Below the pieces are notes generated by a model. That model was not told the origin of the DNA, did no database searches, and saw nothing but the letters and a program-made list of their open reading frames with translations. A stretch of DNA of 64,000 bases from Mariniblastus sp. (lineage in GTDB: Bacteria > Planctomycetota > Planctomycetia > Pirellulales > Pirellulaceae), in assembly GCA_022447555.1 (NCBI GenBank), contig JAKVBF010000009.1, forward strand, positions 241,758 to 305,757. The letters are read 5' to 3'. Of the stretch, positions 1 through 64,000 are shown piece after piece (positions within the stretch are counted from its first letter, which is position 1; each line of letters opens with the position of its first letter). The position numbers and the translations under genes were made by a program.

Positions 1-39
1 GCTAGGGGTACGCCTAACCTTCTAACACTTGAGAATTTT

Positions 40-984
40 ATGATTGAGTCGAGCGCCAACACGCCAATTGATATTGTGAGCCCTCCTGATTACGCAAATC
101 AGGATGAAGCGGATTTGAAAAAGGCGCGTCGCAAAACGCGTAAGGAATCCGCCCTGCAAACGCCCTTGGAAACCTACCTGCGTGAGATCAATGAAACAAG
201 TTTGTTGACGGCTCAGGAAGAGAAAGATTTGGCAAACCTGATCGCTGTGGGAGACGTTCAGGCTCGGGATCGAATGGTCCGGGCAAACTTACGGTTGGTG
301 GTAAATATTGCGAGGGGCTACACGGGTAAAGGTCTTGGCTTACAAGATCTGATCGAAGAGGGGAATCTTGGGCTTTTGAGGGCGGTCGAGGGGTTTGACC
401 CCACCATGGGCACTCGATTCAGTACCTACGCTAGTTACTGGATCAAGCAATCGATCAAACGATCTTTAATCAACTCAGCCAAAACCATTCGCATCCCTGC
501 ATACATGGTCGAATTGTTGTCGAAATGGCGGCGGGCTACGAATCGCTTAACGGATGAATTGAAACGGAACCCTACGCCAGAAGAAATTGCCCGCGTACTT
601 GGTTTGCCGAAACGGAAGTTGCCGATCATCAAAAAGGCGATCCAGATCTATAATTCGACCCCGCAAACCGATCAGCCTGAAGCCGGGTGGTCGTTGGGTG
701 AAATGGTCATGGATGAGCGGACTCGTAGCCCGGACGACGAAATGTTGGAGAATGATGTTCTCAATCATGTGATGTCGATGCTGCACGAATTAGGTGAGCG
801 AGAATCGAAGGTTCTTCAAATGAGATTCGGGCTATTCGATACGGAGCCCCACACGCTCAAGGAAATTGGGGAAAAATTAGGCCTGACGCGAGAACGCGTC
901 CGTCAAATTGAGAACGAGGCCCTTAAGCGTCTGGGTGACGGTCTCCGAGATCCGTTTGACATGGAGATGACGATGCCTTTCTAA
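40..984 (+). CDS. RpoD-type RNA polymerase sigma factor
   Basis: Sigma-70 family factor of 314 residues that directs RNA polymerase to promoters. Region 1.2 is seen near residue 40 (TPLETYLREINE). Region 2 runs from about 75 to 150 and includes DLIEEGNLGLLRAVEGFD and the -10-recognising helix FSTYASYWIKQSIKRSL. Region 3 follows, and region 4.2 near residue 280 (LKEIGEKLGLTRERVRQIE) is the -35-binding helix-turn-helix. The short N terminus without a long region 1.1 is like the compact RpoD/RpoS-like group 1/2 factors. The sequence does not say whether this is the primary or an alternative group 2 factor. It converges with valS. The ATG at 40 is the first in frame. Confidence 0.93.
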   Translation: MIESSANTPIDIVSPPDYANQDEADLKKARRKTRKESALQTPLETYLREINETSLLTAQEEKDLANLIAVGDVQARDRMVRANLRLVVNIARGYTGKGLGLQDLIEEGNLGLLRAVEGFDPTMGTRFSTYASYWIKQSIKRSLINSAKTIRIPAYMVELLSKWRRATNRLTDELKRNPTPEEIARVLGLPKRKLPIIKKAIQIYNSTPQTDQPEAGWSLGEMVMDERTRSPDDEMLENDVLNHVMSMLHELGERESKVLQMRFGLFDTEPHTLKEIGEKLGLTRERVRQIENEALKRLGDGLRDPFDMEMTMPF

Positions 985-1072
985 AAGGATCGTCGAGTGA
1001 TGGAAGATCGAAATACCGTCGATGGATGCAATTTGAGAATTGGCGGGTCAGTCGATTTTTTTGGTTGGCTTG

Positions 1073-4000
1073 TCACCTTAATGAATCCAGGTCCTTCAAT
1101 GCTTCGCCTACGGTTTTGAGTTGGTCCCGGATCTGTCCCAATGACTCTTTTACTTTGACAACGACCTCCGGTTTAGCGTTCTTAACAAAATTTTCGTTGG
1201 CAAGTTGTTTTTCCTTCCCGTTGATCATCCCCTCTAAACGGGATCGCTCTTTCTCTAGACGTTTTGTTTCCGCGTTCACGTCAATCAAGCCCGCGAGATC
1301 CACGAAAATCTCCATGTTAGGCAAAGCGACCGTTGCATTGATTTTCGGAGGAGAGACTTGTTCCGAAATTTCACACAAATCTGCCGAGGCCATGGATGAA
1401 AAGAAGGTGCCCAACGGTTGAATTAGGTCGGCAAATTCTGGCTGACACCGAATCGAGAATTGAATTTGTTTTTTGGGAGGGAGGTTTTGACGACTTCGGA
1501 TTTCTCGCAAGGCGCCCAGCGTCAATTGGAATTGAGAGAACTGTTGTTCAATCGCATTGTCTTGCCAATCCATGGCGAGCTCGGGCCAAGGGGCGATCAT
1601 GATAGAGTCGGTGCATGCGTTGACTTGTTCCAAGCCTCTTTCGGGACAGAGACTGGAAAGATGTGTCCAGATTTCTTCCGTGATGAATGGGATGATTGGA
1701 TGCAGTAACCGAAGAAGGCAGTCCAAGGTGTATGCCATCATTCGTTGGGCATGGGGTCGGGCTGATTCGTCGGCAAAACGTTCCTTTAGCATTTCAACGT
1801 AAAAACTGCAAAACTCATTCCAGGAAAATTCATACAACTCTCTTGTGGCATCTGCATATCGGAATTGCTCCAGCGACTCCGAGACGATTTGGGAAACGGT
1901 CGTCAGCCGACTGAGGATCCAGCGGTCTTCGACGGTCATATCCGAAGGATTGATTGGCGAAGGTGTGTAACCCTCAAGGTTCATCATTGCGAATCTCGAT
2001 GCATTCCATAGCTTATTGATGAAATTACGGGCGCGTTCAAACCGTTCACTCAGCACGAACCCGCGCGGTAGCGCGAGATCTTCTTGGGTCTTTGACCATT
2101 GGGTTGAAAAGGGCAGATTGCATTTGGGGCAATCGACCCGAGGCAATTCGCGGTTCTTTTTGGTTTGGTCAAAGATATGGCCACAGGTCGGGCATTCAAA
2201 TTGAACCGGCATGCGAACATCTTGCGTTTCGGTCGTCAAATCAGCCATCCCGAAACGCAATGCGTCGGCACCGAATTTTTCGATGACATCCAAAGGATCG
2301 ATTCCATTGCCCTTGGACTTTGACATGGTCTCACCATAACCATCCAAGATTTTGGGGTGGATGAAGACGCGTTGAAACGGGATTTCACCCATGTTGTTAA
2401 GGCCGGCTAGTACCATGCGAGCGACCCATAATGTGATGATATCCCGACTGGTGATCAGAACGCTGGTTGGGTAAAAGTACTCAAGTTCCTTAGTTGTTTG
2501 AGGCCATCCGAGAGTTGAGTGAGGCCATAGGGCGGAACTGAACCAAGTGTCAAGCACGTCCTCCTCGCGTACGAAACCTGCCTCTACTAAATCGCTTTCC
2601 AGAGAGCAATGGTCTGATTTGATGCAGACATGGACAGTGGCTAGGGGCAAACCTAGTTGAATCCGTTTGACCTCATTCGTTTCATGGCAGGGTTCAATCT
2701 GGATCGCCGCCTCGTCAGAAGAAAACGCTACGAAGGATTTTACTTTTTGTTGAATTTCGTCACATTCCTTTTGAGTTGCGCAGCTTAGAGACCAGACCGG
2801 GATTTGATGTCCCCACCAGAGTTGTCGCGACACGGGCCAGTCTCGTTTTTCCCCCAGCCAATCTAGGTAGCCTTTTTCATAACGCGAGGGCGTGATTCGA
2901 ACGCGGTGGTCGGTTACAGCATCCATCGCGGATTGGGCCAATGTATCCATGCGGATGAACCATTGATCGGCTAAATAAGGTTCGATGGGTGTTTTGCTTC
3001 GGTCTGAGTGAGGCAGTTCGATCTCTCGCTCTTCCGTTTCATGAAGCAGTCCCAATTCGTCTAGGTCGGCAACGACTTGTTTGCGAGCCTGTTTCATAGT
3101 TAGGTCTTGATAGGGCCCCGTTTCCGCATTCAGGGTTCCGTCAGTGTTCATGATATTGGTCATGGGTAGGTTGCATCGTTTGGCAACTTCGTAGTCATTT
3201 GGGTCGTGCGCTGGTGTGATTTTGACACAGCCGCTTCCCAGTTCGGGTTTAGCCCAACTGTCGGCCACGATGGGTATTTCCCGATCCATTAGCGGGAGCC
3301 TGATTTTCCGGCCGTCATGCGCCATTTGGGTTAGCAGCATGAGGTTTGGTAGTATTTGAATTTCCCGGGCTTTGGCGGCTGATATCGAAGCCTTGATTTC
3401 TGCCATGTCGGCGGGGTTGGCTTTGCTAAGTTTTTCCTGAAGCTCTGCAATATGTTTTTTTAATGCCGCAGCGGGGTCGGGGTGGACGGCAACCGCGGTA
3501 TCACCGAGCATCGTTTCGGGGCGAGTCGTGGCGACCATGACGTATTGTGGTTCGCCGGGTTTGGGATCGATGACGGGATATTTGAAATGCCAGAAATTAC
3601 CGTTAACCGTTTTTGAGACAACTTCATCATCACTGACTGCGGTTTGCAAAAAACTATCCCAGTTTACCAGGCGCTTACCTCGATAAATCAATTCCTTTGA
3701 GAACAGGTCAAAGAAGGTGTGGCGAACAGCTTCGGCACACGTCTCGTCAAGGGTGAATCGAGTGCGGTCCCAATCACAGCTGCAGCCCATCTGCTGGAGT
3801 TGGCCTAAGATTCGTTTTTCATATTGCTCTTTCCACTGCCAGATTCGGTCCACCAATTTATCTCGGCCCAAGTCGTGACGAGTTTTGCCCTCTTCTTCTT
3901 TGAGCCTGCGTTCGACGACCGCTTGGGTGGCGATTCCAGCGTGATCGGTACCAGGCATCCAGAGCGCATTGAAACCCTGCATCCGTTTCATACGGACAAG

Positions 4001-4204
4001 TATGTCCTGCAAGGTGTTGTTGAGAGCGTGCCCCAAATGAAGCGCCCCGGTCACATTGGGCGGGGGAATCACCAGCGTGAACGGTTGGCGATTAGGATCC
4101 GGTTCGGCATGAAAGTAGCCATGATTCAACCAGTCTTGGTATAGCCGCGGCTGGGCAGACTGAAAATCAAAGCGACTTGGTATCTGTTCGGGGTCAAATG
4201 ACAT
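1073..4204 (-). CDS. valS: Valine-tRNA ligase (ValS)
   Basis: Class I aminoacyl-tRNA synthetase that charges tRNA-Val and edits mischarged Thr; cytoplasmic, 1043 residues. The HIGH motif appears as HLGH near residue 55 (PPNVTGALHLGHALN) and the KMSKS loop near residue 626 (GETMSKSKGNGIDPLD). The CP1 editing domain lies between them and holds a helical insertion around residues 245-285. A CPTC...CPKC pair near residues 670-700, just after the KMSKS domain, should bind zinc. The C terminus (about 970-1043) is a charged coiled coil typical of ValS. The size is larger than the usual 880-950 because of these insertions. The start is the MSFDPEQIPSRFD ATG, the first in frame. Confidence 0.97.
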   Translation of the reverse strand: MSFDPEQIPSRFDFQSAQPRLYQDWLNHGYFHAEPDPNRQPFTLVIPPPNVTGALHLGHALNNTLQDILVRMKRMQGFNALWMPGTDHAGIATQAVVERRLKEEEGKTRHDLGRDKLVDRIWQWKEQYEKRILGQLQQMGCSCDWDRTRFTLDETCAEAVRHTFFDLFSKELIYRGKRLVNWDSFLQTAVSDDEVVSKTVNGNFWHFKYPVIDPKPGEPQYVMVATTRPETMLGDTAVAVHPDPAAALKKHIAELQEKLSKANPADMAEIKASISAAKAREIQILPNLMLLTQMAHDGRKIRLPLMDREIPIVADSWAKPELGSGCVKITPAHDPNDYEVAKRCNLPMTNIMNTDGTLNAETGPYQDLTMKQARKQVVADLDELGLLHETEEREIELPHSDRSKTPIEPYLADQWFIRMDTLAQSAMDAVTDHRVRITPSRYEKGYLDWLGEKRDWPVSRQLWWGHQIPVWSLSCATQKECDEIQQKVKSFVAFSSDEAAIQIEPCHETNEVKRIQLGLPLATVHVCIKSDHCSLESDLVEAGFVREEDVLDTWFSSALWPHSTLGWPQTTKELEYFYPTSVLITSRDIITLWVARMVLAGLNNMGEIPFQRVFIHPKILDGYGETMSKSKGNGIDPLDVIEKFGADALRFGMADLTTETQDVRMPVQFECPTCGHIFDQTKKNRELPRVDCPKCNLPFSTQWSKTQEDLALPRGFVLSERFERARNFINKLWNASRFAMMNLEGYTPSPINPSDMTVEDRWILSRLTTVSQIVSESLEQFRYADATRELYEFSWNEFCSFYVEMLKERFADESARPHAQRMMAYTLDCLLRLLHPIIPFITEEIWTHLSSLCPERGLEQVNACTDSIMIAPWPELAMDWQDNAIEQQFSQFQLTLGALREIRSRQNLPPKKQIQFSIRCQPEFADLIQPLGTFFSSMASADLCEISEQVSPPKINATVALPNMEIFVDLAGLIDVNAETKRLEKERSRLEGMINGKEKQLANENFVKNAKPEVVVKVKESLGQIRDQLKTVGEALKDLDSLR

Positions 4205-4241
4205 CGGCTCAACCTGGTATTGAAAGCTGTGTGAAGATCAA

Positions 4242-4270
4242 TTTATAGGCAAATTTGCCCAGAAACCCAA
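4242..4270 (-). promoter_or_regulatory. Candidate sigma-70 promoter for valS
   Basis: On the minus strand a TTGGGT (-35-like, 4265-4270) and a TATAAA (-10-like, 4242-4247) are separated by 17 bases, about 38 bases upstream of the valS start. The rest of the 4205-4538 gap shows no supported gene; short open frames there have no recognisable features. Confidence 0.4.
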
Positions 4271-4538
4271 CCGCTTTATCTAGGTGTTTCAGAGGGAGTT
4301 CGCCGAGCGCACTCAGTGAAACCGGGCGGTTGGCCTACGGGTGGGGAACGGTTGGCTCCCGAACACCAAGGAAATCTTTGCACTTGGGACCACTTCTTGA
4401 ATCTCGATTTGAAATCAACGAAAATGCGATGGCTGTATACCGATCATTAGAAATGAGCCGTTTTGAAATATTTTCGGATTGAGCCATTCCATGATGTTTG
4501 TCAATTTGTAACGAAACGTGACACAAAAAGAGTGAATC

Positions 4539-5282
4539 ATGCCTAAATGGTGTCCTGCTACAATTGTGGCGAAAAGAATCTGGACCGACGGCCTTTTCAC
4601 GATTACCGTTGATGCTCCAGATGTTTTGCCCTTTGCGCCGGGGCAATTCTTGCAATTGTGCGTCACCGATGGCGATGAAAGAATCAATCGGCCTTATTCG
4701 GTCGCGTCGCCAAGTGGGAAGCACCTTGAATTCTTCATTGTTCTTGTAAAGGAAGGGCAATTAACGCCTAAACTATGGGCGTTGGAGAAGGGAGACGTGC
4801 TACAAGTAGCGGAGCGAGCTACGGGTAGTTTTACACTGCAAAAGTCACCTTCATCCGAAGTGCTTTGGCTCGTGTCGACGGGCACCGGTTTAGCGCCTTA
4901 CATCTCGATGTTGAGGACCAACGAACCCTGGGATAACTATCAAAACATTTGTGTTGTTCACGGCGCGCGGCGCGCAACTGATCTCGCGTATACAGAAGAG
5001 TTGCGAGGCTATGAACAGCAATATCCTGGCCGTTTTAAGTTGATTCAAGCATTGACGCGTGAGGAGCATTCGGAAGCGCTTTTTGGCCGAATCCCGTCTC
5101 TTTTAGACGATGGTCAATTGGAGGTTGCGGCAGAATGTCAGCTCCGAGCGGATAACTCGACGGTTCTACTTTGCGGAAATCCCGCCATGTTGGATGACAT
5201 GGAGGAGAAATTAGGTAATCGAAACCTTAAGCGGCACCGGAGCAAGTCCCCGGGCCAAATCGTTTTGGAACGTTATTGGTAA
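4539..5282 (+). CDS. fpr: Ferredoxin/flavodoxin-NADP+ reductase
   Basis: FAD-dependent reductase of 247 residues that exchanges electrons between NADPH and ferredoxin or flavodoxin in the cytoplasm. The FAD-binding RPYSVASP motif lies near residue 50, after the typical PFAPGQFLQL strand. The NADP-binding GTGLAPYISML motif lies near residue 118, and a CGNPAMLDDM segment lies near residue 212. The chain ends in ERYW, like the aromatic C terminus of bacterial Fpr proteins that stacks on the flavin. Length fits the bacterial Fpr subclass. It stands alone between divergent valS and the downstream MurB homologue. Confidence 0.92.
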   Translation: MPKWCPATIVAKRIWTDGLFTITVDAPDVLPFAPGQFLQLCVTDGDERINRPYSVASPSGKHLEFFIVLVKEGQLTPKLWALEKGDVLQVAERATGSFTLQKSPSSEVLWLVSTGTGLAPYISMLRTNEPWDNYQNICVVHGARRATDLAYTEELRGYEQQYPGRFKLIQALTREEHSEALFGRIPSLLDDGQLEVAAECQLRADNSTVLLCGNPAMLDDMEEKLGNRNLKRHRSKSPGQIVLERYW

Positions 5283-5412
5283 GAATGTGGAAGAAGTTTG
5301 CTGCAGTTTTCAAAAAGTATGTAGTCCGTGGCGATGCGGCCATTTTAGTTTTTCTTCGAACCGTCTAAATTAATGATTCAACAAACCACTCTTGAGGATT
5401 TGGGATTCTTTC

Positions 5413-6291
5413 ATGTCGCTAATTGACGGATTCGAACACATAGCTCGTGAGAACGAGTCACTGGCGGGGTACACCCGTTTGAAACTGGGCGGGCCGGCTG
5501 AGTACTTTGCTGAGCCGACTACCGAAGCAGAGCTGGTCGGTTTAGTCACTAGGTTTTCCGACGCCCAACAGCCGATCCGCCTCATAGGTAGTGGATCGAA
5601 TATTCTCGTTGGGGACGAGGGTGTTAAGGGGTTGGTTCTCCACCTGGCCGCTCCGGTGTTTTGTGATTTGAATGTGGGTGACAACTCGATCATCTCAGGT
5701 GGCGGTACCAAGTTGGCACATTTTGTTTCGACCGCGGTTCGGGAAGGTTTCTCGGGTCCTGAGCAGTTGGTCGGAATTCCCGGAACAGTAGGAGGCGCGC
5801 TGCATTGCAATTCTGGCGCCCAAGGAGAAGATATCGGGACTTGGGTCAAGTCAGCCGACGTGTTGACAAGGTCCGGCGAGGTTCATACTCGGAGCGGGGA
5901 TTCCCTTGCTTTCTCCTATCGCCAAAGCAGTCTAGATGAGTTGGTGATTTTACGGGCGACCTTTGAATTTGAAAAAGAAGATCCTGAATCGTTGACCAAA
6001 CAGATGCAGAAATTGTGGATCGTGCGACGCGCCGAGCAGCCATTTTCACAAGGCAACGCTGTCTATGTGTTTAAGGACCAAGGGGGTCAATCAGCCGGCG
6101 AGTTGATCGACCGTTGTGGGCTGAAAGGGTTGCAGGTGGGACAAGTTCAGGTTTCGGAATTAGACGCGAACATATTCTTGGCGCTTCCCGGGGCAACGCC
6201 GAAACAGGTGTTGGATTTAATCCAGAAAGTGAAAGACCGAGTTCGTGACGCGCTCTCAGTCGAGTTGGAAACCGCCGTTCGTCTGTGGTGA
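5413..6291 (+). CDS. MurB-like protein lacking catalytic Ser and Glu
   Basis: 292-residue homologue of UDP-N-acetylenolpyruvoylglucosamine reductase (MurB type II), the flavoenzyme that reduces UDP-GlcNAc-enolpyruvate to UDP-MurNAc. The FAD-binding core is clear: YTRLKLGGPAEYF, IRLIGSGSNILVGDEG and the GIPGTVGGALHCNSGAQGEDIG loop. The substrate-side SYRQSS motif with its Arg is kept. The catalytic Ser (family pattern A-G-S-V-F-K) is replaced by Tyr218 (A-V-Y-V-F-K). The catalytic Glu (family pattern L-E-P-E-V-R) is replaced by Ala288 (L-E-T-A-V-R). The usual VSEKHANFIVN block is altered to VSELDANIFLA. I therefore doubt that it is a working MurB. An upstream in-frame TTG at 5392 is possible, but I prefer the ATG at 5413. 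Confidence 0.85.
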   Translation: MSLIDGFEHIARENESLAGYTRLKLGGPAEYFAEPTTEAELVGLVTRFSDAQQPIRLIGSGSNILVGDEGVKGLVLHLAAPVFCDLNVGDNSIISGGGTKLAHFVSTAVREGFSGPEQLVGIPGTVGGALHCNSGAQGEDIGTWVKSADVLTRSGEVHTRSGDSLAFSYRQSSLDELVILRATFEFEKEDPESLTKQMQKLWIVRRAEQPFSQGNAVYVFKDQGGQSAGELIDRCGLKGLQVGQVQVSELDANIFLALPGATPKQVLDLIQKVKDRVRDALSVELETAVRLW

Positions 6292-6294
6292 CGG

Positions 6295-6672
6295 TTAACG
6301 AGAGTTTTCGTTTGCATCTTGGGCTTCGATCAAAAATTCCGTGGTCGGCTCGCTTGGAAAATCAAACGAAGCGTTCAGATCTCGACCTGGCTGAGATTCG
6401 TCGGTGATTGTCGCGAGCGTAGGGCCGGCTGAGAATTTCTGCCCTGCGGGGACGATGAATTCACCCTGGATGATTCGGGTGGTGGCCGATGGGCCAGCGT
6501 TCCCCGAATCTGCATTTGGGCGGAAGACGATAGTCCCTCTTTGGATGGGTTCTCCGTCGAGTGTGACCGTGCCACGTAATGGGTAAGGTTCACCGCACCC
6601 AACGGTTGTCATCATTGTGACCGCCAAAATCAACGCGACAACGAAAAACGGTTTTTTGCGAAAGCTCTTCAT
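6295..6672 (-). CDS. Small planctomycete-type lipoprotein
   Basis: 125-residue exported protein of unknown function. It has a Lys/Arg-rich start, a hydrophobic stretch (FFVVALILAVTMMTTV) and a lipobox with lipidated Cys26 (VGC-G). The mature part begins with a short beta-rich segment (YPLRGTVTLDGEPIQRGTIVF), typical of the many transthyretin/carboxypeptidase-regulatory-like lipoproteins of planctomycetes. The start is set at the ATG giving MKSFRKK, because the 18 in-frame codons upstream do not look like a signal peptide. It is convergent with the MurB homologue, with 3 bases between the stop codons. Confidence 0.7.
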   Translation of the reverse strand: MKSFRKKPFFVVALILAVTMMTTVGCGEPYPLRGTVTLDGEPIQRGTIVFRPNADSGNAGPSATTRIIQGEFIVPAGQKFSAGPTLATITDESQPGRDLNASFDFPSEPTTEFLIEAQDANENSR

Positions 6673-6901
6673 CGGGATAATCCCCAAAGGAGTGTGTGAT
6701 TCAGTATGATTTTTGCAGGAAGCCAATTCACGGCAAAGAATTTTGCGCCAAATTTCGAAAGTTTTTCAAGGGCGATTGTTTTCTCGTTTAAAAAATGTTT
6801 CGGAATCGCCTGCTTGCACCGGACGTTGCTTGGCCAGAAGAAGCTAGGTATTCGAACGATTTCGAGCGGAATGGAACTATACATAGAGATCGGCATTTGG
6901 A

Positions 6902-7819
6902 ATGGCTCGTAAACGTAAAAATAACACAAATGGATCTTTTTCATGGCGGTTCGTCATGCTGCACCCCGCTTTATGGTTTCTCATCGCGACGGGCGGGATG
7001 ATGTTTTTGGCAATGCAACTTTGGCAAACACATTACGATACGCTCATCGATTTGCCGGAGTATCAGTTATCTAGCCAGCACATACAAGTCAGCCCTGGTC
7101 CGGCCTGGGTGCCCACGGACCTAGGGCAAGTCCTTTTTGAAAGTTATCAAGAAAGCCCCAGTTTACTCGACCAACATTTGATCCCGGTTGCCGTTGCCAA
7201 GTGCAAGTCGTTCCCATGGGTCGAGAAAATCAATAGGGTTGAGAAAGTTGACTCTGGTCTTGAAGTGGATCTCAAGTATCGTTTTCCCGTGGGCCTGGTT
7301 GAAATTCCGTCGACGAACGAACGTCATGTTATCGATCACGAGGCTGTCCTAATGGATCCCCGCGTGATGAACTCATTTTCCGAAAGCACGTTATTGCGAA
7401 TATCAGTGGCCAAGCCGAAACTGGCTGCCCACTCGTTATGGACGGTTTGGGAAGACCATCGCATAGTCGATGCCGCGGAGATTTGTGCGATCGAGAATGC
7501 GTCATGGGATAAAATGGGTTGTTACCGGATTGTTTCTTGGGATTCCCCAAGCAGTTCGTCGAATCATCAGCCTTTTGAAATATGGCCACGGACCGCTAAA
7601 GGGACCAAGGTTGTTTGGGGTAGCGCTCCTGGAAAAGAAAAGCCTGGTGAGGCGTCGGCTGCGGAGAAATTGCTGGCGATGCAACGGTTCCTAAGTTCGG
7701 CCCGACCGGATAATGACTGGGTCGTTGGGCAAAAAATCGACATTCGCAGTGGAAACGCTGTCGTGGTGGAGAATTTAAAAACAGCTCGGGACGTTGATTT
7801 TTTTGACCAAATGAAATGA
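6902..7819 (+). CDS. FtsQ/DivIB-like single-pass membrane protein
   Basis: 305 residues. A basic N-terminal tail (MARKRKNN...) precedes one membrane span at about residues 20-40 (PALWFLIATGGMMFLAMQLW). A POTRA-like segment follows (SSQHIQVSPGPAWVP ... SFPWVEKINRVEKVDSG), then a strand region (VDLKYRFPVGLVEI ... HVIDHEAVLMDP) that parallels the FtsQ pattern of R-x-P-V-A followed by an (I/V)D-x-x-G strand. Position downstream of a MurB homologue also recalls dcw clusters (murB-ftsQ). FtsQ links the division ring to septal wall synthesis in other bacteria. This assignment rests on architecture and context, not on a clear family signature. Confidence 0.5.
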   Translation: MARKRKNNTNGSFSWRFVMLHPALWFLIATGGMMFLAMQLWQTHYDTLIDLPEYQLSSQHIQVSPGPAWVPTDLGQVLFESYQESPSLLDQHLIPVAVAKCKSFPWVEKINRVEKVDSGLEVDLKYRFPVGLVEIPSTNERHVIDHEAVLMDPRVMNSFSESTLLRISVAKPKLAAHSLWTVWEDHRIVDAAEICAIENASWDKMGCYRIVSWDSPSSSSNHQPFEIWPRTAKGTKVVWGSAPGKEKPGEASAAEKLLAMQRFLSSARPDNDWVVGQKIDIRSGNAVVVENLKTARDVDFFDQMK

Positions 7820-7960
7820 CAAAAAGTCTCGGTCGTTTTTTAGTAACTCTTGGTTTATCATCATGGTAAGTAAGGAATTGGAAAGAACATCGAGAGAGAT
7901 TACCCCCGAGATCATAAGGTTCGACGCCCGATTCATGGAACGGGCGTCTTAGGATTACGA

Positions 7961-9517
7961 ATGAAACACTTGTTTGCGATGACGCTACTCTGTCTGGGTT
8001 CGATTTCATATGCGACAGACGGTCCAACACAGAAAATTGGTTTGGAGACCCCGACTGAAAATCCGCCCAACGTGCTGTTTATTTCGATCGATGACTTGAA
8101 CGATTGGGTTGGAGTGCTGGGGGGGCACCCGCAGGTCAAAACGCCGCATCTCGACAGGTTTGCCGGGAATGGGGCAGTCGTGTTTCAGAACGCCCATTGT
8201 CCAGGGCCGGTTTGTGGATCTTCTCGTTCGGCACTATTGTCAGGTTTCTTACCAAGCACAACGGGCATCTATGGTAATTCTCAGAACATGAGGAACTCAA
8301 AACGGGTGCAGCAACACGCAACCTTGCCTGAGTACTTTTCAAAAAACGGCTACCTTTCCATCTCGCGTGGTAAGATATTTCATAAACATGTTGACGCCGA
8401 TGGGCAGGATCAAGGTCACTGGTCTTTTGATAAGTGGGAGGTGGCCTCAGGGGGATCGCCCGTAGATAAATCGAAAATCACATCACGCAATCGGAATCTG
8501 ATTAACGGGAAACCCGGACCGGAGACGAGACATTCGAAACGCAGGGGCAGCGAATTTGCTTGGGGCCCAACAAAAGGGCCAAAGGAAGAAACGAAAGATT
8601 TCAAGACGGCCCAATGGGCGGCGAGACAGTTACTCCAAAAACATCAAAAGCCTTTCTTTCTGGCGGTCGGTATTTCACGGCCACACTTGCCGTTTTATTG
8701 CCCGCAGGAATTCTTTGACCTCTATGATCCTTCCACGTTTAAGGCGCCGCCTATCAAGGAGGATGATCTCGAGGATATCCTGATACACCGTAAAGACCGG
8801 CTAAAACATAAACCGTCAGACGATTATTTATGGTTAAAGGAAAACGGTTTAATTGACGAAGCCGCCCGGGCTTACGCCGCCGCAACAAGCTACGCGGACG
8901 CATGTTTGGGTGTGATTTTCGATGCGTTGGAGCGAAGTCCCTATAAGGATAATACGATCGTGGTTATCTGGGGTGATCACGGTTGGCATCTTGGTGAGAA
9001 ATTGCGATATCGGAAAGCAACGGGTTGGCACGAGGCGACGCGTGTACCACTGATTGTTCGGTTGCCGAATATGACCGAGGGCCGAGATTGCTACGGAATG
9101 GTTAATCTGATTGACATCTATCCGACGCTGATTGAACTCTGTGGCTTGCCAGAAAAAGCTTCCCTCGACGGGCGAACATTTGCCTCGCTATTGAAACAAC
9201 CCTCACAGACTTGGACGCATCCTACTCTGACGGTATTTGGAGAGGGGAATTCATCGATTCACGGTGATCGCTATCATTTCATTCGCTATAAAGATGGAAC
9301 CGAAGAGTTTTACGATCTCGTCACCGATCCGATGGAGTGGGAGAACTTAGCGCCGCGATTGACGGAGGAACAGAAAACCGAAAAACAACGTTTGGCTGAG
9401 TTGATTCCCAAAAATTTTGCGAGTCCGATTAAAGAGAACGATAAAACATTCAATCGAGCCGATTTCCCTCTCAATCAATCAATTAAAGCAACGAGGCAGT
9501 TAGAGCGTTTGAAATAG
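7961..9517 (+). CDS. Exported sulfatase, iduronate-2-sulfatase-like
   Basis: 518-residue type I sulfatase with a signal peptide (cleavage near ISYA-TDG). It hydrolyses sulfate esters, probably of algal or animal polysaccharides, outside the cytoplasmic membrane. The metal-binding pair Asp44-Asp45 lies in ISIDDLNDW. The sulfatase signature begins at Cys85 (CGSSR, matching C-x-S-x-R), so Cys85 would be converted to formylglycine. A second metal site is seen in VIWGDHGWHLGEK. The overall pattern (DDLNDWVGVLGGHP, HKHVDADGQD) is that of iduronate-2-sulfatase-like planctomycete enzymes. Substrate cannot be told from sequence. It stands alone and no maturase gene is in the window. Confidence 0.93.
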   Translation: MKHLFAMTLLCLGSISYATDGPTQKIGLETPTENPPNVLFISIDDLNDWVGVLGGHPQVKTPHLDRFAGNGAVVFQNAHCPGPVCGSSRSALLSGFLPSTTGIYGNSQNMRNSKRVQQHATLPEYFSKNGYLSISRGKIFHKHVDADGQDQGHWSFDKWEVASGGSPVDKSKITSRNRNLINGKPGPETRHSKRRGSEFAWGPTKGPKEETKDFKTAQWAARQLLQKHQKPFFLAVGISRPHLPFYCPQEFFDLYDPSTFKAPPIKEDDLEDILIHRKDRLKHKPSDDYLWLKENGLIDEAARAYAAATSYADACLGVIFDALERSPYKDNTIVVIWGDHGWHLGEKLRYRKATGWHEATRVPLIVRLPNMTEGRDCYGMVNLIDIYPTLIELCGLPEKASLDGRTFASLLKQPSQTWTHPTLTVFGEGNSSIHGDRYHFIRYKDGTEEFYDLVTDPMEWENLAPRLTEEQKTEKQRLAELIPKNFASPIKENDKTFNRADFPLNQSIKATRQLERLK

Positions 9518-9789
9518 AAATCTGGTTGCCTCTTTTGATCGCCGCTGCATAATCAAACACTCTGTTTCGCTGAACCGACAACGTTCTCACGACGGTCCTT
9601 GTGGCGGTCGCGTTGCAATTCAGTCTTTATTCGGCCGTAGCACTACGCCTTGCCTTGTCAGGGTTTCACTTTTGTACTCTCGAACCATGTGGTCCTGAAA
9701 TGATTGCACAGGTCACGCTCAATCCGGCTTGGGGATCTGAACCACAATTTTTTACTCTAGGTTTTTCACTCGGTGGATCGAAAGAGAAC

Positions 9790-9813
9790 GACGGCGAGAC
9801 GCAGGACGCCGTC
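9790..9813 (-). terminator. Possible terminator after csrA
   Basis: An inverted repeat with 7-bp arms GACGGCG/CGCCGTC and a 10-base loop lies just past the csrA stop. On the minus strand it is followed by a moderately T-rich GTTCTCTTTC run. The weak T tract makes the call tentative. The rest of the 9518-9841 gap shows no supported gene. Confidence 0.35.
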
Positions 9814-9841
9814 ACGCAACAACCTCGTCAGAAAAGGCAGG

Positions 9842-10060
9842 TCAACTTTGGTGGAACTTAATAGTGGGCGGCAACGGATCTTCCCCTTCTAGGTTAGATT
9901 CTTGTTCCATTTTGGCTTTAAGCTCTTCCCGAACAACCGGTAATTCCGCAGGCGCCTCAATTCCAAGGCGAACGCCACCACCTGTGATGCGAACCACAGT
10001 GACCGCTATGTTGTCGCCAATCCAGATCCGTTCGCCGACCTTACGGCTCAAAACAAGCAT
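9842..10060 (-). CDS. csrA: Carbon storage regulator CsrA/RsmA
   Basis: 72-residue RNA-binding regulator that binds GGA motifs in mRNA leaders and alters translation or stability. The N terminus MLVLSRKVGERIWIG and the strand VRLGIEAP are CsrA hallmarks. The C-terminal tail after residue 48 is longer than minimal CsrA and acidic. The start is fixed by MLVLSRK and by a GAGGG ribosome-binding site 7 bases upstream (10068-10072). An in-frame upstream extension to 10120 has no CsrA counterpart. In many bacteria CsrA acts with the flagellar protein FliW; none is in this window. Confidence 0.96.
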   Translation of the reverse strand: MLVLSRKVGERIWIGDNIAVTVVRITGGGVRLGIEAPAELPVVREELKAKMEQESNLEGEDPLPPTIKFHQS

Positions 10061-10226
10061 TTCGTTTCCCTCGAATTCGGTTTCTTCCTGATGTCGTCGT
10101 TGGGAGAACTCCCATCGCACGTGGCCGTAGGTGACCCCTCGGTATCATAAAGGCATAGAAATAGTCGTAGAGTTCTGTGAAGAGTAGCGGTAAAAGGAAT
10201 TCCGAACAAGGATCTAAAGAAAATTT

Positions 10227-10250
10227 AGCCGCCCCTAGGGCTGCTTTTTA
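10227..10250 (+). terminator. Rho-independent terminator in the csrA upstream gap
   Basis: A hairpin with arms AGCCGCCC/GGGCTGCT (one C-T mismatch) and a 3-base loop is followed by five T on the plus strand. No plus-strand gene ends here, so it either ends a short untranslated RNA starting in the csrA upstream region or is incidental. The 10121-10546 gap also holds a perfect 12-bp palindrome CCCCTTAAGGGG (10304-10315). I see no coding gene in it. Confidence 0.5.
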
Positions 10251-10546
10251 GTAATCTGGGTAACTATTTGGACGCTGCGATCCCCCCTTTAGCAGCTGTT
10301 TTTCCCCTTAAGGGGCTAGAATGTCATTTAAGGGTCTTAGCGGTCCTTTACGAATAAAATCGCCAGATTAATAGTACGGATGGTCTGATAATTGAAAAAA
10401 AGCCACGTTTTGTTTGATAAGCCACAAAAATTGCGACAAGACCAAGAATGTAGGCGCTGATAGGAGTTGATTTCGATCTTGACGGTCATTCGAGAGACTG
10501 TTAATTAACCGCCGATTCGAAAACTTATTTTGATCGGTCGGTTTGT

Positions 10547-11872
10547 ATGTTGAAAATGAGCAATTTGTTCCAAATTCGTCATCTTTTTGTGGTTTTGTTA
10601 GCAAGCTCTGGTTGGCTTTGTCCGAACGAGTTGGTGGGCCAATCTCATTTTGGTTTAGTTCCTAGCTTGGCTCGAAATCTGACTTGTTTCGGCGTACTTG
10701 CCGTTCAGAGTACGCCAACACAACTTCCTCCTCAAATCTACCCTGGGCAAGCAGTGCCTCCCGGCAGTTCAGTGCTGCCTTCCCTCAATGCCACGGCGGC
10801 ACCGCAATACTCGGCACCGCAATACTCGGCACCGCAATATACCGCTCCACCTTTCGACCCTTTTCAGACACAAACACCGTCCTTTCCGATGACTTTTGGT
10901 AACCAGTCCGCCCCGGTTCAAGTGTTGCCGCCACAACAACAGTTTCTTAATCCCAATCAATCGCAATTTGGACAATACAATTCGGCCGGTTTTCCGCCAC
11001 GATGGCCGGAAACGAGTTGGGCTTGGCCGGCTCAAAACTGGGCGGCATTTCGGAGTGAGACGAACCCTAGAGAATTCTTTGATCGATCGCGGCTCCGTAG
11101 CACTTGGTTGCCTGGAGATGGAAGTGGCGGTCAAAATTATTTATCGATTAATACGCTGGATTTGGCAACGACGATGACATTCAAACCGGGGCCTAATTCA
11201 AATCCGATTCGGGTAAGTCCAGGTTTTTCGTTCAACTGGTGGGGCGGGCCTCAAACGCCCGAAATTAATTTGCCACCACGAGTTTATGACGCATACATCG
11301 CAACCGATTACTGTTCGAACCAGTGTAATCGAACTGGTTTCGAAGGCGATTTCACCATTGGCGTATTTTCGGATTTTAAAAATATGGACTCGAGCGCTAT
11401 TCGACTAGAGGGTGTCTTGTTGGGTTGGTTTCGTCCTAATCAAACCAATACTTATAAATTTGGTGTCGAATATTTGGATCGGCAAAAGACAAAATTACTC
11501 CCTGCGTTTGGTGTTTTCATAACGCCGACACCGGATTTTCGCTTTGACCTTTATTTCCCTCGTCCCAGGCTGGCTCAAAAGGTTCGATTGAACAACGGAG
11601 GTGAGATGTGGTTGTACCTTGGATCGGAATACGGTGGGGGTAGTTGGGCCGTGGAGCGAAGCGACGTCTTGGGCGCAAATCTGAGGGATCAGGTAGACGT
11701 GAATGATATTCGGACGTTTATCGGTGTCGAGTTCACACGCGCAAGTGGTCGAACTAGTTTCTTTGAATTTGGTTATGTCTCCAACCGTAATATTATCATG
11801 AGATCGGATGTGCCAACAAATAAATTGGACTTGCGCGATACCATTATGCTGCGGTCAGGTATGGCCTTCTAG
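10547..11872 (+). CDS. Exported protein, probable outer-membrane beta barrel
   Basis: 441 residues. The start carries a hydrophobic signal-like segment (LFVVLLASSGWLC) but the cleavage site is unclear. Residues about 60-160 are Pro/Gln/Ala-rich linker, including a short repeat (APQYSAPQYSAPQYTAPP). The C-terminal 250 residues alternate polar and aromatic strands (FKPGPNSNPIRVSPGFSFNWW, FKFGVEYLDRQ-like, SFFEFGYVSNRNI) and end in Phe, as do outer-membrane barrels. It resembles planctomycete outer-membrane barrel proteins of the DUF6268 kind; I recall this family only from general pattern. Role unknown, perhaps a porin or surface-structure protein. Confidence 0.55.
   Translation: MLKMSNLFQIRHLFVVLLASSGWLCPNELVGQSHFGLVPSLARNLTCFGVLAVQSTPTQLPPQIYPGQAVPPGSSVLPSLNATAAPQYSAPQYSAPQYTAPPFDPFQTQTPSFPMTFGNQSAPVQVLPPQQQFLNPNQSQFGQYNSAGFPPRWPETSWAWPAQNWAAFRSETNPREFFDRSRLRSTWLPGDGSGGQNYLSINTLDLATTMTFKPGPNSNPIRVSPGFSFNWWGGPQTPEINLPPRVYDAYIATDYCSNQCNRTGFEGDFTIGVFSDFKNMDSSAIRLEGVLLGWFRPNQTNTYKFGVEYLDRQKTKLLPAFGVFITPTPDFRFDLYFPRPRLAQKVRLNNGGEMWLYLGSEYGGGSWAVERSDVLGANLRDQVDVNDIRTFIGVEFTRASGRTSFFEFGYVSNRNIIMRSDVPTNKLDLRDTIMLRSGMAF
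10798..10850 (+). repeat. Short in-gene tandem repeat encoding APQYS
   Basis: A 15-base unit (GCACCGCAATACTCG) occurs in tandem, two near-perfect copies and a third diverged copy, encoding APQYS-APQYS-APQYT in the Pro-rich linker of the barrel protein. Confidence 0.8.
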
Positions 11873-11903
11873 TCGGCGGAATGATTTATTTCCTTTCCAT
11901 GAA

Positions 11904-14027
11904 TCAGCTGCGGCGTGCTTTGAAAACAGTTGCCTTGGGGTTGGTGACGGCAGAGAACGTATCGCAGGCTTCTTTGTAGAGCGTCTCCTGCATGCGATAC
12001 GGTTTTTGGTTTGCGGATGAGTTGGGATGGTAGTTGCCTTCCGCGTCCAGGTAGCGGCTTTTGATATTATCCTGAAAACACGACCTCAGCATCGCAGTGA
12101 GGCGTTTTTTACAAACGGGATCGATGATGGGCACCATTAGCTCCACTCGGCGATCCAGATTCCGATTCATCCAGTCGGCGCTTGAGATAAACAATCGCTG
12201 GTTCCCCCCGTTCTCGAACAAGAAAACACGGGCGTGTTCGAGGAAACGATCAATGATACTGACGACTTGAATGTTTTCACTCAATCCCTTCACGCCAGGT
12301 TTCAGGCAGCAGATGCCTCGGATATTGAGTTTGATTTTTACTCCGGCTTGGGAGGCGGCATACAGAGCGTCGATGATTTTTTGATCAACGAGTGAATTCA
12401 TTTTCGCCTCGATCGCGCCGGTTCCCCCTTTTGCAGCGTTTTGTGCTTCGGCGTTAATCAGTTCCGTAAGTTTTTCTCGAAGGTTAATTGGGGCAGCGGA
12501 AAGGAATTGGATTTGCTGAGGAACTGACAGTCCGGTGATGGCATTGAAAAAGTGAACCGCATCGTTGCCAAGTTGCTGGTTGTTGGTGAAATAGCTGATG
12601 TCGCTATAGACGCTTGCGGTGGATTCATTGTAATTACCCGTTGCAAAATGAACGTATCGCTGAATGCCTCGTTCTTCCCGTCTTACCACAATGCATAGTT
12701 TTGCGTGAGTCTTGAGGCCTTCTACCCCATAGATGACATCCACTCCAGCTTGCTCTAGGAGTTTCGCACCCTGCATGTTTTGAAGTTCGTCGAACCGGGC
12801 TTTTAGCTCAACAATGGCAGTGACGTGCTTCCCATTTTCGGCGGCCAATACTAAAGCGGAAATGATCTCGCTTTCTTCTGCAGTGCGATACAATGTTTGC
12901 TTAATTGCAATGACTTGCGGATCCGTCGCGGCAGTTCGAACGTATTCAACGACCGGGTCGTAGCTCTGATAGGGATGTAGGAGTAGACAATCCGACTCTG
13001 CAATGATTTCAAATATATCTGTGCCGTTGATGAAGTCGGGTGATTGCTGGGAGGGCCAAGGGATCGCTTTGAGATTGTGAAAGCCTTGGAGCGTTGCAAG
13101 CGAGAAATAACGTGCCAAATTTAACGGACCGTGAATCGCGTACACATCATTGTCCGAGACCGAGAGGACGTCTTTGAGAAAATTCAGTGTTGCGGGGTCG
13201 ACGTCTTCTGCAATCTCAAGGCGGACGCAATCGCTAACATTCCGTTTTGCCAGCATCTCTTTTAACTCGAGGAGCAGGTCATCGGCCACATCTTCGGTTG
13301 TCGAGATGTCGGCATTGCGTGTGATACGAAAGGTGGTCCAATCCAGTATTTCCTGGTTGCCAAAAATGTCCGCCAAAAATAACGTCACCACATCTTCAAG
13401 AAGAACATAGTTGACCCCCGTTTCCGCAGGCAAAAAAATGAATCGCGGGAGAGTTCGGCCAAGGGGTATAACCGTGAATCGATCCAATCCTTCTTTGGCT
13501 AGGCTGTCCGGGCCGATCCGGTGCTGGGGGTCGTTTTTAACTCGCACACAAAGACAAACTCCGGCACCGACCAGTAACGGAAATTCTTGCTCCCGATGGA
13601 CGGAAATGGGTGCAATCACCGATTCGATCTGTTCTTTGAAAATGAGTTTAAGGTATTCGTTTTGCGATTCCGAAAGGGTATCTTTTGTTAATCTGAATAT
13701 GTTGTTGGCTTGGAGTTCCGGTTCTAAGCTATTTAACAGGCAGTCGGCTTGGCCTCGGTAAAGGCGTTGCACCCGCTCCCGGATCATGGAGAGTTCCTCT
13801 TCAACATTTAATCCCGAGATGTCGGTTCGAGGTGAGTTGGTTTTGGAGAGGATTTTTAGACCGCCGACGCGGACCATGAAAAATTCGTCCAAATTTGATC
13901 CCGTGATCGCAAGGAATTTAAGTCGTTCCAGTAGCGGATTGTCTTTACACGCTGCCTGCTCCATCACGCGATGGTTGAATTCGAGCCAACTTAACTCGCG
14001 GTTGATATATTGGTGTTTAGCCGACAT
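11904..14027 (-). CDS. ppk1: Polyphosphate kinase 1
   Basis: 707-residue enzyme that reversibly makes polyphosphate from ATP. The N-terminal domain begins with YINRELSWLEFNHRV and has the TGSNLDEFFMVRVGGL segment. The autophosphorylated His lies near residue 440 in GLKTHAKLCIVVRRE, and the second conserved His is in DRFLEHARVFLF. The start is the ATG for MSAKHQYINREL, which overlaps the stop of the upstream ppx gene by 11 bases. The longer in-frame ORF start lies inside ppx and adds no family sequence. The ppx-ppk overlap indicates co-translation of polyphosphate breakdown and synthesis functions. Confidence 0.96.
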   Translation of the reverse strand: MSAKHQYINRELSWLEFNHRVMEQAACKDNPLLERLKFLAITGSNLDEFFMVRVGGLKILSKTNSPRTDISGLNVEEELSMIRERVQRLYRGQADCLLNSLEPELQANNIFRLTKDTLSESQNEYLKLIFKEQIESVIAPISVHREQEFPLLVGAGVCLCVRVKNDPQHRIGPDSLAKEGLDRFTVIPLGRTLPRFIFLPAETGVNYVLLEDVVTLFLADIFGNQEILDWTTFRITRNADISTTEDVADDLLLELKEMLAKRNVSDCVRLEIAEDVDPATLNFLKDVLSVSDNDVYAIHGPLNLARYFSLATLQGFHNLKAIPWPSQQSPDFINGTDIFEIIAESDCLLLHPYQSYDPVVEYVRTAATDPQVIAIKQTLYRTAEESEIISALVLAAENGKHVTAIVELKARFDELQNMQGAKLLEQAGVDVIYGVEGLKTHAKLCIVVRREERGIQRYVHFATGNYNESTASVYSDISYFTNNQQLGNDAVHFFNAITGLSVPQQIQFLSAAPINLREKLTELINAEAQNAAKGGTGAIEAKMNSLVDQKIIDALYAASQAGVKIKLNIRGICCLKPGVKGLSENIQVVSIIDRFLEHARVFLFENGGNQRLFISSADWMNRNLDRRVELMVPIIDPVCKKRLTAMLRSCFQDNIKSRYLDAEGNYHPNSSANQKPYRMQETLYKEACDTFSAVTNPKATVFKARRS

Positions 14028-15612
14028 AGTTCTCAATCGTAGTGATGACAATTTTGGTTCCGAAAATGTCCTCGAACAACTCGCATGTTCGGCTTACTTC
14101 CAGCCGCTCAAGAGCAATGTCGGTGAGCCGGGGGAGATTGATCGTGACTTTGTTGGCTACAACGTGACACTGGATGTCTTTGATATGTTGGGTCCGAGAG
14201 GCGTCCAATGCCTTGGCCACTCTTAGAATGGCTGCTAGTTTGGCAACGGCAACCCGTTTTTCGCGACTCAAACGTGAGTAGAGGTCGTGGTTGGGTTGAG
14301 GGGTTGCTCGGCGATGATAGCGCGCTACGAGGGCGACCAGCTGGACATCTTGAGAGCCGATCCCGAAAAATTCGGCGTGACGGATGAGGTAAGAGGAATG
14401 CTTATGGTAACTCTGTTCGCTGATATATTTACCCGTTTCATGGAGCAAAGCGGCAACTTGTAGGATTCCCTGATACCGTTCTTCCAATTGGTGTAGCTCT
14501 TTGGTTTGCTCAAAAAGAGAGCAGGCCAATTGAGAGACGTGGACGCAGTGGGTTTCATCAAAATGGTATTTCCGGCCCAGCTGCATTGCCGATTGCACAA
14601 TCTGATTTTGAATACCGGGAGACCATTTGCGTCCCTGAGCCATTTCTTTGACAAGCCCATCCCGTAAATTAACGTTGGCCACGTAAAGTCGTTCGATACC
14701 GAGTTCGGTCGCAATAATGCAATTCGTCAATAATGCCGGACCCAGGGAGTCCGCTTCAGGTAGGCTGAGGTGATACCGAATCGCAAGCTGGTCGGTCGGT
14801 TGGTCCAAGATTTCATCCGTTAGGCGAATGAGCTCGTCTGGGCTGATTTCAACAAGGCCTTGAAGGTTTTCCTTGCCAGATAATTCCTGGGCTGCCAGTC
14901 GCATATCGCCCCCCATGGCCAGTAAGTTTTTCGGCTGAGGTTGCTGGGAATTTTCCAGAAGTTGTTGCGTTGATTGACGAATCCGTGTCTCCATGAGGTG
15001 GCGGGCTTGTGAAGCAGGCGCGTCAAAAGAATCAAGTGTTTTTCGGAGACGAAGTGCCCCCAGTCGATACGTTTGGGCAAAGACAACTTGGTCTCGCTCC
15101 ATAAGAATGAATTCGGTGGTTCCACCTCCTACCTCGCATACCATCGTTAAGTCATTGAATATGTGGGGATGTTTTTTGATAAATGGTGAAACGCCAAGGA
15201 AGGTGACTCGGTGCAACTCCGCTTCATCGAACGGCTCAATTTCAAACCCTGTCGCAATGAATATTCGATCTTGAAAGGCAAGCCGATTCTGAGCTTCTTT
15301 GACACCGCTGGTCGCGATCACCCGTATATGACGGGGGTCGGTAATGCCGTATTCATTCAGCTTGGCTCGGTAAATCATTAGGACGTGAACGCAGTCCTCG
15401 ATGGTGGACTTTTCGACTCGCCCGTGAGTGAAAGAGTCCTTGCCTAGACTGACGGCTTGTTCAAAAGACTCAAGTCGCACCACGGAATGATCTTGCTTGA
15501 TTTCCGCTATCTGCATTCTCAAAGAGGAAGCGCCGATATCAATTACCGCGACCTGCGTTGGGGCTGCCTGATCGCCGCGATCTAATTTGGAAGGATTGGA
15601 AACGGTGTTCAT
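14017..15612 (-). CDS. ppx: Exopolyphosphatase / Ppx-GppA phosphatase with HD domain
   Basis: 531-residue ASKHA-fold phosphatase that removes phosphate from polyphosphate ends or hydrolyses pppGpp. The N-terminal ATP/phosphate loop is VAVIDIGASSLRMQIAEI. The second phosphate loop is MVCEVGGGTTEFILM, near residue 150. The C-terminal half carries the HD-like helical domain (VAALLHETGKYISEQSYHKHSSYLI), as in E. coli Ppx. It is the first gene of a two-gene unit with ppk1 (11-base overlap). It may also serve in (p)ppGpp turnover; sequence cannot separate the two activities. Confidence 0.92.
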   Translation of the reverse strand: MNTVSNPSKLDRGDQAAPTQVAVIDIGASSLRMQIAEIKQDHSVVRLESFEQAVSLGKDSFTHGRVEKSTIEDCVHVLMIYRAKLNEYGITDPRHIRVIATSGVKEAQNRLAFQDRIFIATGFEIEPFDEAELHRVTFLGVSPFIKKHPHIFNDLTMVCEVGGGTTEFILMERDQVVFAQTYRLGALRLRKTLDSFDAPASQARHLMETRIRQSTQQLLENSQQPQPKNLLAMGGDMRLAAQELSGKENLQGLVEISPDELIRLTDEILDQPTDQLAIRYHLSLPEADSLGPALLTNCIIATELGIERLYVANVNLRDGLVKEMAQGRKWSPGIQNQIVQSAMQLGRKYHFDETHCVHVSQLACSLFEQTKELHQLEERYQGILQVAALLHETGKYISEQSYHKHSSYLIRHAEFFGIGSQDVQLVALVARYHRRATPQPNHDLYSRLSREKRVAVAKLAAILRVAKALDASRTQHIKDIQCHVVANKVTINLPRLTDIALERLEVSRTCELFEDIFGTKIVITTIENYVG

Positions 15613-15755
15613 GTCAATGATTTACGATTTCGAAACAGTCTTCATAGGTTGGGCCGCTTCTTTTGGTTTGGTTTGTTTGATGATTAAAAAGTGTTGTGGC
15701 TCTCTTTTAGCATAGTTTTAAAGGGTGGCTGGTGGTGCGATTGGCAGATAAAAGT

Positions 15756-16742
15756 TCAGTCTTTTGCGACAAATTGCTTGGCTAGGGCAGCCGCTCCCAT
15801 GACCCCAGCGTCATCCCCTAATTGAGCGCTGACGATTTTGAAATCGTCACGCAATGAGGGCAAAATTCGGCTTCGCGCAACCTTTTCAACCGTGGGTAGG
15901 ATTTGGTCTTCCATCGCTTCAATCAGGCCTCCACCAAATACAATCACATCAGGTGCCAATAAGTGAACAATCGTCACAACCCCCATGGCTAAGTGCGCGG
16001 CCGCTTGGTGGATGATCTCCTTGACCGCGGTATCACCGGCTTCGAGGGACTCACTGAGAACGCGAGAACGGATTTGGGATATGTCTGTGCCGGCTTCTTC
16101 TAGCAGGTGAGGTGCTTGGCCGCGATAGGCCGCCTGAGCTGCGGCACCCGCAATCGATAAACGAGAGGCGATCGCCTCTAAGGAGCCTGGATTGCCAGCG
16201 CCATCCAATGGCCCATTGGGGATCAACGGAATATGGCCGATCTCCATGCAGCTGGTATTGGCACCCCGGAACAGTTTGCCTTCGTAGACACAGGCCCCGC
16301 CAATTCCAGTACCTGGGAAAATGCCCACTGCGCAGCGGGCGCCCTTGGCGGCCCCGAATTGGTATTCCCCAAAAACCCCCGCATCAACGTCGTTGGCAAT
16401 GACCGCAGGAAAACCAAACTCGTCCTCGATAGATTTCCGGATCGGAGTGTTTATCCAACCTAGATTGGGCGCCTCACGAATCTCTCCTTTCGCGAAGTCC
16501 AGGGGTCCCGGGCAACCGATACCCAAACCGGCAATTTCATGGATTTCAAGTCCGGCATCTGATATGGCCTCACGGATGTTGTCATTGATTCGTTTTAGAC
16601 CTAATTTCATCCCCTCGTGGCCTTTGGTTTTTTTCCTAGACCGGCCAATAACCCGAAAATGTTTGTCAAACACGACGCACAACATTTTCGTGCCGCCTAG
16701 ATCGAATCCGAGCCAGTGCTTTTTTGTCGAAGCTTTTGCCAT
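15756..16742 (-). CDS. ROK-family sugar kinase lacking the zinc cysteines
   Basis: 328-residue cytoplasmic kinase of the ROK family, most like glucokinase/fructokinase. The ATP phosphate loop is WLGFDLGGTKMLCVVFD. The sugar-binding and catalytic segment NDVDAGVFGEYQFGA contains the catalytic Asp in ND-x-D. GIFPGTGIGGACVYEGKLFRG is typical of the family. The usual ROK zinc motif C-x-C-G-x-x-G-C-x-E is replaced by a Cys-free GAGNPGSLEAIAS after EIGHIPL, so the structural zinc site is absent apart from its His. It lies 43 bases downstream of the NHL-repeat lipoprotein gene on the same strand. Substrate unknown, glucose most likely. Confidence 0.88.
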   Translation of the reverse strand: MAKASTKKHWLGFDLGGTKMLCVVFDKHFRVIGRSRKKTKGHEGMKLGLKRINDNIREAISDAGLEIHEIAGLGIGCPGPLDFAKGEIREAPNLGWINTPIRKSIEDEFGFPAVIANDVDAGVFGEYQFGAAKGARCAVGIFPGTGIGGACVYEGKLFRGANTSCMEIGHIPLIPNGPLDGAGNPGSLEAIASRLSIAGAAAQAAYRGQAPHLLEEAGTDISQIRSRVLSESLEAGDTAVKEIIHQAAAHLAMGVVTIVHLLAPDVIVFGGGLIEAMEDQILPTVEKVARSRILPSLRDDFKIVSAQLGDDAGVMGAAALAKQFVAKD

Positions 16743-16785
16743 AGTTAATTTGTGTCTCCTTACGGGGTGTATTGCACCCGTTGGT

Positions 16786-17811
16786 TCAATTCCATGAACC
16801 GTCTGTGCTCATTTTATCATTCCAATAAAATTGCTGTACCCGATGATTGTAAGAATCCAGCACATGAATCATACCCTTGGCATCTTGGCACATGCCCCAA
16901 GGTTGATGCAGCTCTCCGAGTTTTCGCCCAGGTTTGCCCCATGTTCCGAGAGGGCTGCCAGCCAGCGTGAATTTTTGGATCCGGTGATTGCCGAATTCAC
17001 AGACGAAGACATGCCCTTTGCCGTCGAAAAAAAGATCGTAAGGATAGTTGAGTTGACCGCTTGCTTTACCGGGTTCTCCAAAGACATGCATGATTTTTGG
17101 GGATTCCCCCGTTGCATCGAAAACTTGGATTCTGTGATTGCTCGCGTCGGCCACCCATAAGTGATCGTTGGCGTCGATAGCCAAGCCTTGGGGGCGGAGG
17201 AATTCCCCGACTTTGGAGCCGTGGCCGCCCCACTCGTAAAGGTATTCACCTGTTGAATTGAATTTTTGGATCCGATCGTAGTCTCCGTATTCTGCCACGT
17301 AGTAATTTCCTTCAGAGTCTTGGACCGTGTCGGTAACGAATCCAAATTCCTCGGGGCCTCGGCCGTGTTGCCCGCCAATGGTTCGAGATTCAATCAGTGT
17401 TCCGTCAAGCTCATAAAAAAGAACTCTGTGGTAATGCGTGTCACTGACAATCAATTTTTGGTCGTTGGACATGGAGAGACCGCAAGGCTTTCCGTTCTTT
17501 ACGGCCGGCGTTCTCCATTGTCGGAGCAGCGTGCCCGTCGTGTCGAAAACCTGTATTCTTCCAGTCATGTCCACGACATAAAGTTGTTGGTTGGCGTCAA
17601 TGGTGACCGCACGTGGTTTTTGGAATCTCCCATCCCCCAGTCCCCGTCTTCCCCACGATTGAATCGCATTCGGGTCGGTGGGGGAGCCGGGGAGGCAGCC
17701 ACTGGATGACAGGACAGTTACGATGGTCAGGGCGCAAAACGCCAGAACCCACGTAGAAAACGAGGGAAGCGCGTTCGAAGGTTCGCTAAACGGTTTTTTG
17801 ATTGGCTTCAT
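16786..17811 (-). CDS. NHL-repeat beta-propeller lipoprotein
   Basis: 341 residues. A signal with lipobox (LSSSGC, lipidated Cys39) anchors it to a membrane. The rest is a run of NHL repeats: units such as FQKPRAVTIDANQQLYVVDMTGRIQVFD, FLRPQGLAIDANDHLWVADASNHRIQVFD and LHQPWGMCQDAKGMIHVLDSYNHRVQQF give at least five to six propeller blades. NHL propellers are binding scaffolds and this one has no catalytic motif that I see. It is transcribed toward the ROK kinase gene 43 bases downstream. Confidence 0.87.
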   Translation of the reverse strand: MKPIKKPFSEPSNALPSFSTWVLAFCALTIVTVLSSSGCLPGSPTDPNAIQSWGRRGLGDGRFQKPRAVTIDANQQLYVVDMTGRIQVFDTTGTLLRQWRTPAVKNGKPCGLSMSNDQKLIVSDTHYHRVLFYELDGTLIESRTIGGQHGRGPEEFGFVTDTVQDSEGNYYVAEYGDYDRIQKFNSTGEYLYEWGGHGSKVGEFLRPQGLAIDANDHLWVADASNHRIQVFDATGESPKIMHVFGEPGKASGQLNYPYDLFFDGKGHVFVCEFGNHRIQKFTLAGSPLGTWGKPGRKLGELHQPWGMCQDAKGMIHVLDSYNHRVQQFYWNDKMSTDGSWN

Positions 17812-17891
17812 GATTTGATGCAGTAAGAAGGTTGGCTTGATTATAGCGAGAGGAATTAAAGTGGGTCACCTCGTCGCAGAATAAAAACTAC

Positions 17892-17921
17892 TTGACCCGG
17901 TTGGAAATGTCGCGATATAGT
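17892..17921 (+). promoter_or_regulatory. Sigma-70-type promoter for the tsaC-rpiB unit
   Basis: TTGACC (17892-17897) and TATAGT (17916-17921) are separated by 18 bases, 44 bases before the start codon at 17966. It is the best match to a housekeeping promoter among the gaps I inspected. Confidence 0.55.
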
Positions 17922-17965
17922 GTCGGGAGTTTCTGTCCCTGTGGCCGCAAATCATTCTGAGCCTT

Positions 17966-19132
17966 TTGTTAATGCCAGCTCGCGTAGTCAATCTCAAGAA
18001 TTCCGAGGATTTGCGAGATGTCGTTCATCTGGCCGTTGAGGCGTTATCAGCCGGACAAATTGTGGCCATTCCTACGGAAACCGTGTATGGTGTCGCGGCG
18101 AGTGCGTTAAATGAGCAAGCGGTCAGCCGTTTGTTGAAAATCAAACACAGAACACCAGGCAAGCCGCTTGCCTTTGCGATAAAAAGCCTCGATGATGCAT
18201 TGGATTATGTACCGGATCTTTCCGATTTAGGTAGACGTTTGGGGCGCAGATGCTGGCCTGGACCGGTGACTTTGGTCCTGGAAGATAAACATCCCGACAG
18301 CGTGATTAGTAGGTTACCCGAGACGGTCCGTCGGGCGACTGTTGCGAGAGGCACGGTTGGATTAAGGGTTCCAGCTCATGAGGCCACACTTCAAATCCTG
18401 AGATTACTGGCCGGCCCCATCGTGTTAACAAGCGCTAACATCAGTGGTGAAGAGGCCTTGATAGACGGCGCTGATGTGATCGAACATTTTGGTGATGAGA
18501 TTGACTTGATTTTGGACGATGGACGATCCCATTATGGTCAAGCCTCATCGGTAGTGAAAATTATCGACAATCGCTATGAATTGCTTCGCGCGGGGGTTGT
18601 GGGAGAAACGGTTTTGAACCAAATGGCTGGATTTATTGCGTTGGTCGTCTGCACCGGGAACACTTGCCGCAGCCCGATGGGGGAAGCTTTGTTTAAGAAA
18701 CATATGGCGAACCACCTCAATTGCAATGTTTCCGAATTGGAGAGCCTGGGGATTACGGTTGCTTCGGCAGGGATTGCGGCCATGCCCGGAGGCCAACCCT
18801 CGAGCCAATCGGTAGAAGTCATGTCTAATATGGGGTTGGATATTACAAAGTGCCGTAGTCAGCCCGTTACGGAACAGCTGATTCGATCCGCGGATGTCAT
18901 TCTGACGTTGACAGGTAACCATCGGCACGCGATTGTCTCTCGGTGGCCGGATGCTGCATCACGAACCCACACGCTTCGAACGGATGGTCAAGATGTCACC
19001 GATCCGATTGGTATGCCGGTTGATATTTACCAAGCCTGCGCGGAACAAATTGAACAAAATGTCGAAGAATGGATTGAAAAACTCGCACCGCAAATCGATT
19101 CAATGAAAAAGGCGAATGGCGATGATAGTTAG
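17966..19132 (+). CDS. TsaC/Sua5 domain fused to low-molecular-weight phosphatase
   Basis: 388-residue two-domain cytoplasmic protein. Residues about 10-210 are the YrdC/TsaC domain that makes threonylcarbamoyl-AMP for the t6A37 modification of tRNA: AIPTETVYGVAASA, K60-H-R62 with TPGKPL, RCWPGPVTLVL and PIVLTSANISGE. Residues about 220-380 are a low-molecular-weight tyrosine/arginine phosphatase: P-loop Cys229-TGNTC-Arg235-S and a DPIG motif near residue 345 with the general-acid Asp. The C-terminal domain of Sua5 is absent, its place taken by the phosphatase. The stop overlaps the rpiB start. In B. subtilis ywlC (Sua5), ywlE (phosphatase) and ywlF (RpiB) are neighbours, so the fusion keeps a known gene order. 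Confidence 0.92.
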   Translation: MLMPARVVNLKNSEDLRDVVHLAVEALSAGQIVAIPTETVYGVAASALNEQAVSRLLKIKHRTPGKPLAFAIKSLDDALDYVPDLSDLGRRLGRRCWPGPVTLVLEDKHPDSVISRLPETVRRATVARGTVGLRVPAHEATLQILRLLAGPIVLTSANISGEEALIDGADVIEHFGDEIDLILDDGRSHYGQASSVVKIIDNRYELLRAGVVGETVLNQMAGFIALVVCTGNTCRSPMGEALFKKHMANHLNCNVSELESLGITVASAGIAAMPGGQPSSQSVEVMSNMGLDITKCRSQPVTEQLIRSADVILTLTGNHRHAIVSRWPDAASRTHTLRTDGQDVTDPIGMPVDIYQACAEQIEQNVEEWIEKLAPQIDSMKKANGDDS

Positions 19133-19571
19133 TCTGGGCAGTGACCATCGAGGCATTGAACAACGTCAGTTGATCGCTGGTGTCGTCAGAGATGCAGGTC
19201 ATGAAGTGGATGATTGCGGAACCCATACAACCGATTCGTGTGACTACCCCGATATCGCCGCCTCGGTCGCGCGTCAGGTGGCTCTTCAACAGACGGACCG
19301 AGGAATCCTGATATGTGGAACAGGGATTGGTGTCTCCATCGCGGCGAACAAAATTAATGGGATTCGGGCGGCTGTTTGTCACGATACGCATACAGTGGAA
19401 ATGAGTCGACGTCACAATGACGCCAATATCCTTTGCATATCAGCCATGCTTGGAGAGCCTCAAATGCGAGAGATGGTGAAGCTTTGGTTGACAACTCCCT
19501 TTGATGGTGAACGGCATCAAAGGCGGGTCCAAAAGATTAAAGAACTTGAATGCAGTCCCTCGACCGGTTAG
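19116..19571 (+). CDS. rpiB: Ribose-5-phosphate isomerase B
   Basis: 151-residue RpiB/LacAB-family isomerase that interconverts ribose-5-phosphate and ribulose-5-phosphate. Seen are the substrate loop GSDHRGIEQRQ, the DYPDIA segment, the catalytic Cys67 in ILICGTGIG, and SRRHNDANIL with the phosphate-binding residues. The ATG at 19116 overlaps the preceding gene by 17 bases; a second ATG at 19122 would also work (MIVSLGSDH matches typical RpiB starts). Translational coupling to the fusion protein is likely. Confidence 0.95.
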   Translation: MAMIVSLGSDHRGIEQRQLIAGVVRDAGHEVDDCGTHTTDSCDYPDIAASVARQVALQQTDRGILICGTGIGVSIAANKINGIRAAVCHDTHTVEMSRRHNDANILCISAMLGEPQMREMVKLWLTTPFDGERHQRRVQKIKELECSPSTG

Positions 19572-19597
19572 TGCGGAACCTTTCGTCGTGGTAAAAA

Positions 19598-19663
19598 GAG
19601 GGCATAACGAGGGCGTAACGAGGGCGTAACGAGGGCGTAACGAGGGTGGAGCGAGGGTGGAGC
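19598..19663 (+). repeat. Tandem array of an 11-bp repeat
   Basis: Six abutting 11-bp units follow the rpiB stop: one GAGGGCATAAC, three GAGGGCGTAAC and two GAGGGTGGAGC, then a partial GAGG. The array lies 27 bases after rpiB and 94 bases before the lipoprotein start. It is not a CRISPR (no spacers). It may be a slippage-prone spacer or a multi-copy protein-binding site. Confidence 0.9.
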
Positions 19664-19756
19664 GAGGTTGATATTCGAAAACGTCGCTTAGTAAGTGGTT
19701 CAGGATATCCGAGAAAACGGGATCCATTTGATGCGGGATGCGAGCGTTTAAATTTG

Positions 19757-21205
19757 ATGGAAAAAAAAGCAATCATAAACAGCCGGGGGCCGTATTCGGT
19801 TCGCATTATTGGAGTGATTTGGTTGGCATTCCTATTGGGTTGCCCCGCGGCTCCCGAGCCGATTGAGGAGGAAACCGTTGATGTCACGCCGCCTCCCCCG
19901 CTGTCGCTACTGTTGGTTGACACCCCCGGACTTGCCCCGTTAATAGCACGCCAATGGTCGGCGCGTCGGGATGGCCAAATCAATGCAACAGAGATCAGTT
20001 TTGAAGATCTGGAATCGAACGCTTATCGGGAGGTCAAAGAAAACGACGTCGTCATTTATCCGGTTGAAATGATTGGTGAAATGGTCTCGCGAAACCTTTT
20101 GCTGGAGGTGCCGAAAACCACTTGGAACTCTGAAGAGTTCAATAAAAAGGAACTCCTGCGAAAAAGCCGAACTCGATTTGTGCAATTCGGAGGCGACGCG
20201 TGGGGAACACCCTTGGGCAGTCCACAATTGGTGCTGATGTATCGGGATGATGTTTTGCAACAGCTGGGTGAGGAACCGCCCAAAACCTGGGAACAGTTTT
20301 TTAGTTTGGTAAATAAATTAAAAGGTTCCGAGTTAAAAGATGCGGATGGCAATCCCTTGCCTGTAGGCGTCGACATTCCATTGACGGATCGGTGGGCGTC
20401 GGTTTCGTTTTTGGCGATGTGTGCAGCCGACATCCGGTATCGCGGGAAATTGTCGACGGTTTTTGAAAACTCAGATATGCAGCCATTGATTAATCGAAAG
20501 CCGTTCGTGGCGAAGCTCTCGGCGCTTAAAAAAGCGGCGGATGAAGCGGATCTGAGCTTGACGCCTGCTGACGTTTATCGGCGGATGCTTGAGGGCGATA
20601 GTGCGATGGCGATCGGTTGGCCGTCCATGGGATTGCTTGATAAGACGCCGCCGGCCAACGAGCATGTTCGTATCGCTCGCCTACCTGGATCTGCGGATTG
20701 GTACGATTTCGATGAACAAGTGTTCGTACGACGGGATAAGGATGATCCGATCCATGTCGATTCACTCGGTTTTGAAGGTAGGATGGCTTCGGTGGCAGAA
20801 GGTTCCGGTAACACCCTCACGTCGTTCGAGTTTATCGCCTGGTTGGCGAGTAAGCAAATCAGCCTGCTTTACCTACCGCAGTCTGCGAGCGGTGCTGCGT
20901 TCCGAGCCAGTCATTTGGGCAACATGGCCCGCTGGACAGGAGAGGGTTTGGCGCCCGACGCGATAGACCAATACAGTGATATTTTAAAGGCCTCGGACCT
21001 CTCTAACACGTCTTTTGTTTTCCCCCGTATCCCTGGTGTTCGCGAGTATCGAAGCCGGTTAGACGCGGCCATTCAGGAATGTTTGTCTGGAGCGACAGAC
21101 CCCCAGTCGGCCTTGGATAGCGTGGTGCAAGGGTGGAATGGTATTAGCAAAGTCCAAGGTTTGAAAAAACAGAAATCTTGGCTTCGAAAAAGTGTTGGGT
21201 TTTGA
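19757..21205 (+). CDS. Extracellular solute-binding lipoprotein (ABC importer type)
   Basis: 482-residue lipoprotein with lipobox FLLGC (lipidated Cys29). It is a family 1-like solute-binding protein: WGTPLGSPQLVLMYRDDVLQQLGEEPPKTWEQFFSLVNKLK is the characteristic central motif, and FEFIAWLASKQISLLYLPQSASGAAFR resembles the C-terminal lobe. Such proteins usually deliver sugars to ABC permeases, but no permease or ATPase gene is adjacent, so the partner or role is unknown. The start is set at MEKKAIINSRG. The longer open frame would begin inside the 11-bp repeat array and place the signal too far in. Confidence 0.78.
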   Translation: MEKKAIINSRGPYSVRIIGVIWLAFLLGCPAAPEPIEEETVDVTPPPPLSLLLVDTPGLAPLIARQWSARRDGQINATEISFEDLESNAYREVKENDVVIYPVEMIGEMVSRNLLLEVPKTTWNSEEFNKKELLRKSRTRFVQFGGDAWGTPLGSPQLVLMYRDDVLQQLGEEPPKTWEQFFSLVNKLKGSELKDADGNPLPVGVDIPLTDRWASVSFLAMCAADIRYRGKLSTVFENSDMQPLINRKPFVAKLSALKKAADEADLSLTPADVYRRMLEGDSAMAIGWPSMGLLDKTPPANEHVRIARLPGSADWYDFDEQVFVRRDKDDPIHVDSLGFEGRMASVAEGSGNTLTSFEFIAWLASKQISLLYLPQSASGAAFRASHLGNMARWTGEGLAPDAIDQYSDILKASDLSNTSFVFPRIPGVREYRSRLDAAIQECLSGATDPQSALDSVVQGWNGISKVQGLKKQKSWLRKSVGF

Positions 21206-21273
21206 TCTTGGTCATAACCCAAAGAGTCTAGATGGATCGACTCTGGATGGATCGACTCTGCCGCAACCACTAG

Positions 21274-22680
21274 TCAGGACATGTTGATTTCAAATCCCGA
21301 GCGATAGGGTCGGGATAAGAACGAATTGGCTTGTTCATCGCCCACCACTTGGCGTTTGTCGGGATCCCAGTCCAGCGGTCTTCCTAAACGCATCGCAATG
21401 TTGGACAGATGGCAGATCTCAAGCATTTGGTTGTGTGTCCAAACATCGGATATCGGTTCTTTTTGGGCGTTGATCGCTTCGATGAAGTTAAGCGTGTGAT
21501 TTTCTGGTACAGGACCGCCGTAAACCTCTTCCACAGCTCGATTTGGAAGAGGATTGCTGGCGAGATCCTCTACCGGTTTGCCCACGATCTTGCCTCGGTT
21601 GACAAAAAATCGCCCCTTCGAGCCCTCGAACAAGATGCCGTTATCTCCTTCATTGGTAATCAATAGTTCGACTCCGTCTTGCATATCCACCTTGATGTTG
21701 TATTTGATTGCAATGTCATATTTATCATCGACCAGCGGGTAGCCGTTTTTATCATAGTCGACATCAAACTCGTAACTCAGAGGTGTGATCTTACGAGCTC
21801 TCGTTTGGTAAGAACCCCGATCGTATGGTCCTGTGTCCCAAGGTGAAATTGCCCAGCAGGCGATGTCAACATGGTGAGCTCCCCAGTCTGTTAGTTTGCC
21901 GCCTGAAAAGGCATGCCAATTTCGGAAAGCATAATGCCCGTTACTGTAAAGGGGGACGCCACCACCATAACCCTTTCGCATTTCCGGGAGTGCTCGATAG
22001 GGAACTTTTGGCGCGGGTCCGAGCCACTCGTTCCAGTTAAGTTCCGCGGGGACCGGCGATTCTGGAATGGCTGGAGAGGGACCAAAACCACCAATCCCAC
22101 AAGTTACTTTTTTGACCTTTCCGATCCGGCCGTCTCGGATCAGCGCGATGGCTTGTAAGAAACGCTGACTTGATTCTGTTCGCTGCATGGTTCCTACTTG
22201 AAAAGTTCTCTTGGTTTCCTTTTTAACTCTTTCAATCACCTTCCCCTCAGCAATGGTCAGCGTGAGAGGTTTTTCGCAGTAGACATCTTTTCCGGCCAGC
22301 ATCGCTTCAATCGCAATTTTGGTGTGCCAATGGTCTGGCGTTGCGATCATGACGGCATCGATATCTTTCCGATCCAGAATTCGTCGGTAGTCCTCGTAAG
22401 CCTCCGGCCTCGTACCCTGGCGTTCCTCCAGCTGTTCGACATTGGTTCCTAGAATCTTGGAATCCACATCAGCCAATGCGGCGAAGTCGGCAAACTGAGT
22501 GGATTTGTTGGTGATGGCAACGCCTTGATTGCGCAGCCCGATGGTCGCAAAAATCGGGCGATCATTCGCTGAACAGTAGCCAAAGGCTGGGGCGGCTGAG
22601 AGCTGGCTGCCGACTGCGAGCCCGGCTCCAACAGTACCTTTGATGAAACGGCGACGTGTCAGATGGTTTGCTGCGTGCAT
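21274..22680 (-). CDS. Tat-exported Gfo/Idh/MocA-family oxidoreductase
   Basis: 468 residues. A twin-arginine signal (TRRRFIKGTVGAGLAVGSQ) directs the folded, cofactor-loaded protein out of the cytoplasm. The Rossmann segment is DFAALADVDSKILG with YRRILDRKDIDAVMIATPDHWH, and the EKP motif near residue 137 (DVYCEKPLTLTIAEG) has the conserved Lys. The C-terminal domain holds GGGKLTDWGAHHVDIACWA-like sequence (SGGKLTDWGAHHVD). These are typical of the very numerous planctomycete Gfo/Idh/MocA proteins thought to act on sugars. Substrate unknown. Confidence 0.93.
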   Translation of the reverse strand: MHAANHLTRRRFIKGTVGAGLAVGSQLSAAPAFGYCSANDRPIFATIGLRNQGVAITNKSTQFADFAALADVDSKILGTNVEQLEERQGTRPEAYEDYRRILDRKDIDAVMIATPDHWHTKIAIEAMLAGKDVYCEKPLTLTIAEGKVIERVKKETKRTFQVGTMQRTESSQRFLQAIALIRDGRIGKVKKVTCGIGGFGPSPAIPESPVPAELNWNEWLGPAPKVPYRALPEMRKGYGGGVPLYSNGHYAFRNWHAFSGGKLTDWGAHHVDIACWAISPWDTGPYDRGSYQTRARKITPLSYEFDVDYDKNGYPLVDDKYDIAIKYNIKVDMQDGVELLITNEGDNGILFEGSKGRFFVNRGKIVGKPVEDLASNPLPNRAVEEVYGGPVPENHTLNFIEAINAQKEPISDVWTHNQMLEICHLSNIAMRLGRPLDWDPDKRQVVGDEQANSFLSRPYRSGFEINMS

Positions 22681-22838
22681 AGGTACAGATCTTTAAAAAG
22701 ACATTAATAAAAAAAGCAGTAACGTTGGCTAACAACGGTTTCACGAACCGTGCCCAGGGAATTGTGGATCAGCCACCCATTTCAAGTATGGTTAGTTTAT
22801 CTTCAATTGTAGTCGGTTTGGTTTCGTCCGTGGAAAAC

Positions 22839-22863
22839 GCTGCAGAGAGAGGCTCTCTGCAGC
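22839..22863 (-). terminator. Strong hairpin terminator after the cyclophilin gene
   Basis: A perfect 11-bp inverted repeat (GCTGCAGAGAG/CTCTCTGCAGC) with a 3-base loop lies 25 bases past the cyclophilin stop. On the minus strand it is followed by GTTTTCC. Confidence 0.7.
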
Positions 22864-22887
22864 ATGATGCGGAAGGACCAGTGCGAA

Positions 22888-23319
22888 TTAGTCTTCGATA
22901 ACGACCGATTCCATGGTGTCACCTTGAGCGATCGAATCCACGATCTCTTGTCCCTCGAGGACTTGGCCGAAAACGCCGTGCTTACCATCCAGCCATGGGG
23001 TAGCAACGTGGGTGATGAAGAATTGGGATCCGTTGGTGTTGGGGCCAGCATTGGCCATCGAGAGAACTCCGGGGCCTGTGTGTTTTCCTGCTAACGCTCC
23101 CGGTTCGTCATTGAACTGGTAGCCAGGGCCACCTGTGCCAGTCCCTTGTGGGCAACCGGCTTGGACCATGAAATCAGGAATGACTCGGTGGAATGTGAGT
23201 CCGTTGTAAAATCCATCGTTGGCAAGTTTCACAAAATTACCCGTCGTTTCGGGGGCTTGCTCTGTGAACAGCTCTATCTTGATGGTGCCTTTATTGGTGT
23301 TGATTATGGCTGTGGACAT
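22888..23319 (-). CDS. Cyclophilin-type peptidyl-prolyl isomerase
   Basis: 143-residue cytoplasmic cyclophilin that speeds cis-trans isomerisation of X-Pro bonds. Catalytic and binding motifs seen are [22 protein letters not shown] (catalytic Arg in FHRV), [19 protein letters not shown] and [15 protein letters not shown]. There is no signal peptide. The start at MSTAIINT is supported by GGAG 7 bases upstream; the in-frame ATG four codons earlier includes that GGAG in its own codons. Confidence 0.96.
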
Positions 23320-23541
23320 CGGAGTCTCCATGGAAGTGTTATTTTAGTTCGGCCGAACGCGATCGAGTCGGCCCGCCAATTGTTTTTCATTTGAGGCGTT
23401 ATTGTTTCATATTCCAGCACTCGCCGCAACAACCGAGGTCCTCGTTGAGTCATGGTAAAGCGGTGTTGAATTAAGGACGCAGAAGGGAATTCATGTTATT
23501 CTTTTCAGCGGACACTTCACGCAGATGGAGGAAATGGACAG

Positions 23542-26340
23542 GTGACAACGGATTCACAAAACAAAGGACCGAAACGGTTGTTGTTGCTCGATGGAATGGC
23601 ATTGGTCTATCGGGCGCACTTTGCATTGATTCGCAGCCCAAGATTCAACTCCGCTGGACTTTGTACCTCGGCGGTTTACGGTTTAGCCAATACCCTGATG
23701 GATCTTCTGAAAAGAGAAGAACCGACGCACATCTGTGTCGTCTTCGATACACCGGAACCGACCGAACGTCATGAAGTCTACCCGGAGTATAAGGCCCAGC
23801 GAGATTCTTTGCCTGAGGATATTGGCCAGCAGTTGCCCTACGTCGATCGACTCTTTTACGCGTTCGGAGTGACGGTGGTTCGGCTGCCTGGATACGAGGC
23901 AGATGACATCATAGGTACCATTGCCCACGAAGCGTCGGCTCACGGATTTGAATCTTGGATGGTCACACCTGACAAGGACTACGATCAACTGGTAGGTGAA
24001 AACACCTATGTCTTGAAACCAGGTCGTAAAGGTTCGGAATACGAACGTTTGGGTGTCTCAGAAGTCTTGGCGAAGTGGGGAATTGACTCAGTTGCGCAGG
24101 TCATCGATATCTTAGGGCTGATGGGTGATTCAAGTGACAACATACCCGGCGTACCCGGGATTGGACCGAAAACCGCGCAAAAGTTAATCGCTAAATACGA
24201 TTCGATGGAAAACCTGTTGGACCACGTCGAAGAACTGAAAGGGAAACAAAAAGAACGGTTGATTGAGAATGCCGATTTGGCCCGTTTGTCAAAGCAGTTA
24301 GTGACCATTCAACTTGATGTGCCACACGGTGTTGAATTGGATTCTTTGGCAATCAAAGAGGTGAATGAAGACGAATTGAAATCATTGTTCGAGGAATTGG
24401 AATTTGATTCGCTTGGCAAACGTGTATTTGGCAAGACGTTTACTTCGGCTCCGTCACGCGCTGCGATGATCCGGGAAAAGCGCGAGGCCGAGATTCAGAC
24501 CAGTCTATTTGATGAACCCGTTGTTGAGTCGACGATTGAGGATGTGCCTCATGTTTATCGTAGAATCAGTACTCGCGAGCAACGTGCCCAATTGATTGCC
24601 CAATTAGAGCAACAAACCCAAATCTCATTCGATACGGAAACGACCGGCTTGGATCCCAGAACGGCTTCCCTTCTGGGAATAGCGTTTTCATTCGAGCCTC
24701 ATACCGGTTTCTATGTGACCTTTCCCGAAAAACGAAAGGGTTCTTTGAAAGTATTGGAAGAATTTCGAGGGGTTTTCGAGAACGAGAAGATCGAAAAAAT
24801 TGGCCACAATTTGAAATACGATCTTTCGCTCCTCAAATGGTACGGTTTTGACGTGGCAGGGCCTTTGCTGGATACCATGCTGGCGCACAGCATGAAGGAA
24901 CCGGAAATGAGGCACGGTCTCGATTATCTATCGAAGCTGTATTTGGGTTACCGGCCGATCTCGATTACCGACTTGATTGGCGAACGTGGACCCGAGCAAA
25001 AAAACATGAAAGACATTGATCCCGAGACCGTTTGCCAATATGCCTGCGAGGATGCGGATGTGACATTGCAGGTCAGTCATGCGATTCGGGCCGATATCGA
25101 TGCTCGAGGTGTCGCCGGTGTCTGCTACGATGTGGAATGCCCCTTGATACCGGTTTTGGTGGATATGGAACATGAAGGCATCCGTCTGGATGTGGAGACA
25201 TTGCAGCGTTATTCCAAGGTTCTTGGAAGAGAAATTGAGGCATTGCAATCCCGGATTTTTGACGCGGCGGGTCGAGAATTTAATATTGATTCGCCCAAGC
25301 AACTGGGAATCGTATTATACGAAGACTTGGCATTGGAGAAGAACCCTAAACGGACTGCAACCGGACAATACTCGACACGCGAGGCGGAACTAGAACGACT
25401 ATCGAGCAAGCATAAGATCATCGCTGATATTCTCGATTACCGAAACGCGGTAAAATTGAAATCGGTTTACGTGGACCAACTTCCCGATGCGGTGGACCCG
25501 AAAACGGATCGTGTTCACACGCACTACAGTCAAACATGGACCGCGACGGGGCGGATACAATCCAACAATCCAAACCTTCAAACCATTCCGATTCGTAAAA
25601 AGCGTGGGCGGGAAATACGGGCTGCTTTTGTTGCACGTAATGAAGACTTTCTGATACTGTCCGCTGACTATTCGCAAATCGAGTTAAGAATCATGGCGGA
25701 GTTGAGTCAAGACAAGGCGATGAACAGAGCGTTTCGCCAAGGGGTGGATATTCATCGGGTCACAGCCGCCAATGTCTATCAAGTCGACGTTGAGGATGTC
25801 ACCCGAGAAATGCGGGACAAGGCCAAGATGGTCAATTTCGGGATCCTCTACGGGATCTCCGCATTTGGATTACAGCAACGGTTGAATATACCTCGTCAGG
25901 AGGCCAATTCGTTGATCGAAGGCTATTTCCAGCAATACACAGGAGTTCAGGAATATATCGACTCGATGATTGCATACGGGCGGGAACACGGATATGTAAG
26001 GACATTGATGGGCCGGCGGCGTTATTTACGAGATATCAACTCACGAAGTCGAGGTGTTGCGAATGCCGCGGAGCGGTTGGCTATGAATAGTCCAATTCAA
26101 GGGACCGCTGCGGACATGCTTAAAATGGCCATGATCAAAGTGAACAAATTATTGAAGGGGGGAGCCTTCGAAACAAAAATGTTGTTGACGGTACACGATG
26201 AAATTGTATTTGATCTCTACCGAGAAGAACAAAAGCGGGTTCTGCCCTTGATTGAAGAAGCGATGAAGACAGCACTGCCAATGAAGGTGCCTATTGTGGT
26301 GGAAATGGGGACCGGGCATAATTGGCTCGAGGCTCACTAA
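23542..26340 (+). CDS. polA: DNA polymerase I
   Basis: 932-residue repair and Okazaki-fragment polymerase. The N-terminal 5'-3' exonuclease domain (RLLLLDGMALVYRAHFAL, DKDYDQLV, GDSSDNIPGVPGIGPKTA) is followed by a 3'-5' exonuclease with its acidic residues apparently intact (FDTETTGLD near residue 363, IGHNLKYDLSL, YACEDADVTL). The polymerase domain has motif A DYSQIELRIMAELS near 708, motif B RDKAKMVNFGILYGIS near 760 and motif C VHDEIVFD near 885. Start: a GTG with GGAGGAA 8 bases upstream (23527-23533). All three activities are predicted, as in E. coli Pol I. Confidence 0.97.
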   Translation: MTTDSQNKGPKRLLLLDGMALVYRAHFALIRSPRFNSAGLCTSAVYGLANTLMDLLKREEPTHICVVFDTPEPTERHEVYPEYKAQRDSLPEDIGQQLPYVDRLFYAFGVTVVRLPGYEADDIIGTIAHEASAHGFESWMVTPDKDYDQLVGENTYVLKPGRKGSEYERLGVSEVLAKWGIDSVAQVIDILGLMGDSSDNIPGVPGIGPKTAQKLIAKYDSMENLLDHVEELKGKQKERLIENADLARLSKQLVTIQLDVPHGVELDSLAIKEVNEDELKSLFEELEFDSLGKRVFGKTFTSAPSRAAMIREKREAEIQTSLFDEPVVESTIEDVPHVYRRISTREQRAQLIAQLEQQTQISFDTETTGLDPRTASLLGIAFSFEPHTGFYVTFPEKRKGSLKVLEEFRGVFENEKIEKIGHNLKYDLSLLKWYGFDVAGPLLDTMLAHSMKEPEMRHGLDYLSKLYLGYRPISITDLIGERGPEQKNMKDIDPETVCQYACEDADVTLQVSHAIRADIDARGVAGVCYDVECPLIPVLVDMEHEGIRLDVETLQRYSKVLGREIEALQSRIFDAAGREFNIDSPKQLGIVLYEDLALEKNPKRTATGQYSTREAELERLSSKHKIIADILDYRNAVKLKSVYVDQLPDAVDPKTDRVHTHYSQTWTATGRIQSNNPNLQTIPIRKKRGREIRAAFVARNEDFLILSADYSQIELRIMAELSQDKAMNRAFRQGVDIHRVTAANVYQVDVEDVTREMRDKAKMVNFGILYGISAFGLQQRLNIPRQEANSLIEGYFQQYTGVQEYIDSMIAYGREHGYVRTLMGRRRYLRDINSRSRGVANAAERLAMNSPIQGTAADMLKMAMIKVNKLLKGGAFETKMLLTVHDEIVFDLYREEQKRVLPLIEEAMKTALPMKVPIVVEMGTGHNWLEAH

Positions 26341-26427
26341 GGCGCGCTGTCAAAGCCGTAAGCGGGGCATTCAACGCTGATCAGCGAATGGAAGTTAATC
26401 AAACCCACGAATAATTGGAAGAGAAAT

Positions 26428-27165
26428 ATGGCCCCTCTCAAATGTATCATAACGGTTGCTCTTTTCCTTATCGCAGTCCATGTCAACGTTTGCTTGGCAC
26501 AGGAGGTTGAAAAACCGAGCACTACGAGAGACAAGGGTACCCTTGCCGTACAAGGGACTTGGCTTTGGCAGCACAAAGGTAAAAACAAGTCGACGACGTG
26601 TGAACTGATGATTGCAAAAAAAGAGGGGATGTTTCACTGCGTTCTCAAGGCGGGCACAAAGCAATACGAGTCGAAAAAGGGGCTGTTAACAAATGGCGTC
26701 TTCACGGTGACTTTCCCGGTTGCTGATAGCGAGAAGAAGTATTCGTTCCGAGGTAAGCTGAACAAAGGGAAAATGACGGGTGAATATTATGTTCCCAGTA
26801 CAGGCACCGAGCCGCTCAAATGGGTCGCCAGTCGAACCGTCTCGTTGCAAGAGGCAGCGGGACGTTGGCAGCTTTTTTTTGAAACACCCGATGGACAGGT
26901 TCAGGAGCCGGTATTTGAGTTGTTCTCGACCAAAGACGAACCCAATGTTGAGTTTACCGAAGGTCCCGAAATGGATATTCGTGAAACCAGATTTAAAAAC
27001 GGAGTCTTGAATGTGTTGGCTGATATCGAATTTCAAGGCCAAGGCATCACGGTTGAGTACGAGTTGGAATTTAAAAAAGACGAACTGGATGGCTTGATTT
27101 ATTTCGAAGTCCAAGCGACGGGAGATCAGGGTGAGATTGAAGTGGAAGGCGAACGGATAAAGTAA
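26428..27165 (+). CDS. Exported beta-rich protein of unknown function
   Basis: 245 residues with a signal peptide (CIITVALFLIAVHVNVCLA-QE). I do not recognise the family. The mature part looks like two similar beta domains of about 90 residues, each starting with a G-x-W strand (VQGTWLWQHKGK and AAGRWQLFFETPDG) and closing with K-x-x-x-x-G-x-x-Y/F (GKMTGEYYV and DELDGLIYFEV), resembling lipocalin-like repeats. No catalytic motif is seen. A terminator follows directly. Confidence 0.65.
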   Translation: MAPLKCIITVALFLIAVHVNVCLAQEVEKPSTTRDKGTLAVQGTWLWQHKGKNKSTTCELMIAKKEGMFHCVLKAGTKQYESKKGLLTNGVFTVTFPVADSEKKYSFRGKLNKGKMTGEYYVPSTGTEPLKWVASRTVSLQEAAGRWQLFFETPDGQVQEPVFELFSTKDEPNVEFTEGPEMDIRETRFKNGVLNVLADIEFQGQGITVEYELEFKKDELDGLIYFEVQATGDQGEIEVEGERIK

Positions 27166-27194
27166 AAGAAGGTTTCATAATCAAAAACGAGGCC

Positions 27195-27225
27195 CAGCCC
27201 CGAGTGCTAATCAGGGCTGTTTTTG
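27195..27225 (+). terminator. Rho-independent terminator
   Basis: CAGCCC and GGGCTG arms with a 13-base loop are followed by TTTTTG, 30 bases after the stop of the exported beta protein and before the convergent phzF-like gene. Confidence 0.7.
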
Positions 27226-27257
27226 TTCCGCCCTTTTGTTCCGCCCCGTCGTTGGTG

Positions 27258-28061
27258 TCAGGGTAGAGGGACGTGCAATTCTCCGGAGAAAATGGTGGTT
27301 GCAATCCCCCCCAGTCGGACTCTGTCTTGTTTCAATTGAACATCGATCGAACCTCCCCGTTCCGAGGCTTGGAAACCTCGCAATTCGTTGCGTCCCAGTT
27401 TAGCTGCCCAATAGGGTGCCAGACAGCAGTGTGCAGAGCCCGTAACGGGATCTTCGTTGACACCGACGGCTGGACAAAAAAAACGGGACCAGAAATCAAA
27501 GTCGTTTGTTTGACTTTGCGCGGTGACGATCAAACCACGTGCAGCCACCTTCTTGAGTTGGGTGTAATCCACCGATAACTGAGTCAGATCTTCGATCGAG
27601 CCGACTTCAATGAGGTAGTCCATTCGGTTCTTGCCAACAAACAGAGGGGCGACGTTTACGGAATTCAAGAGTTCGGCTGGGGCCGTTTGCGACGTCGCTG
27701 GTTCGGACGGGAAATCGAGTATGATTTTATCCCCTTCTCGTTCGGCGGATAAATTTCCGCTCAGCGTTTGGAAGGATGCGATTTCTGTTGGTGTTAAAGT
27801 CCCTGTCTCCCAGAGTACATGGGCTGCAGCGAGCGTGGCATGGCCGCAGAGATCGACCTCGATAGTTGGCGTAAACCACCGGAGCTGGTAACCGGCGTCT
27901 GCCGGACAAACAAATGCTGTCTCGGACAGGTTCATTTCGGCAGCCATCGATTGCATCCATTGATCGGGGGGGAAATGGTCTGAGAGACAAACGGCGGCGG
28001 GGTTTCCCCGGAAAGGTTGGTTTGTGAAAGAATCGATTTGGAAGATTTTTAATTTACTCAT
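27258..28061 (-). CDS. PhzF-family isomerase/epimerase-like protein
   Basis: 267-residue cytoplasmic protein of the PhzF (diaminopimelate epimerase fold) family. Family motifs seen: IDSFTNQPFRGNPAAVCL at the N terminus, the catalytic Glu47 in AEMNLSETAFV, the LCGHATLAAAHVLWE segment, and FFCPAVGVNEDPVTGSAHCCLAPYW. In phenazine producers PhzF isomerises DHHA, but most family members sit outside phenazine clusters and have unknown substrates. No phenazine genes are near. The start is set at MSKLKIFQIDSF; 11 in-frame codons upstream have no family match. Confidence 0.93.
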   Translation of the reverse strand: MSKLKIFQIDSFTNQPFRGNPAAVCLSDHFPPDQWMQSMAAEMNLSETAFVCPADAGYQLRWFTPTIEVDLCGHATLAAAHVLWETGTLTPTEIASFQTLSGNLSAEREGDKIILDFPSEPATSQTAPAELLNSVNVAPLFVGKNRMDYLIEVGSIEDLTQLSVDYTQLKKVAARGLIVTAQSQTNDFDFWSRFFCPAVGVNEDPVTGSAHCCLAPYWAAKLGRNELRGFQASERGGSIDVQLKQDRVRLGGIATTIFSGELHVPLP

Positions 28062-28388
28062 CGCCCTAGGTATTTTGGTATCGCAGGAATTCATGCAAAA
28101 AAAAGAATCGTGGGTCAGTATATGGTTTGAATCCCATCCCGCAGAGACGTTGCCTGAACGGCCGATTCATTTCGTTTCACTAAATCGGTCGTTTGAACGG
28201 GCAAATCCGTTTACGGAGGGAGTTGAAAGGTGGCCCCAAACTTTTTGATAGCGGAATGTCTGAACTTATCATTTTTGAAACCAGATGGTTAATGTAGGTA
28301 AATAGGGGAGAGATTTGAAGTTGGTTCGTGCTCGTTGTTTTGGTACGGTTCGCAAGCTGCATTTCGGAATCCATTCACAGAGTCCTCG

Positions 28389-28922
28389 ATGATCTTGGTT
28401 TGTTTCACGCGAAAACGTCGTTATTACCTGTTGGTTTTTTCCTTTATAGGTGGTTGGATTTTGTGCAGTGGTTGTGCCAAGACAACAATCGAGGAAGTTT
28501 TTCACTTCGGAGATACCCCCAAAGTTGAATCGGCGGCGGTTCCCCTTTGGACAGAGGACTACGCGAAAGCACTCGCTGAGGCTGAAGCATCCGGAAAACT
28601 GGTCGTGGCTGATTTTACCGGAAGCGATTGGTGTCGCTGGTGTGTCCGTTTAGAGAAAGAAGTTTTCGAGACTTCTGAATTTAGAGAGTGGACCCGTCAG
28701 AACGCTGTGTTGCTGAAAGTGGATTTTCCTCGCAAATCTGGTCAGGCAATCCGGATCAAGGTTCAAAATAAGAAATTGGCAAAGAAGTACGCGTCCAGTA
28801 TTAAGGGATACCCGACGATCTTAATCCTCGACGCCAAAGGGAATGTGGTTGCGAGGACCGGTTACGTAAAAGGAGGGCCCCAAGCTTGGTTAACCGAGTT
28901 GGAGTCTCAGTTAAAGCGTTAA
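28389..28922 (+). CDS. Thioredoxin-like lipoprotein
   Basis: 177 residues. Signal and lipobox ILCSGC (lipidated Cys29) place it on the outer face of a membrane. The thioredoxin-fold domain has a redox motif Cys82-R-W-Cys85 (DFTGSDWCRWCVRLEKEVF) and the cis-Pro motif KGYPTILILDAKG. It matches the thioredoxin_7/DUF255-like group, in which an N-terminal ALAEAEASGKLVVADF segment is typical. It probably acts as a disulfide oxidoreductase for exported proteins. The start was chosen because it places the signal at the N terminus; 18 upstream in-frame codons do not fit a signal. Confidence 0.83.
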   Translation: MILVCFTRKRRYYLLVFSFIGGWILCSGCAKTTIEEVFHFGDTPKVESAAVPLWTEDYAKALAEAEASGKLVVADFTGSDWCRWCVRLEKEVFETSEFREWTRQNAVLLKVDFPRKSGQAIRIKVQNKKLAKKYASSIKGYPTILILDAKGNVVARTGYVKGGPQAWLTELESQLKR

Positions 28923-29020
28923 CATGCGAGTAACGTTGAGACGACAAGCTCACGGCAGAAGCAGGCGTTTAACACAGATCACGGTTTTGGTTTGATATTC
29001 GCATGGGTGCGGATCACAAG

Positions 29021-31729
29021 TCAATCAGCACTTTTTTTCGGTTCTGTTTTCTTGGTCGCCTTCTTCTTGGTCGCCTTCTTCTTGGTCGCCTTCTTCTTGG
29101 TCGCCTTCTTCTTGGTCGCCTTCTTCTTTAGAGCTTTTTCATCGGCGCCTTCGGTGGCGCCGTCGGCTGACCCCGACTCTTTTTTCTTTGCGTTTTTTCG
29201 TGGAGCGAATTCAAACCCCAGTTTTCCGGTAGTCGGGTCGAGGGTGAGGTGGGCCGAGAATCTTCGATTCTTTTTCGAGATGAAACCAGGCATCAGGTCG
29301 GTTTTGCCTTCTGCGAATAATTTCTTCGCTTGTTCCGATGGGATTTCTTTTTGTAAAATCGTTTTGCTGATTCGAACCCCTCTCTCGTCCACTTTGGTTG
29401 CCATTTGAGGCGCGAGGAAAGCCCTTTCCGTCTCGTAAACTTTTAGCGTTTCCGCCGTCCCATCGCCCTTGGGTGCTTCACACAATAATTTGTCATCATT
29501 GAGGCTTTTGAGTTCTTCTTCGCGAAGGTCATCACCCTCGAATATGAACTCTACCTTCCAAGTTCGTTTCTTTTTGCCGATCGTTAATTCCGCTGCAAAG
29601 GGTTGGCCGAACCGGTTTTTGAAGGTTTCAATCGGCCCAACGCGACCTTCAGACATCAGGGTTTTGGCTTCGTCTTCAGTCAACTCGTGGCTTGCGATAT
29701 GCTTTTTAAGACGAAACGAACATTCCGGGTTGTAGCAGTCGAAGACGCCGTCGGTTTGCTTGTGGACGTTGCTTTCACATGCGGGACAGGGGGCCAAGAG
29801 GTCCGGGAATGGACGGTTGACGATTTCCTCGGTGTAGCCCCGCGTCTGTTCTACGAGACTTTTGGTCATCGTCTTTATCTCATTCATGAAGGTTTCACGA
29901 TCGAGTTGACCTAATTCCATCTGTTTTAGTTTGTATTCCCACTCACCGGTCATTTCAGCAGAGCCGAGAGTGGCGATGCCGATGTCGTGTAATAAATCGG
30001 TCATGGCCAGACCCTTGTTGGACACGACCAAGTCACGTTTGTTGCGATCATCCCGGAATAAATATTTTTGACGAATCAAGTTTTCGATGATGGCAGCCCT
30101 TGTGGCGGGCGTTCCTAACCCTCGCTCGCTCATGGCGTCGCGCAACTCCTCGTCATCCACTCGACGCCCCGCTGTCTCCATCGCTGACAGAAGGGTGCTG
30201 TCGTTGTAGCGGGCGGGCGGGCGCGTTTCGTCGGTTTTAATCTCAATATCAGATGCGGTTGCCTCTTCTCCATCGGTGACTGCGACCAAATCGTCTTTAT
30301 CGGCCGGGGCACCTGCTTTGCGTCCGTAGACCTCTAGGTAACCTGGATTCACGAGGATTCGCCCATCGGTTCGGAATGTGTCTTCTCCAATTCGCGTAAT
30401 CCGTCGTGTGATTTCGAACTCGGCGTGAGGGTAAAAGACGGCAAGAAAACGCCGGACAACCAGAGCATATATTTTCGCTGCGGTTTCGTCCAGTTTGCTC
30501 GGCGGAGTCTTACCCGTTGGAATGATCGCGAAGTGGTCGCTTACTTTTTTATCATTGAAAATTCGTTTGGAAGGAATCACTCGCTTGTTATCGACGATCC
30601 ATTGGGCGCAGCTCGCTAGTGCGCTTGGGACGGAATCATTGGGTTTCGCTTTGGCAAGGTTTTTTACCGTGTTGACGACCGTAGAGAGATAGTCTTCCGG
30701 CAGACACTTCGAGTCGGTACGCGGATAAGTGAGTAATTTGTAACGGTCATAACAAGCCTGCGCTAGTTGCAGGGTTCGACTAGCGCTGAAACCGTGTTTG
30801 TTACCCGCTTCACGTTGTAAACTCGTAAGATCGAACAGTAGCGGAGGAGCTTGTTTAGACGGTTTCTTTTCTTCTTCTACCGTACCGACTTTTCCAAGAC
30901 AGCGAGCGCGAATGGCCTCAGCTTCGTCGAGGGTCCAGATTCGCTCCGCTTTGAGTTGGTTGTCATTTTCGTCTTTTGTGAAATCTTCTTTGAACCAACG
31001 CCCTGGATAGTCTCCATTTTGAACCGAGAAGTCACCATGGACTTCCCAATAGGTCCGGGGTTTAAAGGCGCGGATGATCCGTTCACGTTCGGCCAAGATG
31101 CAAAGTGTGGGCGTTTGGACGCGGCCCGCAGTCGTTACATTAAAACCGCCGTTGCGTGAATTGAAAGCCGTGAGTGCCCGAGTGCCATTGAGTCCAATGA
31201 GCCAATCACTCTCTGAGCGACACAATGCGGCATCCGCCAGCGGTAGCATTTCATCATTGGATCGCATGCCGGTCCAAGCCTTCAGGATGGCGTCATCGGT
31301 CATGGACTGCATCCACATTCGGCGAACGTTAAAGGGCTTATTTAAATTGGCCATTTGGAGCAGGTAGCGAAAGATTAGCTCACCCTCGCGCCCCGCATCG
31401 CAGGCGTTGACAACTGTTTCAATATCTTTCTTTTTGAGCAGTCGCAGGAGCACCTTGTAACGGGCAAGACTTCGTTCGATCGGTTGAAGTTCAAATTTGG
31501 GTGGGATGATCGGCAGGTGTTTCATCCCCCATGGCAGTTTCTTGCCATTGGGACCTTCCGGCATCTTGAGTTCGACTAGGTGACCAACTGCCGACGAAAT
31601 GTAAGCATGTTCGTTTTCGAAAAAATCCTTCTTCTTTTGAAACTTGCCCAGTTCGGGTATCTTGCCCAGCACCCGCGCCAAGTCCGTCGCCACGCTCGGC
31701 TTTTCGGCGATTATTAAGGTCTTAGGCAT
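29021..31729 (-). CDS. topB: DNA topoisomerase III with Lys-rich repeat tail
   Basis: 902-residue type IA topoisomerase that passes single strands and decatenates DNA. TOPRIM domain: [18 protein letters not shown] and [14 protein letters not shown]. The active-site Tyr lies near residue 335 in [17 protein letters not shown] zinc-finger-like CPAC...CYNPEC segment lies near residues 655-680, followed by two topoisomerase C-terminal repeats. The last 35 residues are K-K-A-T-K repeats, giving a very basic tail likely to contact DNA. Length exceeds the roughly 650 residues of E. coli TopB because of the C-terminal repeats and tail. Confidence 0.95.
29046..29120 (-). repeat. 15-bp in-frame tandem repeat encoding the KKATK tail
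   Basis: Four perfect copies of TTCTTCTTGGTCGCC (plus-strand sense) with a diverged fifth copy at the 29046 end, encoding the Lys/Ala/Thr tail of topoisomerase III. Copy number changes would keep the frame. Confidence 0.9.
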
Positions 31730-32008
31730 TTTGGCTCCAGAAAAACTATGTGTAACAAGTCCAAATTAGTTATCGGACGGGTACATGGATCGAGTTGAAG
31801 AGGTCGTCCAAGGGTCACGGTAGTCCGCATTGGCATTGTATTCACGCCAAATCATCGATAGATTTGGAAATATTGCTAGGGTCAATAGGATTTTCGTCGC
31901 CTGACAAATTTGGTTGTTTGGGGAATGATTAATCCCTGTATCCCTGTATTGTCAAGCCCCTTGAAACGAGGGGGTCGCCCGTTTTTTGGTCCCGAGTAAG
32001 CAGATCGC

Positions 32009-34357
32009 ATGTCAAGTCTAAGCTGGTTTCGTAAAAACGCCAAAGTTTTGATGGTTGTATTTGGCATTGGTGCCATGGTCATTTTTGGCCTCGGAGGCGT
32101 TGTCTCCATGGTGAATCCAGGTGATTTGACGCGCATCACGGGTGACGACAGCGATGCGGTTATCGCTCGCTGGAAGGGTGGCACCTTCACCCGAGCAGAA
32201 ATTCGAAGATTCTCGGACCGACATTTTCAGTCGCAACGGTTTTTAGGGCAACTGCAGCAGTACGCGGCAAAGAAAAAAGGAGACAATTTCCGATCTGAGG
32301 CGATGCCGATCCGCCCAATTGTTGAGGGAGGTGGGTTCAACGAGGAGGAGGTGGATGACCGCGTAGTGGTTAGGTTGCTCATGGCGGACAAAGCCAAAAC
32401 CGAAGGAATCGTTATCGATCGTGCTGCTGTCGAAGATTACTTGGCAATGGTTTGTGGCAGCGTTCCGGTTTCCTGGGGCGAGATGAAAGAGCTGAACAAA
32501 GTCGCGAATTCCAAGCAAGTTGAGTTGGAACATCTGATGCGGCATCTTGAAAAAGAGCTGGCATTTCAACAAATGTCAGTTCTTACCGGGACGGGGATCA
32601 CCTTAGCTCCGAATCCGACAGAAGCGGTTCAGTATTACGACCGAACGCATCGTACTGCCGAATGCAAGGTTCTTCCCTTTAAAGTTTCCGAATACGTCGA
32701 CAAGGTGACTGAAGTTCCGACCGAGGAAAAACTTCGAGAATATTACAGTCAGGGTAAATATGAGTACGCTGATCCAACCGGCAAACGACCGGGATTCAAA
32801 GTTGGTAAAAAGGTGCGCGCTCAGTATTTTGTCGCAGATTATGACACGTTCCTGGAAAACGAAATGAATAAATTGACCGACCAAGAGATCCAGGAAGAGT
32901 ACGATCGATTGGTGGCTGAGGGGAATGACTTGGTGATGGAAGTGGTCCCAACAGAAGTGGAAAACGAAGAAAAACTGCCGGGTTTGGATCAGGATGCACC
33001 GAAGCCTCCAGGCGATGGATCTGCACAAATGAAAGACGACGCGGCTCCCGCCCCGCCTGCTGCTGAAGAGAAAGCTGGCGACGCTGAGGAAAAAGCTGGC
33101 GACGCGAAAGAGGAAAAAGCTGGCGACGCGAAAGAGGAAAAAGCTGGCGACGCGAAAGAGGAAAAAGCTGGCGATCAAAGCAGTGTCGCGATGAAGGTGG
33201 GTCCTCAATTTGTGTTCCTGCAGGAAGAGGCTAAACAGGAAGAATCGACCTCGTCTGGAGAGTCGGCAGCTCAAGCATCCACCAAGGGCGAAGAGCCAAA
33301 GCCTGTCGCTCCCGCGGATGCCGCGTTACAAACGGATGCCGCGCCAGAAGGGGCAGAGATTCTGGGTCCAACCATGCAGGATGAGCCCGCTATTGAGAAA
33401 AGGGCTAAACCCTTGAAAGACGTAGAGGACGAAGTCAAGCGAAGTCTCAAAGCCGAGCAAGCAAGGAATGCCGTTGACAAAGCCTTAAGTCGTGCCGAGG
33501 CGAAGATTCGCGTTCACCAAATGAATGTCTCGCGGTGGGAGAGTTCTCCCAACCGTAAAGATAGTGAAAAGCCGGATGAAATGGATGAGAAGGCAATCAA
33601 AGCGATTGCGGATGAATTCAATCTCCAGTTCAACGAGTCACCTTTGGTAGAATACGATGAGATGCGTGAAGAGCCGCTTGGTAAGATTGTCACCTTTGTG
33701 TTCGGGCAAGATGGTCGCCCGATCACCCAAAATGTGAGCAATATGATTTTTGGTCGATACCACGAGATAGAACCATTTGAACCAAGTAAAGTAGAGGATT
33801 TTGCAACCCGCTCTACGTACCTCTATTGGTTAGCCGAAAAAGTAGATCAGCAGGTTCCAACGTTCGAAGAAGCGAAGTCGAGTGTTGAGAAATATTGGAA
33901 GCAGCAGAAAGCAATTGAATTGGCCCGTGCCGAGGCCAAGAAGGTTGTCGAGTCGCTCGGTTCAACAAAGTCCCCGATGTCGGAAACCTACACAGAGGCC
34001 GTCGACACAGGAAGTTTCACTTGGTTCACGACACTCGGAGATATCCGATACAGCACACCGGTTGGAGTGGATCAGCCAGGCCAAGAGTTCATGAAGCAGG
34101 TCTTTTCTTTGGACGAGATGGCAGCCGGTGTGGCTGCCAATGAAACGCAAGAAGTTGTTTATGCGATACAAGTGACTAAAAAGGACCAGAAATCGGTTGA
34201 GGAATTGGGATCCGAATATCTTGACCAACAATTCTTCACATTCAAGCGAGTTCCTTTTGATGTCTCTTCTCTGTCCAATTTTTATACCCAACAGGTGAAT
34301 TTCGATTGGATGGATGAGTTTACTGAGGAGATGGAACTAGAGTGGGTCGGTCGGTAA
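32009..34357 (+). CDS. PpiD/SurA-like membrane-anchored folding factor
   Basis: 782 residues. A short cytoplasmic start (MSSLSWFRKNAKV) precedes one membrane span at about residues 13-36, then a large exported region, the same layout as PpiD. A SurA-N-like helical region follows (residues about 50-220), and the C terminus carries the family-like FSLDEMAAGVAANETQEVVYAIQVTKK strand pattern. No parvulin domain is certain. Residues about 315-480 are an acidic, Ala/Lys/Glu/Pro-rich low-complexity insert with EEKAGDAK repeats. It likely assists folding of exported proteins. It ends at a bidirectional terminator shared with ferritin. Confidence 0.68.
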   Translation: MSSLSWFRKNAKVLMVVFGIGAMVIFGLGGVVSMVNPGDLTRITGDDSDAVIARWKGGTFTRAEIRRFSDRHFQSQRFLGQLQQYAAKKKGDNFRSEAMPIRPIVEGGGFNEEEVDDRVVVRLLMADKAKTEGIVIDRAAVEDYLAMVCGSVPVSWGEMKELNKVANSKQVELEHLMRHLEKELAFQQMSVLTGTGITLAPNPTEAVQYYDRTHRTAECKVLPFKVSEYVDKVTEVPTEEKLREYYSQGKYEYADPTGKRPGFKVGKKVRAQYFVADYDTFLENEMNKLTDQEIQEEYDRLVAEGNDLVMEVVPTEVENEEKLPGLDQDAPKPPGDGSAQMKDDAAPAPPAAEEKAGDAEEKAGDAKEEKAGDAKEEKAGDAKEEKAGDQSSVAMKVGPQFVFLQEEAKQEESTSSGESAAQASTKGEEPKPVAPADAALQTDAAPEGAEILGPTMQDEPAIEKRAKPLKDVEDEVKRSLKAEQARNAVDKALSRAEAKIRVHQMNVSRWESSPNRKDSEKPDEMDEKAIKAIADEFNLQFNESPLVEYDEMREEPLGKIVTFVFGQDGRPITQNVSNMIFGRYHEIEPFEPSKVEDFATRSTYLYWLAEKVDQQVPTFEEAKSSVEKYWKQQKAIELARAEAKKVVESLGSTKSPMSETYTEAVDTGSFTWFTTLGDIRYSTPVGVDQPGQEFMKQVFSLDEMAAGVAANETQEVVYAIQVTKKDQKSVEELGSEYLDQQFFTFKRVPFDVSSLSNFYTQQVNFDWMDEFTEEMELEWVGR
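33065..33175 (+). repeat. 24-bp in-frame tandem repeat encoding EEKAGDAK
   Basis: Three perfect 24-bp units (33086-33109, 33110-33133, 33134-33157) flanked by partial copies on both sides, inside the low-complexity insert of the PpiD/SurA-like gene. Confidence 0.92.
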
Positions 34358-34381
34358 TCTCACCACCCGTGATTGTCACAC

Positions 34382-34413
34382 AAAAAAAGCCGGCACTGTT
34401 GCCGGCTTTTTTT
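34382..34413. terminator. Bidirectional rho-independent terminator
   Basis: The perfect stem AGCCGGCA/TGCCGGCT with a 4-base loop is flanked by seven A on the left and seven T on the right. It can therefore end both the PpiD/SurA-like gene (plus) and the ferritin gene (minus). Confidence 0.9.
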
Positions 34414-34439
34414 AAAAATCTTGTGGTTTACCAGCTGTT

Positions 34440-34943
34440 TTAGTCGGCCGGTGCCGCCGTTCGGTTGGCAAGTTCTCGATCGATCATGAACAGGCCGTTA
34501 GGGCTTCCATCAATCAGCTTGAGCTGATCGATGACCTGTTGTGCATTGGCTTCCTCTTCGACTTGCTCACTGACGTACCACTCGAGGAACACATCAGTCG
34601 CATGGTCGGATTCCGATTTCGCGAGATCTTTCAACGAAGAAATGCATGCCGTGATATGACGCTCGTGGTTGAGTGCTTTTTCAAACAGACTGAGCGGCGT
34701 CTCTTCACCAATTTCTGGCTTTTCAATCGCCGCTAGATTTACTTTGCCGTCCCTTTCGAGGACGTAATTAAAAAACTTATCTGCGTGCTCTAATTCTTCC
34801 TGGAACTGCATTTTAAACCAGTTGCTGAAGCCGGGCAGACCCAAACGGTCGGCTTCGGCGGACATGGCCAAATAAATGTAGGCAGAGTAAAGCTCTTCAT
34901 TGATTTGTTTATTGATCGAGGTTTCTATTTTTTCGCTTAACAT
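34440..34943 (-). CDS. ftnA: Ferritin (FtnA-like iron storage protein)
   Basis: 167-residue non-haem ferritin that oxidises Fe(II) and stores the mineral in a 24-subunit shell. Ferroxidase-centre residues are visible: the first Glu in INEELYSAYIYLAM, the E-x-x-H pair in FQEELEHADKFFNYV, and the later Glu residues in WYVSEQVEEEANAQQ. The start at MLSEKIETSINKQ is supported by a GGAGAG ribosome-binding site just upstream; the longer in-frame start at 35009 has no family counterpart. Confidence 0.95.
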   Translation of the reverse strand: MLSEKIETSINKQINEELYSAYIYLAMSAEADRLGLPGFSNWFKMQFQEELEHADKFFNYVLERDGKVNLAAIEKPEIGEETPLSLFEKALNHERHITACISSLKDLAKSESDHATDVFLEWYVSEQVEEEANAQQVIDQLKLIDGSPNGLFMIDRELANRTAAPAD

Positions 34944-35513
34944 TAGGCTCTCCAAGTTAAGGGCCAATCCATGAACTGTCGGCCAACCATTGTCAAAGAT
35001 TATCGACACTTCGAATCACATTTCAACAGGCAAATATTAATGCCGAAGATTAAACCGATCGGTTGAAAGACCCTTAACAAAAAAGGTGCGACTTCGAGAG
35101 TGAGTCTCAACTAGGGTTTCCAGATACGGGTCTAGGGCTGGTGGTTTGAACTGAATCACGCGAGGAATTTCAGTTCGCCTAATATCCAACCAATATCACA
35201 TCGTTTCACGACGAAGGCATGGTTTGGTTTTGGCCTTTTGAGACGTTGTTTCATTATGAAAGGTTTGATGCGTTCGATGGTGGATGACGCGTCTAGGCCC
35301 TTAAGGTTTCATGAGCGGACAAAATTTTTTTTCCGCTGGAAAGGGTGGGGTGGGAAACCAAGAATCGAATGGAGAATGGGGAATGGAATCTGGGTGGCTT
35401 AATGAATGCCGCGGCAAACTGTACTGAGAGATACGGAGCGACAGGTTTTCGTCGGTTGAAGGGTCTATTGGAAATAGGCTTGGCCCTCGGGGCGTTGTCA
35501 TTAGCGGTTTTTT

Positions 35514-35532
35514 AACGATAATTGTGATCGTT
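35514..35532 (+). promoter_or_regulatory. Inverted repeat upstream of the ABC exporter genes
   Basis: AACGAT-N7-ATCGTT lies 61 bases before the ABC ATPase start codon and could be an operator for a dimeric repressor. It is the only structured element I see in the 34944-35592 gap, which otherwise shows no supported gene. Confidence 0.3.
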
Positions 35533-35592
35533 TAACGTAGTGCATTTGTTGCCTAATTCTCATCAACCAACCGCCCTTCTAATGAGCGCCGA

Positions 35593-36510
35593 ATGTCGAT
35601 TCCTGCAGTAACGATTACCGCACTAAGTAAGTCGTTTGGTGATCTTAGGGCAGTTGATGATTTGAGTTTCTCTGTTCAAAACGGAGAGACGTTTGGGTTG
35701 TTAGGGCCCAATGGCGCAGGGAAAACGACGACGATCAGCTTGTTGATTGGCCTCCTACGGCCTGATCATGGATCTGTGGTGTTGGGAAAGACTGAGTCTC
35801 GGGACCCGGGTAATCCAGCGTTTGCCACGGTGCGTCAATCGGTTGGCGTCGCGCCCCAAGCGTTATCCATTTACGAGGCTCTTACGGCGAAAGAAAATCT
35901 TGAATTCTTTGGTCAGCTTTACGGTCTTTCTGGAGCGAAGTTGAAGGAGCGAGTTGCTTGGTGTCTGGATTTTGCACAACTCGCAGAACGGGCTAAGACT
36001 CGCGCCGGTACCTTTTCGGGCGGTATGAAAAGACGTTTGAATATGGCGGTAGCTTTGATTCATGAGCCGTCTATTTTGCTGTTGGATGAGCCTACGGTGG
36101 GCGTTGATCCGCAATCTCGTAACCATATTTTTGAATCCATTCAAACTCTGCGCGAACAGGGGATGACTATTCTGTATACGACCCACTACATGGAAGAGGC
36201 CCAGCGTCTCTGTGAACGCGTAGCGATCATGGACCACGGGAAGTTGTTGGCGATGGATACGGTCGAAAATTTGCTGAGTCAGTTCGGTGGCGATTCGATC
36301 ATCACCGCCGACTTGCAGTCGATTCCCAGCGGTGTCGAAATTCCGGGCGCACGAAGCGGCAATAGAATTCGCTTCGTGGCTCCACGGCCGCTGGAAGAGG
36401 TGGCGAAGTTATCGAGTAAAGGCGTCGCCTTCCAGACGTTGAATGTCATTCAACCTGATCTAGAGAGCGTATTTTTGAAGCTTACCGGAAGGAATCTTCG
36501 AGACGGATGA
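35593..36510 (+). CDS. ABC-2-type exporter ATP-binding protein
   Basis: 305-residue ATPase of an ABC-2 exporter (NatA/DrrA/CcmA type). Walker A GPNGAGKTT near residue 42, the Q-loop in VRQSVGVAPQALSIYE, signature FSGGMKRRLNMA, Walker B ILLLDEPTVGVD, and the switch His in YTTHYMEEAQRL. The C-terminal 80 residues are the usual regulatory extension of this subgroup. It overlaps the permease gene by 4 bases (ATGA), so the two form one transport unit. Substrate cannot be told; drugs, lipids or sodium are typical of relatives. Confidence 0.95.
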   Translation: MSIPAVTITALSKSFGDLRAVDDLSFSVQNGETFGLLGPNGAGKTTTISLLIGLLRPDHGSVVLGKTESRDPGNPAFATVRQSVGVAPQALSIYEALTAKENLEFFGQLYGLSGAKLKERVAWCLDFAQLAERAKTRAGTFSGGMKRRLNMAVALIHEPSILLLDEPTVGVDPQSRNHIFESIQTLREQGMTILYTTHYMEEAQRLCERVAIMDHGKLLAMDTVENLLSQFGGDSIITADLQSIPSGVEIPGARSGNRIRFVAPRPLEEVAKLSSKGVAFQTLNVIQPDLESVFLKLTGRNLRDG

Positions 36511-37823
36511 ACCCAATACTTGTGATGGCATTGAAAGACCTTCGTTTGTTATTTCGTGACAAACTGGGCGCGTTTTTTATCATCGGATTCCCGATTCTGA
36601 TGGGCCTTTTTTTTGGCCTGGTCATGGGAAGCCCTACATCGAGCGTAAGCCAGGGCAAAATGAAAATTGCTGTGGTCGATCTCGATCAATCAGAGACATC
36701 TTCCAAATGGGTTAGCTTCATGGCGAAACATGAGTCTATCGAGCTGGAGGAATTGGATTTCGACACGGCCCGGGAAAGCGTTCGAAAAGGAGGTCGGGTT
36801 GCGATGTTAGTGTTGAAAAAAGGCTTCGGGGAAACCGCAGGTGTTTTTTGGCGCGAACCACCGACCATCCAGGTCGGAGTGGACCCATCACGGGCGATGG
36901 AAGCGGCAATGTTGCAAGGTATGGTCATGGAGGGGATTGGACAATTGGCGGGCCAACGGATGATGGATTCGTCCTCGATGAATGACATGATTGCTCGCTC
37001 CCGTGCTGACTTGGTCGCAGATGAAACGATCAGTGCAGGGAATCGACTGCTGTTGAATACGTTTTTCGCTTCCTTGGAAAAGATGCAAAACAGTATCGGA
37101 GCCTTGCAAGCCGACTCCGATGAATCATCAGCCGGTTCGTTGGGGGCCGGTGGTTTCGAATTCGCCAACATCGAATCAATCGATGTTTCCCGAAAGATTG
37201 ATCCCAAAAGCCAGGCGGCACAATTGCCACGCCTCAAGTCTCGGTGGGATATCAGTTTCCCGCAAGCGATGATGTGGGGCGTGTTAGGCTGTGTTGCCGG
37301 ATTTGCAGTTTCCATTGCCCGAGAGCGGACGCAGGGGACGATGACACGGCTTCAGATCGCTCCCATCACGCGTTCCCAAGTCTTGCTGGGCAAAGCACTC
37401 GCCTGTTTTCTTTCGGTTGTGTTGGTCGTTGTTTTCATGGTTGGGCTTGGAGTGTTCCTCGGAATGCGGCCTGGGAATTACCTCACTTTGGCGTTTGCGG
37501 CACTCTGCGTGGCAATTTGCTTTACCGGGATCATGATGATTATGGCCAACCTTGGTAAAACGGAGGAATCCGTTAACGGGGCTGGTTGGGCAATCAATAT
37601 GGTGATGGCCATGGTCGGCGGCGCCATGATCCCCGTAATGTTTATGCCACAATTTATGCAAGGTCTCAGTTACCTTAGTCCCATTAAATGGGGGATCTTG
37701 GCCATTGAGGGTGCGGTGTGGCGAGATTTTGATTTCGCAGAAATGATGTTGCCATGCGGTATCTTGTTGGCCACTGGTGTGATCGGTGTGGTGGTGGGGA
37801 CCACGATCTTGACGAAAGAATAG
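36507..37823 (+). CDS. ABC-2-type exporter permease
   Basis: 438-residue membrane protein. One membrane span near residues 22-42 (FFIIGFPILMGLFFGLVMG) precedes a large extracytoplasmic domain of about 200 residues, then five further hydrophobic segments from about residue 255 to the end (MMWGVLGCVAGFAVSIA through GILLATGVIGVVVGTTIL). This is the ABC-2 membrane 3/NatB-like layout. A cytoplasmic RERTQGTMTRLQIAP motif is characteristic. It partners the upstream ATPase; two copies of each would form the exporter. Confidence 0.93.
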   Translation: MNPILVMALKDLRLLFRDKLGAFFIIGFPILMGLFFGLVMGSPTSSVSQGKMKIAVVDLDQSETSSKWVSFMAKHESIELEELDFDTARESVRKGGRVAMLVLKKGFGETAGVFWREPPTIQVGVDPSRAMEAAMLQGMVMEGIGQLAGQRMMDSSSMNDMIARSRADLVADETISAGNRLLLNTFFASLEKMQNSIGALQADSDESSAGSLGAGGFEFANIESIDVSRKIDPKSQAAQLPRLKSRWDISFPQAMMWGVLGCVAGFAVSIARERTQGTMTRLQIAPITRSQVLLGKALACFLSVVLVVVFMVGLGVFLGMRPGNYLTLAFAALCVAICFTGIMMIMANLGKTEESVNGAGWAINMVMAMVGGAMIPVMFMPQFMQGLSYLSPIKWGILAIEGAVWRDFDFAEMMLPCGILLATGVIGVVVGTTILTKE

Positions 37824-37827
37824 CCTG

Positions 37828-37995
37828 ATGGCACAGCCGATCGGCCGTTTACGAGTTGTGTTGAAGTTTGCGTCGATTGTGCGTAACCTAAGTGGTCATG
37901 CGGAGCGAATCGATGAGAGTTTTAAACCCGTTCCGAATTCAGGTAAAGAACAGAATAGCGTCACCCGTTTGTTGGCCGAGTCTTACGCTGAATAG
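37828..37995 (+). CDS. Possible small protein after the ABC exporter
   Basis: A 55-codon open frame begins 4 bases after the permease stop (MAQPIGRLRVVLKFASIV...). Spacing suits an operon member, but I see no recognisable domain and no clear ribosome-binding site, so it may be chance. Basic N-terminal half, acidic end (LLAESYAE). Confidence 0.3.
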   Translation: MAQPIGRLRVVLKFASIVRNLSGHAERIDESFKPVPNSGKEQNSVTRLLAESYAE

Positions 37996-38053
37996 GTTGA
38001 CGCGTTCACGGGTATAGAAGGACAAAATCTTTAGTAAATGGCATGGGTTCGTT

Positions 38054-39931
38054 ATGCGTTTTTTGACGGTGATTTTTAGCGGTTTGGTTTTATTTGGATC
38101 GTCGGCTGGCCGTAGCCATGCAGAGGATCTTCCAAATATCCTTTGGATTTTTCAGGAGGACACCTCACCCTGGATCGGATGTTATGGGAGTGAGGCGAAT
38201 CGAGATGCGACCCCGAATATCGACCAAATGGCAGGCAACGGCGTCCAGTTTTCAAGGGCATTCGTCCCCTTCCCTGTCTGCTCCTCGTGCCGATCCTCGA
38301 TGATGCTGGGTGCCAACGCCATCCGGTTCGGTGCTCACGAACATCGTTCCCGTCGTGGGAATGAAAAGACGTACTTACCTCCCGGAATGAAAACGATTAC
38401 CGAACTGATGCGTGAGGTCGGTTATTTCACCTTCAACATTGGCAAAACGGATTACAATTTTGTCGAAGTCGATGGCGGCATCTACTCGACGATTTCTAAA
38501 CAGAATATTAAAACTCCCTGGCGTGAGCGAACCGATGACCAGCCGTTTTTTGGCCAGATACAGCTAAAGGGGGGTAAGACGAACACCACCCGTACACCAC
38601 CATCGGAAAAAACCGACCCGGCCGCGGTGACGGTTCCGGCCGATTACCCGCAAGATCAGATGTACCGCGAACTAGTGGCCCAGCACCATGATGCGATCCG
38701 CTGTGACGACAAGATCATCGGTGGCATACTCGCTCGCCTCAAGGCAGACCGGCTGCTGGAGTCGACGATTGTCGTCTATTTCTCCGATCATGGGGCCAAC
38801 AATCTTGTCCGCCATAAACAGATGCCGACCGAGGGTGGCTTGCATGTCCCGTTTATTGTTTTGGGGCCATCCCCATGGGTCCCAGCGCCTGGCCGTGGGA
38901 CGGTTCGTGATGACCTGATCAATATGATTGACCTGACCGCCACCTCACTAGCCTGGGCTGGTATTGATCTTCCAGAGTGGTGCGAGGGACAGGATCTGTT
39001 TGCCGACGACTTTGAGCCACGAACGTTTGTCGCCGGTGCTAAGGATCGGTTGGACCATACGATTGACCGAGTTCGCACCATAAGAACAGATTCTTTTCGT
39101 TATACGCGGAATTATTTTCTTGACCGAGTATTGCTACAACCACAATATCGAGACAACCGGCCGTATCTCCAAGCGCTTCGAGACGCTTATGCAGACGGCA
39201 CGCTCGATCCGAAGCTGGCAGAGATCTATTTCGGTGAACGACCTGCCGAGGAGCTCTATGACGTGGTCCAGGACCCGGCCCAAATTCACAATCTGGCTGG
39301 CGATCCTCGGTTTGCCAAGACATTGAAGGACCATCGGAAGTTACTCGAAGATTGGCTGTCAAAGGGCGACCTAGGCGCCGGAAACGAACCAAATGAAGAA
39401 CTGGCGATGAACGGTGAGCAAAAAAAATGGGGTACCGGTGTCAACGCCGAGTACGAGCGAATCCGCAAAGATAGTGATGGCGATGGGCTTTCCGATACAT
39501 GGGAAACGGTCAACCAACGAGACCCCAGCGATGGACATTTGTTGTTCACGTTCGACTGCGGTGGTTGGCAGACTGAGGGTTGGTATGCCGACGGTGAAGT
39601 GACGAACATTGCGGGTTACCAAGGGTTTCTCGACTTTCAGCTGTTGTCGGGAAAGGCGTCACTCGTGCGGGATGGCCTCGCATTAGATGCCTCGAATAAT
39701 CGGGGTGCCCTGGTCATGCGGATGCGAACTGACAAAGTCACTCGCGTGAAGTTTTTGGCCAACGGGCAACTCATTGGAGAAACGGTGGTCGGAGCGAATC
39801 CCGCTTACCAAGAACATCGCTTCTCGCTTACCCATCCTGATTGGAAGGGGACGATCAAAGATCTGAAGCTAGATTTTGCCAGCCAGCCGGGAACCACGGT
39901 CGCGATCGACTGGCTCCGCGCGGTCGATTGA
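38054..39931 (+). CDS. Exported sulfatase with C-terminal EF-hand-like and beta domains
   Basis: 625-residue sulfatase with a signal peptide (LVLFGSSAGRSHA-ED). The formylglycine-forming Cys76 lies in the C-x-S-x-R motif (VCSSCRSS). Metal ligands include Glu35-Asp36 (IFQEDTSPW, in place of the more common Asp-Asp) and SDHG near residue 242. After the catalytic part (about residue 460) comes a Ca-binding type D-S-D-G-D-G-L-S-D-T segment, followed by a 130-residue beta domain that may bind carbohydrate. Typical of planctomycete sulfatases of the N-sulfoglucosamine sulfohydrolase-like group. The CE15-type esterase is convergent downstream, so polysaccharide attack is a shared theme. Confidence 0.92.
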   Translation: MRFLTVIFSGLVLFGSSAGRSHAEDLPNILWIFQEDTSPWIGCYGSEANRDATPNIDQMAGNGVQFSRAFVPFPVCSSCRSSMMLGANAIRFGAHEHRSRRGNEKTYLPPGMKTITELMREVGYFTFNIGKTDYNFVEVDGGIYSTISKQNIKTPWRERTDDQPFFGQIQLKGGKTNTTRTPPSEKTDPAAVTVPADYPQDQMYRELVAQHHDAIRCDDKIIGGILARLKADRLLESTIVVYFSDHGANNLVRHKQMPTEGGLHVPFIVLGPSPWVPAPGRGTVRDDLINMIDLTATSLAWAGIDLPEWCEGQDLFADDFEPRTFVAGAKDRLDHTIDRVRTIRTDSFRYTRNYFLDRVLLQPQYRDNRPYLQALRDAYADGTLDPKLAEIYFGERPAEELYDVVQDPAQIHNLAGDPRFAKTLKDHRKLLEDWLSKGDLGAGNEPNEELAMNGEQKKWGTGVNAEYERIRKDSDGDGLSDTWETVNQRDPSDGHLLFTFDCGGWQTEGWYADGEVTNIAGYQGFLDFQLLSGKASLVRDGLALDASNNRGALVMRMRTDKVTRVKFLANGQLIGETVVGANPAYQEHRFSLTHPDWKGTIKDLKLDFASQPGTTVAIDWLRAVD

Positions 39932-40038
39932 ACCACTTTCCTGTGCGCCGTCCCTGAGTTGATCTATTGAACACCACCGGTAACGAGATCGCTCTCTCTG
40001 ACCTCAGAGGTTGAACCCTCTGGAGGAAGCCTCGTTTG

Positions 40039-41379
40039 TTAATTACGACCGTTCCGGGCATTGTCGATTTGGAAATGCAGGTCAGCAAAATCCATAAAAC
40101 ATTTCCAGTCGTATGGCGTGACATCATGTTTTCCCTCGCGGAGATGATAACCCATCTGCCGGCCGATCGATTGGTTGACCGATGGCATCTCCGTCTCTGA
40201 TAAATCATTAAGTCCCCACAAGGCGTAAGCGGGGGAGGCCTTTTTAAGGGCAAGGAATTCACCGCGGGGATCAGCCCAGCGGTCATCGGAAGCACTGGCC
40301 ACGTAAATGGGACGGGGAGCGATCGCGGCGATTAATAAATGCTGATCGATCGGCAGTTCGTTCACGCGATCCCCGTATGCCCTGAAATTTTTGCAAAACC
40401 AATGAGGAAAAACCTGGTTGATCCTTGCGACGGTTTCGCCAATTTCACGCCGACTCAAGGCGGCGCCCCCACAGCCGGAGTTGTTGGCGATCACCATAGC
40501 GAATCGCGCATCCTGCGCGCCTGCCCATAGCGCCGTCTTCCCCAAACGAGAGTGCCCAAAAACAGCGATCCGATTTGAATCAATTTGGGGGACTGTTTCG
40601 AAATAGTCCATTGCCCGGCTCAATCCCCATGCCCACGCGGCAATCGAACCCCACGCGTTGGACGGCCGATTTTTGTTCGGCGTATCCAAAACAGCGTGGA
40701 TTCCATTTTTGAATTGATCGTGGTAATCCGGGTCGATATCCCCGTAGTAAATCGTGGCCAGTCCATACCCCCGCTTCACAATCTCCGCGACGGGCCAACG
40801 GGACTGCTGCATTCCCCGTGCATCTTTTGTGGACCGATTTTTGGTGATGTTTTTGGCGGCCTGATTTCTAACCCAACTGTTTGTAATGGGGACTGCCGGA
40901 TCATTGACAACGGTGTGGTTGCCATGAAAATTCAGTGTCAAAAAAAGGGGAACGGGATCACTCGCATCCTTGGGTAAGTAGACGAGAAGGTCGGCGGCAT
41001 TTGTCTTGCCGCTGGCGTTAAATACCATTTTAATTTGCCGACGTATGGCGCCGGGAATCGGCGGGCGATCGTCGGTTTCGGACAAGATGACCTCATAATT
41101 AGTGGCCACGGCCATGGCAGGTTTCTTCCCGAACATGTGTTCTTCAAACAGTGCAATGATTTCTGCTCGGCGAATTTGTTTCCATTGTTCTGTGGTGGTT
41201 ACAGGGTGACCCTTTTGAGTTACTAAAACCTCGGGAAGAACGTAGGAGGGGATTTTTGACTCGTCGTAATTGACTGATTGAAACACGGCGTTTGCCTTTT
41301 GGATGAAAGACAGGGAGAACGCAAACATGCAACTGAAAAGAAACGTTTTTGAAAACGGATGGATAACGGTGCGGTACAT
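40039..41379 (-). CDS. Exported CE15-like glucuronoyl esterase
   Basis: 446-residue alpha/beta hydrolase with a signal peptide (LFSCMFAFSLSFIQKANA). It matches carbohydrate esterase family 15: the nucleophile Ser near residue 277 sits in VFGHSRLGKTALWAG, followed by the family NNSGCGGAALSRR block; a DDRWADPRGEF segment and the late His in EGKHDVTPYDW complete the expected site. CE15 enzymes cleave esters between 4-O-methyl-glucuronoyl groups of xylan and lignin alcohols, although many marine homologues have other uronate-ester substrates. Convergent with the second sulfatase gene. Confidence 0.88.
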   Translation of the reverse strand: MYRTVIHPFSKTFLFSCMFAFSLSFIQKANAVFQSVNYDESKIPSYVLPEVLVTQKGHPVTTTEQWKQIRRAEIIALFEEHMFGKKPAMAVATNYEVILSETDDRPPIPGAIRRQIKMVFNASGKTNAADLLVYLPKDASDPVPLFLTLNFHGNHTVVNDPAVPITNSWVRNQAAKNITKNRSTKDARGMQQSRWPVAEIVKRGYGLATIYYGDIDPDYHDQFKNGIHAVLDTPNKNRPSNAWGSIAAWAWGLSRAMDYFETVPQIDSNRIAVFGHSRLGKTALWAGAQDARFAMVIANNSGCGGAALSRREIGETVARINQVFPHWFCKNFRAYGDRVNELPIDQHLLIAAIAPRPIYVASASDDRWADPRGEFLALKKASPAYALWGLNDLSETEMPSVNQSIGRQMGYHLREGKHDVTPYDWKCFMDFADLHFQIDNARNGRN

Positions 41380-41568
41380 GAAAAGATCCTCTGAGTGAAC
41401 CGATTTTCCGAGATTCTAACGTCCTCTACCATCGGATGCCAATTGTTCGGTTGGGTTAAAATTCGGTCCTTGCAGGGATTTTTAATCAGGTGCCATTTAA
41501 TGTTTTAACGCCATGCCCTATTTTATTTCTTTTCAACTCCTTCTCGCCCCGTTTGTCCCCGGGTTTCT

Positions 41569-43380
41569 ATGCCACTTCTAACCATCAAAGAATTGACCAT
41601 TCGTTATCGCGGCCCTGCCCTGCTGGACGAAGTAAGTTGTAATGTGGAACGGAAGCAGCGGATCGGATTATTGGGCCGAAATGGTGCGGGCAAAACGACC
41701 TTGATGAAAATTATCTCAGGAATGGTTGAGTATGATTCAGGCACGGTTCGTTTGGAAAATGGTGCCACCTCGGCCATGCTTAGCCAAGATGTTCCGATGG
41801 ATTGGAAGGGAACGATAACAGAGGTGGTTCGGGACGGGATTGCCGACGCCAACACCCCCGAATGGGAAGCGGACAACCAGGTTCAACAAGTTTTGTCACG
41901 TATGCAGCTGGCCCCGGATTTAGAATTCAGCAGTCTGTCTTCGGGAATGAAACGGAGAGTACTTTTGGCCCGGGCGTTAGTGAATTCACCAGACTTGCTG
42001 TTATTAGATGAACCCACCAACCATTTGGACATCCAGGCAATTGAATGGTTAGAACAATTTTTGTTGAAATGGTCAGGGACGTTGGTTTTCGTGACCCATG
42101 ACCGAGAGTTCCTGAAACGCATCGCAAGTCGGATTATCGAAATCGATCGTGGTAAATTGCACGATTGGTCTTGTGATTATGAGACGTTTTTAAAGCGTAA
42201 AGAGCAAACCCTCGCGGCTGAAGAAAAACAGAATCAATTATTCGACAAACGGTTGGCCGAAGAAGAAGTTTGGATTCGTCAGGGAATCAAGGCTCGCCGG
42301 ACACGAAATGAGGGACGGGTTAGGGCCCTTGAAAAAATGCGGCGGGAACGGGCTGAACGTAGGGAGCAAGTGAGCACCTCAAAGTTGCAGCTGACATCTG
42401 GGAAACGCAGCGGGAATTTAGTGATTGAGGCGGAAGAAGTTAGCTATGGCTACGAATCACTAAAGGTGATTTCTCAGTTTTCAACCTCAATCATGCGAGG
42501 AGACAAAGTCGGCATTATCGGGCCGAATGGTGTCGGGAAAAGCACCCTCTTGAAACTTTTGCTTGGGCAAATCACGCCCGATGAAGGGCGTGTTCGGGTC
42601 GGAGTCAATTTGGAATTGGCTTATTTCGACCAGCTTAGAGAGCAACTCGATCCCGAGCAAACCATCTATCAAAACGTGGGTGACGGCTACGATCACATCC
42701 AGATGGGGCAGCAAAAGATTCACTTGATGGGGTATCTTCAACAGTTTTTATTCACTCCTGAGCGCGCGCGAACGCAGGTAAAACACCTGTCCGGCGGCGA
42801 GCGAAATCGGATTCTTTTGGCGAAGCTTTTTGCCAAGCCGGCAAATCTCATTGTTTTGGATGAACCGACTAACGATTTGGACGCTGAGACACTCGAAGTC
42901 TTAGAGCAGAGGCTTGTCGAATTTCCAGGAACCGTTTTGCTCGTGAGTCATGATCGTGCCTTTCTGAACAATGTCGTGAGCAGCTGCCTAGTTTTTGAAA
43001 TGGACGCCGAGAATCGAGTCAGCCTAAATGAATACGACGGAGGTTACGATGATTGGTTGAGGCAACGCAAGACAGCGCAGCCGGCGGCCGGAATGGCTAA
43101 GCTCTCTGCGGCGCAACCGACGGCGATACAAAAGGGTGCGAAGTCTGCAGGTCCTCGCAAGCTGCGATACAAAGAAAAACAAGAATTGGACAAACTTCCG
43201 CAAAAGATTGAAGAAACAGAGCGGTCGATACAAGAGATTCATGATGCCATGACGGACCCAGGCTTTTACAAACAAGAAGGTTCGGTCATTTCCGAACGTC
43301 AGCTTCAATTAAAGCGATTGGAAAAAGAGCTAGAAAAGGCTTATGCCCGTTGGGAAGAGCTTGAACAATTGAGTTCCTAA
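41569..43380 (+). CDS. uup: ABC-F family ATPase (Uup-like)
   Basis: 603-residue cytoplasmic protein with two ABC ATPase domains and no membrane spans. First domain: GRNGAGKTT, LSSGMKRR, LLLLDEPTNHLD. A charged linker helix follows (RTRNEGRVRALEKMRRERAER). Second domain: GPNGVGKST, LSGGERNR, LIVLDEPTNDLD. The C-terminal coiled coil of about 70 residues (KLRYKEKQELDKLPQKIEE onward) is the DNA/ribosome-binding tail typical of Uup. ABC-F proteins act on the ribosome; Uup also affects precise transposon excision in E. coli. Confidence 0.93.
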   Translation: MPLLTIKELTIRYRGPALLDEVSCNVERKQRIGLLGRNGAGKTTLMKIISGMVEYDSGTVRLENGATSAMLSQDVPMDWKGTITEVVRDGIADANTPEWEADNQVQQVLSRMQLAPDLEFSSLSSGMKRRVLLARALVNSPDLLLLDEPTNHLDIQAIEWLEQFLLKWSGTLVFVTHDREFLKRIASRIIEIDRGKLHDWSCDYETFLKRKEQTLAAEEKQNQLFDKRLAEEEVWIRQGIKARRTRNEGRVRALEKMRRERAERREQVSTSKLQLTSGKRSGNLVIEAEEVSYGYESLKVISQFSTSIMRGDKVGIIGPNGVGKSTLLKLLLGQITPDEGRVRVGVNLELAYFDQLREQLDPEQTIYQNVGDGYDHIQMGQQKIHLMGYLQQFLFTPERARTQVKHLSGGERNRILLAKLFAKPANLIVLDEPTNDLDAETLEVLEQRLVEFPGTVLLVSHDRAFLNNVVSSCLVFEMDAENRVSLNEYDGGYDDWLRQRKTAQPAAGMAKLSAAQPTAIQKGAKSAGPRKLRYKEKQELDKLPQKIEETERSIQEIHDAMTDPGFYKQEGSVISERQLQLKRLEKELEKAYARWEELEQLSS

Positions 43381-43836
43381 TGCTTCCGGCTCCCATGTTG
43401 CCCATTGATTGACACAGTAAAGGGACGACGGATTGTAGGTACGGATAGGTGGCGGACAACCCGTTCTCTTTTTGGGGCTCTACAAGGCCGAAATCGGACG
43501 ATTGAGGGCTGGCAGCGTTCGATACTCTGGTCGCGTTGGTACAAGTCTGGTACCCGCGGATGGTTTAAAACGCCGGGCGTTTCTCTTGGTTCGCTTACGT
43601 TGGCTTGGGAACTTTTTGAAACTTTGAGGTCGGCAAGAAAAAGATGATGTTTCGGAAACTACTACCCTGCGGATTGGAAGGCGAGTTGAAGTAGAGGCTT
43701 AAAAAAGGAAGCCAATTTGACCGTTCTGCTATGAAATCGATCGTTTTTGAAGTTAACGGGCGATCTTAATGGGAGAAAAGGATCCGCTTGAGATCGTTTG
43801 TGCTTGAAATCGCACCATTTTGGGAATAGGTTTCAG

Positions 43837-43864
43837 CCTTTGTTACGGCGCCTTTGTTACGGCT
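43837..43864 (+). repeat. 14-bp direct repeat upstream of fhs
   Basis: CCTTTGTTACGGCG and CCTTTGTTACGGCT abut 20 bases before the fhs start codon. It could be a duplicated leader or binding site. The rest of the 43381-43883 gap shows nothing I can support; an 80-codon frame there has no recognisable features. Confidence 0.7.
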
Positions 43865-43883
43865 CTAGGACCTGGAAAAAGTA

Positions 43884-45554
43884 ATGCCTTCGGATATCGA
43901 GATCGCACGCAAAATTGAATTAAAACCTGTGGCTGAAATTGCGGATCAGTTGGGCGTCGCGACCAAACAAATACAGCCTTATGGTCATTACAAAGCGAAA
44001 TTACCACTGAGTTTGATTGATCATGGAAAGGTCGCGCACGCAAAACTGATCTTGGTGTCGGCGATTTCTCCCACACCTGCCGGCGAGGGTAAAACGACCA
44101 TGTCGATCGGCCTTACTCAGGGTATGAATCGGATAGGCAAGCAGACGACGGTAGTACTGCGGGAACCTTCATTGGGCCCCGTATTCGGTATCAAGGGTGG
44201 CGCCACCGGAGGCGGTTGGTCGCAGGTGTTACCCATGGAAGACATCAATTTACATTTTACCGGTGATTTCGCAGCAGTGGAGAAAGCGCATAACTTGTTG
44301 GCTGCCTTGATCGACAACAACATTCAAAGCCGCACGCGATCAATTGGGATTGATCCGAGGACCGTCGTTTGGAAGCGAGTTTTCGATATGAATGACCGTG
44401 CGTTACGACACGTGATGGTGGGAATGGGTGGAACGGCCCATGGGGTACCAAGAGAGACGGGGTTTGACATCACCGCGGCGTCAGAAATTATGGCCATCCT
44501 TTGTTTGTCAGACGACCTGCCGAATTTAAAACGCCGCTTGGGGAATATTTTTATCGGGTTCACCTTGGAGCGGAAACCGGTTTATGCAAGGGACCTGAAC
44601 GCGAGTGGCGCGATGGCCTCATTATTAAAAGATGCCATTCAACCCAATCTGGTTCAAACACTGGAAGGGACGCCCGCCATCATCCACGGCGGACCCTTTG
44701 CCAACATTGCCCAAGGAACGAACACGGTCATCGCAACCCGCATGGGTCTCTCCTTGTCCGATTACGTTGTGACCGAGGCTGGGTTTGGTTGTGATCTGGG
44801 CGCGGAGAAATTTTTTGATATCAAATGTGTTGGAGCGGGGCTCAAACCATGCGTTGTGGTTTTAGTGGCAACGGTGAGGGCGTTGAAATACCACGGCGGA
44901 AGTGATCTGAAAGAGTTGACCATCCCCAATGTTGAGGCGGTCACCCGAGGGGCTGCCAATCTGGAAAAACATATTGAGAACTTAGAACATTTTGGAGTGC
45001 AAGCGGTTGTTGCCATCAATAAATTCACTACCGATACCGAGGAAGAAATCGCGGCGATTGCACAGTCTTGCGAGGAAAAAGGAGTGAAGTCGTTTGTCGC
45101 AGATGTATGGGGAGAAGGTGGAGCGGGGGGGGAAGCGTTGGCTGCAGAAGTTGCCAAGCTGGCCGACAACGGCAGAAGTGATTTCCAACCGCTCTACGAT
45201 TGGTCCTGGCCAGTCAAAGACAAGATTCACAAGGTTTGCACCACCATTTACGGTGCCGACGGAGTGGATTACACGCCAAAGGCTCGCGCAGATTTGCGAC
45301 GTATAAAGAGACTTGAATTGGAAAGTCTTCCGGTATGTATCGCAAAAACACAGAAGTCCTTGTCGGATGATCCCAAACGGCTCGGTAGGCCAACCGGTTT
45401 TAATGTAACGGTGCGAGAGGTAGAGATTGCGGCCGGTGCAGGTTTTCTCGTCCCCATCACGGGGGAAATCATGCGGATGCCAGGGTTGCCAGGAACCCCC
45501 TCAGCAGAACTGATTGACATTGACGACCAAGGGAACATCTCCGGTTTGTTCTAG
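43884..45554 (+). CDS. fhs: Formate-tetrahydrofolate ligase
   Basis: 556-residue enzyme that makes 10-formyl-tetrahydrofolate from formate, ATP and tetrahydrofolate, feeding purine, fMet and one-carbon metabolism. P-loop PTPAGEGKTTMSIGL near residue 64, and family blocks VVLREPSLGPVFGIKGGATGGG, NLHFTGDFAAVEKAHNLL and VTEAGFGCDLGAEKFFDIKC are clear. Length is normal. It stands alone; folD and mtdA-like genes are not in the window. Translation begins at the ATG for MPSDIEIA. Confidence 0.97.
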   Translation: MPSDIEIARKIELKPVAEIADQLGVATKQIQPYGHYKAKLPLSLIDHGKVAHAKLILVSAISPTPAGEGKTTMSIGLTQGMNRIGKQTTVVLREPSLGPVFGIKGGATGGGWSQVLPMEDINLHFTGDFAAVEKAHNLLAALIDNNIQSRTRSIGIDPRTVVWKRVFDMNDRALRHVMVGMGGTAHGVPRETGFDITAASEIMAILCLSDDLPNLKRRLGNIFIGFTLERKPVYARDLNASGAMASLLKDAIQPNLVQTLEGTPAIIHGGPFANIAQGTNTVIATRMGLSLSDYVVTEAGFGCDLGAEKFFDIKCVGAGLKPCVVVLVATVRALKYHGGSDLKELTIPNVEAVTRGAANLEKHIENLEHFGVQAVVAINKFTTDTEEEIAAIAQSCEEKGVKSFVADVWGEGGAGGEALAAEVAKLADNGRSDFQPLYDWSWPVKDKIHKVCTTIYGADGVDYTPKARADLRRIKRLELESLPVCIAKTQKSLSDDPKRLGRPTGFNVTVREVEIAAGAGFLVPITGEIMRMPGLPGTPSAELIDIDDQGNISGLF

Positions 45555-45704
45555 TGGCTTGTCAGCAGTTGGAGGTTGTTTGTCGTTTTTTGGTGGGCTT
45601 CTCACTGGCAGATTGGGCTTTTCACCTTTAGGTTTTGTTTTTTGCGCTGTCTTATTGGTCCGTTATGATTTGACGCAATCAGAGAGATGCGTCAAATTGT
45701 AGGG

Positions 45705-48239
45705 ATGAAAAAAACGACCTTTTACAATTTAACTCTCTGTTTTGTAATTTGTGGAATCCAGACGCAGTCGTCTGGGCAAGGGACGATTGCTGACTATGAG
45801 CGGGCCGACGCACTGCCCCGGTTGACGCGGGGTAAGGTCTACAAGACACGTTTTCAACTCAACCCAATAGTGGGGTCCGATTCGTTTTGGTACGACTTAA
45901 GGACGGGGCCGCAAAGTCATGAATTTGTATTGGTGGATGCGGCGGCAGGCCAAAAGACTCCCGCCTTTAACCATCGGGCCCTGGCCACCGCATTGTCTGC
46001 CCGTATGGGGAACGTGGTGGATCCCGAAAATCTTCCCTTTCAAAGCCTTGAATTCAGCCCCGACAGGGATTCTATCAGGTTCATATCGGACGGGCAGGCA
46101 TTTCAATACGATCTGTCTCGCGGCACGCTGAAAGCGGTTGTCCGGTCAACCGAAAAGGGGGTGACATCACTCAGACGCATCCGGTCCTCGGGGAAACGGG
46201 GTCCGGAAACAGTGGTGCGGTTTGTCAACCGGTTATCCGAATCCCTTCGAATTTTTTGGGTGAACGAAGAGGGTCGGTGGATTGAATATGAACCCATTCC
46301 GGAAGGTGGTCAGCGATCGCAACATTCGTTTGCGAATCATGTTTGGGTGGTAACGGATAAAGCCCGCCAACCGATAGGGGTTTACGTCTCGCCTGCGTCA
46401 CCTTGTGATATCGTGATCGACCAAAAAACACCGATCGAGCAGCCGCGAAAGGAACGTCGGTATAGAACGCCTGGGTCCGACAATCGGAGCACGTCGCCAG
46501 ATGGGAAATGGAAGGTCTCGATTGTCGACTCAAATGTCGTGATCCGAGATATTGAGACGGGGCAGGGAGAAGTGTTAAGTAAAGACGGTACCGGTGACGA
46601 TCCTTACATCCCTCGGTTTTATTGGTCACCTGATTCATCGCGGCTGGTTGCGATTCAACAGAAGCCGGCGGAGTCTCATGTGATTCATATGGTTGAGTCA
46701 TCCCCCAAAGATGATGTTCAGCCCAAATTGAAAACGATGAATTACCTAAAACCCGGAGATCAGATCGCAATGGCTAGGCCAAAGTTATTTGATGTCGGTC
46801 AAAAACGACAAATCTCCGTCGATAATACTTTGTTTTCGAACCCTTGGCGCATCAATGAAGTTCGGTGGCGGCCTGACTCCGGGTCCTTTTCTTTTTTATA
46901 CAACGAACGTGGTCATCAGGTGATGCGAATCGTGAGCGTCGACTCAATCACGGGCCAAGTCCATTTGATTGTTGACGAATCGAGTCAGACGTTTATCGAT
47001 TATTCAGGTAAACAGTTTTCAAGTTACCACGACCCAAGTGATTCACTTATATGGATGTCCGAACGAGACGGGTGGAATCATCTGTACTTGATTGATTTGA
47101 AAGAAGGGCAAGTAAAGCGCCAGTTGACCAAAGGCGATTGGGTGGTTCGAGGTGTCGATCGTGTAGACTGGGAATTGGGGAAAGTTTGGGTGCGGATTGG
47201 AGGCTACTATCCGGAGCAGGACCCTTATTATGTTCATCATGCGGTAGTCGATTTGCTGGACGGTGGGCTGACCTTATTGACCCGTGGGGATGGCGATCAC
47301 CAGATCGAGTTTCTGAAAGGTGGGGCATGGTTGGTCGATCGGTATTCCCGAGTCGATATGCCTATGGTCGCGGAATTGCGGAATGCAAAAACGGGTGAAT
47401 TGGTTTGTGAGTTAGAACGGGGTGACTGCAGTCGGTTGCTCGAAACCGGCTGGAAATTACCCGAACGATTTCAGGCCAAGGGGCGGGATGGTGTGACGAA
47501 CATTTATGGTGTCATTTATAGACCTTCGAATTTTCAACCCGAAAAATCGTATCCGGTCATCGAAGATATTTATGCTGGGCCCCACAGCTCATTTGTCCCT
47601 AAGCGTTTCGGTACCCTGCGCCGCGGCCAGATCCTCGCTGAGCTAGGGTTCGTTGTCGTTCAAATTGACGGCATGGGCACTTCGAATCGGAGTAAGGCGT
47701 TTCATGATGTTTGCCATAAAAACCTAGGAGATAGTGGATTTCCGGATCGTATCCTGTGGATCCGTGCGGCAGCCGAGAAATACCCTAGTTTTGATTTAGA
47801 CCGCATCGGTATATTTGGTGGTTCCGCCGGTGGTCAGAGTTCTCTGAGGGCACTTTTGGCTTTCGGTGAATTCTACAAAGTAGCTGTTTCTGATTGCGGT
47901 TGTCATGATAATCGAATGGATAAGATTTGGTGGAATGAGTTATGGATGGGTTGGCCCGTTGGACCCCATTACGAAGAACAATCCAACGTGACTCAGGCCC
48001 ACCGGCTAGAGGGAAAGCTTTTACTCACCGTCGGTGAGTTGGATCGGAACGTTGACCCCGCATCGACCATGCAGGTGGTTGACGCATTGGTCAAAGCCAA
48101 TAAGGATTTTGATTTTGTTATGGTGCCTGGAGCGGGGCACGGCGTCGGTGAATCCCCCTATTTGAAGCGACGTCGACGGGATTTCTTTGTTCGACATTTG
48201 TTGGGCGTCGAGCCTCGGAGGCTCCCAGAAAGTCCGTAA
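45705..48239 (+). CDS. Exported S9-family (DPP IV-like) serine peptidase
   Basis: 844-residue peptidase with a signal peptide (MKKTTFYNLTLCFVICGIQTQSSG). An eight-bladed propeller-type N-terminal region (residues about 100-560, with repeated DSSRLVA/FSPD-like strands) is followed by an alpha/beta-hydrolase domain. The catalytic triad is predicted as Ser707 in FGGSAGGQSS (most relatives have GWSYGG), Asp780 in GELDRNVDP and His812 in GAGHGVG. DPP IV-like enzymes cut dipeptides from peptide N termini. The start is set at MKKTT; an in-frame ATG 6 codons upstream is possible but gives a weaker signal peptide. Confidence 0.9.
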   Translation: MKKTTFYNLTLCFVICGIQTQSSGQGTIADYERADALPRLTRGKVYKTRFQLNPIVGSDSFWYDLRTGPQSHEFVLVDAAAGQKTPAFNHRALATALSARMGNVVDPENLPFQSLEFSPDRDSIRFISDGQAFQYDLSRGTLKAVVRSTEKGVTSLRRIRSSGKRGPETVVRFVNRLSESLRIFWVNEEGRWIEYEPIPEGGQRSQHSFANHVWVVTDKARQPIGVYVSPASPCDIVIDQKTPIEQPRKERRYRTPGSDNRSTSPDGKWKVSIVDSNVVIRDIETGQGEVLSKDGTGDDPYIPRFYWSPDSSRLVAIQQKPAESHVIHMVESSPKDDVQPKLKTMNYLKPGDQIAMARPKLFDVGQKRQISVDNTLFSNPWRINEVRWRPDSGSFSFLYNERGHQVMRIVSVDSITGQVHLIVDESSQTFIDYSGKQFSSYHDPSDSLIWMSERDGWNHLYLIDLKEGQVKRQLTKGDWVVRGVDRVDWELGKVWVRIGGYYPEQDPYYVHHAVVDLLDGGLTLLTRGDGDHQIEFLKGGAWLVDRYSRVDMPMVAELRNAKTGELVCELERGDCSRLLETGWKLPERFQAKGRDGVTNIYGVIYRPSNFQPEKSYPVIEDIYAGPHSSFVPKRFGTLRRGQILAELGFVVVQIDGMGTSNRSKAFHDVCHKNLGDSGFPDRILWIRAAAEKYPSFDLDRIGIFGGSAGGQSSLRALLAFGEFYKVAVSDCGCHDNRMDKIWWNELWMGWPVGPHYEEQSNVTQAHRLEGKLLLTVGELDRNVDPASTMQVVDALVKANKDFDFVMVPGAGHGVGESPYLKRRRRDFFVRHLLGVEPRRLPESP

Positions 48240-48273
48240 GGGTTTACGATAGATTGACAGGAAAATAGGTTCT

Positions 48274-48639
48274 ATGAATTCACAGAAAAATGTTCTCGGT
48301 ACTGAATTAGAGCCGTGTTGTTACGAACCGTTAACGGGTTTCTATCGAGATGGCTTTTGTAAACTTGGAAAATCCGATTATGGGTTGCATCTGGTTTGTG
48401 CCGTGATGACAGCGGAATTTTTGGAGTTCTCCGTTGCAGCCGGTAATGATCTGGTCACACCGGTACCCGAATACCAGTTTCCCGGACTCAAACCTGGCGA
48501 TCATTGGTGTTTGTGTGTGACACGTTGGAAAGAGGCGTTGGCGGCAGGAGTTGCCCCTCCGGTCAATCTTCGCGCCACTCATATTTCATCAATCGAGTTC
48601 GTCTCGCTTGCGGAACTTGAGACACATCAGATCGGGTGA
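48274..48639 (+). CDS. DUF2237 family protein
   Basis: 121-residue protein that matches the DUF2237 pattern along its full length: NVLGTELEPCCYEPLTGFYRDGFC, YGLHLVCAVMTAEFL, GNDLVTPVPEYQFPGLKPGD, WCLCVTRWKEAL and APPVNLRATH. Several Cys (CC, C and WCLC) and His are conserved in the family and could bind a metal. Function is unknown. It lies 34 bases after the S9 peptidase stop, possibly co-transcribed. The 48640-48897 gap before the next gene shows no other feature. Confidence 0.92.
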   Translation: MNSQKNVLGTELEPCCYEPLTGFYRDGFCKLGKSDYGLHLVCAVMTAEFLEFSVAAGNDLVTPVPEYQFPGLKPGDHWCLCVTRWKEALAAGVAPPVNLRATHISSIEFVSLAELETHQIG

Positions 48640-48897
48640 GCTTGCACCCGAACGGAACGATTTCAGGTTGACTCTCGTTTTTCGAGTTTCTGCTGGAAAG
48701 CCCTGGCAATTAAGGAGCATATTGGCTTTGGTGGGCATCATTCGCTGTTGAAACCGAGTCCAGGGACTGGTTTGCTGTTTATTACCAATGGTAACCTGTA
48801 ACGCTAAGGGTTGGGTTCACTTGACCTGATGCGTCACACAGGGAACGATAACAAGTGTGGGGTAATTCCAACTTCCCTTTTGCACGCCGGGAATCAA

Positions 48898-50124
48898 ATG
48901 ATCAGTCGAATTGAGTTGAAAAACTTCATGTCACACGCCGATACGGTAATTGAACCGGCGCGGGGTTTGACTGTTTTGATCGGGCCCAACAATTGCGGCA
49001 AAAGTGCCGTGGTCGCCGCGTTGCAGATTTTGAGTCATAACGACAATTCCACTTACGTTCTCCGTCATGAGGCAAAAAGATGTCGGGTGTCCGTGACGAC
49101 AGAGGAGGGGGATACGATCGTATGGCGACGAGGCAAAACGGGAGGGCCGGCCTACGAAATAAACGGTGCCACATTTGATCGCCTGAAAGGCGCTGGGCAG
49201 CCAGAGGCTTTGGCGAATACATTGCGACTTCCAAAGGTGGTGTGCGACCGGGACGATGTCGACATTCACTTCGGCGAGCAGAAGTCACCAGTTTTTTTAG
49301 TCCGTGATTCAGCTCGTACCGCGGCTGATTTTTTCGCCTCATCATCCGACGCAGGTCGCATGATGAAGATGCAATCGTTGCATAAACAAAAGGTGCGTGA
49401 TGCCAAAAGGGAATTGAAAACCTGCAGCGAAGAGTGGTTGAGAGTCGGCCAAGAGATGGAGCTTTTGTCAGTCATTCCAAAGATCAAACGGGAATACGAG
49501 AAGCTTAGTAAACTGTCTGGTTTTCTGGATGATTTGCTGGCTTCCAGTAAGCAATTGGCGGGGCTTATCCTCGAGATGAAAGAGCAACAAGCGACTTTGG
49601 AACAACTGGGTAGGAAGTCGGCAGCCCTGGGTCGGCTGTCTCCAATGCCCCAGATGGAGCCTGTCGATGAATTGAGTGGCTTGCTAGGGGCATTACGTGT
49701 GGAGACTCGGTTGGAGGAACGACTAAAAAAACAGGCCCTGGTGGTTGGCGATTTGGAACCTCCTCCCGTTCTGTCAGGGGTTCAGCAATTGGGTGATTTA
49801 ATTCTTCGTTTTCGTGAAGTTGCATCTGAATTGGAATATCGGACAGAGGCGGGTGAAGTGCTTGGGGCATTACCCCCACTTCCCGAGTTGTTTTCCACAG
49901 GTCATCTGCAAATGGAAATTGAGACGCTCCAGCAAAGTTCAACCGAAGCCGAACGGCTGAAGACTGAGATGGGAGAGGTAGCGCAAGAGATTGCGGCTGC
50001 AAAGCTTGCAATAGTGGAATGGGCCGAAAGAAATCCTCGGTGTCCCACCTGTGATCAATCGATCGGGGTGGATCATTGGTTCACACACGATCATCAGGAT
50101 TGTTCGGAGGAGCCTGATGGTTGA
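48898..50124 (+). CDS. Rad50/SbcC-like N-terminal ATPase half with zinc hook
   Basis: 408 residues. The N-terminal lobe of an SMC/Rad50-type ABC ATPase: start MISRIELKNFMSHADT, Walker A GPNNCGKS at 29-36, and a VCDRDDVDIHFGEQKSP segment with a possible Q-loop role. From about 160 to 375 it is helical coiled coil, in which G-x-L-x-P-x-P recurs at 245, 284 and 323. It ends 23 residues after a zinc-hook CPTC at 382-385. No signature motif or Walker B is present; these lie in the fourth gene of the operon. Full-length SbcC/Rad50 holds both lobes in one chain of about 900-1050 residues. The ATG at 48898 is chosen because the ATPase fold begins there; upstream in-frame sequence is unlike the family. 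Confidence 0.85.
   Translation: MISRIELKNFMSHADTVIEPARGLTVLIGPNNCGKSAVVAALQILSHNDNSTYVLRHEAKRCRVSVTTEEGDTIVWRRGKTGGPAYEINGATFDRLKGAGQPEALANTLRLPKVVCDRDDVDIHFGEQKSPVFLVRDSARTAADFFASSSDAGRMMKMQSLHKQKVRDAKRELKTCSEEWLRVGQEMELLSVIPKIKREYEKLSKLSGFLDDLLASSKQLAGLILEMKEQQATLEQLGRKSAALGRLSPMPQMEPVDELSGLLGALRVETRLEERLKKQALVVGDLEPPPVLSGVQQLGDLILRFREVASELEYRTEAGEVLGALPPLPELFSTGHLQMEIETLQQSSTEAERLKTEMGEVAQEIAAAKLAIVEWAERNPRCPTCDQSIGVDHWFTHDHQDCSEEPDG
50106..50112 (+). promoter_or_regulatory. Strong ribosome-binding site of the nuclease gene
   Basis: GGAGGAG lies 4 bases before the ATG at 50117, inside the last codons of the preceding gene. It fixes the nuclease start and points to coupled translation. Confidence 0.8.
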
Positions 50125-51103
50125 ATCGGTTCGAAAAATGACGAAACAAAAGGCTCAATGGAAAGGTTTGTTATTCATTGGCGATCCACACTTGGAAAAT
50201 CGACAGCCGGGATTTCGTAAAGACGATTATCAAAATGTGATTTTGGAGAAGATCAAATGGTGTTTGACGCATGCGGAAAAAAATAGGTTGCTCCCCGTTT
50301 TCTTGGGTGATTTTTTCGAAAAACCACGGGAAAATTCAAATTGGATGATCGGTCAATTGATGGAGATTCTCTATGGGACCGGAGCCATTGGAATCTACGG
50401 CAACCACGATTGTGCTAATCCCTCTTTGACCGATCAAGATTCCTTGGCGTTGTTGATTAAGTCTGAGTGTCTTCAGTTAATAAGTGCTGACAAGCCATGG
50501 AGAGGCGAACTGAATGGTTGGCCGGTCATTGTGGGAGGTTCATCTTATAGGGAGCCGTTGCCGAAACGTTTTGACGTCGAAATGCAGCCCAAAGGCACAC
50601 TGTTTCCCGAACAACCTCTTGTATTCTGGATCTCGCATCACGACATTAATCTTCCGGGTTACGATGGTGGCAGGCTGAAGCCGAGAGAAATTGAAAATGT
50701 TCAACTATTGGTGAACGGACATATCCACCGGCGTTTGGAGCCGGTCGTGGAAGGTGAAACTACCTGGATGACTCCGGGCAATATCAGCCGACGATCGCGG
50801 AGTGATGCCAATCGCTTACACGTGCCATCCGTGTTGCAGCTTGATGTGACAGAGGGCGATTTTAAGACTCACTACGTAACGATCCCTCACCAGCCTTTTC
50901 AAGAGGTTTTCCATGAGGCCGTTCAGGTGGCCGAGGGAGAAGGAGATTCGTCGACTTTTATCAGTGGTTTGAAGGAGATGCTGGCCCGAAAAACCGCCAG
51001 TGGTGCGGGTTTGAAGGCGTTTCTCGAGGAGAAACTAGTTGAGTACAACGAACCCGTTGCGGCAGAGATTATGTCCCTAATGAAAGAAATTGAAGATGAA
51101 TAG
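50117..51103 (+). CDS. Mre11/SbcD-like metallophosphoesterase nuclease
   Basis: 328-residue calcineurin-like phosphoesterase. Metal-binding motifs in order: GDPHL (22-26), GDFFEKP (64-70), GNHDC (95-99), ISHHD (about 177) and NGHIHRR (about 207). These match Mre11/SbcD nucleases, which process DNA ends with a Rad50/SbcC ATPase. After the nuclease domain a short region (residues about 240-328) carries a helical segment that could bind the ATPase coils. It overlaps the N-half gene by 8 bases and the coiled-coil gene by 8 bases. The start is fixed by the GGAGGAG site; the longer upstream frame lies inside the previous gene. Confidence 0.88.
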   Translation: MVESVRKMTKQKAQWKGLLFIGDPHLENRQPGFRKDDYQNVILEKIKWCLTHAEKNRLLPVFLGDFFEKPRENSNWMIGQLMEILYGTGAIGIYGNHDCANPSLTDQDSLALLIKSECLQLISADKPWRGELNGWPVIVGGSSYREPLPKRFDVEMQPKGTLFPEQPLVFWISHHDINLPGYDGGRLKPREIENVQLLVNGHIHRRLEPVVEGETTWMTPGNISRRSRSDANRLHVPSVLQLDVTEGDFKTHYVTIPHQPFQEVFHEAVQVAEGEGDSSTFISGLKEMLARKTASGAGLKAFLEEKLVEYNEPVAAEIMSLMKEIEDE

Positions 51104-51422
51104 GTCCCATTCTAAAAAGACGAACGAGCAGCAAGCGATTGAGCAATTGCAATCACGTTTTGATGATTTGTCGCATCAAAGAACGAGAATTGGGACGCAG
51201 CGAGAGGTGGCCCAGAAAAACCTTCAAGAACTACAGGCTCGAGCCATCAAGGAATTTGGTACCGATGATTTGGCGGAACTGGAAAAAAAACTTCATGCGA
51301 TGAAATTAGATAATGAAAAAAAGCGAGCCGAGTATCAGGCTTGTTTAGAGAAGATCGAACACGATTTAAATGAAGTTGAAGCAAAGTACGCCGCTGGCGA
51401 CGCGTCGGTTGGCGAAGGGTAA
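51096..51422 (+). CDS. Small coiled-coil protein between Rad50-like halves
   Basis: 108-residue acidic-basic helical protein with heptad-like Leu/Ala spacing throughout (EQLQSRFDDLSHQRTRIG, LQELQARAIKEFG, LAELEKKLHAMKL). A central break (KEFGTDDLAELE) suggests an antiparallel helical hairpin. I do not recognise a named family. Its place between the nuclease and the C-half suggests that it supplies part of the returning coil of a split Rad50-like arm; this is inference. It overlaps the nuclease stop by 8 bases (ATGAATAG). An upstream in-frame TTG at 51090 is less likely. Confidence 0.7.
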   Translation: MNRSHSKKTNEQQAIEQLQSRFDDLSHQRTRIGTQREVAQKNLQELQARAIKEFGTDDLAELEKKLHAMKLDNEKKRAEYQACLEKIEHDLNEVEAKYAAGDASVGEG

Positions 51423-51426
51423 AAAA

Positions 51427-52164
51427 ATGGTCTTCGTTCCCGAACCGAATGAAAAACCAAGGGCTCCGCTCGATACGAGTGGCGGGGTGAATGCGCGCTT
51501 GGGTGAAATAGGTCAGCGTCTGCAGTTTCTTGATTGGCAGCGAAGAGAACAGCAGAAATTAGAGAAACGTCTTGCGGAAAGAAAGAGCGAATTGGAAAGA
51601 TATCTTGGTATTTCAGGCGAGGTGTCCGAAGCTTTGGATGTTCTTAGTCGTGAGTTATTCAGTGAGACGTTGCGGGTCCTCGAAGAGAAGTTGACGATTG
51701 CTTTGCAAGAGGTGCTGGAACAACCCATTTGTTTTAAGGCGACGCCTGGCTTTAAAAACAACGCGGCCGTGGTCGAGTTCTCGATTGATCGAGGTGGCTT
51801 TGGCGAAGATATTTATCGAGGGCAGGGCGGTTCCGTCCAAAATGTTTTGAGTGTGGGGTTGCGTCTGTTCGCGTTGGCCCAGTTAGACGGTCTGCGGCAC
51901 CGAAGATTTTTGGTTCTGGATGAGCAAGACTGTTGGCTTAAACCAGAATTGGTGCCATTGCTGGTTAAAATGGTTTACCAGGCGGCGAAAGAGTTGGACT
52001 TCCAGATCATCATGATCAGCCATCACGATGTAAAGTTGTTCGAAAAATATGCCGATCGAATTTATCAATTCCATCCTTCCGCCGATGGAGTGACGGTCGA
52101 GCGCGTGGTGTCGGCACCTTTTGATTCGGATGAGGCGGGCGATTCGGAATCGGTTAAGGAATGA
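51427..52164 (+). CDS. Rad50/SbcC-like C-terminal ATPase half
   Basis: 245 residues. A short coil (about 25-95) leads into the C-terminal lobe of a Rad50-type ATPase: a signature-like segment GQGGSVQNVLSVGLR (132-146), Walker B FLVLDEQD with the catalytic Glu (161-168), and a switch His in MISHHD (197-201). No Walker A and no CxxC are present, so it must pair with the N-half encoded three genes upstream. Start: ATG 4 bases after the coiled-coil gene's stop, with GAAGGG before it. An alternative ATG at 51370 would overlap the previous gene by 53 bases. Its stop overlaps the convergent glgB end by 11 bases. Confidence 0.82.
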   Translation: MVFVPEPNEKPRAPLDTSGGVNARLGEIGQRLQFLDWQRREQQKLEKRLAERKSELERYLGISGEVSEALDVLSRELFSETLRVLEEKLTIALQEVLEQPICFKATPGFKNNAAVVEFSIDRGGFGEDIYRGQGGSVQNVLSVGLRLFALAQLDGLRHRRFLVLDEQDCWLKPELVPLLVKMVYQAAKELDFQIIMISHHDVKLFEKYADRIYQFHPSADGVTVERVVSAPFDSDEAGDSESVKE

Positions 52165-54076
52165 CTTTTTGGAGCAGGACGCCTGCTAGGGGGGGCAGCG
52201 TTAATTCAAAAGAGAAAGGCTGTCCCTGCCAAGCAATGCGCTCGGCCTTCAGGTCAGAACCATTTCCGCTGTTGGAGCCGTAGTAATATTCGGAATCACT
52301 GTTGAACAATTCTGTATACGTGCCTGCTTGTGGAACGCCGAAACGCTGTTTATCACGGACGACAGGTGTGAAGTTAAACATAGCAACGACGAAATCTTCC
52401 GATCGTTTTGCATATCGGACAAAGCTAAGGCAACTCGTTTCGTCATCGTCGCAGTTTAACCATTGGAAGCCCTCGGGGTCGAAGTCTGTTTCGTAAAGGG
52501 CGGGCTGATTCGCGTAAAGATGATTGAGATCCGAGACGAGTTTCTGTAAGCCTTTGTGGGGAGCCTTTTCAAGTAGCTCCCAATGCAGTGACGAGTCAAA
52601 GTCCCATTCTTCGAGCTGGCCAAATTCAGAACCCATGAAAAGTAATTTTTTACCGGGGTGCGCCCACATGTAAGTATATAGCAAGCGAAGGTTTGCAAAC
52701 TTTTGCCATCGGTCGCCGGGCATTTTATTGAGCATCGATCCTTTCTCGTGGACGACTTCGTCGTGAGATAATGGAAGCATGAAATGCTCAGAGAATGCGT
52801 ACGTCAGACTGAATGTCAGTTTGTCATGGTGGTATTTCCTGTGGATCGGTTCATTCCGCATGTATGTTAATGTGTCGTTCATCCAGCCCATGTTCCATTT
52901 GAGAGTGAAGCCGAGGCCTCCAAGATCGGTTGGGCGGGAGACGCCTTCCCAGGATGTGGACTCTTCAGCAATGGTCAAAGTCCCGGGAAAGCGTTTGGCA
53001 ATCGTTTGGTTCAGCTCTTTCAAAAATTGGATGGCGGATAGGTTCTCATTTCCGCCGTATTCATTAGGGACCCATTCACCCTTCTTGCGGCTGTAGTCCA
53101 GATAAAGCATGGAGGCAACGGCATCCACTCTCAGCCCATCAATGTGGTATTTGTCTAACCAAAACAACGCGTTTGCGACAAGGAAATTACGGACCTCGTT
53201 GCGTCCGTAATTAAAGATAAGCGTATCCCAATCTGGATGGACGCCGCGTCGAGGATCATCAATTTCATAAAGCGCCGTGCCATCAAAACAGGCCAGTCCA
53301 TGAGGGTCTTTGGGAAAGTGACCGGGCACCCAGTCGATGATGACACTGATTCCATTTTGGTGGCAAAGATCGACGAAAAACATAAAGTCTTGGGGAGACC
53401 CAAAGCGACTCGTGGCGGCGTAGTAGCCGACCGTTTGATAGCCCCAACTAGCGGTGAAGGGATGCTCTGAGACCGGCAGTAATTCGAGGTGCGTAAAACC
53501 GTTTCTCTTTACATAGTCGACTAACTGTTGAGCGAGTTCACGGTAATTGATCCATCCGTTTAGATTTCCATGTCGTTGCTGCCAGCTAGCAAGGTGAACT
53601 TCATAGACCGAAATGGGCCGGTCCAATTCCACCTGATGTTCGCGCTGTTCCATCCAGCGTTGATCCTGCCATTGGTATTCGTCCAAGTCCACGACCCGAT
53701 TTGCCGTCTTGGGAGGTACTTCAGCGGCAAAGCCGAAAGGGTCACACTTATCGACGGATACGCCCTGAGAATCGGTGATGCGGTATTTGTACAGGTTTCC
53801 GAGTGGTAGCTCGGGTACAAAGAGCTCCCAAACACCACTTGGTTGCCGTTGTTGAAGTTCATGGGACGGACCTTTCCAATCGTTGAAGTCGCCGATCAGT
53901 TGGATGGATTGAGCGTTGGGTGCCCAGACGGCGAAATGAATACCGGGGGTCCCGTCTACGATACATGGGTGGGCACCGAGTACCTCATAAAGTCGGTGGT
54001 GGTTGCCTTCACCAAGGAGGTAAAGATCGTCATCCGTGACCAAGTTATGGGCCGATTCAGGCTCGTGTCGCGTCAT
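52154..54076 (-). CDS. glgB: 1,4-alpha-glucan branching enzyme
   Basis: 640-residue GH13 enzyme that adds alpha-1,6 branches to glycogen. The CBM48 domain (residues about 15-110: YEVLGAHPC, FAVWAPNAQSIQLIGDFNDWKG) precedes the catalytic barrel, which has region I DWVPGHFPKDPHGLACFDGT, region II GLRVDAVASMLYLDY (nucleophile Asp near 319), region III TIAEESTSW (acid Glu near 371) and region IV LSHDEVVHEKGSM. The all-beta C-terminal domain is present. Length fits the type lacking the extra N1 module. No other glg gene is adjacent. Confidence 0.97.
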   Translation of the reverse strand: MTRHEPESAHNLVTDDDLYLLGEGNHHRLYEVLGAHPCIVDGTPGIHFAVWAPNAQSIQLIGDFNDWKGPSHELQQRQPSGVWELFVPELPLGNLYKYRITDSQGVSVDKCDPFGFAAEVPPKTANRVVDLDEYQWQDQRWMEQREHQVELDRPISVYEVHLASWQQRHGNLNGWINYRELAQQLVDYVKRNGFTHLELLPVSEHPFTASWGYQTVGYYAATSRFGSPQDFMFFVDLCHQNGISVIIDWVPGHFPKDPHGLACFDGTALYEIDDPRRGVHPDWDTLIFNYGRNEVRNFLVANALFWLDKYHIDGLRVDAVASMLYLDYSRKKGEWVPNEYGGNENLSAIQFLKELNQTIAKRFPGTLTIAEESTSWEGVSRPTDLGGLGFTLKWNMGWMNDTLTYMRNEPIHRKYHHDKLTFSLTYAFSEHFMLPLSHDEVVHEKGSMLNKMPGDRWQKFANLRLLYTYMWAHPGKKLLFMGSEFGQLEEWDFDSSLHWELLEKAPHKGLQKLVSDLNHLYANQPALYETDFDPEGFQWLNCDDDETSCLSFVRYAKRSEDFVVAMFNFTPVVRDKQRFGVPQAGTYTELFNSDSEYYYGSNSGNGSDLKAERIAWQGQPFSFELTLPPLAGVLLQKVIP

Positions 54077-54422
54077 CCTAAAAACTTTTTGTTGAAAACA
54101 TTCCGTAACGGATTCAAAAGATTATCATCGGTGGTGTAGTTGGCCGCCGGGCATTAACTTGTTGATAGAGTTCTGGTGTTAACCAAGTTTGGACCGGGTC
54201 AATGTCTCCACGTTCCCCATTGTGATCGATAGCCGAACGTCCAAAAAGGTGCCAGAAGACGATTAATTACCATGAAAGTGTCGAGAAGACAAAGTTCCAA
54301 CCATTAGCAACGATTTCAAAGGTATCTACCGGTTTCAATCGTGACCTTAAAACATCAGACGAGGATGTTTTGGAAACTCGCAAAGCTGGCGTTGAATTCG
54401 TAAAAAGGCAAATGAATTTGAT

Positions 54423-54989
54423 TTACACGCAACCGTACGCAGCGCGAAAACCGGTATTGCCAAAACGATCGGCGAACAATTTTGCCATGCTGGTGATTTG
54501 ATTACAGGCAGAATCGAATCGAATCCTTCGAGTCGTGTTCCGTGTATCAGTTTTTAAATTCGATCGGTTTTGAGTAAGCGTCGTTACTTGATCGAAATTC
54601 CATATCCGGCAATCTATTCGATGAAATTCCATCGAACGATCAATTCGTTTCCAAAGGTCTTGATTTTTGATCGGCGTCATTTCGCCATAGCGCTCCCAAC
54701 ACCATTCATTCTCCCGCCAAAACTCAAGTCCGTGCCGAAACCCTTTTCCAACGTAACGGCTGGGTGTGATCAACGTGACCTGAGAGGGTTGCTCCAAAGC
54801 TTCCAATCCACGGACAACCGCAAGAAGTTGTAATCGCTCCCCTCGGACGGAGGGCTCGTCATCCGCCACTTCAATTCTATTCGAGCCATCTATCTGTTCC
54901 AAAACAAAACGCCAATGGCCGCTGGCGGCTTTTTCTTGGGCGGTCTTTGTTTCGGACATCAATAAATAATGGGGAGCGGTACTGCGCAT
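54423..54989 (-). CDS. Degenerate RNase HI-fold protein
   Basis: 188 residues from the chosen start. The fold pattern of RNase HI is visible: GHWRFVLEQIDGS, GERLQLLAVVRGLEALEQPSQVTLITPSRYVGKGF, LEFWRENEWCWERYG, PIKNQDLWKRIDRSM. The catalytic Asp-Glu-Asp-Asp set is not: the YTDGS Asp is replaced in YLLMSET (at best by Glu13), the Glu of RMEL by Gln54, the Asp of TDSQYV by Pro76, and the last Asp is not evident. It probably binds nucleic acid without cutting it, or does something else. The open frame continues upstream to 55172 with another possible start; the ATG at 54989 was chosen because family-like sequence begins just after it. The 54077-54422 gap downstream shows no supported gene. Confidence 0.6.
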   Translation of the reverse strand: MRSTAPHYLLMSETKTAQEKAASGHWRFVLEQIDGSNRIEVADDEPSVRGERLQLLAVVRGLEALEQPSQVTLITPSRYVGKGFRHGLEFWRENEWCWERYGEMTPIKNQDLWKRIDRSMEFHRIDCRIWNFDQVTTLTQNRSNLKTDTRNTTRRIRFDSACNQITSMAKLFADRFGNTGFRAAYGCV

Positions 54990-55217
54990 GACGACACCAG
55001 AAGTGAGTTCAAGGGTTATCAGGAAAGACAGTCCGTCGTCAGCCAATGCCTTCCGGTGGCTTGGTTCACATAGGTTTCTTCGGCAAACTTTCCGCAATCG
55101 CCACAGTTTATCTGATGAGTACCGATTATAGGGTTCGTAAGGTTTATCGCGCCTGTTTTGGGCAAGTTCCAACGCAGGGTGACCTGGACCGACGCCTTAA
55201 GGGTGATCCACTCAACT

Positions 55218-56414
55218 TCAATTCTCTAGTTGTTTGTCAAACCAAGTCATTTCTTGTGAAATCCCTTCGGCAAGTGGGACCCGTAAAGGCTCTGGAAGGA
55301 CCGTCCACGCATAGGTCTCCAGTTCGAAATGCAGCGGCCGGTCGGCAGGTCTCTCTATGGAATTCAGACAGCTTTGGATATCTTTCTGAGTGGTGCCTAC
55401 TAGATCGAGGGAAGAGGCAAAAAGAGGGACATGGAAATGCACACGCCAGATCCCCGTCGGGCATGAGCCCGCGTCTTTGATGGCAAGGGATAGATCTTGG
55501 TGAAACGTGACCGAACCGTCTAGGTTCTTAACCGAGGTTTGGTGAAGATACCTTGGTTCTTGGAAGGTGTTTAATTGGGAAAGTAGTGCCTTACGCTGAG
55601 TGGCATCTTTGCAACGTTCAAAATCCGCTTCGATAGCCGATGAAATTTGAAATTTCCCGATGTCTATGTTGTGTTGCCGGTACTGACTCAAGGCGTCGTC
55701 TTGGCCCTCAAACATCACGCTGCTATGACAGACATCATGGCAGACGCCAATGTGGTTCCGTATGCGTTCGGATTGATCCGCGTCACCTGTGAGTAACTGT
55801 TCTTCAAAGAATTGACAGACGTCCTTGGCTGTGTCCAAGACGCAACCAGGTTCTGGTTCCAAGCAGACCATGATTCGGATGTCGGATTGCTCTCGGATTT
55901 TTGCGAGTTCTTCACAGAGCTGAATGAGTTGGCGGCCGCATTGGTCCATGTAATCGGTGGTCACCCCTTCTTTTGAGGGCCAACCCAAAGGAAGAGTTGA
56001 GAGGGTTGCGAAATGGACTGGCTTAGTTTGTGAAAGAAGCAGCTGAAGTTGAATTTTTGCCAGGTTTAAGGTGTATTGAAAACGCTCAGGCTGTGACCAG
56101 TCAGGCTCGTAGACTTTGTGTTTTACAACGGGCTGGTGGAAATTGCTGTATGGGAAACCGTTGAAAGTAAAGGGTACCAATGAATGCTGGTCTAACCAAT
56201 CGGCGAAACGGTGAAGCGAGTTTTGATCGAGCAGGTCACGGCTGGCGGTATGGCTTAGCCACAAACCAATCCCCATCGGGGTGTTGGGTCGGACGTTTTT
56301 TTTGACCTCTAATGAATAACGGTTTAAATTCTCTTGAACCTCAGAGAGGTTAACGCCGGCGTGGACGTTGGTGCAGTAACCGATAACCGGTTGGAGGCGA
56401 TTTGGTTGGGACAT
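55218..56414 (-). CDS. eboE: EboE-like metabolite-traffic TIM-barrel protein
   Basis: 398-residue xylose-isomerase-like TIM barrel that fits EboE: N-terminal IGYCTNVHAGVNLSEVQENLNRY, MGIGLWLSHTAS, FTFNGFPYSNFH, VCLEPEPGCVLDTAKDV, GVCHDVCHSSVMFE and a C-terminal HFHVPLF. His, Glu and Asp residues in these blocks fit a metal site. The ebo cluster (eboA-F) is linked to export or trafficking of a metabolite precursor in cyanobacteria and other bacteria; here only this member is present. Start: MSQPNRLQPVIGYCTN, 2 bases after the DUF423 stop, so the two are co-transcribed. Confidence 0.8.
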   Translation of the reverse strand: MSQPNRLQPVIGYCTNVHAGVNLSEVQENLNRYSLEVKKNVRPNTPMGIGLWLSHTASRDLLDQNSLHRFADWLDQHSLVPFTFNGFPYSNFHQPVVKHKVYEPDWSQPERFQYTLNLAKIQLQLLLSQTKPVHFATLSTLPLGWPSKEGVTTDYMDQCGRQLIQLCEELAKIREQSDIRIMVCLEPEPGCVLDTAKDVCQFFEEQLLTGDADQSERIRNHIGVCHDVCHSSVMFEGQDDALSQYRQHNIDIGKFQISSAIEADFERCKDATQRKALLSQLNTFQEPRYLHQTSVKNLDGSVTFHQDLSLAIKDAGSCPTGIWRVHFHVPLFASSLDLVGTTQKDIQSCLNSIERPADRPLHFELETYAWTVLPEPLRVPLAEGISQEMTWFDKQLEN

Positions 56415-56416
56415 GT

Positions 56417-56833
56417 TTATTTTACGCGTGGGATTAAAAGTGCCTGGATGAGAATGCATGTCCACCCCAGAATAAAAGCGAGCCCGCCTAGCGGAACCAG
56501 TGAGACGATGATTTGGTTGTCAGTAAAAACCCAAATGTAAAGGCCGATTGAAAAAAACAAGATGCCTAACAGAAAAAGAAATCCAGCCGTAGCAAGCCAT
56601 CGGCCGCCCCCCCAAAGGATGGACAGGATTCCGAGTAAAATAAGAGCCATACTGTGTTGCATCTGATACCGGACACCTACATCCCAGTTGGTGAGTCGCT
56701 TGGTTGGGTCTTCCATTTGTTGAATCATATTTTCGAGACCGTGGGCGCCGATCGAGCCCAAGACGACCCCAACGCCGGCCAGCAGGGCTCCGATGATGAT
56801 CCAGTGCACTCCCACTCGGTTTTCATTTTTCAT
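56417..56833 (-). CDS. DUF423 family membrane protein
   Basis: 138-residue membrane protein of the DUF423 (YwdK/YgdD) type. Four hydrophobic spans are seen: residues about 10-30 (IIIGALLAGVGVVLGSIGAHGL), 58-75, 82-104 and 108-132. The first span with SIGAHGL and the VRYQMQHSMALILLGI segment are the family hallmarks. Function unknown. It precedes eboE by 2 bases. It is divergent from the large M14-S9 peptidase gene. Confidence 0.9.
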   Translation of the reverse strand: MKNENRVGVHWIIIGALLAGVGVVLGSIGAHGLENMIQQMEDPTKRLTNWDVGVRYQMQHSMALILLGILSILWGGGRWLATAGFLFLLGILFFSIGLYIWVFTDNQIIVSLVPLGGLAFILGWTCILIQALLIPRVK

Positions 56834-56925
56834 GTTGGTAGAATACCATTTTGATTGGGTGAGGAAATTCGTTCTTCGAGCATTTTCAATGCATTTGACA
56901 TCTTTAACAATCGGTCCTAGACAAA

Positions 56926-59900
56926 ATGAAATTTTACTTACTGCCGGTCTGTTCGCTATGGTTCGTTATGGGACTCTCTGAAACTCAGATTTTTGCGCAA
57001 ATATCCCCTCTGGATCAACCTCAAACGATCGCTGAATCAAGTGGATTTCAATCCACGAGTACGTCACAAGAGGTTGATGACTTTGTTTCTTGGTGCGCCG
57101 CAAAGGCAAAACATGTGTCCAAGCATGTCTACGGGAAAACGGTTGAAGGAAGGGATATGGTGGCGGCCATCGTTGCAAAGGATCCCTATCAGTTTGGGCA
57201 GAAAGATGGGCGGGCGGTTGTTTTGGTGATTGGAAATATTCACAGTGGTGAATGTGCCGGTAAAGAGGGACTGTTGATGTTACTGCGCGATTTAACGCAC
57301 CAAGCGGACCACATATGGCTTGATAATTTAGTGTTGATTATCGCTCCTAACTACAACGCTGACGGCAATGACCGAATGGGGCTGCTCAACCGTCCGGGGC
57401 AAGTCGGACCTGCCGATGGCATGGGACGGAGGGAGAATGCTCAGAACTTAGATTTGAATCGCGATTTCATGAAGCTCGACTCTCCGGAAGCACGTTCATT
57501 GATTCATTTAATGAATCAATCGGATCCGGATCTGTTCATCGATTGCCATACCACTAATGGTTCACGTCATCAGTATGGTTTGACCTACGACATCCCTCAT
57601 AACCCCGCGGTCGATCGAGATATACGGGAATTCCTGCGAATAAAAATGATGCCCGAAGTGACCCGGAGGATGGCCGCAGAAGGGACTCTCACATTTTATT
57701 ACGGGAATCTTAACCGGAATAAAACATCTTGGTCGACGTACGGTTACGAACCGCGCTACAGCACCGAGTACGGTGCTTTGCGGGGCCGCCTCACCATATT
57801 GTCCGAGGCCTATGCCTACAATAGTTATGAGGACCGAATCCTGGATACGAAGAAATTCGTCCGCAACTGTATCGACTACCTCCATGAGAATGCTACCGCG
57901 GTTCGCGCGATGCTAGATGGCGTCGATCAACGTATTTTAAAATCGGCGCGGACACGACCGGAGAGAGTCAACTTATCATTAGCCGCCAAGCTAACCGATT
58001 TTAGTGAACCGGTTGTTATCAAAGGTTATGACGGCGAAGACAAAGTTGATTTGGAATGTCAGTTTTTCGGGCGATATGAGCCCATCTTGACGACTCCCAT
58101 GCCCTATGCGTATGCGATCCCACAAATGTATTCTCGGCAAGTCGACCGTCTGCTGAAACACGGGATTGAGGTGCATAAACTGATGGAGCCAGTCGAGCTC
58201 TCCGTTGAGCTTGACACCGTGGTCAATTTAGATAGCTCCAAAAGGGTATTTCAAAATCATCGAATGGTTCAGCTGGAAACGAGCCGAGCGGTCGCGAAGC
58301 GTTCGCTCGAAGCGGGGTCCTATATCATTCGTATGGACCAGCCTCTCGCAAAATTGATTGGCTACCTTCTCGAAAGCCAGTCGGATGACGGACTTGTTGT
58401 TTGGAACTTTTTTGATGATTCACTTCGCGTCGGTCAAGAATATCCAGTAATGCGGTTGGCGAGCCCCGTCGATTTGCCCACCCTAGCCGTCGAGACGGTC
58501 GCCCCGTCCGGCCAGATTAACCTTGATCTAATTCAAGGTCCTCAGCAGGTCGTACCGGCGGTCAGGTCTCCGCAATGGACCAATGGCAATCAACTTGTGA
58601 CGGAAAGCTTTGGGCGAAAACTGTTGATGGACGCAGAGTCTGGGGCCATCACACGTTCCGTTGCCCCCAGTTTGCAGGGGCTGAACGTCGGCCGCTTGCT
58701 GGCGGCGGCTGGTTTTCGGAAATCGATCTCAGATGGATTGGCGGGTGCGAAACCGAGCTGGTCACCCAGCGGCCGATATGCGGTGTTGGAAATGGGTGAG
58801 GAGTGTGCGTTGATCGATGTCACCCAAAAATCGGCCCAACGATTGGGGACGGAACAAAAACCGGTCGATCTGATTACGTTTAGTCCGGATGAAACGGCCA
58901 TCGCGTTTCACGATGGGAATCTCAATGTGATGCGGCTAAGTGCATTGCCCCCTCAAACGGAGAAGTTACTGAGCTTTGCTGACGTATCCGAAGCCGAACG
59001 TCTAGTAGGGAAACTTGACTGGGTCTACCAAGAAGAGCTATACGGAAGAGGGAATTTTAAGGGTTATTGGTGGAACCCCGATTCATGCGGTTTGGCCTTT
59101 TTGGAGTTGGATGAGGCGGGCGTTCGTAAATTTCCTATTGTGGATCATCTTCCCGTGGTCAACGGCACCGACGCGATGAGTTACCCCAAAGCAGGGGATC
59201 CCAATCCAACGGTTCGCGTTGGGGTTTCCCGGTGGGAGGAAGGTGATGCCCAGACGCACTGGGTCGATTTAAGCGGGTATGGTGATGAACCCATTTTGAT
59301 TTCATGGGTGAGTTGGTCGCCTAAGGGTGATCGGCTTTTTCTACAGGTTCAGGACCGGGCTCAGACTTGGTTAGATCTTGTTGCGACGGATCCATACGGC
59401 GGTGCACCCCAAGTGTTGTTTCGTGACCAGACGGAAGCCTGGATCGAGTCGCCCGGCGATCCCCATTGGCGGAAAGACGGTAGCTTCGTTTGGGTGAGTC
59501 CCCGTGACGGTTACCGCCATATCTACCTTTACTCAAGCCAGGGGAAATTAATCAGGCAACTGACCCAAGGTGAGTGGGAGGTTCGTGAATTGTTGACGTT
59601 TGATAACGAAAACGATTTACTTTACTTTTCGGCCGCTAAGGAGCAAGCCTACAATTTGCACGCCTATCGTTTGAACCTATCGACGGGAGACACCCTTAAG
59701 TTAACTCAGGGTGAGGGGACACATGCCACTAAATTCAGTGACGATAAAAATTTCTTTGTCGATTCGTTTAGTTCGTTGAACCGACCGGAAGAGTTCTACT
59801 TGCATCGGGCGGATGGCACCAAGCTACGGCGGTTGAATGCCGGCAGTGATGACCGATTTGACTTTTTGGAGCTCGGTGCACACCGATTTTTAACCGTGGC

Positions 59901-60636
59901 GCCTGACAGCGAGCAGCCGATGGATGCAATGCTGATTACGCCGCCCGATTTCGAACCGACGAAAAAATATCCGGTGCTAGTTCATGTTTATGCCGGACCA
60001 CAAGCGCCGCGCGTCCGGAACAAGTTTGGTGGGGCTTGGTATTTGTGGCATCAAATGCTGGCACAGCAGGGTTACGTGATTTGGATGTGTGACAATCGTT
60101 CAGCCAGTTATCGAAGTTCGAAATACGTCTGGCCCATCCATCGGAATCTCGCCGAAAACGAGCTGGTCGATATAGAAATCGGTGTCGATTGGTTGAAGAG
60201 TCAGGCTTGGGTGGATCAGGATCGGATCGGAATTTGGGGTTGGAGCTACGGTGGCTACATGACAGCTTATGCGATGACCCATTCGGACAGTTTTAAGATG
60301 GGTATCTCGGGTGCGCCCGTCACAGACTGGCGAAACTACGACTCCATTTACACGGAACGGCTGATGGGGCTGCCGCAAGATAACCCCAATGGTTACGAAA
60401 AGTCGTCCGTGATCAACGCGGCAGGAGACCTTCATGGCGACATGTTGTTAATCCACGGTTCAGTCGATGAGAACGTTCATTTGAGTAATTCTCTTCAATT
60501 CGCAAATGCTTTGCAAAAAGCTGGTAAACAATTCGACTTGATGATTTATCCGAATTGTCGTCATTCGATACGGGACCCGGAGCAATTGAGGCACCTCCAT
60601 CAATTGATGTTCGATTTTGTTAAAAAGAAACTGTAA
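56926..60636 (+). CDS. Exported M14 carboxypeptidase fused to S9 dipeptidyl peptidase
   Basis: 1236 residues with a signal peptide (FYLLPVCSLWFVMGLSETQIFA). Residues about 45-340 are an M14 zinc carboxypeptidase: H-x-x-E in IHSGECAGKEG (His106, Glu109), NYNADGNDR, NLDLNRDF, the third zinc ligand His208 in FIDCHTTNG and a candidate general-base Glu in ILSEAYAYNSYEDR. After a linker, residues about 560-960 form a DPP IV-type propeller, and about 990-1236 an S9 hydrolase with Ser1107 (WGWSYGGYMTAY), Asp1181 (GSVDENVH) and His1213 (NCRHSI). Both active sites look complete, so it could trim peptides from both ends outside the cell or in the periplasm. Confidence 0.9.
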   Translation: MKFYLLPVCSLWFVMGLSETQIFAQISPLDQPQTIAESSGFQSTSTSQEVDDFVSWCAAKAKHVSKHVYGKTVEGRDMVAAIVAKDPYQFGQKDGRAVVLVIGNIHSGECAGKEGLLMLLRDLTHQADHIWLDNLVLIIAPNYNADGNDRMGLLNRPGQVGPADGMGRRENAQNLDLNRDFMKLDSPEARSLIHLMNQSDPDLFIDCHTTNGSRHQYGLTYDIPHNPAVDRDIREFLRIKMMPEVTRRMAAEGTLTFYYGNLNRNKTSWSTYGYEPRYSTEYGALRGRLTILSEAYAYNSYEDRILDTKKFVRNCIDYLHENATAVRAMLDGVDQRILKSARTRPERVNLSLAAKLTDFSEPVVIKGYDGEDKVDLECQFFGRYEPILTTPMPYAYAIPQMYSRQVDRLLKHGIEVHKLMEPVELSVELDTVVNLDSSKRVFQNHRMVQLETSRAVAKRSLEAGSYIIRMDQPLAKLIGYLLESQSDDGLVVWNFFDDSLRVGQEYPVMRLASPVDLPTLAVETVAPSGQINLDLIQGPQQVVPAVRSPQWTNGNQLVTESFGRKLLMDAESGAITRSVAPSLQGLNVGRLLAAAGFRKSISDGLAGAKPSWSPSGRYAVLEMGEECALIDVTQKSAQRLGTEQKPVDLITFSPDETAIAFHDGNLNVMRLSALPPQTEKLLSFADVSEAERLVGKLDWVYQEELYGRGNFKGYWWNPDSCGLAFLELDEAGVRKFPIVDHLPVVNGTDAMSYPKAGDPNPTVRVGVSRWEEGDAQTHWVDLSGYGDEPILISWVSWSPKGDRLFLQVQDRAQTWLDLVATDPYGGAPQVLFRDQTEAWIESPGDPHWRKDGSFVWVSPRDGYRHIYLYSSQGKLIRQLTQGEWEVRELLTFDNENDLLYFSAAKEQAYNLHAYRLNLSTGDTLKLTQGEGTHATKFSDDKNFFVDSFSSLNRPEEFYLHRADGTKLRRLNAGSDDRFDFLELGAHRFLTVAPDSEQPMDAMLITPPDFEPTKKYPVLVHVYAGPQAPRVRNKFGGAWYLWHQMLAQQGYVIWMCDNRSASYRSSKYVWPIHRNLAENELVDIEIGVDWLKSQAWVDQDRIGIWGWSYGGYMTAYAMTHSDSFKMGISGAPVTDWRNYDSIYTERLMGLPQDNPNGYEKSSVINAAGDLHGDMLLIHGSVDENVHLSNSLQFANALQKAGKQFDLMIYPNCRHSIRDPEQLRHLHQLMFDFVKKKL

Positions 60637-60863
60637 ATGGACGCCCAGCCCACGATCATCAGGAAGGGTCATCAAAACGTGATTTGTGACGATGGAAGGT
60701 TCGGGAAGACGAACGCCAAAAATATTGTCAACCCAATCGTAAGAGGGCGAGGATGGAGCCATGATAGGACAAAAAGGGATTGGTTACGCTTCGATTGAGG
60801 CCGCCGGCGTTGGCTTAATTTGCTTCGTTATCGGAGGGCATTATTGAAAAACGAGAAATAGTT

Positions 60864-61781
60864 ATGAACAATCAAATAACGCGACGAGGAATGTTGTCCG
60901 GGTCGATTGCAGGTGCCGCCATCGCATTGCGTTCGGGACACATGGATCAGGAAGACCACCATGAATCTCGAGATGATATCGAGTTGGATCATTTTAAAAT
61001 CGAACGCGGTCGTATTCGACAGTCGGTAATGGGGTGGTGTTTTAATCCGATGCCAGCCATGGAGTTGGCAGAACATTGTCGAGAAATAGGAATGCCGGCG
61101 ATCGAGGGTGTCGGGCCGCAACACTATCCTGCGATTAAGGATTTAGGGTTGGAAATATCACTGGTCGGTAGCCATGGTTTTGCCAAGGGGCCGGTCAATC
61201 CTGCCCATCACGCGGAATGTAAACAGAAATTGATCGAGGGCATTGATCTAGCAGTCCAGGTAGGATCGCCGAATGTGATCACGTTTACGGGTATGACCCA
61301 CCCGGCAAGTGACCGCGATGCGTCAGCGAAGAACTGTGTGAATTTATGGAAACAAGTGATAGGTTACGCGGAGCAAAAGGGGATCAACATTGTTTTAGAG
61401 CACCTTAACTCGCGGGACGCCTCCCATCCCATGAAAGGTCATCCGGGGTATTTTGGAGATGATGTTGATCTTTGCGTGGAGTTGATCAAGCAGGTCGGTT
61501 CTCCAAGGATGAAGCTGCTGTTTGACGTTTACCATGTTCAGGTGATGAATGGGGATGTCATCCGCAGATTAGAAAAGTACCAAGATTATATAGGCCACTA
61601 CCATACTGCGGGTAATCCCGGGCGAGGCGAACTGGATGAGCATCAAGAGTTGAATTATCCGGCAGTAATGAATGCGATACTTTCGACAGGCTATCAAGGC
61701 TATGTCGCCCAAGAATTTATACCAACATGGGACAATAAAATTCGTGCACTGAAGCATGCCGTCAAGGTTTGCGATGTATAA
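60864..61781 (+). CDS. Tat-exported hydroxypyruvate-isomerase-like TIM barrel
   Basis: 305 residues with a twin-arginine-type start (ITRRGMLSGSIAGAAIALRSG). The rest is a xylose-isomerase-like barrel of the Hyi group: AEHCREIGMPAIEGVGP, ITFTGMT, IVLEHLNSRDASHPMKGH (metal Glu), MKLLFDVYHVQVMNGD, GHYHTAGNPGRGELDEHQELNY and FIPTW. Hydroxypyruvate isomerase converts hydroxypyruvate and tartronate semialdehyde, but exported planctomycete relatives probably act on other sugars. The 60637-60863 gap upstream holds one 53-codon frame that I do not support. Confidence 0.87.
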   Translation: MNNQITRRGMLSGSIAGAAIALRSGHMDQEDHHESRDDIELDHFKIERGRIRQSVMGWCFNPMPAMELAEHCREIGMPAIEGVGPQHYPAIKDLGLEISLVGSHGFAKGPVNPAHHAECKQKLIEGIDLAVQVGSPNVITFTGMTHPASDRDASAKNCVNLWKQVIGYAEQKGINIVLEHLNSRDASHPMKGHPGYFGDDVDLCVELIKQVGSPRMKLLFDVYHVQVMNGDVIRRLEKYQDYIGHYHTAGNPGRGELDEHQELNYPAVMNAILSTGYQGYVAQEFIPTWDNKIRALKHAVKVCDV

Positions 61782-62017
61782 GGGCTCTCGACCCATATGG
61801 ATGACCATCAGCGAAAACTGAGTCGCGTCGTAATCTCAGGTCCGAACCTCACCCGACTGTACGGTTTTTTCGATAAAAAACTGGGAAGACGGTGTTTCGC
61901 GAGAAATTCGTAAACATAATAACCTCGCCCCCGGTTCTCGTACCGCTCTTTGTGGCAACTCGCCCAAGAGTCTTTTTGTCCTTCAACACACCGCCGCGAT
62001 GATGGTGCACTCTGGCT

Positions 62018-62932
62018 ATGGTACGGGAAACATTTAAATTTCTGTATGTCCGAGTCTCTTTGATGGTACTTGGAGTCGCGGCGCGACGGCTGCCGGTGAT
62101 CTTACTGATTCTTTTGGTCTTGCCGCTGGCGACGGGACGCGCGGTTGTGGAACTGTTCTTGAAAAACAAAACATCCGCGAGTTTTTGGAAGCTAAATAAA
62201 GGTTTAACAAAGAGCATCGCGCCAGTTCCCCTTGCGGCCATTTTTCGCGCGCGGGTACGTCTGGGGCTCAACCGGTTGATGACGTATTGGGGTGACCAAC
62301 TCCGTGATCCCAAATGGAAGGCAAGAATTGAATATTCGGGTCTGGAGGAAGTTTTGGAGCGTTTAAATTCTGGGCAGTCCGTATTACTAACTTCGCTGCA
62401 TTACGGAGCTCCGAGGGAGGCTTCGACGATTCTTAGAAGCCTCGGTTTACGTCTGTCAGCATTGGCTTCGGATGATTTATCACTTTTGGAAAAAAAGGCA
62501 GTTGAGATTCGTGACGGACTTTGGTGCTTGGAAGATGCCCCCGTGATTTTAACTCCCAAAGAGTTATGGCGGACTCGTGACTTGCTCATGCGGCCCAGAA
62601 GCTTATTGTTGTTGCTGGTTGATCGTAACAAGAATCAACGAGACCTGAGCGGGAGTTTGTTGGGCGGGCAGGTCCAAATCGCAAAAGGTTTCGTCACACT
62701 GGCCCAAATTACCGAAGCGGTGGTGGTGCCTTTTGCATGTACAGGGACCGGGTTTCTAAAATGGAGACTCTGGTTTGGTAAGCCAATGGATGCCACTGTC
62801 CGCGAGGGAATGCAGAACAAAAGCGATCTTTGTCAAAGAGTTTTGGATGAGTTAGCGGCTGAAATTGGTAAGTATCCAGAGCAATTTCAGCCCCAATTGA
62901 TCGGTGCGATGCTCGAATCAGAAGTTAATTGA
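62018..62932 (+). CDS. LpxL/HtrB-like lipid acyltransferase
   Basis: 304 residues. A hydrophobic segment at about 12-38 (LMVLGVAARRLPVILLILLVLPLA) is followed by a domain resembling lipid A late acyltransferases. The SVLLTSLHYGAPREAS segment corresponds to the family S-x-H-F-G-N-W-E motif, but one residue is added between His and Glu. LLLLLVDRNKNQRDLSGSLLGG and GFVTLAQITEAVVVPFACTG match the later family blocks. It would transfer a fatty acyl chain at the inner membrane, perhaps to a lipid A-like or other lipid. The altered motif lowers certainty on activity. Confidence 0.65.
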   Translation: MVRETFKFLYVRVSLMVLGVAARRLPVILLILLVLPLATGRAVVELFLKNKTSASFWKLNKGLTKSIAPVPLAAIFRARVRLGLNRLMTYWGDQLRDPKWKARIEYSGLEEVLERLNSGQSVLLTSLHYGAPREASTILRSLGLRLSALASDDLSLLEKKAVEIRDGLWCLEDAPVILTPKELWRTRDLLMRPRSLLLLLVDRNKNQRDLSGSLLGGQVQIAKGFVTLAQITEAVVVPFACTGTGFLKWRLWFGKPMDATVREGMQNKSDLCQRVLDELAAEIGKYPEQFQPQLIGAMLESEVN

Positions 62933-63178
62933 CGGTGGCCTAATTTCCAAAAACTTACTGGAAACAATCGGCATGGACTAAGGCAAGATGGTACGTTTTA
63001 TCGGAAACGTGAAATAACACTCGCTTTTTGAAGTGGCCCCTTGAACCCTGATAAGACGTGAATCATTCTGTTTTGGGTGGTTTGCAACTGATTTTGCGTG
63101 TCAAATCGCTCCCATCAGAGACGGCCACCGCGTTTCGAAAACTCATCGATGCCCAACCAGCACAGGATTCAAACCGAC

Positions 63179-64000
63179 ATGAAGACTCTTCCAATGTTCA
63201 TCGTGATTCTGCTAGGCCTTCTAACCTGTCATGTCAGTGGCCAAGAGAATAGCGATTGGTTCCGACATTCGGCAGTATCACCGGATGGGAAAACAATCCT
63301 TTTTAGCTACCAAGGGGATATATACGCGGTACCGTCCGAAGGAGGCAGTGCGCGTCCATTAACGATACATAGCGCATGGGAAGGTCATCCGGTTTGGTCT
63401 CATGATGGAAGACAAATCGCTTTTGCGAGTGACCGCCACGGTAATTTAGACGTGTTCATCATGCCCGCTGCGGGAGGGAAGGCCGCGCGTCTGACGCATC
63501 ACAGTGCTCACGATGTGCCGACGGATTTTACACCCAGTCATGATGGCGTCTTATTTTCGTCGGGGAGAACGGACAGTGCGAGTGCGAGCCTATTCCCGAC
63601 GAGTCGAATGGCGGAACTGTATCGGGTGCCTACCGCCGGAGGGACGCCCGAGATGGTGTCCACGATTGCTGGATCTGAGGCCCGCTACAGCGAAGATGGA
63701 AAAACCCTGATTTATAGAGACGAAAAAGCTTATGAGATCCCGTTTCGCAAACACGATACGTCGGCCTTTGCTCGGGACATTTGGAAACATGATCTTGAAG
63801 CAGGTAAACGCTCGCAATTAACCCAATTCAAAGGGGGCGACCATAATCCAGTGTGGGGCCCTGGAGGTGAAATTTATTATCTTTCAGAAAATGGAAAAAA
63901 TAACTTTAACGTGTGGAAGATGGCTGCGGACGGGAGTCAGAAAAAGCAACTTTCGGATTTTGAGACGCATCCTGTTCGGCACCTCTCTGTATCCGATGAC
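63179..64000 (+). CDS. Start of exported TolB/Tricorn-type propeller protein (runs off the end)
   Basis: The open frame begins at the ATG at 63179 and stays open to the window end (274 codons). Signal peptide MFIVILLGLLTCHVSG-QE. WD40-like propeller strands recur: SAVSPDGKTILFSYQGDIYAV, HPVWSHDGRQIAFASDRHGNLDVF, RYSEDGKTLIYRDE, NPVWGPGGEIYYLSENG. Such N-terminal propellers precede PDZ and S41 peptidase domains in Tricorn-protease homologues common in planctomycetes; those domains would lie outside this window. Confidence 0.8.
   Translation, partial: MKTLPMFIVILLGLLTCHVSGQENSDWFRHSAVSPDGKTILFSYQGDIYAVPSEGGSARPLTIHSAWEGHPVWSHDGRQIAFASDRHGNLDVFIMPAAGGKAARLTHHSAHDVPTDFTPSHDGVLFSSGRTDSASASLFPTSRMAELYRVPTAGGTPEMVSTIAGSEARYSEDGKTLIYRDEKAYEIPFRKHDTSAFARDIWKHDLEAGKRSQLTQFKGGDHNPVWGPGGEIYYLSENGKNNFNVWKMAADGSQKKQLSDFETHPVRHLSVSDD

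Follow-up and report, generated by a model that had tools for sequence, protein, structure and literature searches.

Introduction

The Mre11-Rad50 (SbcCD) complex combines an ABC-type ATPase, whose N and C lobes and both arms belong to one polypeptide, with an adjoining Mre11-type phosphoesterase. Rad50 is generally taken to relay information from its zinc hook to the ATPase along a continuous antiparallel coiled coil, and the ABC signature of such heads has the canonical form (S)GG(E/Q/M). Non-canonical layouts on plasmids, phages and viruses, among them Mimivirus-type and plasmid fusions of Mre11 to Rad50, are described in PMC3175470; the word "split" is absent from that paper, and the passages considered here mention no gene of its own for coil or C-lobe. 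Rad50/SbcC in split or permuted form was found in none of the titles and abstract openings of the open-licence PMC papers listed by literature searches, nor in the sections consulted of PMC3175470, PMC7824862 and PMC12153180.

Here we describe four adjacent genes (positions 48898-52164) within a 64,000-nucleotide stretch of Mariniblastus sp. DNA, hereafter the window, which encode in this order a Rad50-type N-lobe with hook, an Mre11/SbcD-type nuclease, a small coil protein and a Rad50-type C-lobe. The locus resembles the known complex in both lobes of the ABC head, Walker A, Walker B, switch His and CxxC hook, as well as in the neighbouring phosphoesterase with its metal ligands. It differs in that its Rad50 is distributed over three polypeptides, with breaks behind the hook and ahead of the C-lobe, in an arm built of 39-residue repeats, in the signature GQGGS and in giving no match above the cut-offs of the SbcC and SbcD models. 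The one-polypeptide rule holds neither in the window nor in 60 related loci, and six plasmids carry a permuted single chain instead. We consider it very probable that the four genes encode an Mre11-Rad50 (SbcCD)-type complex with a Rad50 subunit made of three polypeptides. As the same cut recurs in many other bacteria, on large plasmids and in some phages, the split seems to be a genuine variant of a universal repair machine, one that is widespread and apparently undescribed.

Results

Gene content and motif partition

The features of the locus are collected in Table 1. Taking sequence, models and comparison together, gene 1 carries Walker A in its N-lobe and adds to this the outgoing arm and the zinc hook, arranged as a Rad50/SMC-type N-lobe (residues ~1-138), a long helix (139-245), helices split by Pro-rich loops and finally the hook. 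Pfam matches in the locus are AAA_15 (1.5e-11), AAA_23 (2.8e-11) and Metallophos (5.8e-6). The gene 1 family profile, compared with PDB sequences, matches Rad50 N-lobes (best 1.6e-8) and, separately, the Rad50 zinc-hook structures 6zff (2.1e-5) and 1l8d (3.2e-4). Walker A residues G29, N31, N32, G34, K35 and S36, as well as both hook Cys, are invariant in the N-half alignment (A3, 45 sequences). The gene 1 model matches Rad50 chains 1f2u_C/A and 9a9j_A, and the N-lobe scores (RecF 13.0, SMC 12.8, Rad50 10.7) do not favour Rad50 by fold alone.

Table 1. Coordinates of the four genes and their key motifs in the window.
Feature	Positions	Strand	Basis
Gene 1, N-half of ATPase, 408 aa	48898..50124	+	Pfam, PDB-sequence profile, model
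Walker A GPNNCGKS, gene 1 residues 29-36	48982..49005	+	Sequence motif
39-residue arm repeats, gene 1 residues 246-284, 285-323, 324-362	49633..49983	+	Periodicity test
Zinc-hook CPTC, gene 1 residues 382-385, 27 residues before C-terminus	50041..50052	+	Motif and profile
Gene 2, Mre11/SbcD-type metallophosphoesterase (MPE), 328 aa	50117..51103	+	Pfam, PDB-sequence profile; 8 bases shared with gene 1
Gene 3, small coil protein, 108 aa, helix-FGTDD-helix	51096..51422	+	Conserved family; 8 bases shared with gene 2
Gene 4, C-half of ATPase, 245 aa, helix 20-97 leading into a Rad50-type C-lobe	51427..52164	+	Motifs, model
Signature-like GQGGSV (gene 4)	51820..51837	+	44/47 aligned sequences; remaining three GxGGSV
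Walker B FLVLDE then QDCWL (gene 4)	51907..51924	+	Sequence motif, alignment
Switch-histidine segment ISHH (gene 4)	52015..52026	+	46/47 aligned; remaining one VSHH

In gene 4 a long helix leads into the complementary C-lobe, which carries a signature-like segment, Walker B and the switch His. It is recognised only weakly by sequence (best match 0.0032, to an ABC transporter; SMC 0.0046), and its signature-like segment keeps the canonical GG without the usual Ser ahead of it. When its AlphaFold model (pLDDT 88.5) is compared by VIA, the two top-scoring structures are Rad50 C-lobe chains, namely 9a9j_B at Z 12.0 (rmsd 3.4, 164 aligned) and 1f2u_B at Z 11.3 (rmsd 2.8, 142 aligned); 1f2u_D is matched too. 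Within the Rad50 entries 1f2u and 9a9j, the model of each half thus falls on the chain complementary to that matched by the other half. Among phage families, gene 1 matches PHROG 16465 (exonuclease, 491 positions, 4.5e-14) and gene 4 matches PHROG 15167 (ATPase, 211 positions, 3.3e-8), N-half and C-half families that are filed apart as unconnected and that we read as halves of one ATPase.

Gene 2 retains the catalytic metal ligands of Mre11-type nucleases: the eight putative ligands (D,H,D,N,H,H,H,H) are complete in 41/41 aligned sequences, i.e. the window and 40 relatives (alignment A5), and the family profile finds SbcD/Mre11 chains among PDB sequences (best 7.2e-6). Gene 3 is a conserved companion protein with two helices by look, its family alignment suggesting helix-(Y/F)GTDD-helix, and it gave no match above cut-off in the Pfam, curated family-model and PHROG searches. 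The curated-model search listed no match to TIGR00618 (SbcC) for genes 1 and 4, nor to TIGR00619 (SbcD) for gene 2.

The initial annotation, which had assigned Walker A and a single CPTC without Walker B to gene 1, Mre11-type metal motifs to gene 2, a 108-residue coil to gene 3 and a signature-like segment, Walker B and switch His without Walker A to gene 4, thus agrees with the motifs found here in every detail checked. The same is true of the frame spacing, with the two 8-base overlaps and gene 4 starting 4 bases past gene 3, if its start is taken at ATG 51427 (an in-frame ATG also lies upstream at 51370).

Distribution of the split ATPase

A survey of gene neighbourhoods found the same split in relatives, the order N-nuclease-coil-C being present in 60 of 80 fetched loci (132 relatives found), mostly from Planctomycetota and Thermodesulfobacteriota. 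The split also appears in loci titled Poribacteria, Sumerlaeota, Parachlamydiaceae and Bacillota (mostly MAGs, with the labels being the records' own). Motif partition is maintained throughout the four-gene loci: the P-loop is found in 52/52 complete N-halves and 0/60 C-halves, and LDExD together with GGSV in 60/60 C-halves. Deviations comprise a Walker-B-like IFLLDE at residues 130-138 in 4/60 N-halves, a second CxxC in 4 N-halves and the lack of CxxC in the called N frames of two loci, L042 and L044, both excluded from the N-half alignment. With script-picked starts, 8-base overlaps occur at the N/MPE boundary in 24/60 loci and at the MPE/coil boundary in 18/60. The representative set comprises 46 of the 60 loci, 8 having been removed because their N gene was cut or short and 6 because of redundancy; of these 46, 2 were left out of A3, 6 of the phosphoesterase alignment A5 and 17 of alignment A6.

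Within the class, the C-lobe is present in 26/248 genomes and 12/131 genera, 13 of the 26 genomes belonging to one genus. Nine genomes have a solitary C gene, with partner genes on other contigs in 9/9: MPE, N and coil are each present in 8, always off the C contig, and three genomes place N-nuclease, coil and C on three separate contigs. A frameshift or pseudogene was rejected as explanation of the locus, because 60/80 fetched loci keep separate N, nuclease, coil and C genes, the ATPase halves being parted by two other genes.

Arm repeats and the small coil protein

In the chromosomal family the arm leading towards the hook consists of 39-residue repeats in variable number (9/61 N-halves, from the 60 loci and the window, were not measurable in the periodicity test). 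In the random test of arm lengths there were seven length classes, collapsed by hand, with 511 standing for 509 and 513. The ascending arms of seven canonical SbcC proteins lack the 39-residue periodicity, and the same test did not detect it in plasmid or phage N-halves; one plasmid (L015) shows a 34-35 residue spacing.

Gene 3 homologues measure 97-131 aa and the C-half arm 108-150, compared with 198-513 for the N arm (5/46 arms were dropped because they lack the anchor or hook motif), and neither of the two shorter elements tracks the N arm in 39-residue steps. A weak positive rank correlation exists between gene 3 and N-arm length (rho 0.42, p 0.006, 41 loci, kinship ignored). The initial annotation had proposed that gene 3 supplies part of the missing returning coil. 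Since its length does not follow the arm steps, gene 3 probably does not run antiparallel along the whole arm, while a contribution to part of the returning coil is plausible, as Bacillota plasmids and one Bacillus phage also have a small gene placed after the hook end of N and ahead of C. The same mismatch of both coil and C-half arm could instead speak for an independent regulator or loader, such as a kleisin- or Nbs1-like accessory, a role that we regard as rather unlikely given the two-helix look, the length correlation mentioned above and the similar size of those plasmid and phage genes placed between hook and C-lobe.

A tentative extension of the preferred reading is that these loci form a branch of the Mre11-Rad50 family whose Rad50 is tripartite by design and cut at the hook, with the arm serving as a modular ruler of 39-residue helical repeats, ~198 + 39k residues long with k up to ~8, that the returning strand does not match.

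Plasmid and phage versions

A single chain can contain relatives of both gene 1 and gene 4. In proteobacterial megaplasmids (6/6 opened, 21 matched) C-lobe and N-lobe form one protein of 546-663 aa, in the order C-N and with CxxC last; profile-profile comparison places the N family on columns 232-654 of the fused alignment (E 7.5e-49) and the C family on columns 8-205 (E 1.2e-40). This permuted chain in six megaplasmids speaks directly for the two halves being parts of one ATPase, and together with the motif partition and the complementary model matches it supports the initial proposal of an ATPase assembled from separate polypeptides.

Bacillota plasmids and four phages, the latter found in an annotated phage collection, show further split layouts, one of them colinear with sbcD-sbcC. 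An Alkaliphilus plasmid has the order MPE-N-small gene-C, and plasmids of Geobacillus and Paenibacillus have [MPE:N fused]-small gene-C; the match of the plasmid coil genes to the coil profile is by construction, as they were included in building it. Searches of viral_contigs with a fused protein, and with the alignments of the C-lobe and of the fused chain, retrieved no relative. Bacillus phage 0305phi8-36, sought through a Geobacillus homolog, was not reached, and so the link to the 2011 fusion paper is a guess. In the C-lobe tree the fused plasmids fall on one side of a branch, and the phages likewise; as the branches are very long, a split preceding the fusion is only suggested.

The fate of the phosphoesterase bears on what the complex does. 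Among the six opened megaplasmid versions, two have all ligands, three have a recognisable phosphoesterase that lost them, and in L012 the gene downstream of the ATPase is not recognised as a phosphoesterase; the latter four still keep P-loop, Walker B and hook. Nuclease function is therefore not general to the whole family, and these four versions, together with an N-lobe model that scores RecF and SMC heads as high as Rad50, are what an SMC-like DNA tether or clamp would lead one to expect, in which DNA would be bound by ATPase and hook, the phosphoesterase having an accessory role or being no nuclease at all. For the locus studied here we find this improbable, as the ligands are complete in the window and its 40 aligned relatives, the C-lobe model has Rad50 as its best matches and the hook region matches Rad50 hook structures.

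SbcCD in the source genome and across the class

The source genome gave no SbcC match (TIGR00618 at E<=1e-30), a weak test since this limit detects SbcC in only 7/14 control genomes; the model's own cut-off is narrow, being reached by 0/59 class genomes and only 1/14 controls. Among the AAA_23 matches of the source genome, which also include frames of 1345 and 2355 aa, the inspection covered three long frames, corresponding to SMC, an AAA_27 protein and one without ABC match. At a separate locus, an SMC-like ATPase (1134 aa, AAA_27) adjoins a phosphoesterase (455 aa, Metallophos), a pair that we take to be YhaN/YhaO-like and whose ATPase, unlike that of the window, is one chain. The sole SbcD-type match of the genome is a gene other than gene 2, below the TIGR00619 cut-off. 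Compared with seven canonical SbcC proteins from planctomycetes, for which the alignment is shallow, the C-lobe and coil profiles gave nothing significant (probability below 2%).

Across the class, strong SbcD-type matches (E<=1e-9) occur in 2/26 genomes with the C-lobe versus 170/222 without it, a hand-compiled tally that ignores kinship and depends on the threshold, the YhaO-like gene of the source genome (2.7e-7) being scored absent. At the family's own cut-off the numbers are 1/26 versus 50/222 among the matches listed. Such scarcity looks more like replacement than added defence, and the four-gene complex may stand in for SbcCD in the source genome.

The distribution also bears on whether the genes form a defence or counter-defence operon instead of housekeeping repair, comparable to the Rad50-like ATPases of Lamassu, Gabija and retron effectors. 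Its spread over the class is sporadic, plasmids and phages carry relatives, and gene 1 matches 80 PADLOC models (best AriA, 3.7e-12; also GajA, and LmuB at 4.5e-8) and gene 4 four (best mad3, 1.1e-5). However, most of the gene 1 matches shown span only the first ~50 residues, which is the common P-loop region, gene 2 has no PADLOC match and gene 3 three weak coiled-coil ones, and no family is matched over the whole length. No effector domain is present beyond the phosphoesterase, the helical arm and hook are as in Rad50, and the inverse occurrence with SbcD, with its caveats of kinship and threshold, points the same way, all of which makes a defence operon very improbable.

Discussion

For the SbcCD-type complex that we favour, the proposed mechanism is as follows. 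Genes 1 and 4 would join into one ABC head, and two such heads would dimerise around ATP and thereby gate a dimer of the gene 2 nuclease. The hook would couple the two arms through Zn, and gene 3, forming one portion of the returning strand, is predicted to bind close to the hook or beside the proximal arm. By analogy with SbcCD, the complex may open and trim DNA ends, hairpins and protein-blocked ends.

The covalent path from hook to head is thus interrupted in numerous lineages, and megaplasmids have a circularly permuted head, yet hook and ATPase motifs are kept; the chromosomal family also keeps the nuclease ligands. The split is in this sense a natural experiment on the task of the coil. 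If the arm is indeed a ruler, repeat number would tune its reach while coil and C-lobe stay constant, the separate C-lobe and coil subunits could be swapped or regulated in trans, and the permuted C-N head would mean that a continuous hook-to-head polypeptide is dispensable for Rad50. Lobes that can be expressed separately, with arms of varied length, serve tests of tethering and allostery models. Finally, scattered phage and plasmid annotations such as "exonuclease", "ATPase", "ParA" or "hypothetical" become readable as parts of one machine, and caution is due before genomes with the split version are called SbcCD-negative.

Gene organisation and conservation of the locus

The four genes follow one another head to tail, the first two junctions each being an 8-base overlap and the third a 4-base gap, as the initial annotation described. 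Its reading of gene 1 (Walker A and a single CPTC hook), of gene 2 (Mre11-type metal motifs) and of gene 4 (signature-like segment, Walker B and switch His, with no Walker A) is likewise borne out by the motifs tabulated below. Pfam assigned gene 1 to AAA_15/AAA_23 and gene 2 to Metallophos, giving nothing above cut-off for genes 3 and 4. Among the PHROGs, gene 1 matched families 16465 (4.5e-14) and 77 (4e-14), and gene 4 a different phage family, 15167 (3.3e-8). PADLOC matches of gene 1 were mostly confined to the shared P-loop region.

Features of the split locus and of related loci
Feature	Position	Strand	Description
Four-gene locus	window 48898-52164	+	genes 1 to 4
Gene 1 (N-half)		+	Rad50/SMC N-lobe; P-loop GPNNCGKS; single CPTC 27 residues before the C-terminus
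Gene 2 (MPE)		+	phosphoesterase; Mre11-type motifs present
Gene 3 (coil)		+	coil of 108 residues
Gene 4 (C-half)		+	GQGGSV, FLVLDE and ISHH present; P-loop absent
Arm repeats	window 49633-49983		39-residue repeats, also in N-halves of chromosomal relatives (L019-L096), number differing among relatives (~198+39k)
L011, L012, L014, L016			megaplasmids of Pseudomonas, Aeromonas, Alteromonas, Vibrio
Bacillus phage vB_BboS-125	L128:4907-5479		AP2-domain protein gene between N-half and small coil gene
485-kb uncultured phage	L129:11124-12257		377-aa gene between coil and C-lobe, sliding clamp-like by eye
Geobacillus plasmid	L132:2921-5326		Mre11-type:N-half fusion; separate small-coil and C-lobe genes downstream
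Paenibacillus plasmid	L159:1600-4125		Mre11-type:N-half fusion; separate small-coil and C-lobe genes downstream
L112	G000:C9:34500-42000		second ATPase-phosphoesterase pair, presumably YhaN/YhaO-like, as two long frames

One scan of genome contigs yielded 132 C-lobe relatives, the best 80 loci of which were taken further. All four families occur on a single strand in the order N-MPE-coil-C in 60 of these 80, and since they are kept there as separate genes, a sequencing frameshift between the halves is ruled out. Using script-chosen start codons, N overlaps or directly adjoins MPE in 57/60, MPE does so with the coil in 58/60, and the coil-to-C distance is at most 50 bases in 51/60. The P-loop is present in all 52 complete N-halves and in none of the 60 C-halves, all of which carry LDExD and GGSV; CxxC is missing from the frame called in two N-halves, and a string resembling Walker B occurs in four of them at residues 130-138. 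The remaining 20 loci comprise ten near a contig end (coil-C or MPE-coil-C still visible in five), one (L077) with no partner genes within 2.7 kb upstream, and nine with a solitary C gene. The four-gene split is conserved and not an artefact. Within the window's class, 26 of 248 genomes, belonging to 12 of 131 genera, carry the C-lobe.

Linkage is lost in the nine solitary-C genomes, where MPE was found in eight, N in eight and both in seven, the C gene being on a different contig from any N or MPE found in all nine drafts. The coil adjoins MPE in five, is on a separate contig in G392, G393 and G394, and was not found in the search of G396. In those three, N-MPE, coil and C are spread over three contigs, which in draft genomes denotes contig separation and not distance. 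Being kept together after linkage is lost is good evidence for joint function.

The halves as Rad50-type head lobes

Comparison with Rad50 lobes, proposed in the initial annotation, gave matches at both ends of the N-half: a profile of 45 sequences matched Rad50 N-lobe structures (best 1.6e-8; SMC6 2.2e-8) and, with its opposite end, two structures of the Rad50 zinc hook, 6zff and 1l8d. In the AlphaFold model of gene 1 (pLDDT 79.1, pTM 0.35), a beta-rich lobe is followed by a helix (residues 139-245) and then by more helices up to the hook, the final stretch having pLDDT 52-92. Its lobe matches RecF (Z 13.0), SMC (Z 12.8) and the Rad50 N-lobe (Z 10.7), hence the fold alone does not single out Rad50. 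For gene 4 (pLDDT 88.5) the top two VIA matches are both C-lobe chains of Rad50: 9a9j_B, with Z 12.0 over 164 aligned residues, and 1f2u_B, with Z 11.3 over 142; the two models therefore match complementary chains of the same structure entries. The chain lengths of 1f2u, 148-149 and 142-145 residues, show that this entry has the Rad50 lobes as separate chains, one for each lobe.

Permuted and alternative layouts

Searching gene 4 against 72,556 plasmid records gave 21 matches, of which six, all proteobacterial megaplasmids, were opened. Each encodes one protein of 546-663 residues with the C-lobe first, then the P-loop N-lobe and CxxC last; in profile-profile comparison with the fused alignment, the N family covers columns 232-654 (E 7.5e-49) and the C family columns 8-205 (E 1.2e-40). 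All six have, upstream of this gene, a small gene with a (Y/F)GTDD-like motif region, and the downstream gene is matched by the phosphoesterase profile in five. Rotating the order N-MPE-coil-C gives this layout, coil-[C-N]-MPE. Because both lobes occur here in one permuted chain, this fusion is the strongest evidence that they would form one ATPase, and together with the complementary Rad50 chains it supports the initial proposal of an ATPase assembled from separate polypeptides.

All eight phosphoesterase ligands are kept in L013 and L015, and some are lost in L011, L014 and L016, though the ATPase and hook motifs remain; they remain also in L012, whose downstream gene is not picked up by the phosphoesterase profile. 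Judged by these motifs, L011, L012, L014 and L016 are likely a nuclease-dead version.

With the halves of phage Magritte, which has a phosphoesterase too, as queries, separate N and C genes were found in four distinct phages. In the 485-kb uncultured phage the order is N, MPE, small coil (judged by eye) and C, with intervening genes; vB_BboS-125 has N, an AP2 gene, a small gene and C, then a phosphoesterase; in Tunturi_5 N adjoins a small gene and has an SbcD-like gene in its vicinity, whereas C is located elsewhere. Four Bacillota plasmids were opened among nine matching records: those of Geobacillus and Paenibacillus show [MPE:N fused]-small gene-C, that of Bacillus velezensis N-small gene-C-x-MPE, and that of Alkaliphilus MPE-N-small gene-C. 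The canonical order is sbcD-sbcC, and the Alkaliphilus layout is this order with sbcC cut twice.

The arm and the role of gene 3

Arm length, from the motif ending the lobe to the hook, was measured in 52 of 61 N-halves. Lengths group at 198, 237, 276, 315, 354 and 393 residues, rising in steps of 39, and two further arms measure 509 and 513; 40 of the 52 are exactly 3 modulo 39, the other 12 being off by up to 7 residues, and 38 of 43 in a non-redundant set fall within one residue. Self-similarity at lag 39 exceeds all of 1000 shuffles, and among 20,000 random sets, each of seven lengths, none matched at any period from 25 to 60 the regularity of the seven length classes (collapsed by hand), a regularity to be read as description more than probability, since arm lengths share descent. 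The repeat unit, L-PP-L-D-T--L--L---L (117 units), corresponds to a 28-residue helix and an 11-residue loop in the model of gene 1.

Neither the coil (97-131 aa) nor the C-half arm (108-150) tracks these steps, although coil and arm lengths are weakly correlated (rho 0.42), and no 39-residue period was found in seven canonical SbcC arms; it is therefore unlikely that the arm forms a normal two-stranded coiled coil throughout. The suggestion that gene 3 supplies part of the returning coil is plausible. The small gene of phages and Bacillota, identified by place, size and a helix-G-helix look and not reached by the coil profile, lies between hook end and C-lobe in the Bacillota plasmids and vB_BboS-125, which argues for a returning strand, but gene 3 does not follow the 39-residue steps of the arm.

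Relation to Mre11-Rad50 and SbcCD

The family shares lobe, hook and nuclease features with Mre11-Rad50. Unlike Rad50 it has no single polypeptide, it falls below the cut-offs of the SbcC and SbcD models, and its signature Ser is replaced. We read it as an apparently new variant form of Mre11-Rad50; in the open-licence literature searched, no paper describing Rad50 as split or permuted came up. In a passage of a 2011 paper on Mre11/Rad50 fusions, one SbcC P-loop segment is given as 'not observed' in two fusions (PMC3175470), for which the Geobacillus and Paenibacillus layouts may offer an explanation.

Very probably, the four genes encode an Mre11-Rad50-type complex that would process DNA ends with a tripartite Rad50; we infer that it acts as a nuclease, is gated by ATP and has contacts between its subunits. 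In the window's own genome (G000) nothing matches SbcC at E<=1e-30, a threshold so strict that only 7 of 14 control genomes pass it, and its sole SbcD-type match is a 455-aa phosphoesterase adjoining a 1134-aa AAA_27 ATPase, a pair we take to be YhaN/YhaO-like. Strong SbcD-type matches (E<=1e-9) occur in 2 of 26 class genomes with the C-lobe versus 170 of 222 without it, a threshold-dependent tally that ignores kinship (13 of the 26 belong to one genus), which suggests that the split system replaces the SbcD-type system in this class.
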